A DNA stretch of 27,797 nt. It comes from a virus. The stretch lies in IMG/VR virus record IMGVR_UViG_3300021091_000332, positions 1-27,797 of that record. One strand, 5' to 3'. The notes below the pieces were generated by a model. That model saw only the letters and a list, made by a program, of their open reading frames with translations, ran no database searches and was not told where the DNA came from. Of this stretch, positions 1-27,797 are shown one piece after another; the stretch's first letter is position 1, and every line of letters begins with the position of its first letter. The position numbers and the translations under genes were made by a program.

Positions 1-725
1 CTTACGACTTCTCTATTAATCTCAGCAAGGATTTCAGATGATAGAATATTTGCTAATTCTGTTTCTGCATCCAAACCGTGAATTGCTTTAAGGTCTTGTG
101 CAAGTTCCATTGTGTATTCAGCTTTTAGAGCTCTTGATTTAGCAGTTACAGTCGATTTCTCGATTGAAAATGCCATTTCAGCAAAACTGTTAGCAGATGA
201 ATCACCTAGTGCTTCAGCAGCTGCAGTTGACATACCTGTACCTGTTGTGAAAGTACCTGGTGAAGCGTCGTTTAATAAAGCTGGGTTAGTTCCTGAATCA
301 GCAGTAGATGAAAAACCACCTGTGCTTGAACCAGCTTTGTTTCTACCAGAAAAGTCTGTGTCAGCAGCATCAAAAAATGCTTCTGAGTTTGACGCTTGTG
401 ATGTATATTTTGCTCTCATAGCGAAGATTAGTCCTGTTGGACCAGTCATTGGCTGTACGCCTGCTATGTCGTATGCGATAAGATTTGGCATTGCTCTTCG
501 CACTAATGAAATTAGGATTGGGTCCCAATTCTGAATGGAAGTTGCATCAGTGCTGTTGATCGGAGCAGCTTCTGACATAAATGCTCTATCTTCTCTTAGT
601 GCTCTCTCTTGGTTTTCCAAGATAACAGCGGTAACCGCTTTCTTGTAACTATCCGTTACTTTTGGGAGTTCTGGATGTTCAAGAACCGGCTGCCATTTTT
701 TAACTAATTGTTCAGATAAGTACAT
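1..725 (-). CDS. 23: Major capsid protein gp23, N-terminal part (cut by window edge)
   Basis: The frame starts at the ATG ending at 725 and stays open to base 1, giving about 241 residues; T4 gp23 has 521, so more than half is missing. The start MYLSEQLVKKWQPVLEH and the later segment NWDPILISLVRRAMPNLIAY are typical of T4-type capsid proteins. The product forms the hexamers of the prohead shell. T4 gp23 loses its N-terminus to the gp21 protease after a hydrophobic-x-Glu site; M50-S51-E52 followed by A53 fits and is my inferred cleavage point. A GGGAG ribosome-binding sequence lies about 12 bases upstream, inside the end of gp22, whose stop is 19 bases away. Alanine and glycine codons are mostly A- or T-ending, and the stretch has no GGCC, unlike many neighbours. 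Confidence 0.95.
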   Translation of the reverse strand, partial: MYLSEQLVKKWQPVLEHPELPKVTDSYKKAVTAVILENQERALREDRAFMSEAAPINSTDATSIQNWDPILISLVRRAMPNLIAYDIAGVQPMTGPTGLIFAMRAKYTSQASNSEAFFDAADTDFSGRNKAGSSTGGFSSTADSGTNPALLNDASPGTFTTGTGMSTAAAEALGDSSANSFAEMAFSIEKSTVTAKSRALKAEYTMELAQDLKAIHGLDAETELANILSSEILAEINREVV

Positions 726-743
726 ATCTTTTTTATTCTCCCT

Positions 744-1811
744 TTATTTTTTTGAACCTAATCTAATTAGGTCTTTTGTTTTAGTGATAGCGGCCGTGTA
801 AGCAGTCATAGCGTTTGACAAATCAACTTGCGTTGTTTCGCCTTCGGCAACGTTATCTATTTCATTTTTAGATGAAATTTCTTTTGTAATAAAGTATGAC
901 TCTTTAATTGTCGATACTTTCTTTTTAAACTCATCAGCATTAGAGTACTCAATTTCTTCTGCTAATTTATTAAATTTTTCTTTGTTAGTATCTGTTAAAT
1001 CAGACGATATAGCGTCAACTATATCTTGTCTTGTTAACTTACCAATTTCAGAATTTAATTTAACGTTAGCTTCGATTTGCTCGTTCAATTTCTTATTAAG
1101 CTCTTCGATTTGAGAAGCTTGATCTTCTAATACATCATATTTTTCGTCTGGTACGTTTATATAATGATCTTCAAATAATTTTTTCAGACCACTGATAAAG
1201 TCCTCAGCGATTTCGCCTTTAATACCTCTTTCAATAGCAATCTCGTTTTGTTTCATCCATTCTTCTACTACGTAGTTTAGATATGAATCAACTTTTTCAA
1301 TAAGTTCTGCTTTTGATTTTTCTGTTTCTTCTTTTAATTTACTTTCATAAGAAGATTGCATTTTCTTTTTAGCTTCGCTAACTTTTGATTTAACTGCAGC
1401 TTCAAATATTGTTGCAGCTTTTGCTTTAAATTCTTCTGTTAATTTTTCATCTCCGATTAATGCTTTTACATCATCAGAAACGTCAATAACATCTTCTTCT
1501 TTTTTAGTATCTTCCACTTTTAATGTTTGGCCTGGATGATCAACTTTTGTAACACCAGCTTCTGTATCTGGTTTTTTACTAGCATCTACATCTGCAGCTT
1601 TAGCATTTTGAGCGTCAGAAACTTTTTTATTATTTTTTGTAGCGTCAGGATTGCTGTCAGTTGCTTTTACAACCGCTGCACCTAGGTCTTGAGCTTCGTT
1701 AGAAAGCTTACTAGGTTCAGCTGCTACAGCATTCTTCTTTGGAGCGTCAGCAACAGACTCTTGTTCCGTTATTGTTTGCTCTTTGACTTCTACTTGTTTT
1801 TCTGTAGCCAT
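744..1811 (-). CDS. 22: Prohead core scaffold protein gp22
   Basis: This is the internal scaffold around which the T4-type prohead shell assembles, later degraded by gp21. The protein has 355 residues against 269 in T4. The excess is an N-terminal region, residues 1-107, rich in Ala, Lys, Asp and Thr and apparently disordered. The conserved core begins near residue 111 with DVKALIGDEKLTEEFKAKAA and continues as long, charged, helical and probably coiled-coil sequence (about 140-260). The ATG follows a strong AAGGAGA ribosome-binding site. Upstream lie a 20-base perfect palindrome and a TATAAATA late promoter, so the gene has its own leader of about 50 bases. Position between gp21 and gp23 is as in T4. 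The long acidic and alanine-rich N-terminus is the unusual part. Confidence 0.92.
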   Translation of the reverse strand: MATEKQVEVKEQTITEQESVADAPKKNAVAAEPSKLSNEAQDLGAAVVKATDSNPDATKNNKKVSDAQNAKAADVDASKKPDTEAGVTKVDHPGQTLKVEDTKKEEDVIDVSDDVKALIGDEKLTEEFKAKAATIFEAAVKSKVSEAKKKMQSSYESKLKEETEKSKAELIEKVDSYLNYVVEEWMKQNEIAIERGIKGEIAEDFISGLKKLFEDHYINVPDEKYDVLEDQASQIEELNKKLNEQIEANVKLNSEIGKLTRQDIVDAISSDLTDTNKEKFNKLAEEIEYSNADEFKKKVSTIKESYFITKEISSKNEIDNVAEGETTQVDLSNAMTAYTAAITKTKDLIRLGSKK

Positions 1812-1830
1812 TTGAGAAATCTCCTTTTTT

Positions 1831-1850
1831 TATTTTAATCGATTAAAATA
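1831..1850. repeat. 20-base perfect palindrome in the gp22 leader
   Basis: TATTTTAATCGATTAAAATA is identical to its reverse complement. It lies between the late promoter box (1868-1875) and the gp22 ribosome-binding site, so gp22 mRNA from that promoter should carry an AT-rich hairpin near its 5' end. On the transcribed strand it is followed by an A-run, not a U-run, so it is not a standard terminator for these genes. Confidence 0.6.
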
Positions 1851-1867
1851 TCTCTCTTTTATAGTGA

Positions 1868-1875
1868 TATTTATA
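1868..1875 (-). promoter_or_regulatory. T4-type late promoter upstream of gp22
   Basis: The minus strand reads TATAAATA, the T4 late-promoter consensus bound by the gp55 sigma factor. It lies in the 80-base gap between gp21 and gp22. Using T4 geometry (start on the sixth base after the box) gives a leader of about 51 bases before the gp22 ATG. Confidence 0.6.
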
Positions 1876-1891
1876 ATAAATTGATTTTCTA

Positions 1892-2536
1892 TTAAAGTTT
1901 ACTTAAAAAATCCTTGAATATACTTGCCTTTTTTTCAGCTAATTCAATTCTTTTTGTCTTAATTAACTCTCGTTTCCAAGCTTCTACATCTTGTTCAACA
2001 AGAATACCATTATTCCAAACCCATTCTTTTGTTTCCATAATACCTTCTACGAAAGCATCTGGAGCAGATGGATCTGCCACAATGTCAGCGGCCGTTGCAA
2101 GGTAAAAATCTTCACCCACTGTATTTTGACCGTTCTTTGTTACTAAAGAACCCATACCTCGTGATGATACGCCTAACTTAGCGCCTTCATCAATAAGACT
2201 CTTTACAATCTTACCGTATGGCGTGTCCATAATTTTTGCTTCACCGATAAAGTTTTTGCCTTCTGGATAAAGTTTCTTTATCATATGTGAAACTCTTTCC
2301 AGATTTACGACAGGTCCTTCTGGATGACCTAATTCGCCAAATGCTCTATTTTTATTGATAAATTCTGCATTGTATCGTTTTACCTCTTTCATTAAAACGT
2401 TACTAGGGTAAATTCTACCGTTACGATTTTTGATGTCTGATTGTAGAAAAACTCCTTTTATAGAATAGTTTTTCTTTCCTTCTTTTTCTTCAACGATATA
2501 TTGAGCATCGTTTATTTCTTCTCTTATAAGTTTCAT
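1892..2536 (-). CDS. 21: Prohead core protease gp21
   Basis: This serine protease of the T4 prohead family (peptidase family S77, herpesvirus-assemblin-like fold) matures the capsid by cutting gp22, gp23 and core proteins. The length of 214 residues matches T4 gp21 (212). The segments GVFLQSDIKNRNGRIYP (28-44), FGELGHPEG (66-74) and LGVSSRGMGS (121-130) are diagnostic. H71 and a serine at 124 or 125 are the expected catalytic residues. The C-terminal tail is charged and helical. A GAGGG ribosome-binding sequence sits about 5 bases before the ATG, and a TATAAATA late promoter lies just upstream of it. In T4 gp21 follows gp68; here three small genes intervene. Confidence 0.95.
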   Translation of the reverse strand: MKLIREEINDAQYIVEEKEGKKNYSIKGVFLQSDIKNRNGRIYPSNVLMKEVKRYNAEFINKNRAFGELGHPEGPVVNLERVSHMIKKLYPEGKNFIGEAKIMDTPYGKIVKSLIDEGAKLGVSSRGMGSLVTKNGQNTVGEDFYLATAADIVADPSAPDAFVEGIMETKEWVWNNGILVEQDVEAWKRELIKTKRIELAEKKASIFKDFLSKL

Positions 2537-2550
2537 ATTCCCTCTTTTAC

Positions 2551-2558
2551 TATTTATA
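2551..2558 (-). promoter_or_regulatory. T4-type late promoter upstream of gp21
   Basis: TATAAATA on the minus strand fills most of the 24-base gap between the stop at 2561 and the gp21 ATG at 2536. T4 geometry gives a leader of about 9 bases that still contains the GAGGG ribosome-binding sequence. Confidence 0.6.
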
Positions 2559-2560
2559 TA

Positions 2561-2953
2561 TTATCTAAATTCTATTACTAGAGAATAGTTATCTCCGTTA
2601 GCAAAATTTTTAGTGCTTAATAATACATCACCTGTTGGTGTGTTTGCATTATTTGGTATCTCATCACCAGCAGTTCTTAAATCAAAAAATCCTTGACCAC
2701 TTAAAAATAATGCAGTTGCATTTGTAGCACCGGCCCATTTAAGTTCAACAGCAGATTTTGGATTAGCAGTGTTAACTGAAAACCAAACTTTTGCAATTTT
2801 TCTATTACCATCTTCTGTCATAAAAGTTGTGTTTGAAGCATCAACTTTTGTAACATCCGTTTCGCCAGTACCATCAGAAAAGTTTGTTAATTTAACAACA
2901 AATTTTACTCCTGATGTGTCTGTTATGGTTTGTGATGTAACTATGTCTGCCAT
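2561..2953 (-). CDS. Small beta-rich protein, probable head protein (third of three paralogues)
   Basis: I do not recognise this 130-residue protein as a named family. It is rich in Thr, Val, Asn and Gly, has no membrane segment, cysteine or catalytic motif, and looks all-beta. Its plan matches the next two genes: an N-terminal strand around TITDTSGVKFVVK, a middle block with K-V-W-F and V-E-L-K-W, a Gly-Gln-Gly-Phe-Phe turn, a block with G-D-V, and a closing strand Y-S-L-V-I-E-F at the C-terminus. Its start overlaps the stop of the preceding gene by one base (TAATG). Its place between prohead core genes and gp21 suggests a capsid decoration or head-fibre role; that is inference. Confidence 0.75.
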   Translation of the reverse strand: MADIVTSQTITDTSGVKFVVKLTNFSDGTGETDVTKVDASNTTFMTEDGNRKIAKVWFSVNTANPKSAVELKWAGATNATALFLSGQGFFDLRTAGDEIPNNANTPTGDVLLSTKNFANGDNYSLVIEFR

Positions 2954-3327
2954 TAATTTGTAAATCCTTTTTCTTTATGACACTCTAAAACAATATTATA
3001 ACTTGTTATATTAGCATCACTTGTTAAATATATTATATCAGCCGTTGTAGAAGTTGCTTTTTTTTTTGGTTCGCCAGGTTTTAAACCATAGTTACCACGT
3101 TCATTAATAGTCAAAGCATTTTCTTCTTCATCATTAAATTTAAAGGTAATATTTCCTGTACCTTCAATTTCATAATAAACGTTTGCTATAGAAATTTTTG
3201 GTTCACTTGTAGCATTATTTAATTCTAAAGCATTTATAACAAGTTGTTCAGTTTCTTCACCTACTCCGTCGGCCTTTATAATAACCTTAAAACTATCATC
3301 TACTAAAGTTGTAGTTGAAATTGCCAT
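2953..3327 (-). CDS. Small beta-rich protein, probable head protein (second of three paralogues)
   Basis: This 124-residue protein has no family I can name. Like its two neighbours it opens with a Thr/Asp-rich strand (TTTLVDDSFKVIIK), has a central pair of strands with the pattern I-x-x-V-Y-Y-E-I-E-G-x-G-N-I-x-F-K-F, a Gly-Asn-Tyr-Gly turn, and ends with a strand near Y-N-I-V-L. A lysine patch (EPKKK, near 89) and a charged C-terminus distinguish it. It contains one cysteine and no signal peptide. The gene is tightly packed, with three bases after the upstream stop and a one-base overlap with the gene downstream. A virion head role is inferred from position only. Confidence 0.75.
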   Translation of the reverse strand: MAISTTTLVDDSFKVIIKADGVGEETEQLVINALELNNATSEPKISIANVYYEIEGTGNITFKFNDEEENALTINERGNYGLKPGEPKKKATSTTADIIYLTSDANITSYNIVLECHKEKGFTN

Positions 3328-3330
3328 TTA

Positions 3331-3717
3331 TTAAGCAAAAGATTCAGCGTTTTCAGCAAAACCTATTTTCTGCAATGTTAATAAAATATATCCTGAAGCA
3401 CTCACTGAAATAGCTTCTATATCACCACCAGTTGCACCAGTATTAGTTGCTGTATTTTTTATAACAGCACCATAATAAGTACCTGCACCTGTAATATCTA
3501 TTGCTTCAACATCAGTTGCCGAGCCTTTAAATTGTAATTGTACACGACCCGTTATACCGTGAATAATATGTGTTATGTGTAACTTAGCACCGTTTGCGTG
3601 ACTAACCAAAGCACTTGCATCAACAGCGGCCGCAGTGGTAGCAGAATCGTTGTCGAAGCTTAGTAATACTTTGGCGTGTGTTTTTGTATCTGATAATATT
3701 TTTGTAAATGTTGCCAT
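3331..3717 (-). CDS. Small beta-rich protein, probable head protein (first of three paralogues)
   Basis: This protein has 128 residues, rich in Ala, Thr, Gly and Ile. It opens with FTKILSDTKTHAKVLLSFDN and carries a central I-H-G-I-T-G-R-V-Q-L-Q-F-K-G segment, a G-A-G-T-Y-Y turn and a closing Y-I-L-L-T-L strand. These are the same positions used by the two following genes, so the three look like old tandem duplicates of one beta-sandwich domain. There is no enzyme motif or membrane segment. Highly expressed-type composition and location next to the prohead core genes suggest a structural head protein such as a decoration protein. I cannot match it to T4 Hoc or Soc. Confidence 0.75.
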   Translation of the reverse strand: MATFTKILSDTKTHAKVLLSFDNDSATTAAAVDASALVSHANGAKLHITHIIHGITGRVQLQFKGSATDVEAIDITGAGTYYGAVIKNTATNTGATGGDIEAISVSASGYILLTLQKIGFAENAESFA

Positions 3718-3724
3718 AGTTTCT

Positions 3725-3970
3725 TTAAACTCCTAATTGTTCGTTTATTTCTTTGTCAAAATACTTATGTATATCTTCTTTCTTTATATTATATGAAGCA
3801 GTTACTTTTTCTATTGCTCCGTCAAATCTTGTAAGAATATCTTTTTGTTCGTTTTCTATTAATTTATAAATTTCTTTTATCCCCTTCTTCATTTTAGGTG
3901 ATAAATCATTATAAGATTTAGAATCCATAAATCTATTTTCTTTTACGATATTACTAATTTTTGTTTTCAT
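3725..3970 (-). CDS. Small charged helical protein in the gp68 position
   Basis: I choose the ATG ending at 3970 (81 residues, MKTKISNIVKENRFMDSKSY), not the longer frame starting at 4069. The first 33 residues of that longer frame merely run antisense-free through gp67 in another frame and look unlike protein. With this start the gene overlaps the end of gp67 by 17 bases. The product is lysine- and glutamate-rich and predicted helical (KKGIKEIYKLIENEQKDI), ending NEQLGV. In T4 the prohead core gene 68 occupies this place, but T4 gp68 has 141 residues and I see no decisive motif. The gp68 assignment is therefore positional. No strong ribosome-binding site is visible, so translation may be coupled to gp67. 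Confidence 0.65.
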   Translation of the reverse strand: MKTKISNIVKENRFMDSKSYNDLSPKMKKGIKEIYKLIENEQKDILTRFDGAIEKVTASYNIKKEDIHKYFDKEINEQLGV

Positions 3971-4196
3971 CAGCAACTGTTTCTGTTCTAGGTGCCGGAC
4001 TAACAATTTCTGGTTTTGGATCGCTGTGTGGTTCAGCTTCAACTTGTCCTTGAAACAATACACCAGCAAGTTCTTTTCTTCTTGCTTCTAATGCGTCGCC
4101 AACCTTATTTCGTAATGCGTCCTTAAAAGCTTCACCAGCTTCAGCCGCTTGTCCTAATGACAATTTATCAATAAAACTTTTTACTTGCTCACTCAT
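3954..4196 (-). CDS. 67: Prohead core protein gp67
   Basis: The protein has 80 residues, the same length as T4 gp67, and lies directly after the portal gene as in T4. The N-terminal half is helical (SFIDKLSLGQAAEAGEAFKDA) and is followed by the conserved-looking segment ARRKELAGVLFQGQ (38-51), equivalent to the T4 stretch where an Arg-rich helix runs into an F-L-x-x-G/E site. The C-terminal third is Pro/Glu-rich and acidic, as in T4. Gp67 is a minor core component needed for correct head shape and is processed by gp21. A strong AAGGAGA ribosome-binding site precedes the ATG and a TATAAATA late promoter overlaps the portal stop codon just upstream. Confidence 0.82.
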   Translation of the reverse strand: MSEQVKSFIDKLSLGQAAEAGEAFKDALRNKVGDALEARRKELAGVLFQGQVEAEPHSDPKPEIVSPAPRTETVADENKN

Positions 4197-4211
4197 TTTT
4201 TTCTCCTTTTA

Positions 4212-4219
4212 TATTTATA
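4212..4219 (-). promoter_or_regulatory. T4-type late promoter upstream of gp67
   Basis: TATAAATA on the minus strand overlaps the gp20 stop codon (4215-4217). T4 geometry gives a leader of about 10 bases that includes the gp67 AAGGAGA site. It allows core genes 67/68 to be expressed independently of the portal transcript. Confidence 0.6.
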
Positions 4220-5738
4220 ATAAAGTTTCAGTTTTCTTAGGTTTATCTATACCACCTAAAGAAGAATCTCCATCTGTAGGTTCTATAGGGCCTTCAGATT
4301 TTATAAGTTTATCTTGTTCTTTAATCTCTTTTTCAGATTGTTTGAAAATAAACTTTCTAATGTATTCTTGTGAAAAATACTTACCTACATATTTTTCTAA
4401 AGAATCTGCTAACAAAACACGGTCTTTTAACATTTCACTTTCTTTTAATTCAGCAAAATGGCCGTCTTGTAAAAAATCATACTTAATATTAGCCTGTATA
4501 ACATTCCAATCTTCTTCACCAATAACACCTTTTAATATTAATTGTGTTTTTAAAAAGTCATTAAATAATTCTGTAAACTTTTTTCTTAATCTTTGTACAA
4601 ACTTCGTAAATTTTAATTCATCTCTTGTAATTTCTGTTGAGCGGCCTAAACTAAAACCTGATGATGGTTCTAATCTACTTACAGGAACGTTTAATGAACG
4701 ATAAAGTTTCTTTTGGAAATATTCTATATCGGCCATCTCACCAAGATTTTGGCCACCAGGTAGTGTAGCTATATCTGTTCCTCGTCCGCCTTCTCTTGTT
4801 GGTAACCAATAATCTTCCAACATATTCATATAACTTCTGTCATCTCTTATTTCGCCTGTATTGGCATCATAAACTAATTTATTTCGATAACGTGCCATCA
4901 CATCTCGTAAATATTGTTCTGCCTTTTGTTTAGGCAAATTACCAACATCTATTTTGAAAATTCTTCTTTCAGGTGCTCTTGCAATACGATAAATTACAAC
5001 AGCGTCCTCAATCATACGTAATTGATTTACTGGTTTAATTGCTTTATGTAAGTAAGACAAGATCATATTTTTATTTTGGTCTACTAAACCTGAAGAACAA
5101 AAAGCAATTGTATCGGCCGCTATTCTTACGCCTGAACCTGATGTTGAACCTGCAACACCTTTTTCATTGAACATAAAATATTCTTCATAATCATTTGTAA
5201 TTGCTAAATCAACTGTACTTCTTATTTTTTTTAATTCTCTTACTTTTTTAATTTTACGTGGGTCAATATAACGCAATTCTGTTATACCGTTTTTAGTATT
5301 TTTTCTGTCAATAAGTTTTTGGTAAAATATTCTACCATCTACATACCATCTTCTAAATATTTCAAATCCTTTTGTATTGAAATTCATCAATTTCAATACG
5401 TTCATAAATTCTTCGTCTATTTTCTTTTTAACTTCTGGACCATAAGGCAAATCTTCTAGTATAACTCTTACAGATTCTTTTTCTTCACTAGAAACAATTG
5501 CTTCGTTGCAAATATCTTCTATTGCTTGGTCGCACTCTGGATGTAATGAGATTTCTCTATAACGTCTTACAAGGTCGGCTTCATTTTTAGCCGTGCCTTC
5601 CATATCAAGGTAAGAACCAAAATAACCTCCAGCAGCGACGGTTGTTGTACCGTCATCTGCTTGAGGTGTAGTAAAGTTTTGTTTTGGATCTTGCTCTTGC
5701 TTCTTTCTGGTTATTTGAAAACCAAATAGTTCAGCCAT
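4215..5738 (-). CDS. 20: Portal vertex protein gp20
   Basis: This T4-type portal protein forms the dodecameric ring through which DNA enters the head and to which the neck attaches; it also starts prohead assembly at the membrane. The length is 507 residues against 524 in T4. Diagnostic segments include YREISLHPECDQAIEDICNEAI (about 61-82), LRYIDPRKIKKVRE, DAVVIYRIARAPERRIFKIDVGNLPK and LPGGQNLGEMADIEYFQKKLY, all classic gp20 signatures used for marine phage surveys. The C-terminus is low in complexity, with a Pro/Asp/Ser-rich tail. The ATG is preceded by AAAGGAAT. A TATAAATT directly abutting the ATG is too close to act as promoter for it. Gene order 19-20-67 matches T4. Confidence 0.97.
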   Translation of the reverse strand: MAELFGFQITRKKQEQDPKQNFTTPQADDGTTTVAAGGYFGSYLDMEGTAKNEADLVRRYREISLHPECDQAIEDICNEAIVSSEEKESVRVILEDLPYGPEVKKKIDEEFMNVLKLMNFNTKGFEIFRRWYVDGRIFYQKLIDRKNTKNGITELRYIDPRKIKKVRELKKIRSTVDLAITNDYEEYFMFNEKGVAGSTSGSGVRIAADTIAFCSSGLVDQNKNMILSYLHKAIKPVNQLRMIEDAVVIYRIARAPERRIFKIDVGNLPKQKAEQYLRDVMARYRNKLVYDANTGEIRDDRSYMNMLEDYWLPTREGGRGTDIATLPGGQNLGEMADIEYFQKKLYRSLNVPVSRLEPSSGFSLGRSTEITRDELKFTKFVQRLRKKFTELFNDFLKTQLILKGVIGEEDWNVIQANIKYDFLQDGHFAELKESEMLKDRVLLADSLEKYVGKYFSQEYIRKFIFKQSEKEIKEQDKLIKSEGPIEPTDGDSSLGGIDKPKKTETLL

Positions 5739-5772
5739 AATTTATATTCCTTTACTACTACTTATAATAGTT

Positions 5773-6300
5773 TTAAGTAGTCGTATTTGTTTCAAAAAAT
5801 TGATAAGCAAAAGTTACAACAAACTGTTCAATCGCTGTTTGTTCGTCATAAGTTAAATCAATAGCGCCAACTTCTTTTGGAAAAGCACCTCTTAAAGTAT
5901 ATGATTTAACAGTATTACCGTTTCTGTCTAAGTGGTCAATAAATGCGTCCACTTGATAGTCAGCAGGATTTGTTAATCCTTCATTATCTGTCATATTGTT
6001 GATACCATTTTGCCATCTTTCAAAAGCATTTCTCACTTTGAAGTTTGTATCGTTATAAACTGTAACGGTCCAATCCGCAAATGTTCTATCTCCAGCTATT
6101 TTGATTGATCGACCTCTAAACTTAACGTCAACCTCACCAATAGTCATAGCAGGAATAGATGTAGCTCTACATAAGAAAGCCAGATCTTCTATTTCGCCAC
6201 CAACTTGAGCGTAACCAGGAAAAGGCATTACTACCTTAAACTGATTGGCACGAGCGCCTCCGCCAGCAAGTTTAGCTTTGAAGTCATTAATGTTTGCCAT
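5773..6300 (-). CDS. 19: Tail tube protein gp19
   Basis: The protein has 175 residues (T4 gp19 has 163). It stacks in hexameric rings to form the inner tube inside the contractile sheath. Family features seen are the start NINDFKAKLAGGGARANQFKV, the segment FLCRATSIPAMTIGEVDVKFRGRSIKIAGDR (about 43-73), DWTVTVYNDTNFKVRNAFERW (76-96) and a final beta strand, FVVTFAYQFFE. A strong AGGAGA ribosome-binding site precedes the ATG. The gene lies 22 bases after gp18, and the two should be co-transcribed. Like gp18 and gp23, it has no GGCC tetranucleotide. Confidence 0.96.
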   Translation of the reverse strand: MANINDFKAKLAGGGARANQFKVVMPFPGYAQVGGEIEDLAFLCRATSIPAMTIGEVDVKFRGRSIKIAGDRTFADWTVTVYNDTNFKVRNAFERWQNGINNMTDNEGLTNPADYQVDAFIDHLDRNGNTVKSYTLRGAFPKEVGAIDLTYDEQTAIEQFVVTFAYQFFETNTTT

Positions 6301-6322
6301 TTTTTATTCTCCTATTCTAAAA

Positions 6323-8254
6323 TTACCCAGCTACTTCTTCGAAAGAAACGCCAGTTCTAGTTGCAACGAATTGTAATGTGATAAAGTTGATACTTCTAGC
6401 AGGTTTAATAAAAATTTCTGCTATAAATTCATTTCTATCAATTACTTCGCCGGTGTTGTTAGTTTCATCACACACTACTAAAAAGTCTGTGATACCACGT
6501 CTGCCTTGTACCTCTCGTAAGAATGGCTCAACGATATTTCTAAAGTTTGCTCTAGTAAACTCGTCATTAAATTCAAACAATTGGAATTTAGAAGCAGTAG
6601 AGATTGCTTTTTCTAAAACTATAAACAATCTTCGTACATTGATTCTATCAAAAGCAGATGGAGCACTTAATCCAGTTTTATCACCGAAAAGCACTGTACC
6701 TTGTCCAGGAAAAGTAACGACTGCGTTAACTCTATTTCTGTATAGGTCATCTCTTTGTGTTTTATTTGGATTGAAAGCCAATCTAACTGCACCTCTAATA
6801 ATACCTCTATTAAAGCCAGCTGGTGAATACCAACTATCTGCAACTAAATCAGTTCTTGCTGATAAACCAGCAATATCTCCGTTTAACGGCACAAATCTGT
6901 ACACGTCATTATATCTATCGTACATATATTTGTAACCACTGTCAAATACAACATATGAAGATGAACGTATTGTGCTATAGAAGCCAACTACGTTACTTGT
7001 TTGTGTATTTGCATTTGCTACGTTAACAATGTCTGATCTTTCAGGTGATACGAAAGCAACTGCGTCTTTTCTATCTTCTGCAATTGATATTACGTTATCT
7101 ACGTGAGTAGCGTCGCCTGGACCAGCAATAATTAAACCTACATCCACTGTTTCAGAATCTAGGAATTTTTCGTATGCTGTTTTCTTTTGTGCGTTAGTTA
7201 TAGCAGAACCATCAGAACCACTTTGAAGTGATGTTGCTGTTGGTGTTGTAACTGCTGTAAATGTTACACCAGAAGCTGCGTTACCCCAGTTTGAACCTCC
7301 TGCATTATGATCCATCCAGTAAACATATTTTGACTTATTAAATATAACTGTAGGATAATAATTAGAGTCTCCTTGAGGTGATTTTGCGTCTGAAGCTTTA
7401 GAAAGTTTTTGATAAACTTCTAAAACTGTGTTTTGTGTTCCTGTTATTACACCATCTTCGTCAACCACTATTACGTGAATTTCATCATTTACTCCACTTC
7501 TTGCTGAAGCGTATGGTGAAGTTCCTGGTGCGCCAGAAACTTGATCGTAGAATCTCCATCTACGTCTAACATTACATCCGTTAGTAAGTGCTCTTTGTAA
7601 ACCACCTGTATCTGAAGGATGTCTAACGATAGTAATAGTATTTGTACCCGTATTATTAGCAGTTACTCTATACTCGTGTCCATCATCATAATCACTTGTT
7701 GCAGCTGTTGTAGAAAAGTTAACTATATCGCCAACATTAAATCCTGTTGATGATGTTAATACCACTGTTGTATCTCCAACTGATGTTGAAGCATCGTTCA
7801 AAGTAGTTTTTACTGTTTCTTGGTATGCTGTTGCTGAAGGACATATTGAAACAAGTAAACTGTTTCCAAAAGCGCCTGCTGTTCTAGCAGCCCACTCGCC
7901 TACTGATCCTTGTCCTGAAGCATAGTTATTTGTATAATCTGTGTCGTTCTTAATAACAAATGAGCTGCCTGAAGCAACTGCGTTTGCTATTGAAGAATTT
8001 TGTGCTCGTACTACTCTCAATGCGTTTGAGTATTGTAGAAAGTTGGCAGCACTAAAAAAATCCTCAAAATTATCTGAGTCTGGTTTGCCAAACGTATCTA
8101 CTAATTCTTGCTCGCTAGAAACCGTTACGATTTCATCTAAAGGACCTTTTCTAAACACACCTGCAAAAGCACCTACTGAAGTAGATACTGCTGGAATGAT
8201 TCTTGTTAGGTCTCTTTCCTGTACGAGAACACCTGGTGATACTTGAAATGCCAT
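6323..8254 (-). CDS. 18: Tail sheath protein gp18
   Basis: This contractile sheath subunit of 643 residues (T4 659) polymerises around the gp19 tube and contracts on infection. Recognised parts are the N-terminal arm FQVSPGVLVQERDLTRIIPAVSTS, typical of T4 and other myovirus sheaths, a variable, Thr/Ser/Asp-rich protruding middle (about 100-330), and the conserved C-terminal domain with WYSPAGFNRGIIRGAVRLAF, RVNAVVTFPGQGTVLFGDKT, RINVRRLFIVLEKAI and FEFNDEFTRANFRNIVEPFL. A strong AAGGAGA precedes the ATG. A 122-base gap separates it from gp17 and holds a TATAAATA late promoter. Codons are strongly A/T-ending for Ala and Gly, as expected for a very abundant virion protein. Confidence 0.97.
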   Translation of the reverse strand: MAFQVSPGVLVQERDLTRIIPAVSTSVGAFAGVFRKGPLDEIVTVSSEQELVDTFGKPDSDNFEDFFSAANFLQYSNALRVVRAQNSSIANAVASGSSFVIKNDTDYTNNYASGQGSVGEWAARTAGAFGNSLLVSICPSATAYQETVKTTLNDASTSVGDTTVVLTSSTGFNVGDIVNFSTTAATSDYDDGHEYRVTANNTGTNTITIVRHPSDTGGLQRALTNGCNVRRRWRFYDQVSGAPGTSPYASARSGVNDEIHVIVVDEDGVITGTQNTVLEVYQKLSKASDAKSPQGDSNYYPTVIFNKSKYVYWMDHNAGGSNWGNAASGVTFTAVTTPTATSLQSGSDGSAITNAQKKTAYEKFLDSETVDVGLIIAGPGDATHVDNVISIAEDRKDAVAFVSPERSDIVNVANANTQTSNVVGFYSTIRSSSYVVFDSGYKYMYDRYNDVYRFVPLNGDIAGLSARTDLVADSWYSPAGFNRGIIRGAVRLAFNPNKTQRDDLYRNRVNAVVTFPGQGTVLFGDKTGLSAPSAFDRINVRRLFIVLEKAISTASKFQLFEFNDEFTRANFRNIVEPFLREVQGRRGITDFLVVCDETNNTGEVIDRNEFIAEIFIKPARSINFITLQFVATRTGVSFEEVAG

Positions 8255-8376
8255 TCGGTTTTCTCCTTTTTATAAATTAGCTAATTGTTTCATATAATCC
8301 AACATTCGTATTATTCATACGGCCATAGTCAAAATTTCATCTTGTATCTATTTATAAAATGCGTATTTTGTACATT
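8255..8376. other. 122-base intergenic region between gp17 and gp18
   Basis: This is the longest gap in the window. It holds the late promoter box at 8349-8356 and the gp18 ribosome-binding site. An 8-base inverted repeat (arms 8354-8361 and 8373-8380, 11-base loop) straddles the gp17 stop codon and overlaps the promoter. It has no U-run on the transcribed strand. I see no gene or tRNA. Confidence 0.6.
8349..8356 (-). promoter_or_regulatory. T4-type late promoter upstream of gp18
   Basis: TATAAATA on the minus strand lies just after the gp17 stop. T4 geometry gives a leader of about 90 bases to the gp18 ATG, the longest in the window. It would give separate high-level expression of the sheath, tube and portal genes. 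Confidence 0.6.
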
Positions 8377-10008
8377 TTATTCGCCTTTTCTTACTACAGG
8401 ATGCCACGTTTCTCCATATTCATCTTTAAAAGGTTTAGTTTCTTCAGTTTCTATACCATCATCTATAAATCCAAAAGGCGCCATATCCTGTTCTATGATA
8501 TTGGCCTGATCTTCATATAACTTAGACCTTACATCAGAATTACTTAATTCTTTAAAGTATGGTTGATTTGACAACCAGCCAAATATAATAAGACAAGTCA
8601 TAAGGTCGTCATTACAACCTTCTTCGGCCTTCCAAGAATTGTGTTGACGTGAAAAAGTCGACATCTCCTCTATTATATTAAAGTCATTTATAACCAGTTT
8701 ATCTGACTCAACAATTGTTTTTAAATTAGAACATCCTATTTTTTTAATTTGTTTTGTCATACGTATACCTAACTGACTGCCACGGCCACTAAAGGCAGTG
8801 CCTAAAACCTGGCCTGCACGGCCTCTTTGTGTAGTCATTAGTAGATTATCATATTCTAAATCAAATTGCATAGCATCAGATATTTGACCACCTAAATCAT
8901 TGACTTCAATTAATGTATGAGCGTGATTATAACCTTTTACTGTTTGTTCAATAACATTTGGAAAAACTAAGGGTTTAATTTCATTGTTACGATATTTGGC
9001 CACAACACGATAAGGCATTTGTGTTACATCAAATATAAGAAAGGCCGAATAATCTTTTGTAATACCTCGTGCAACATCAACAGTACAAACGTAAATTTTA
9101 TTCTTATTCGGTCTTTCAAATATATCTAAACCACCTTGTGATTGTAATGGTTTCATATAAGGTGTAGTTTTAATTTTTGTAGGACTAATTAATGTATCAA
9201 TTGAACCTAAAAATTCACACTCAAACTCTTGTTGAAATTGTTCCTTACTTGTATTTCTTATTGTTTCTTGTTTCCACTTTTCATCACGGCCTGGTACTTC
9301 TGACCAATGTACTTCAATAGGAGCATAATCGTTTTGTTTATTGACAGCATCAGTCCATAATTTGTAGTACATATTCATTCCGTGTGGCGTAGAAACAATA
9401 ATCATTTTGGTACTTTTACCAGATGAAATTGTAGGAAACACGGAACTAAAAAACTGTTCTGCAATAGTAGCAGGTACGAAAGCAAACTCGTCTAAGAATA
9501 TAATGTTATAAGAACCTCCTCGAATTGCACTTGAAGATGTAGCAGCGGCCACTACTTTACTGCCGTTTTCTAATTCAATACTACCTTTATTCCAGTTTAA
9601 CACACCTTGTTGTAAAAACTTTGGTATATTTTCATAGGCCAGTTGTAATCGACCTAATATATCTCTAGCAGTAGATGATTTGTTTGCAAGTATGGCAACG
9701 TTTGTATTTGGATTAAAGATTACATAATGCAATAGATATGATACGATTGTTGTTGATTTACCTGATTGTCTTGGTAATTTACATATTGTAAAACGGTTGT
9801 TGTGCATAGTACCAACCATTTCTTTTTGAAAATCGTACATATTAAAAGGTACAAGGCCTTCATCTAACGAAACAATCTTCACATAATTTTGAATAAAATA
9901 TAATGGGTCTTTTGAACATTTATCAAACTCTATTATTTGTTCTTCTGTAAACTCTACTTTAACGTTTACTTTTTTTAGATTCGGATTACCGAGATAGACT
10001 TCATTCAT
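8377..10008 (-). CDS. 17: Terminase large subunit gp17 (DNA-packaging ATPase/nuclease)
   Basis: This is the packaging motor, which cuts concatemers and pumps DNA through the portal. The length is 543 residues against 610 in T4. The N-terminal ATPase has Walker A PRQSGKST (79-86), Walker B IIFLDE (169-174) and the coupling motif STPHG (206-210). The C-terminal RNase-H-like nuclease has its first catalytic aspartate in CTVDVARG (D311), then LIEVNDLGGQISDAM, and acidic residues near EEGCNDDLM. The start ATG overlaps the stop of the ParB-like gene by 8 bases. The C-terminal tail after the nuclease is acidic. The gene is dense in GGCC sites compared with gp18 next to it. Confidence 0.97.
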   Translation of the reverse strand: MNEVYLGNPNLKKVNVKVEFTEEQIIEFDKCSKDPLYFIQNYVKIVSLDEGLVPFNMYDFQKEMVGTMHNNRFTICKLPRQSGKSTTIVSYLLHYVIFNPNTNVAILANKSSTARDILGRLQLAYENIPKFLQQGVLNWNKGSIELENGSKVVAAATSSSAIRGGSYNIIFLDEFAFVPATIAEQFFSSVFPTISSGKSTKMIIVSTPHGMNMYYKLWTDAVNKQNDYAPIEVHWSEVPGRDEKWKQETIRNTSKEQFQQEFECEFLGSIDTLISPTKIKTTPYMKPLQSQGGLDIFERPNKNKIYVCTVDVARGITKDYSAFLIFDVTQMPYRVVAKYRNNEIKPLVFPNVIEQTVKGYNHAHTLIEVNDLGGQISDAMQFDLEYDNLLMTTQRGRAGQVLGTAFSGRGSQLGIRMTKQIKKIGCSNLKTIVESDKLVINDFNIIEEMSTFSRQHNSWKAEEGCNDDLMTCLIIFGWLSNQPYFKELSNSDVRSKLYEDQANIIEQDMAPFGFIDDGIETEETKPFKDEYGETWHPVVRKGE

Positions 10009-10330
10009 TGACTAATATACCTTCTATATGTGTGTAACCTAATTGTATAGCGGCCTGCACTCTTTGATTGCCTTCCCATACACTGTATTGTTTTTCTTTA
10101 AAGTTTGAATCACCAGCACCACTTCTATATTTTGAATAATCAAATAATTCTTCACCTAATGGGCCAGTAGGATTCTTTCTTGTATCGTGTTTTAATACTT
10201 TGATAGGTTCAATCATATCTTCACCATTTAATAACTCTTTTAAAGGAGTCATTCTTGTTATATAAGTTAAATCACTTATCTGAAATATCTGTTTGTTCAG
10301 ATAATTTTTCTTCGCTTTTAATATTTTCAT
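10001..10330 (-). CDS. ParB-like N-terminal domain protein between the terminase genes
   Basis: This 109-residue protein resembles a stand-alone ParB/sulfiredoxin-type domain. Residues 15-21 (IFQISDL) match the opening strand, 37-46 (EDMIEPIKVL) match the usual 'G-x-x-x-P-I-x-V' segment, and 82-101 (QYSVWEGNQRVQAAIQLGYT) match the signature 'Y-x-x-x-x-G-x-x-R-x-x-A-x-x-x-L-G'. In this fold the G-x-x-R loop contributes to nucleotide (CTP/ATP) binding. No DNA-binding helix-turn-helix follows, so it is not a full partition protein. I use the ATG at 10330, overlapping gp16 by 59 bases, because the domain's first strand would be lost from the alternative ATG at 10252. Neither start has a strong ribosome-binding site. 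It overlaps gp17 by 8 bases. Function is unknown; nuclease or packaging-accessory roles are guesses. Confidence 0.75.
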   Translation of the reverse strand: MKILKAKKNYLNKQIFQISDLTYITRMTPLKELLNGEDMIEPIKVLKHDTRKNPTGPLGEELFDYSKYRSGAGDSNFKEKQYSVWEGNQRVQAAIQLGYTHIEGILVNE

Positions 10331-10748
10331 TTTTAACTTTCAACATCTTTTGTAATTCAGCAGTAGAACCTACAAATAAAGCATTTTGTATTTTAGTGTC
10401 TGCACTTTTTGTGGCAGTTTTTAATTCTTTTAATTTCTTTTGTAAGTCTTGTAACTTGTCTACCGTTTGTGCAACGTTTGTAATTAATTGGCCTGCAACT
10501 TCGTAAGCTCGTGGATGTTGGCCTTCTTTTGCAATTTCTAGTATACCTTCAATTGCTTCTTGCCCTTTTTGTATTAAATCATAATAATTATCACGACTAA
10601 ATTTATAATCATTTTCAATATCAGTTTTAGTTTTATCTTCTACACGTGGTACAGAAGGATTGTCAATCTTAACTAAAGACTCTAGGGTAGGTTTATTTTC
10701 AGGAGATATGCCTAATATCTCGTTTACTTTATCTTCTATTTTTGTCAT
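10272..10748 (-). CDS. 16: Terminase small subunit gp16
   Basis: The protein has 158 residues, close to T4 gp16 (164). Gp16 forms rings that recognise DNA and stimulate the gp17 ATPase. The start TKIEDKVNEILGISPE and the paired helices of the middle (DNYYDLIQKGQEAIEGILEIAKEGQHPRAYEVAGQLI, about 53-89, then VDKLQDLQKKLKELK) are typical of marine T4-like gp16, with a coiled-coil oligomerisation core. The C-terminus is charged and probably flexible. The gene begins 3 bases after gp15 ends, and its 3' end overlaps the ParB-like gene. Order 15-16-17 is as in T4 apart from that insertion. Confidence 0.9.
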   Translation of the reverse strand: MTKIEDKVNEILGISPENKPTLESLVKIDNPSVPRVEDKTKTDIENDYKFSRDNYYDLIQKGQEAIEGILEIAKEGQHPRAYEVAGQLITNVAQTVDKLQDLQKKLKELKTATKSADTKIQNALFVGSTAELQKMLKVKNENIKSEEKLSEQTDISDK

Positions 10749-10750
10749 AA

Positions 10751-11557
10751 TTAAACATCAGTATCAGTCGTAGGGTTATACTTCTTACTATCTGTAAAGG
10801 AAGTAATGGTTGTTGTAAATCCAAAGTCATCATCTGCATCCGCCGTTGTTGGGTCTGGTACGACCACAATTCTTTCTTCTCTTTTTGCCGTTGTTGTATT
10901 TGTATCTGTGTAAATATCTGACTGTACTGTTTTGATAACACCTTGATTAGACATTGGTCCAAACAAATATGTTTTAGCAGTAAAGTTTAAGGTATATATA
11001 ACGGCTCTACGAGTCGTAAAATCTCCAGAATAACTATCTTCATATGATACACTGTTTAATATAATCGGTATATCTCTTTTAATATTTAATTCAGGCAATA
11101 CATTCACAGTAATAGTATAATCAGGTTGAAAGAAAGGTAATATCTGTTCTACTATTTGTAAGCCGTTTTCTGCTGTTGCTGTAAAGGCATAAAGATTTAA
11201 ACTTATGTTATATGGTACAGGCACGTAATTAAAATTATGAACTTCACCTGATTCACCAGGTTTTACTTTTCTAAATTTTTGAACTCTTGTTAATTTTCTT
11301 GTAGGATCATAAGCAAGACCAGATATTTCAAATCCTAATCTAGGTAATGTAATTGCAAAACTACGATCATCTAAATCTGGTTTCTGATCTAATCGTACTA
11401 AAAACTTTTCTTTTGGTGCATAAGCTAAAGGAACTTTTAATCTCTTTGTAACTGCACCTGTACTTGATGTTGATTGTATAACTATATTGTTAAACAATTG
11501 ACCAAATGCAATTATGATCTTTCGCATTCCTTCGTTATAGAAAAAATTACCGAACAT
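10751..11557 (-). CDS. 15: Tail completion / sheath terminator protein gp15
   Basis: Gp15 caps the finished tail as a hexamer and joins it to the head neck. The length of 268 residues matches T4 (272). Family segments are the start MFGNFFYNEGMRKIIIAFGQLFNNI, PLAYAPKEKFLVRLDQ, FAITLPRLGFEISGL and YDPTRKLTRVQKF (about 67-96), then VPVPYNISLNLYAF and a strand block through LNFTAKTYLFGP. The C-terminal about 60 residues are Asp/Thr-rich. The ATG overlaps the gp14 stop as TAATG, pointing to coupled translation. Confidence 0.95.
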   Translation of the reverse strand: MFGNFFYNEGMRKIIIAFGQLFNNIVIQSTSSTGAVTKRLKVPLAYAPKEKFLVRLDQKPDLDDRSFAITLPRLGFEISGLAYDPTRKLTRVQKFRKVKPGESGEVHNFNYVPVPYNISLNLYAFTATAENGLQIVEQILPFFQPDYTITVNVLPELNIKRDIPIILNSVSYEDSYSGDFTTRRAVIYTLNFTAKTYLFGPMSNQGVIKTVQSDIYTDTNTTTAKREERIVVVPDPTTADADDDFGFTTTITSFTDSKKYNPTTDTDV

Positions 11558-12351
11558 TAATTAATTTCTCCAAAAGGATTTGTTTCTGTAAAATCTAATA
11601 TATCATCAGCAATAGATTGCGTATCAAATCCAGCTTCTGTGTCTAAATCTAAATTTTGTGCATAAGTAGATTGTGTTGCCACTGTTGTTGTCGTTGTTGC
11701 TTCTTCATTTAAGAAGAAATTTGGTTGACCTGATGATTGATCTTGTTCTAATTGTAATGAACCAGTTTCATCTTCAAGTGTAAATCTGTTGAGTAATAGA
11801 TTTAATGAGTATTCAGTTTCTTTGTCATCTATTTCAGCGATGCCTGTATTTAATTCTTCTGAACTGTATTCCCAACGTGTAACTCTTAATTTATAAACAG
11901 GTAAACTACCTAATTGAAATAATGGCTCTTGATCTTCTACAAATTGTATTTCAAAAAAACTATTCATTAATGGGAAATATATAATATCTCCTTCATTAGG
12001 ACGGCCTTCTACAATTTGTGTCATTGGATTATCAACTTGTTGTTGCCAACTTCTTTTTGTAATTACAAAAGTTGTATCTTCTCTTATTTCTAAACCAAAT
12101 TTATTGATTAATTCTTTTTGACCTGCAAATCCTTCAGTTGTTTCAAAATACATTTCAATCATATAACTGTCATCAAATTTACTTGAAGTATCTTCGCCTA
12201 GTATTAAATCTCTATTGACAAGTGTTCGTGGTAAATAATAGACATCGTGGCCATAGATTTTTAGGCCTTCTACAATTAAATCTTCGTAAAGTGTTTTCTC
12301 GGCCTGATTGCCAATTCCTTGGCCGCCTTGAAAATAATGATTTACTGGCAT
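11557..12351 (-). CDS. 14: Neck protein gp14
   Basis: With gp13, gp14 forms the neck that seals the packaged head and accepts the tail. The length of 264 residues is close to T4 (256). The segments NHYFQGGQGIGNQAEKTLYEDL, EGLKIYGHDVYYLPRTLVN and EIREDTTFVITKRSW are characteristic of gp14. The C-terminal region (about 195-264) is Gln/Thr/Asp-rich, ending DFTETNPFGEIN, another gp14-like feature. The gene ends in a TAATG overlap with gp15 and begins 3 bases after gp13. I see no separate promoter. Confidence 0.94.
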   Translation of the reverse strand: MPVNHYFQGGQGIGNQAEKTLYEDLIVEGLKIYGHDVYYLPRTLVNRDLILGEDTSSKFDDSYMIEMYFETTEGFAGQKELINKFGLEIREDTTFVITKRSWQQQVDNPMTQIVEGRPNEGDIIYFPLMNSFFEIQFVEDQEPLFQLGSLPVYKLRVTRWEYSSEELNTGIAEIDDKETEYSLNLLLNRFTLEDETGSLQLEQDQSSGQPNFFLNEEATTTTTVATQSTYAQNLDLDTEAGFDTQSIADDILDFTETNPFGEIN

Positions 12352-12354
12352 AGT

Positions 12355-13167
12355 TTAACCTACCATAAATGCTGGTGCTATTTCAAAACTATCTCTTATT
12401 TCTTTTTCTAATTTTTCAATATCTGTTTGTGCGTCTGTGAAAATCTTTTCGCCATTGAGTTTAACGCCACCTAACATTACTACTCCATCAAATTTACTTA
12501 AATTAGCACCCCATTGTTTTTTAAATAATGCTGTTGTATATCTTTTTAACCATTGATCGTTAAACACATCCGTAAAAGTGGCTGGGTCTAATTTTCTATA
12601 ACAATCTATAATTAAATATTCATCTACTTCTAAATCATTCACCCAATCCATATCAATATATAAACGATTATCGTGTTGTTGAAATCTTATAGGTTTTACA
12701 CCTACTAATATTTGATCTAAAAAATCTAAATGTCTTAATACTATATCATAGTTAATAATTGATGTTGAAGCAAAATCATATAAGTCGTTTAATCTTAATT
12801 GATATCTTACATCAAACATATTCATACTTGCTTTATCTGAAAAAGGAAATATATTTGTTACGGCAATAACTGTGCTTGGAACTATAAGAAAATTGTTTGC
12901 TTCGTACCAAGTTGTGCTGACACCACCTTGTGTAGGTGTTTCAGAAGTTGGTGTTGAAGCTTTTAATCTGTCTTTATCAGCTGATGTAAGTTTATATTTT
13001 AAATATGTTCGTCTAATACCGTCATAGTGATATTGAGCATAGTATTGTAATGCTTCGTCCAGTCGATCTTCTAACTGGTCATCATCAACGTTTATCTCTA
13101 TTACTGGTTTACCTAATGCTCTTAAAGCATATTGTTTTAGTGTTTCTCTAGTAGATGGATTTGCCAT
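12355..13167 (-). CDS. 13: Neck protein gp13
   Basis: I place the start at the ATG ending at 13167 (270 residues, MANPSTRETLKQYALRALGKPVIEINV). The open frame runs 42 codons further upstream, but that extra part crosses the end of the porin-like gene and the late promoter box. The opening and DQLEDRLDEALQYYAQYHYDG, YLIIDCYRKLDP and WLKRYTTALFKKQWGANLSKFDGV are clear gp13 signatures. T4 gp13 has 309 residues. Gp13 is the head-proximal neck protein. A TATAAATA box ends 8 bases before ATG, predicting a leader of only about 3 bases and no normal ribosome-binding site. Confidence 0.94.
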   Translation of the reverse strand: MANPSTRETLKQYALRALGKPVIEINVDDDQLEDRLDEALQYYAQYHYDGIRRTYLKYKLTSADKDRLKASTPTSETPTQGGVSTTWYEANNFLIVPSTVIAVTNIFPFSDKASMNMFDVRYQLRLNDLYDFASTSIINYDIVLRHLDFLDQILVGVKPIRFQQHDNRLYIDMDWVNDLEVDEYLIIDCYRKLDPATFTDVFNDQWLKRYTTALFKKQWGANLSKFDGVVMLGGVKLNGEKIFTDAQTDIEKLEKEIRDSFEIAPAFMVG

Positions 13168-13175
13168 AACTCTAC

Positions 13176-13183
13176 TATTTATA
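13176..13183 (-). promoter_or_regulatory. T4-type late promoter upstream of gp13
   Basis: TATAAATA on the minus strand lies in the 25-base gap after the porin-like gene, with 8 bases between the box and the gp13 ATG. It supports the shorter gp13 start and marks the boundary between accessory island and neck genes. Confidence 0.6.
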
Positions 13184-13192
13184 TAAAAGAAA

Positions 13193-14293
13193 TTAGAACT
13201 TATAGCGTATAGTTGCGAGTATCTGTGGAGTATAGTCTTTATATACGCCTGTTGTTGTTGAGATTTGTTCTTTATCGTGGTAGTATAATCCAAATTCTAA
13301 ACCAGCTCTTTTATCTGGCCGTTTGTGTTTATCATCTTCAGTGTGTATATTATAAACAAGTCCCCAATAATTACCCGTAAATCCTAAATCATCATTTTCT
13401 GTTCTGTGAACTGTACCATAAATGCGTTCATTAAAACTATATAATAAGCCGTAATCATATCTGTTTTTGCTGGCAAAACCTGTATCCATATCGTCCCAAA
13501 CTTCTGCACCCCAAATCAAAGGAATATTCCAACGATATAAAGTACCACCTAATGCCCAACCTTTTTGTGTTCGTTCATTAAAAGAAGCTACATTTGTTGA
13601 ACTTTTTGGATTTTTTATTTGCATATAAGATAAATCAGCATATCCAAAAAGTCCTACAGTTGCACCTGTATATAAAGCATCTCTTTCGTTATCCCAACCT
13701 ACAACTAAACCTAGAGGCAAATCATTTCTTAATCTATATGAATCAAAATCGAATTGTTTGTCCCAATTAAAACCACCAATTGCTAGAACTGTTTTCTCTC
13801 TATGATCTATCCTTGAATTTGTCTGCGTAATAATTAATGGTGCACCAACCTTTGGTGTCTTTGCAAAACCTAAACGTTGTGCGTCTGTTTCACCAAGATA
13901 TAATCTGTAATAGTCATTACCAATACCAATTTGTTTTTCTTGTATCGTATTGTTTTTTGTTGTATCTAAAGAATAATATGTGTCATATAGCATTGAAGTA
14001 CCTGTCCAATTGACATAGGGATTATTAAATTTATGATTTATACCAATTTGTAATTCAGCTCTTGAATCCCAACCACTATCGTAAGTACGATCATCATAAT
14101 AACCTTCTATTTCGCCTGTGATGAATAGGCCTTTAGGTATGGAAATTTTGTTTGATTCTAATTGTGATATTCTTTTTTCTAAATCAGATATTTTCTTTTC
14201 GTCTGCTTTTACAAGAGAGGTTGCCAATAAAGCAATAACGATTAAAACAATTATGGCAAAATATTGTATAATCAATCTTTTATCTAGTTTCAT
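13193..14293 (-). CDS. Outer-membrane porin-like beta-barrel protein
   Basis: The 366-residue protein starts with a basic n-region (MKLDKR), a hydrophobic stretch (about 8-25) and a V-K-A site predicting signal-peptidase cleavage after A30. A short coiled coil follows, with I35, L38, I42 and L45 in heptad positions. The rest is alternating aromatic/polar strands rich in Tyr, Gly, Trp and Asp, with repeated turns, and the protein ends in a strand finishing ...RYKF. A C-terminal Phe is the usual outer-membrane insertion signal. This architecture resembles Gram-negative porins with an N-terminal coiled coil. A phage could use it to alter permeability or replace or block a receptor; that is inference. 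It starts 1 base after the bilin reductase stop. A near-consensus late box (GATAAATA, 14300-14307) lies 6 bases before ATG. The specific family is not identified. Confidence 0.82.
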   Translation of the reverse strand: MKLDKRLIIQYFAIIVLIVIALLATSLVKADEKKISDLEKRISQLESNKISIPKGLFITGEIEGYYDDRTYDSGWDSRAELQIGINHKFNNPYVNWTGTSMLYDTYYSLDTTKNNTIQEKQIGIGNDYYRLYLGETDAQRLGFAKTPKVGAPLIITQTNSRIDHREKTVLAIGGFNWDKQFDFDSYRLRNDLPLGLVVGWDNERDALYTGATVGLFGYADLSYMQIKNPKSSTNVASFNERTQKGWALGGTLYRWNIPLIWGAEVWDDMDTGFASKNRYDYGLLYSFNERIYGTVHRTENDDLGFTGNYWGLVYNIHTEDDKHKRPDKRAGLEFGLYYHDKEQISTTTGVYKDYTPQILATIRYKF

Positions 14294-14294
14294 A

Positions 14295-14978
14295 TTAAGT
14301 ATTTATCTTTGGAAAAAGATGGTCTTTATTAAATACTAAGACATCTTTTTCATCTAATCCTAAAGATAACATTACTCTAGGAGTATGTGGGTTTTTTTGT
14401 TGATGTTCACAATAATAGTTTTGTGCTGTTATTACATCTTCTCTTTTAGAATCGTTTTTAAAATCGCCAATTTTATCTAAGTAATTATGTAGATTACTTT
14501 CGGCCATTGTTGTTACTTGGAATAATTCTTCTTCTGTCTGTATATTACCAGCGGCAATCATACCACCACTAAAAATGGCCTTTGCCCAATCTGGCAATTC
14601 TCTTGCTTTACTTGGTTTGTACCATTTAGTTTCATTGATAAACCAATTTGTTAATGAGTGTTCTTTTTTAAGTAATGGTGAAAAATCGTGGAACGCACCT
14701 GTTACTTTATTCTTACCTGCAATTACGTCAAATCCATATATTGGGCCGCCATTTGTAAGACCTGGAAATAAACAAACGTGCATCATCCATAAACCTTTTG
14801 TCTCTCTTGCGTCAACCACATCAACGTGTGCTCGTCTTACGTTATCATTTTTCCAAGTACGATTGACCCAACCTTCTTTATTAAATCGTGTCATACCATC
14901 TTCAAAGTATTCTACACAATTTAAATCTAAAATATCTATGATGTTATTCTTGCACTGTATAAGATTTTCCCAAATCAT
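14295..14978 (-). CDS. pcyX: Ferredoxin-dependent bilin reductase, PcyX/PcyA type
   Basis: The protein has 227 residues. The core RRAHVDVVDARETKGLWMMH followed by GPIYGFDVIAGKNKV and FHDFSP (48-101) is the bilin reductase signature. H67 and D84 have the spacing of His88 and Asp105 in PcyA (17 residues). The position of PcyA Glu76, needed for 18-vinyl reduction, appears to hold D53, with a two-residue insertion after it. The product should reduce biliverdin with electrons from ferredoxin. Loss of the Glu fits PcyX, a family reported from uncultured oceanic phages that forms phycoerythrobilin, better than PcyA, which forms phycocyanobilin; the symbol is a best guess. PebS seems less likely because it has Asn, not His, at the 88 position. 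Heme oxygenase, source of biliverdin, is two genes upstream. Confidence 0.88.
   Translation of the reverse strand: MIWENLIQCKNNIIDILDLNCVEYFEDGMTRFNKEGWVNRTWKNDNVRRAHVDVVDARETKGLWMMHVCLFPGLTNGGPIYGFDVIAGKNKVTGAFHDFSPLLKKEHSLTNWFINETKWYKPSKARELPDWAKAIFSGGMIAAGNIQTEEELFQVTTMAESNLHNYLDKIGDFKNDSKREDVITAQNYYCEHQQKNPHTPRVMLSLGLDEKDVLVFNKDHLFPKINT
14300..14307 (-). promoter_or_regulatory. Weak late-promoter-like box before the porin-like gene
   Basis: The minus strand reads GATAAATA, one mismatch to TATAAATA, ending 6 bases before the ATG at 14293. It lies inside the end of the bilin reductase gene, so it could be chance. If used, the leader would be one base. Confidence 0.3.
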
Positions 14979-14981
14979 ACG

Positions 14982-15461
14982 TTAAAAGTAATTTAAATTT
15001 AAAACCATTCTATAATTAGTGTCTGTATGTGTTGTTCCTGTGTGTTCTAAATTTGAAGGAAATATAACAATTCTATTTTCAACACTTTCTACTTCTTTTC
15101 CATTTTTAAAAATAGTTTTACCATTATTTTTATTTAAATAAAAAACAGCCGTATTACATTTAAAGTTTACGTCTGTATGTAAAATAAATTTTTTAATTAC
15201 ACTTTCTTTAAATGTTGCATTTAATTTAATGTGAACCAGTGATTTTACATTTAATTTTAATAATAGAGGTTCTATTGAAGAAAAATAATCACTATTAATT
15301 TTGTTATTTGTAAAAAAAAGATGAGTAAATTGAAAATTACCATCGTCTTTATTTACTTTTCCTTTTTGAAAATACCAAGGGAAATTAGGGTCGACATAAG
15401 TATTTTTTAAACTATTAAAATATTCTTTGTCTAAAAAATCATCAATTATTTTTATATTCAT
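14982..15461 (-). CDS. 2-oxoglutarate/Fe(II) oxygenase-like protein
   Basis: The 159-residue protein fits the double-stranded beta-helix oxygenase pattern. The sequence LHTDV supplies H95-x-D97, SNLEHTG supplies the distal H140, and NYRMVLNLNY supplies R151, the usual 2-oxoglutarate carboxylate ligand. The segment IVIFPSNLEH is the typical seventh strand. It opens with IKIIDDFLDKEYFNSLKN, as in phage members of this superfamily. The substrate is unknown. The gene overlaps the end of heme oxygenase by 20 bases and ends 3 bases before the bilin reductase, so all three are presumably made from one message. It is lysine- and asparagine-rich and very AT-rich. Coupling suggests a link with the bilin genes, but sequence alone does not show it. 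Confidence 0.75.
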   Translation of the reverse strand: MNIKIIDDFLDKEYFNSLKNTYVDPNFPWYFQKGKVNKDDGNFQFTHLFFTNNKINSDYFSSIEPLLLKLNVKSLVHIKLNATFKESVIKKFILHTDVNFKCNTAVFYLNKNNGKTIFKNGKEVESVENRIVIFPSNLEHTGTTHTDTNYRMVLNLNYF

Positions 15462-16005
15462 TCATTTCCTTAAATAATTCTGTAGCATACTCAAAACATA
15501 ATTTAGCTTCAGCGACCACGTTTATTTGATATGTGTTCATATAGTTATTTATTATCTCTCTTATAACTCTTTTTGTTTCTTCAGGTTTTAAAAATACAAG
15601 ATACGTATTTGGGCCAGGAGTTTTTCTTTTAATCATTTGGCCACCATATAAATCTCCCATATGTCTTACGTAAATATGTGCATATAATTTTTCGGCATCA
15701 TCTTTAATTGTGTCTAAGTGATAGACATATCTTAACGTGCTGTCTGTGATATGAGGTTTTTCTGGTTTGTTCCAAAGTGAACGAAAATCGTGGTCTATCT
15801 TTTGAGCTCTATCTAAACCTGGTGTTTGTCTAAACAGGCCATTTGCAAAAGCATACTTTTCAAGTGTAGCATAACACTGTAATAGATTAAACAAATATGT
15901 AGCATAAAGGTCTGGATTTATCTGGCCAGACATAAGAGTTTTTACAAAAGGTTCTGATTCTGCCTTTTTATGTTCATCTAAAGTCAATTGTCTTATATCA
16001 TTCAT
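15442..16005 (-). CDS. ho: Heme oxygenase
   Basis: This enzyme opens heme with O2 and reduced ferredoxin to biliverdin IX-alpha, Fe(II) and CO. The proximal heme ligand is H12 in LTLDEHKKAES, matching the A-H-x-x-A-E motif of HO-1. The distal helix is YVRHMGDLYGGQMIKR (112-127), the diagnostic heme oxygenase signature with its flexible G-D-x-x-G-G-Q kink. At 187 residues it is shorter than typical cyanobacterial HO1 (about 240) and looks C-terminally trimmed, but the catalytic helices are intact. The start ATG follows a CATAAATA late box by exactly 5 bases, which predicts an mRNA starting on the A of ATG. The divergent oxygenase gene starts 30 bases away. Product and partner logic points to the bilin reductase at 14295-14978. 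Confidence 0.93.
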   Translation of the reverse strand: MNDIRQLTLDEHKKAESEPFVKTLMSGQINPDLYATYLFNLLQCYATLEKYAFANGLFRQTPGLDRAQKIDHDFRSLWNKPEKPHITDSTLRYVYHLDTIKDDAEKLYAHIYVRHMGDLYGGQMIKRKTPGPNTYLVFLKPEETKRVIREIINNYMNTYQINVVAEAKLCFEYATELFKEMNEYKNN

Positions 16006-16010
16006 ATATC

Positions 16011-16018
16011 TATTTATG
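16011..16018 (-). promoter_or_regulatory. Late promoter of heme oxygenase, leaderless spacing
   Basis: The minus strand reads CATAAATA, one mismatch to the consensus, followed by five bases and then the heme oxygenase ATG. With T4 geometry the transcript starts on the A of ATG. It is back to back with the plus-strand box at 16022, three bases apart. Confidence 0.55.
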
Positions 16019-16021
16019 TGA

Positions 16022-16029
16022 TATAAATA
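16022..16029 (+). promoter_or_regulatory. Late promoter of the plus-strand oxygenase, leaderless spacing
   Basis: The plus strand reads TATAAATA, then five bases, then ATG at 16035, so the T4-type start coincides with the A of ATG. Together with 16011-16018 it forms a near-symmetric divergent promoter (TATTTAT, 5 bases, ATAAATA). The two boxes are too close for two polymerases at once. Confidence 0.6.
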
Positions 16030-16034
16030 TATTA

Positions 16035-16661
16035 ATGAACAATCAACTTTTGCAATTATGGCCTACACCTGTTTATTTGGCTCAAACAAATTTAATAACT
16101 AACGAAATTATAGAAAACGTAAAAAGTCAAAGTTACGATAGAACAAGTAATAATTTAAATGATATAACTATTGACAAAAAAATATTATTAAAAACGGAAT
16201 TTAAAAATTTAAAAGAAAATATTGATAAACATTTTTATAATTACGTTTATAATATATTAAATATTAATACTGATAACAAGTTTATTATGACAAATAGTTG
16301 GATTTTAAAAAATCTTTCTAACGAAACAACTCACGCACATACACATCAAAATTGTATATTTTCAGGAGTAATATATGTAGTTGCTGAAGAAAATCAAGGT
16401 GTATTAAAAATTCATAAAGACTACGATCAAATATTTGATAATTCTATAAAACCTGATTTTTCGCAAAGAAACATTTTTAATTGTGATGAGTGGAATATAA
16501 CACCTCAAAAATCATTACTAATAATATTTCCTTCAAAATTAAAACATAGTATTACTGAAAATAAATCAAACAAAACTAGATATAGTATTTCTTTTAATTA
16601 TTTTTTAACTGGTGTTGTAGGCGATAGTCCTGTAATTAGATTAAATTTAAATTGTTCTTAA
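16035..16661 (+). CDS. Putative 2OG-Fe(II) oxygenase (TIGR02466 / 2OG-FeII_Oxy_5 type)
   Basis: This 208-residue protein is one of two genes on the plus strand. It opens with QLWPTPVYLAQ, the usual 'F/W-P-T-P-V/I-Y' start of the family. It has H100-A-H102-T-H104-Q-N around the first metal ligands, SGVIYVV, then LLIIFPSKLKHSI with distal H171, and TRYSISFNYF with R182 for 2-oxoglutarate. A C-terminal tail of about 18 residues follows the last strand. Such proteins are common in marine T4-like phages; no substrate is known to me. No ribosome-binding site is present and the promoter predicts a leaderless message. Its stop codon overlaps the stop of the opposing gene by three bases, with no terminator hairpin between. 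Confidence 0.85.
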   Translation: MNNQLLQLWPTPVYLAQTNLITNEIIENVKSQSYDRTSNNLNDITIDKKILLKTEFKNLKENIDKHFYNYVYNILNINTDNKFIMTNSWILKNLSNETTHAHTHQNCIFSGVIYVVAEENQGVLKIHKDYDQIFDNSIKPDFSQRNIFNCDEWNITPQKSLLIIFPSKLKHSITENKSNKTRYSISFNYFLTGVVGDSPVIRLNLNCS

Positions 16662-17251
16662 AAATAATTTAACCATCCTGTAATAATAAATTTTTCTTCT
16701 GTATTAGAAACAATACCTCTATGAGTATGAGTCCAATCTGTAGGCCATATTAAAGTTAATCCTTTTTTACATTTTGTTATTATGTTTTGAATAGGAAATT
16801 CTGTACCGCCCTCACTTACATCATTTAAATAAGTCATAAAAACTAATACTCTATTATTATTAGGTCCTTGTCTTTCAGTATGAAAACATTTAAAACCTCC
16901 GCCTGGTTTATAATATTGTATATTTACTGGTTCAATTAAACCAAATACACCTCCATTATTTAAATGCGTAAACGTTTCTAAATATTTTTTTAAGCACAAA
17001 TCTAAATGATTCCAATAATTATTAAACAATAAATCTGTTTTAAATTTTTCAGTATTTACACCTATATCTATAGAATCTTTTTGTGTAACATCTATTTTAG
17101 GACCCTTATCATTTCCTACAACCCCTCTTTCGTGTAAATCTTTATTTGTTTTAAAATAATGTATAATATCATCACATAATTTTGTGTCAGTCATACGATA
17201 ACCTTGTATAAAATTTACAGGTTTAAAATTAAAATCTTCTTTTTCAATCAT
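16658..17251 (-). CDS. Prolyl-4-hydroxylase-like 2OG-Fe(II) oxygenase
   Basis: The 197-residue protein is of the P4Hc type. VNIQYYKPGGGFKCFHTERQ (109-128) carries the first ligands as H124-T-E126, then FMTYLNDVSEGGTEFP (138-153), a hallmark of prolyl hydroxylases, then WPTDWTHTHRGIVS with distal H177, and EEKFIITGWLNY with K187 as the probable 2-oxoglutarate anchor. The second ligand is Glu, not the usual Asp, which is uncommon in this group. It may hydroxylate a protein side chain, perhaps in a virion protein; that is inference. The stop is tail-to-tail with the plus-strand gene. Its ATG lies one base after the halogenase stop, so it is probably expressed from the halogenase transcript. The sequence is very AT-rich. 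Confidence 0.87.
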   Translation of the reverse strand: MIEKEDFNFKPVNFIQGYRMTDTKLCDDIIHYFKTNKDLHERGVVGNDKGPKIDVTQKDSIDIGVNTEKFKTDLLFNNYWNHLDLCLKKYLETFTHLNNGGVFGLIEPVNIQYYKPGGGFKCFHTERQGPNNNRVLVFMTYLNDVSEGGTEFPIQNIITKCKKGLTLIWPTDWTHTHRGIVSNTEEKFIITGWLNYF

Positions 17252-17252
17252 A

Positions 17253-18743
17253 TTACAAATTTTTTAAATAATTATTTAAATTAGTGGTTGTTAAGTAATT
17301 TTTTTTAACCATATTTGTTTTTATATCATAATTTAATTTAAATCTAATTTCATCCAACTCATTAAAATCAAATTGATTATGAATTAACACTCTTTCTATA
17401 ATTTTTTTATTAAAATATCCTAGTCCGGCTAAGGTATAATTCCATATTGATTGATCTGCACATCCATCATATGATTCAAAATCTGAACTTCTTGTTAGCC
17501 TTGATTTTGCTAAATCAATTATGTTTATTAATCTTTCAGATTTGTAACTATAATGATTTATATAATTCCAAAATACATTATCTTTTCTATTTCCTAAATA
17601 AGTTATTTGAACAAAATCTTTTAAATCATTATTTAATTTAAAAATTTCTTTATTATATTTTTCTATAGAAACTGGTATAAAAGTTTCTTTTATTGTAGGC
17701 ATTAAACAATTTGCAACTAATTTTTTTAAACTTACAAGCAATATATGTAAACTGGTAGCTTGTAAAGGTTCTAAGAAAGATGAAGATAAACCTAAGGAAA
17801 TGCAATTTGATACCCAAGTATCTTGAAAAACTCCTGCAGAAAAATTTATTTTTTTAATTACTTCAATATCATTATCATTATAGTATTCTTTTATTTCTTT
17901 TAAAGCATTATTTTCATTTGTAAAAACATTATTATAAACGTATCCTCTTCCAATTTTATATCTTGTGGGAATTTCAAAAATCCAGCCATTTTTCATAGCT
18001 ATTGAAATTGAGTGAGAAAATCTATTATCGGAATCCTTTTTTGTTTTAAAAATTATAGCTTCGTTAACAGGCAGACTTTCCTCAAACGATATCCAATTAG
18101 ATTTTAATTTTGATATTAATAATCTTTGCATTCCCGTACAGTCTATAAAAACGTCAGCTGTTATACTTTCATTATTAGACAAAATTAATTTTTCTATTTT
18201 ATTATTTTTAACCTCAATAGTTTTTACAATTTCATCTAAAACCTTTATTTTCGTTTTTGATTTAAAATATTCTACAAATTTATGAGCATCAATATGATAA
18301 GATTTATAGTAATCCCATTTTAATGTATTATCTTCAATGTAATATGGAACAACATTATTTACAAAATAGTGGCCACTGATACTACTTTTACTTAAATCTA
18401 AATCACTTAATAAATGATAAAATAAGTTTGCATCTAAATTTTTTTTAGCTGTTGTTGAACCCTCTAAAGGACTGAAAAAGTAAGAATTTTCTCCTGACCA
18501 ATTTTTAAATAATATTCCTATTTTTGGTAACGCCCAACTTTTAATTAAAAAATCTATTTCATCTAATTCTAAACTAGGATCTAAAAATAAATCGCTCAGT
18601 GTTCCTGTAACTCCTTCACCCACTCCTATATAAGGAATTTTACTAGAGTCAATAATTGAAATGTCTTGATACGGTTGTTTTTTACTTAATAAGAAAGCAG
18701 TTAACCAGCCTGCAGTTCCTCCTCCTACTATAACAATTTTCAT
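17253..18743 (-). CDS. prnA-like: Flavin-dependent tryptophan-halogenase-like protein
   Basis: The 496-residue protein has the length of PrnA/RebH enzymes. IVIVGGGTAGWLTA (3-16) is the FAD-binding fingerprint. YIGVGEG (38-44) follows, and K74 in LPKIGILFKNW sits where the catalytic lysine is expected. IDCTG (200-204) is the second FAD motif and SFLEPLQATSLH (322-333) holds the conserved Glu near the active site. The halogenase motif W-x-W-x-I-P appears as W254-I-F-E-I-P259, with Phe for the second Trp. It would use FADH2, O2 and halide to chlorinate or brominate an indole or other aromatic; substrate and halide are not deducible. It overlaps the upstream gene by 4 bases (ATGA) with an AAGGA site. 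Similar genes occur in some marine cyanomyoviruses. Confidence 0.9.
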   Translation of the reverse strand: MKIVIVGGGTAGWLTAFLLSKKQPYQDISIIDSSKIPYIGVGEGVTGTLSDLFLDPSLELDEIDFLIKSWALPKIGILFKNWSGENSYFFSPLEGSTTAKKNLDANLFYHLLSDLDLSKSSISGHYFVNNVVPYYIEDNTLKWDYYKSYHIDAHKFVEYFKSKTKIKVLDEIVKTIEVKNNKIEKLILSNNESITADVFIDCTGMQRLLISKLKSNWISFEESLPVNEAIIFKTKKDSDNRFSHSISIAMKNGWIFEIPTRYKIGRGYVYNNVFTNENNALKEIKEYYNDNDIEVIKKINFSAGVFQDTWVSNCISLGLSSSFLEPLQATSLHILLVSLKKLVANCLMPTIKETFIPVSIEKYNKEIFKLNNDLKDFVQITYLGNRKDNVFWNYINHYSYKSERLINIIDLAKSRLTRSSDFESYDGCADQSIWNYTLAGLGYFNKKIIERVLIHNQFDFNELDEIRFKLNYDIKTNMVKKNYLTTTNLNNYLKNL

Positions 18744-19285
18744 TTTTTCCTTATAAAAGATTTAAAACAAATCATATCTTCGTTATTATTTAAAAAAGTT
18801 CCGTGCCAAAGTATTCCTGGAAAAATTATTACATCATTTTCTAAAGTTTTAATTTCTTGTTTTTTATTATTTATTACAATATAATAATTTGGATTGTTTA
18901 TATTTTTTTTAATAAAATGTATAATGGTGTAAGGCAATTCAATATTTTTTTTTTCTTGAATTCCTTTTGATAAATCAACATCTATGCCTTCTAAATTCTG
19001 TTCATTTATTAAACAATCTCTTTCAGTTTTTTTATAAATGACATCAATATATCCTTGAGTAAAAACAAAATCAAAATTATAATCAAAATTTAATTTAAAA
19101 TTTTTAATTACTTTACTATATAAATTTGTGAAAAAAGATTTTTTTAAATTTTCACTTTTAGTATTTGTAAAAAATGTACAATTTACCAAATTATTTTCGT
19201 GATAAGATTTTAAAACAATATCGCTAATTTGTTTATTAAAAAAATTAAATTTAAAAATTTTTACGTTTTCTATTGTTATAATCAT
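18740..19285 (-). CDS. Degenerate 2OG-oxygenase-like protein, function unknown
   Basis: The 181-residue protein is rich in Lys, Asn, Ile and Phe and is not clearly assignable. The C-terminal part, with NDVIIFPGILWHGT (150-163, H161) and a final strand M-I-C-F-K-S-F with K175, looks like the last strands of a double-stranded beta-helix oxygenase. I cannot find an H-x-D/E pair for the first metal ligands in the expected place before it. It may be an inactive relative, a substrate-binding partner of the halogenase, or a divergent active enzyme. It begins 1 base after the upstream oxygenase stop and overlaps the halogenase start as ATGA, so the three are probably translated as a coupled unit. Confidence 0.65.
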   Translation of the reverse strand: MIITIENVKIFKFNFFNKQISDIVLKSYHENNLVNCTFFTNTKSENLKKSFFTNLYSKVIKNFKLNFDYNFDFVFTQGYIDVIYKKTERDCLINEQNLEGIDVDLSKGIQEKKNIELPYTIIHFIKKNINNPNYYIVINNKKQEIKTLENDVIIFPGILWHGTFLNNNEDMICFKSFIRKK

Positions 19286-19286
19286 T

Positions 19287-19865
19287 TTAACTGATATTAA
19301 AAGCTGCTGTTATTCTAGGTGTTTCATTATTACATTTTTGAACCATATGTTTTACGTTTGACCTAAAAATTACCAAAGTTTTTGGTTTAAAATTATAACT
19401 GCAATTTAAAGAATTTACTTGATTATAATTTTTTACGTTTTTTAAAGGCAACATATCAGGTTCATAAGGATTTTCAAAATATAATTTTCCCGATTTTTCT
19501 GGATTGGTTACAAAATAGACAGCACTAAAAATAGAATTACTATGTGTATGCCATTCCTGATAATCGCCTGCATTATACAAGTTTATCCAGCCATCATCAC
19601 AATTATAAGTGTAATCAGATTGCAATTCTTTAGCAAATAAATTAACGTTTTCATTTACTTTTTCAATTAAGAAATTAAAATTTTTATCATTTTTTAAATT
19701 GTAAGAGCCTAAAGTATTATATACATCCGATATCCAATTTTTACCACCTTTTTCATAATTCTTTAAAACATTCAAAAACAAATTTTTTATTTGTTCATTT
19801 TCTGCGTCAGAAAAAAGGTTTTCTTTTACATATAAAACAGTAGGAAACCAATAATGTAGAATCAT
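19287..19865 (-). CDS. Putative 2OG-Fe(II) oxygenase (TIGR02466 / 2OG-FeII_Oxy_5 type)
   Basis: The 192-residue protein opens with LHYWFPTVLYV, the family's usual start. WINLYNAGDYQEWHTHSNSI (93-112) provides metal ligands around H106 and H108, SAVYFV is the next strand, TLVIFRSNVKHMV provides distal H173, and TPRITAAFNIS provides R184 and the C-terminus. It is the first gene of a tightly coupled minus-strand set with the degenerate relative, the halogenase and the prolyl-hydroxylase-like gene. The late box TATAAATA ends exactly 5 bases before the ATG, predicting a leaderless message. It is a distant paralogue of the plus-strand gene at 16035. The substrate is unknown. Confidence 0.87.
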   Translation of the reverse strand: MILHYWFPTVLYVKENLFSDAENEQIKNLFLNVLKNYEKGGKNWISDVYNTLGSYNLKNDKNFNFLIEKVNENVNLFAKELQSDYTYNCDDGWINLYNAGDYQEWHTHSNSIFSAVYFVTNPEKSGKLYFENPYEPDMLPLKNVKNYNQVNSLNCSYNFKPKTLVIFRSNVKHMVQKCNNETPRITAAFNIS

Positions 19866-19870
19866 AAATC

Positions 19871-19878
19871 TATTTATA
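19871..19878 (-). promoter_or_regulatory. Late promoter of the oxygenase-halogenase operon, leaderless spacing
   Basis: The minus strand reads TATAAATA, then GATTT, then ATG at 19865. T4 late geometry puts the transcription start on the A of ATG. It lies in the 62-base divergent gap with the plus-strand gene at 19928. Confidence 0.6.
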
Positions 19879-19927
19879 TGCTTTTTAATTGTATATATAT
19901 ACCATAGATTATATTGAAAAAGGAAAT

Positions 19928-20524
19928 ATGCAATATCATTGGTGGTTAAAAGAAAGTATTTTAGAACCTTATGTTTACGGTGAAAAAATATTTAATAATG
20001 AAGAAATAGAAAAAATAATAAAAATAGGAAAAGACGAAAAATTCAGCACCGTTCAGGAACCTTTTATAGGTGATGAAAAAGGTGATGCAGTAAAAGACAT
20101 ATCTAGCAGAAATTGTTTTTTATCATTTATAAGATCTGATTTAACTAATAACGAATGGATTTTTAGAAGAATAACGGATGCCATAATAAACGTTAATCGA
20201 GATTTTTATAGTTATAATATAGAATACATTGAAAATTTACAATTTACAGAATATCAAAGTCCCGGACATTTCTACGGAAAACACGTAGATTTGCAATATA
20301 AAAGTTCAAAAACAAGAAAAATAAGTTTTTCAATTCAACTTACTGAAGATACTGAATATGAAGGAGGTGATTTAATTTTATATACAGGTAAAGAAACAAA
20401 AACCAAAAGAAATAAAGGTTGTATAAATATTTTTCCTAGTTATATGTTACACGAAGTAACACCTGTAACTAAAGGTACTAGATGTAGTTTAGTAGGATGG
20501 ATTTTAGGGCCTAGTTTTAAATAA
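19928..20524 (+). CDS. Prolyl-4-hydroxylase-like (PKHD-type) 2OG-Fe(II) oxygenase
   Basis: I choose the ATG at 19928 (198 residues, MQYHWWLKESILEPYVY) because AAGGAAAT lies just upstream; a start 13 codons earlier has no ribosome-binding site and adds an unconvincing peptide. Domain features are YQSPGHFYGKHVDLQY (109-124) with H119-x-D121, RKISFSIQLTEDTEYEGGDL (130-149), INIFPSYMLHEVTPV with distal H175, and TRCSLVGWILGP with R185. This matches the PKHD/PiuC-like hydroxylase pattern found in many T4-like marine phages. It lies on the plus strand against the direction of the late genes. Its stop abuts the stop of the glycine-rich protein gene with no gap. The substrate may be a virion or host protein; unknown. 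Confidence 0.88.
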   Translation: MQYHWWLKESILEPYVYGEKIFNNEEIEKIIKIGKDEKFSTVQEPFIGDEKGDAVKDISSRNCFLSFIRSDLTNNEWIFRRITDAIINVNRDFYSYNIEYIENLQFTEYQSPGHFYGKHVDLQYKSSKTRKISFSIQLTEDTEYEGGDLILYTGKETKTKRNKGCINIFPSYMLHEVTPVTKGTRCSLVGWILGPSFK

Positions 20525-22105
20525 TTAATATCTTAAAACCATTATACCGTTAGCTTGTACGCTACCAGCGCCTGATCTATCAGGATCTCCTGAATTTCCA
20601 GGAGTCGTATCACTACCACCGGTTAAAGTTGCAGAATTTACATATGTAGGATTAAAATATCCTGAACCTCCTCCACCACCACCCATATCGTTTGGTTCTT
20701 GATAAGCGCCTGATCCACCTCCCCAATAACCACCGCCTCCACCTCCACCATAACCAGCGGTCGCATCGCCGCCTCTCAATTCAGAACCTCCTTGTCCTGG
20801 ACTTGCACTACCGCCGGCGTTCTGTGTTGCTCCACCTCCTCTAAAACTAGAATTAGATGAATTTCCAAATTGACCGTTTGTTCCTCCTCCAGCACCACCA
20901 TTTGTGCTTCCTGGATTTCTATTAGCACCGCCGCCTCCTCCGCCTCCAGCAATTAAAACTGAACGAGCGTGAGTTCCTGCTTGTGGTTCTGTACCAGAAA
21001 AAACGGTGTCAGAACCTAGAAAAAATCCTGATAACCCTCCAGCAGAACCTGGTCCCCAATTATCGTGAGCTCTACCACCACCTCCATATTTTCTAGCATT
21101 ATTGGCAGCTTGTCCTGCTTGACCAATAACTATTTTATAAGCATTTCCTGGTGTAACTGTAACATTTCCTGAAGCATAACCTGCAGCACCTGCGTTACCT
21201 CCACCTGACCATCCTGAAATATTACCTTGACCACCTCCTGCACCCCACATTTCTATGTTTATAGCATTAACTCCAGCTGGAGCTGTAAAATCTTGATCTG
21301 AACCTGTGTAAGTAAATGTTTGTGTAACAGGAGCATTCACTGTAATACTAAATGCTCTTGATACGGTAGCATTTGTTGTTGCAGCTTGAACAGTAAAGTT
21401 TGACGTTGTATTTGAACCCACGGCCGTTGCTGTGCCTGTAATCGCAGCTGTTGATGCGTTAAAAGACAGGCCTGCCGGTAGAGCACCTGATGTAATTGAA
21501 TAGGTAATAGTATCGCCTTCATTATCTGTTGCAGCTGCTGAAGAAAGCGAATAAGAGCTACGAGCTTGATCACCAATCGTCCCTAATGAACCTGCAGCAG
21601 TTGCAAAAAATGGACTTGTATCAACGGATATACAATCACTTAATGAACCAAATAAACCGGAAACATTTGTTACTTGCACTGTATAAGGTTCATTCGCATT
21701 TACAAAAGAATTATATGGTACTGTAATTGTCAGTTGACTTTCATTATTAAATGTGGTTGTAGATGGTGTTATATTACTTCCTGAAGTTGCAACTAATAAA
21801 ATTGTTGATGTTGATGAAAATAAACTACCAGATATAACAATTGAAGCATTTCCACTAATAGAACTATCTACAAACGCCGAAGTAGTTGCACCTGCTCCAT
21901 CTATATTTATTGATGTAATTGTAGGAGGACTGTCAATAGGTTTCCATTCATTGCCAGTGTAATACTCCATTAAATTTGTAGTGGTATTAAATCTAAAACG
22001 TGCCTGTTCGTTAACTCTATCGCCAGTGGCACCGCCAGAAACTTTTATTCCAGCTGTACCTGTAAATACAGTATTTTTATTTTTAAAATCTCTTAAATTT
22101 GCCAT
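20525..22105 (-). CDS. Glycine-rich putative tail-fibre adhesin with Ig-like domains
   Basis: The 526-residue protein has four parts: an N-terminal fibre-like segment (1-57, with ARFRFNTTTNLMEYYTGNEWKP); an IPT/TIG-like domain (about 60-162); a putative Ig domain of the He_PIG kind (about 165-258) with ALPAGLSFNASTAAITGTA; and a glycine-rich C-terminus (about 285-515) full of GGGGGG runs broken by single aromatic or polar residues, ending SVQANGIMVLRY. Glycine-run adhesins such as gp38 of T2 and S16-type phages form polyglycine sandwiches that bind outer-membrane receptors; a similar role here is inference. The position beside the largest fibre gene supports a receptor-binding job. An AATAAATA box (22119-22126) is a weak promoter candidate. 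The Gly-rich domain also resembles the ALK-type glycine-rich family. Confidence 0.8.
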   Translation of the reverse strand: MANLRDFKNKNTVFTGTAGIKVSGGATGDRVNEQARFRFNTTTNLMEYYTGNEWKPIDSPPTITSINIDGAGATTSAFVDSSISGNASIVISGSLFSSTSTILLVATSGSNITPSTTTFNNESQLTITVPYNSFVNANEPYTVQVTNVSGLFGSLSDCISVDTSPFFATAAGSLGTIGDQARSSYSLSSAAATDNEGDTITYSITSGALPAGLSFNASTAAITGTATAVGSNTTSNFTVQAATTNATVSRAFSITVNAPVTQTFTYTGSDQDFTAPAGVNAINIEMWGAGGGQGNISGWSGGGNAGAAGYASGNVTVTPGNAYKIVIGQAGQAANNARKYGGGGRAHDNWGPGSAGGLSGFFLGSDTVFSGTEPQAGTHARSVLIAGGGGGGGANRNPGSTNGGAGGGTNGQFGNSSNSSFRGGGATQNAGGSASPGQGGSELRGGDATAGYGGGGGGGYWGGGSGAYQEPNDMGGGGGGSGYFNPTYVNSATLTGGSDTTPGNSGDPDRSGAGSVQANGIMVLRY

Positions 22106-22118
22106 TTTTTCTCTCTTT

Positions 22119-22126
22119 TATTTATT
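22119..22126 (-). promoter_or_regulatory. Weak late-promoter-like box before the glycine-rich adhesin
   Basis: The minus strand reads AATAAATA, one mismatch, in the 25-base gap between the two large fibre genes. The predicted leader would be about 8 bases. Confidence 0.35.
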
Positions 22127-22130
22127 AATA

Positions 22131-25100
22131 TTAATTTTCTATTAATTTCCAACCATATGTGGAACCTGTATATACTATGCCAAAAGCTGCATCTTCTTGG
22201 GATATTACTAAATTTTCTGTTAATCCCATTATTTTATTTCCAGCTCTTTCCAATGTTAAATTATTTGTATCAAAAGTACTCGCTAAATCTAAAAATCTTA
22301 TTTGATCTCCTGTTTGTGGAGAAATAGGTAAATTAATTGTACAAGCTGCTGCTGAAGTATTTACAAATATTCTATCATTTGAAGCAGCTGTAAACGCACT
22401 CGAACCATCGGCCGTAACTGTTGTCCAAGGATTACCACCACCTAAACCTGTCCATTGTGTGCCGTTATAACCTTCCCAAGTAACTAAAGAAGTATTAAAT
22501 CTTAAACCACCTGTAAATAATCCAAAACCTGATGTTGGCCTTTCAGCAGTTGTACCTGTAGGAGGAACAAATACACCTGTTCCCATATTATCTCTTTGTA
22601 TGTAACCAACAATCGCATTTTCTGTAGGACAAGCTGTGTTTGAATTACCTGACATTGACTCATCTGTAGAAAACTCATTGATTGTAGCGCCCAATTGAGC
22701 ACCAATAGAACCTAGTTGTAATTCTGTTAATCCTGAAAGGTCAAAAGCATCAGCATTTAAAGTTGCAATACCAGTTGCCTGTTGAATACGGAATAAATCT
22801 CCAACTCTAAAGTCTCCGCCTTGGTCTGAAGATGTCCAGTAAACTCTACCACCTGTATTATATTCTACTTCATCTGATTGATCGGCCGGTTGTAAAGGAG
22901 TATTAGGATAATTTGTATCTACAAAACCTCCTGTACCTATATCTAAGAAATCGTGGCCGGTAAATCTACAGTTAGAATACTTACGAGTAAATTGAACTTG
23001 TGTGCCGTCTGCCACAGCATCTAAAGTTGAAACTTCTGAAGTTAAACGAATTGTAATTGTCTGAGCAGCAGTATTTTCATTTGTAATACCTGATACTGTA
23101 TAGAAGAATGAGTTTCCAGCAAATTTACAGTTATCTCCTAATTTAATAATTCCTGTTGTGCTGAGTGTGCCATCAATTGATTCCATTTCAATAAGAGCGC
23201 CAGATTGTTTAGCACCATTACCACTAATACCAGCAGCTGTGTTTGGTATAGCAAATGTAAATGTACCAGCACTTAATCTTGTAACTGTAACTGTTTCACC
23301 TTGTGTAAAATTACCTGCTGCAGGATCTAAGTGTAATTTATTACCTGAAATATTTAATCTGAAAATCGAACCTGTTGCACCTGATGTTACTCCTACAAGT
23401 GTTTGACCCACTTCAAATTCTGAAGCACCTGCACCAGTAATAGTTAATGGGTTATAACTAATAGTACGACCTCTTGTTGTTACAGTAACAGGAGTTTCTG
23501 ACGCTAACTGGCCTTCAGCAACAATACCTTCTTCTCCATAAGCAGATGAACAGTTTAATCCTCGTAAGAATCCTCCGCCTGATGTATAGAAAGATTTATC
23601 ACAATAATATGTAAATACGGAAACCATTTCACCTCGGCCTCCGTTTAATGCCCAAACTCCTAAACCATCTGAATTAATCTGTGTAAAGTCGTTTGCAAGA
23701 ATTGATCTATTACTTGTAGCAGTCGGATGTAATAATCCGTCAATTTTAATACCTACAGCATTATCGCTGAACGAAGTACAGTTTTGTATATAAGGCGATG
23801 TATTTGTAATTAATTCTTCAGGATCTAAAGATATCATAACGGCACCGTGGCCACCTGTGTAAGTAGCAGCACTGTGTGTTTGTAGGCCTGTAAATCCTCT
23901 AAATGCAAAATATTCAACGTTAGCACCATTAGCACATAAGAAAACATAACCAGCATTATTATTTTCTAAAGCTGTAACTGTTAAAATACAATTACCGCCT
24001 CCACCAATATCTATTGAGTCTAAAGTAATAGTATCATTCACAGCATATCCATATCCTCCGTGTACTACTGTAATTACTGGAAGAGATGAACCATCTTTAA
24101 CAACAGTAAATCTAGCACCAGCTCCTGAACCTGATGTTGATGTTTGTGAAATATAAGTATATGATCCTGCTGTGCCACCTGTACCACCTGATGTTCGTGT
24201 AACAGTAGCAATAGTAGATGATGAGCCTGTTGCTGGCCTAATTTCTGTTGATCTTAAACTATCACCTCTAATTGTAACAAAAGCAGGAACACGTAAAGGT
24301 GTTTGTTCTCTATAAGATCCATTTCTTACATATAAAACATCTCCAGCATTTATTGATTTAACAGTAAAAGTTATATCAGTAGCTGGTGTGCCACCGATTT
24401 GAGCGAGAGGAATAGTTATTGTATTTCCTACTGTGTAATTTTTACCACCATTTGTTATGTCTATAACAGGTTGAGATGAACCATCAATAGTAACTCTTGC
24501 GGTAAATCCTGTTCCAGATCCACCTGAACCTGTTACATCATAAGTTCCTGCAATACCACCTGTTCCACCAGTGATAGTAGAAGTATCAAAATCTGTTACA
24601 TCACCTTTACCACATTGAGTTAAAGCGTATGCAATTGTTTTAAAAGGTAATAATTCTGTTCCTGGATTTGAGTTATCTCCATCATTAGCAACATATAATA
24701 TATTTCTATTTGTAGGATTTTTCCAAACAGGATCTAAACCGTTTGAAGTTAATTGAGAACCTGCAACACCTAGGGGTAAACGAGCAGCAGCTGAGGCGCT
24801 TCTTACAACAATATCTCCTCTTTGTTCTAATACCGCTTGACTATCGCCTTGTGCTAATATAGACCATTTTTCTGCGTCTGTTCCTGGCGTTACGTTTAAA
24901 AAATTGTCTGCGATAGCAAGATATGAACTAGCTGTATATGATACTACATCTCCTCTAAAGTAAGTTAATACGTTACTATACGCTCCTCTATAATTTATAC
25001 CTTGAACAACTAATTGCCATTTTGATGAATGTGTATAAGGACTTTGAGCAGCTGTCGTATCTTCAATACAAACAAAAGAAAAACCTCCAAATATTACAAT

Positions 25101-25826
25101 TTCTCCAGTTTTATAAGCTGCAACATTACTCCAAGTCCCTGCTGCTTTAAATCCAGGAACAACTAAATCCCAGTTTGCACCTGAAGCTAAAGGAGCTGCC
25201 TGGCCAGCTGCAACTTCTTGAGCGGCCACATAAGCATATCCACCATAAGTTACTACATCACCTTTTTGATATGCTGTGCCTGAACTCCAAGAATCTTCAA
25301 ATTGTAATCCTTCTGTATAAGCAGAAAATTTTGTTTCATCAAAAGCTGAAGCACTTGCTGATGAAGTGTGAGCAGTTATACAAATCCATAAACTTGCTCC
25401 ATATTTAACTACGTCATTTACTTTGTAATAAGTACTTGTTGCATAAGCGCCTTTGTAATCTGTAGCGTCAATATATAATTCAAAATTAGCAGCGTTTAAT
25501 ATTGCTACACCACTAACGGCCGCAGCTGAAGTATGTTGAGTTGTACAACGATATTGTCTTGCACCATATTTTACAACGTCATTTAATTTATAAAATGTAG
25601 AAGCCGCATAAGTGCCTTTAAAGAAAAGAGATTCAGCTTGTAATGACCAATAGTTTGTATAAGGGCCATCATAAAATTGTGCTTCCGTAGCAGATGAAGT
25701 AAAATTTGCTATGGCTACGTAAGTATTACCACCGTATTTTACTACGTCATCTATTAAATAACCAGTATTAGTAGACCAGTTACCTCGCCATTTAAATTTA
25801 ATCCTACCTAGTTTAAAATCTGCCAT
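22131..25826 (-). CDS. Large tail fibre protein with six carbohydrate-binding-like repeats
   Basis: The 1231-residue protein opens with six tandem repeats (about 11-62, 68-118, 124-170, 176-222, 228-273, 279-324). Each has the pattern W/F-x-x-x-Y-x-x-x-D-V-V-x-Y-G-x-x-x-Y-x-x, like the small chitin/cellulose-binding CBM5/12 fold. After VANDGDNSNPGTELLPFKTI (379-398), a parallel beta-helix opening of the pectate-lyase kind, come two related Gly-Thr-rich inserts (about 419-488 and 547-618), then a beta-helix body. The C-terminus (about 1115-1231) has phage-fibre motifs such as GLRFNTSLVTWEGYNGTQW. It is probably the main side or long fibre contacting host surface glycan. No catalytic motif was recognised. 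An AAGG site and a TATAAATA box precede the ATG. Confidence 0.87.
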   Translation of the reverse strand: MADFKLGRIKFKWRGNWSTNTGYLIDDVVKYGGNTYVAIANFTSSATEAQFYDGPYTNYWSLQAESLFFKGTYAASTFYKLNDVVKYGARQYRCTTQHTSAAAVSGVAILNAANFELYIDATDYKGAYATSTYYKVNDVVKYGASLWICITAHTSSASASAFDETKFSAYTEGLQFEDSWSSGTAYQKGDVVTYGGYAYVAAQEVAAGQAAPLASGANWDLVVPGFKAAGTWSNVAAYKTGEIVIFGGFSFVCIEDTTAAQSPYTHSSKWQLVVQGINYRGAYSNVLTYFRGDVVSYTASSYLAIADNFLNVTPGTDAEKWSILAQGDSQAVLEQRGDIVVRSASAAARLPLGVAGSQLTSNGLDPVWKNPTNRNILYVANDGDNSNPGTELLPFKTIAYALTQCGKGDVTDFDTSTITGGTGGIAGTYDVTGSGGSGTGFTARVTIDGSSQPVIDITNGGKNYTVGNTITIPLAQIGGTPATDITFTVKSINAGDVLYVRNGSYREQTPLRVPAFVTIRGDSLRSTEIRPATGSSSTIATVTRTSGGTGGTAGSYTYISQTSTSGSGAGARFTVVKDGSSLPVITVVHGGYGYAVNDTITLDSIDIGGGGNCILTVTALENNNAGYVFLCANGANVEYFAFRGFTGLQTHSAATYTGGHGAVMISLDPEELITNTSPYIQNCTSFSDNAVGIKIDGLLHPTATSNRSILANDFTQINSDGLGVWALNGGRGEMVSVFTYYCDKSFYTSGGGFLRGLNCSSAYGEEGIVAEGQLASETPVTVTTRGRTISYNPLTITGAGASEFEVGQTLVGVTSGATGSIFRLNISGNKLHLDPAAGNFTQGETVTVTRLSAGTFTFAIPNTAAGISGNGAKQSGALIEMESIDGTLSTTGIIKLGDNCKFAGNSFFYTVSGITNENTAAQTITIRLTSEVSTLDAVADGTQVQFTRKYSNCRFTGHDFLDIGTGGFVDTNYPNTPLQPADQSDEVEYNTGGRVYWTSSDQGGDFRVGDLFRIQQATGIATLNADAFDLSGLTELQLGSIGAQLGATINEFSTDESMSGNSNTACPTENAIVGYIQRDNMGTGVFVPPTGTTAERPTSGFGLFTGGLRFNTSLVTWEGYNGTQWTGLGGGNPWTTVTADGSSAFTAASNDRIFVNTSAAACTINLPISPQTGDQIRFLDLASTFDTNNLTLERAGNKIMGLTENLVISQEDAAFGIVYTGSTYGWKLIEN

Positions 25827-25849
25827 TGAGAAACCTTAATTTATTCTAC

Positions 25850-25857
25850 TATTTATA
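25850..25857 (-). promoter_or_regulatory. T4-type late promoter upstream of the large fibre gene
   Basis: TATAAATA on the minus strand lies in the 42-base gap before the fibre ATG at 25826. The predicted leader of about 18 bases includes an AAGG ribosome-binding sequence. Confidence 0.6.
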
Positions 25858-25868
25858 ATCATTTTAAT

Positions 25869-26489
25869 CTAACTTCTCCAAGTTGTTGCATTTACTGTCT
25901 GTGTACTCTCAAAAGTGCTAAAATCATCAGTTGCAATACTTGTTAAAGATTTAGCAAAATTCTCTCTTTTTACAAAGTAACCATTACTATCTACAAAATA
26001 CGTAGCGTCTCCATCTTCAAATACGTACTGGTAATAAAAATCTGATGGATTTGCTTGTAATGTTTTGTCTATTTTACCAACGGCTACTTGTGCAAGATTT
26101 TTAGGTGCAATTTTAAATGTAACCGTAGGGCTTGTATAACTATATGTATTGTCTAATTGTTGTAAATTTCCATCAACAAAAACTGCAATTCTTGTACCAT
26201 CTAATACAGGTGTTGACAATGTAAATGTTGTTGTACCACCATCTCCTACAAAAATTTGTGTTTGCCCTGCTTGTAATTTAATTATATCTTCTACGTAATT
26301 TTCATTTGTAGGTAATTGTCTGCCACCGTTTTTATCTGTAGGATTACCTGCTTCAAAATCAATTGAAACATTTTGGTTTTTATTATATTTTGTATAATAT
26401 AACATTCCTTCAGCTGTGCGTCTAAGAGCGTGAAAAGTTTCCGTTGTTTGTACTGATTTTTCTGGTACTAAGTATCCTAATTTAGCCAT
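25869..26489 (-). CDS. Putative virion structural protein (fibre region)
   Basis: The 206-residue protein has no assigned function. The N-terminus AKLGYLVPEKSVQTTETFHALRRTAEGMLYYTKYNKNQNVSI resembles small structural proteins found among fibre genes of marine T4-like phages. The middle is beta-rich with QIFVGDGGTTTFTLSTPVLDGTRIAVFVDGNLQ (98-130), a pattern common in phage baseplate/fibre proteins. The C-terminus is aromatic and ends with Thr/Ser-rich sequence. Start and upstream stop overlap as TAATG. No membrane segment or enzyme motif is visible. The role, perhaps a fibre adaptor, is inferred from neighbours. Confidence 0.78.
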   Translation of the reverse strand: MAKLGYLVPEKSVQTTETFHALRRTAEGMLYYTKYNKNQNVSIDFEAGNPTDKNGGRQLPTNENYVEDIIKLQAGQTQIFVGDGGTTTFTLSTPVLDGTRIAVFVDGNLQQLDNTYSYTSPTVTFKIAPKNLAQVAVGKIDKTLQANPSDFYYQYVFEDGDATYFVDSNGYFVKRENFAKSLTSIATDDFSTFESTQTVNATTWRS

Positions 26490-26836
26490 TAACTAATCTC
26501 CAATATACTTGCAAAGGCTTCAACTTCTGGTGAAGATGAATCTTCGTTTGGTTCAGCAACAATTCTAATTATATCATTTGCTTCTAAGTTAATAGGTTTG
26601 TCCATTATTAAAGTATTACTTACATCTATTTCTAAAGATTTTCCTATATGATAAAAAGTTGTACCGCCATCTGTAGTAACTTTTACATCAACGTTGGCAA
26701 CGTTTGTAGAGCTTTTATTTGAAATGTATAAAGCGTGTATAACGGCCACTGTGCCAGCAGGACAAGTATAGAAATTTGCACTAGCGTTATCAGAAGTAAC
26801 AATTGTCATACCTGCATTTTTAAAAGAACTAGCCAT
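26489..26836 (-). CDS. Small beta-rich structural protein (fibre region)
   Basis: The 115-residue protein starts MASSFKNAGMTIVTSD. Its strands FYTCPAGTVAVIHALYISNK and ANVDVKVTTDGGTTFYHIGKSLEI, followed by EANDIIRIVAE and a closing ASILEIS, suggest a compact beta-sandwich. Similar short proteins sit beside fibre genes in T4-like marine phages, where they are usually labelled virion structural. It is coupled by TAATG to the next gene and begins 8 bases after the upstream stop. I see no catalytic motif. Confidence 0.75.
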   Translation of the reverse strand: MASSFKNAGMTIVTSDNASANFYTCPAGTVAVIHALYISNKSSTNVANVDVKVTTDGGTTFYHIGKSLEIDVSNTLIMDKPINLEANDIIRIVAEPNEDSSSPEVEAFASILEIS

Positions 26837-26844
26837 TTTTTATA

Positions 26845-27231
26845 TTATCCTCCAAACACAATAGAATATGCTAAAGCATCTCCGTCCATAGCCACTGTAC
26901 CTGATTGATTTGGTAAAGTGATTGTTCGATCTGATGTAGGTTCTGCTACTGTTACAGTTGTTTCAAAAGCATTTTCAACATTACCTTCAAATATTAAATT
27001 TGCACCATTTAGTGTAATACTATTTGTAGTAACAGATCCTGAATTTGTAACGGCTTGAAGTGTTGTTGCACCTGCACCGCCCATTTCTTTGATTGTGCCA
27101 TCGGCCTGCTTGGTGAAAAATTTACCATCAGGTATATTCATAGCCAATTCGCCTACTTCTAAAGTAGCTGCTGTAGGCACTGATGCTGGAACGGCTGATC
27201 TTCTAGGTTTAATTACTGTTATTACAGGCAT
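26845..27231 (-). CDS. Short fibre-type protein with phage fibre N-terminal motif
   Basis: The 128-residue protein has PRRSAVPASVPTAATLEVGELAMNIPDGKFFTKQADGTI (9-47), a motif found at the N-termini of many phage tail fibres and structural proteins ('G-E-L-A-x-N-x-x-D-G-x-x-x-x-K'). The rest contains LPNQSGTVAMDGDALAYSIVFGG, a typical fibre C-terminal segment. The protein thus looks like a minimal fibre or virion-attachment module without a long shaft. It starts 7 bases after the small membrane protein gene and belongs to the same minus-strand run. The function is inferred. Confidence 0.75.
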   Translation of the reverse strand: MPVITVIKPRRSAVPASVPTAATLEVGELAMNIPDGKFFTKQADGTIKEMGGAGATTLQAVTNSGSVTTNSITLNGANLIFEGNVENAFETTVTVAEPTSDRTITLPNQSGTVAMDGDALAYSIVFGG

Positions 27232-27238
27232 AATATAA

Positions 27239-27379
27239 TTATTTTCTCAAAATGTTTTTCAATTTATCTGTAAATTTGTAATTTAATCTTTCGTCTTTTT
27301 TACCAATACTATATCCAATTATAAATGAACCGGCCATAACTGTAAGTATTGCAATAATATGCCAAGCTAAAAATGCCAT
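27239..27379 (-). CDS. 46-residue single-pass membrane protein
   Basis: This small gene fits exactly between its neighbours: its ATG overlaps the stop of the upstream fibre-type gene as TAATG, and its TAA at 27239 lies 7 bases before the next ATG. The product begins MAFLAWHIIAILTVMAGSFI, continues IGYSIGK and is one hydrophobic helix (about 2-25) followed by a basic, helical tail with many Lys and Arg. The perfect packing is the main argument that it is real. Its charge pattern (membrane helix, cytoplasmic basic tail) would suit a small holin-like or membrane-associated protein, but there is no direct evidence and no lysin gene is visible beside it. Confidence 0.65.
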   Translation of the reverse strand: MAFLAWHIIAILTVMAGSFIIGYSIGKKDERLNYKFTDKLKNILRK

Positions 27380-27797
27380 TAATATGTTCCTCCGTCTATT
27401 GTTGTTATAGCTACTGAACCACTTGTAACTAAAAAGTTTGCTGTAGGAAAATTAGCAATACCTATGTTTGTATCTGTTGCTAATTCTCCTGATATTGTAA
27501 TTCTATTTTGTGATATAGATGTATTTACACCTTCGCCTGTTAAAAATTCTAAAGTATCTTCTAAATAAACTTGTCCTAATGTTGAAGATTCGTCTGATAA
27601 TCTTATAAAAGGATTTGCAAGTTTATTTCTTGTAATAGAACCTGCTAACATTGCGTTTGTAACCCCTAATGCTTTTACATTTAATTGATCTGCTACAATT
27701 TCTATTGAACTATTATCTACCGCAACATCTATTTGATTACCAGTTTTTGTTAAAGCAGCACCTGCTGTAATTTGGCCTGCACCTGAAAATTGTGATA
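27379..27797 (-). CDS. Fibre-type structural protein, C-terminal part (cut by window edge)
   Basis: The frame is open from the right window edge to the stop at 27379. It gives about 138 residues, so the N-terminus is missing and the internal ATG at 27651 is not the real start. The visible part is Gly/Thr/Asn-rich, with AGQITAGAALTKTGNQIDVAVDNSSIEIVADQLNVKALGVTNAMLAG followed by ITRNKLANPFIRLSDESSTLG and a beta-rich end. This is the style of repetitive phage fibre or baseplate-appendage proteins. It ends in a TAATG overlap with the 46-residue membrane protein gene. Confidence 0.75.
   Translation of the reverse strand, partial: SQFSGAGQITAGAALTKTGNQIDVAVDNSSIEIVADQLNVKALGVTNAMLAGSITRNKLANPFIRLSDESSTLGQVYLEDTLEFLTGEGVNTSISQNRITISGELATDTNIGIANFPTANFLVTSGSVAITTIDGGTY

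Follow-up and report, generated by a model that had tools for sequence, protein, structure and literature searches.

The hemO-pcyX cassette, which combines genes for a heme oxygenase (HemO) and a ferredoxin-dependent bilin reductase (FDBR), has already been published. The locus examined here is a further member of that group and not a new system; it lies in the 27.8-kb virus record IMGVR_UViG_3300021091_000332, analyzed over its entire 27,797 nucleotides and called the window below. In the hemO-pcyA/X-alaS cassettes of aquatic phages (PMC11480375), HemO and PcyA/X are found in myophages of heterotrophs, as they appear to be in the window, but the window fragment is without alaS. Characterized PcyX enzymes produce the pink pigment phycoerythrobilin (PEB) (PMC11480375, PMC13197396), also when PcyX is expressed in cells (PMC13197396), and Asp55 has been named as the PcyX-specific catalytic residue (PMC11480375). 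The enzyme of freshwater phage CB_2, first called PcyA/X, is a true PcyA that makes phycocyanobilin (PCB), likely because it lacks Asp55 (PMC11480375). PebS of cyanophage P-SSM2 resembles the window reductase, as interpreted below, in that one enzyme of a T4-like phage converts biliverdin to PEB, but it belongs to a different FDBR branch, has Asn at the PcyX His67 position and has a cyanobacterial host.

The isolate Pelagibacter phage Mosig EXVC030M (Mosig) has hemO and pcyX in that order too, at the matching position between the tail-fiber region and gp13. The structural genes of Mosig and the window are collinear and mostly 72-78% identical, while PcyX is 70% and HemO 59% identical. The similar values for PcyX and the structural genes fit inheritance of pcyX with the phage backbone. 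In Mosig, hemO and pcyX overlap without an insert and the porin is absent, whereas the window has both an insert and a porin. The Mosig reductase carries a PcyA annotation.

Two bilin genes in a T4-like late region

The T4-like late region proposed in the initial annotation is borne out by the portal, tube, sheath, terL, gp15, gp14 and gp13 genes, found on the minus strand of the window together with gp22 and gp21. Upstream of gp13, the order of transcription is hemO, a 2OG-oxygenase-like gene, pcyX and a porin-like gene:

16011-16018, minus strand: late-promoter-like CATAAATA, separated from the start codon of hemO by 5 nt
15442-16005, minus strand: heme oxygenase (HemO), 187 aa, predicted from PF01126, the proximal His12 and the GDLYGGQ distal-helix motif
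14982-15461, minus strand: 2OG-Fe(II)-oxygenase-like gene between hemO and pcyX; PHROG 274, annotated 'DNA endonuclease V', with a weak 2OG match
14295-14978, minus strand: PcyX-type ferredoxin-dependent bilin reductase, 227 aa, supported by the 5OWG match, tree and model; Asp53, His67 and Asp84
13193-14293, minus strand: outer-membrane porin-like protein, 366 aa, from an AlphaFold model and Foldseek
13176-13183, minus strand: late-promoter-like TATAAATA before gp13, bounding the hemO-pcyX-porin block on its gp13 side
12355-13167, minus strand: gp13 neck protein, the flanking landmark; PHROG 211, 75% identity to Mosig

The end of hemO overlaps the next gene by 20 nt, 3 nt precede pcyX and a gap of 1 nt separates pcyX from the porin gene. 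While hemO and the reductase gene do lie on the same strand, they had been described as two genes apart, and a single gene (14982-15461) intervenes. The listed TTG start of gp13 at 13293 is probably too early, and a 136-aa open frame antisense to pcyX (14575-14985, plus strand) is probably due to chance.

HemO matches PF01126 (E 1.3e-18, Pfam) and thirty solved heme oxygenase sequences, best 5kzl (E 5e-11). The two features by which it had first been recognized, His12 and YVRHMGDLYGGQ, are both present in the 15442-16005 ORF. His12, Gly117, Asp118, Gly121, Gly122 and Gln123 are invariant in up to 70 relatives, and the Ser of GDLSGG is replaced by Tyr in the window protein, likewise in 30 of 70 relatives. 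The family match, the proximal His and the distal GDxxGGQ helix identify the predicted product as a heme oxygenase of the HemO/HO-1 type. Values of dN/dS of about 0.06-0.17 against close relatives indicate that both hemO and pcyX are under purifying selection.

Several other auxiliary genes are found in the same part of the window. Grouped around hemO-pcyX are at least four genes with a clear 2OG-Fe(II) oxygenase assignment (16035-16661, plus strand; 16658-17251, minus strand; 19287-19865, minus strand; 19889-20524, plus strand), and among them 18740-19285 gave no convincing family match. A tryptophan halogenase-like gene (17253-18743, minus strand; PF04820, E 2e-78) has no counterpart in the Mosig stretch that was compared. 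The long tail-fiber protein (22131-25826, minus strand) contains four CBM_5_12 carbohydrate-binding stretches.

Assignment of the reductase and the predicted pathway

The reductase matches PF05996 (Fe_bilin_red; E 3e-16, Pfam). Of the solved structures, the one it matches best is a characterized PcyX from an uncultured marine phage, PcyX_EBK42635 (5OWG; E 2e-106, residues 1-225), with PcyA coming next (E 8e-14). The Pfam and 5OWG matches, like that of HemO to PF01126, lie well outside what chance would give. The two PcyX proteins align over their full length, share three catalytic residues and the same fold, and are 65% identical over 179 superposed residues; the stretch ahead of the active site is two residues shorter in the window reductase, which also branches elsewhere in the PcyX tree. 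His67, Asp84 and FHDFSP, pointed out in the initial annotation, are present in the 14295-14978 ORF. Asp53, His67 and Asp84 align with PcyX Asp55, His69 and Asp86 and are invariant in 82 of 82 sequences, and the alignment further pairs His67 and Asp84 with PcyA His88 and Asp105. That annotation had also taken an Asp, shifted by two residues, to stand in for PcyA Glu76, in agreement with our alignment, in which Asp53 sits on both PcyA Glu76 and PcyX Asp55 and the loop before His67 is two residues longer; at the site where PcyA has Glu76, the window reductase thus has Asp.

Phylogeny and structure gave the same assignment. In an FDBR tree of 33 sequences, which has several long branches and in which PcyA and Peb references are few and some are fragments read from alignments, one origin suffices for PcyX (support 86/95; recovered in 99% of bootstrap trees) and the window protein lies inside it, among eight PcyX rows that form a starred set. 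The PebS/PebA/PebB branch excludes it, with a starred Peb separation of 98/99. Set against PcyX, PcyA, PebS, PebA and PebB, the protein was placed with PcyX and not within PcyA with an intact Glu76. The AlphaFold model (pLDDT 93.3) superposes best on the PcyX crystal structure 5OWG (VIA) (Z 27.7, rmsd 0.7 Å over 179 residues), compared with Z 26 and 2.3 Å for PcyA. Taken with Asp53 on the PcyX Asp55 position, these results support the PcyX type that was originally suggested. It is extremely improbable that the protein is instead a PcyA forming PCB: PcyA and PcyX are neighboring groups with a common fold and one phage PcyA/X proved to be a PcyA (PMC11480375), but the E values favor PcyX, the Asp that replaces Glu76 is invariant in the clade, the protein is inside PcyX in the tree, and the CB_2 PcyA is without the Asp55 that the window reductase has.

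By analogy with characterized homologues, the heme oxygenase would open the heme ring to give biliverdin IXalpha together with free Fe2+ and CO, and the PcyX-type reductase would convert biliverdin to 15,16-dihydrobiliverdin and then to PEB, the expected product of this protein, in two two-electron steps. A reduced [2Fe-2S] ferredoxin, either cellular or phage-encoded, would supply the electrons; Mosig has a gene for a [2Fe-2S] ferredoxin, a possible donor. Membership of both proteins in the appropriate families and their intact catalytic residues support the two-step route from heme to a reduced bilin put forward in the initial annotation, and in terms of biochemical identity we consider it highly probable that hemO and the reductase gene encode such a pathway.

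Conservation, late-promoter motifs and the adjoining porin

A scan of IMG/VR returned 583 stretches encoding relatives, and 80 loci were kept. The hemO gene lies upstream of pcyX in all 72 loci that have upstream sequence, and in the remaining 8 of the 80 no more than about 200 nt of contig precede pcyX. In most relatives the two genes are adjacent or overlapping, and a few loci have 2OG-type or unidentified inserts. We found no PcyX on plasmids. Related pairs were also observed in contigs binned with unrelated MAGs (L116-L120), and these are likely stray phage DNA. Inspection by eye placed a nitrilase-like gene beside pcyX in L118 (3384-5681) and L131, also on contigs binned with unrelated MAGs; in L118 this gene separates hemO from pcyX. 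These two contigs, one of them 335 kb long, probably come from large phages. In the cultured bacterium Shewanella surugensis, a heme oxygenase gene precedes a PcyX fragment that a stop cuts short (L121, 4444-5213), and another contig carries an intact reductase in which Asn takes the place of Asp55 (L127, 1405-2175); transposase-like ORFs were seen by eye nearby.

The motif TATAAATA is the T4 late-promoter consensus. It stands ahead of gp13 in each of the loci compared (42 of 42), and we found no earlier description of a late-promoter motif at this place. Another copy precedes the divergent gene at 16035 by 5 nt, and L005 and L013 carry it at the corresponding place upstream of hemO; most other relatives have no motif right upstream of hemO. 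Over the whole window the motif is not enriched (9 observed versus 7.1 expected), and only its placement is informative. Judging from the relatives, late expression of hemO-pcyX is plausible.

The gene that directly follows pcyX, in the window as in its clade (L001-L033), encodes a protein with a signal-peptide-like N terminus, a short coiled coil, a barrel of about 16 strands and a C-terminal Phe. Its AlphaFold model (pLDDT 72.5) has OmpF/OmpU porins as top Foldseek matches (E from 2e-9), and its dN/dS is 0.11-0.18. Comparing the sequence with Pfam, PHROGs, PDB sequences and phage records gave no match, our literature search on phage-encoded porins returned nothing on this family, and the family is apparently unannotated. 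A search for a bacterial origin, run on 289 genomes of one class and with no positive control, gave no match. The porin family, which includes L160-L207 besides the L001-L033 clade, yielded 128 relatives in one IMG/VR scan, many on contigs with no pcyX nearby, and pcyX is missing in 26 of the 64 porin loci with upstream room, so a strict association of the porin with pcyX does not hold as a rule. The porin is also found without pcyX, so a function shared between them is only a possibility. We consider it very unlikely that hemO, pcyX and the porin gene work as a single unit in a heterotrophic host, with the porin carrying bilin, heme or iron through the outer membrane.

Host and possible benefit of the pathway

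The portal protein is 72% identical to that of the SAR11 phage Mosig, compared with 60% for OM43 phage Melnitz, 59% for HTVC008M and 55-58% for cyanophages. The structural genes are closest to those of SAR11 myophages, as expected of a Mosig-like pelagimyophage. Because they match Mosig best, a SAR11-type heterotrophic host is likely on sequence grounds. We found no tRNA genes in the window.

On what such a phage would gain from a bilin, the cassette study likewise comes to no conclusion (PMC11480375). The likeliest reading, which we hold tentatively, is that bilin formation itself is under selection, the product acting as a soluble antioxidant, an electron sink or a signal. We favor it over iron release, a close second, because one relative (the L046 record, L209, a 177-kb viral contig) encodes, at a distance of about 3.3 kb from pcyX, a 5-aminolevulinate synthase (TIGR01821, E 3e-171), and degrading newly made heme would yield no net iron; published cassettes likewise join alaS with hemO and pcyA/X (PMC11480375).

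Under iron salvage, the useful output would be Fe2+ from host heme, serving phage and host Fe enzymes, and PcyX would only clear biliverdin to keep the heme oxygenase turning over. A role in supplying iron has already been put forward (PMC11480375) and would suit the abundance of Fe(II)/2OG oxygenase genes nearby (the four listed above and, weakly, 14982-15461). It would also agree with the lack of an obvious bilin acceptor, in that no phycobiliprotein (PF00502) was found in eight related records, which are mostly fragments and therefore weak evidence. Making heme only to break it would defeat this purpose, however, and iron release would need the heme oxygenase alone; we regard iron salvage as somewhat unlikely. 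Light harvesting, in which PEB would load the phycobilisomes of a cyanobacterial host as proposed for cyanophage PebS, is highly improbable: PEB is a phycobilisome chromophore, PcyX-made PEB enters phycobilisomes when expressed in Synechococcus (PMC13197396) and cyanophages carry PcyA or PebS, but the portal is nearer to Mosig than to cyanophages, no photosynthesis gene was recognized in the window, as already noted in the initial annotation, and the cyanophage bilin reductases fall outside the PcyX group in our tree.

With the window, a well-supported PcyX clade joins a puzzling known case, that of a light-harvesting pigment from phages of non-photosynthetic bacteria. The pathway has apparently been kept in place while the structural genes diverged by about a quarter, and it therefore seems to pay without phycobilisomes. 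Phage annotators could name the as yet unannotated porin family next to it, and Mosig and Pelagibacter HTCC1062 offer a cultured system in which the benefit of the pathway can be tested.
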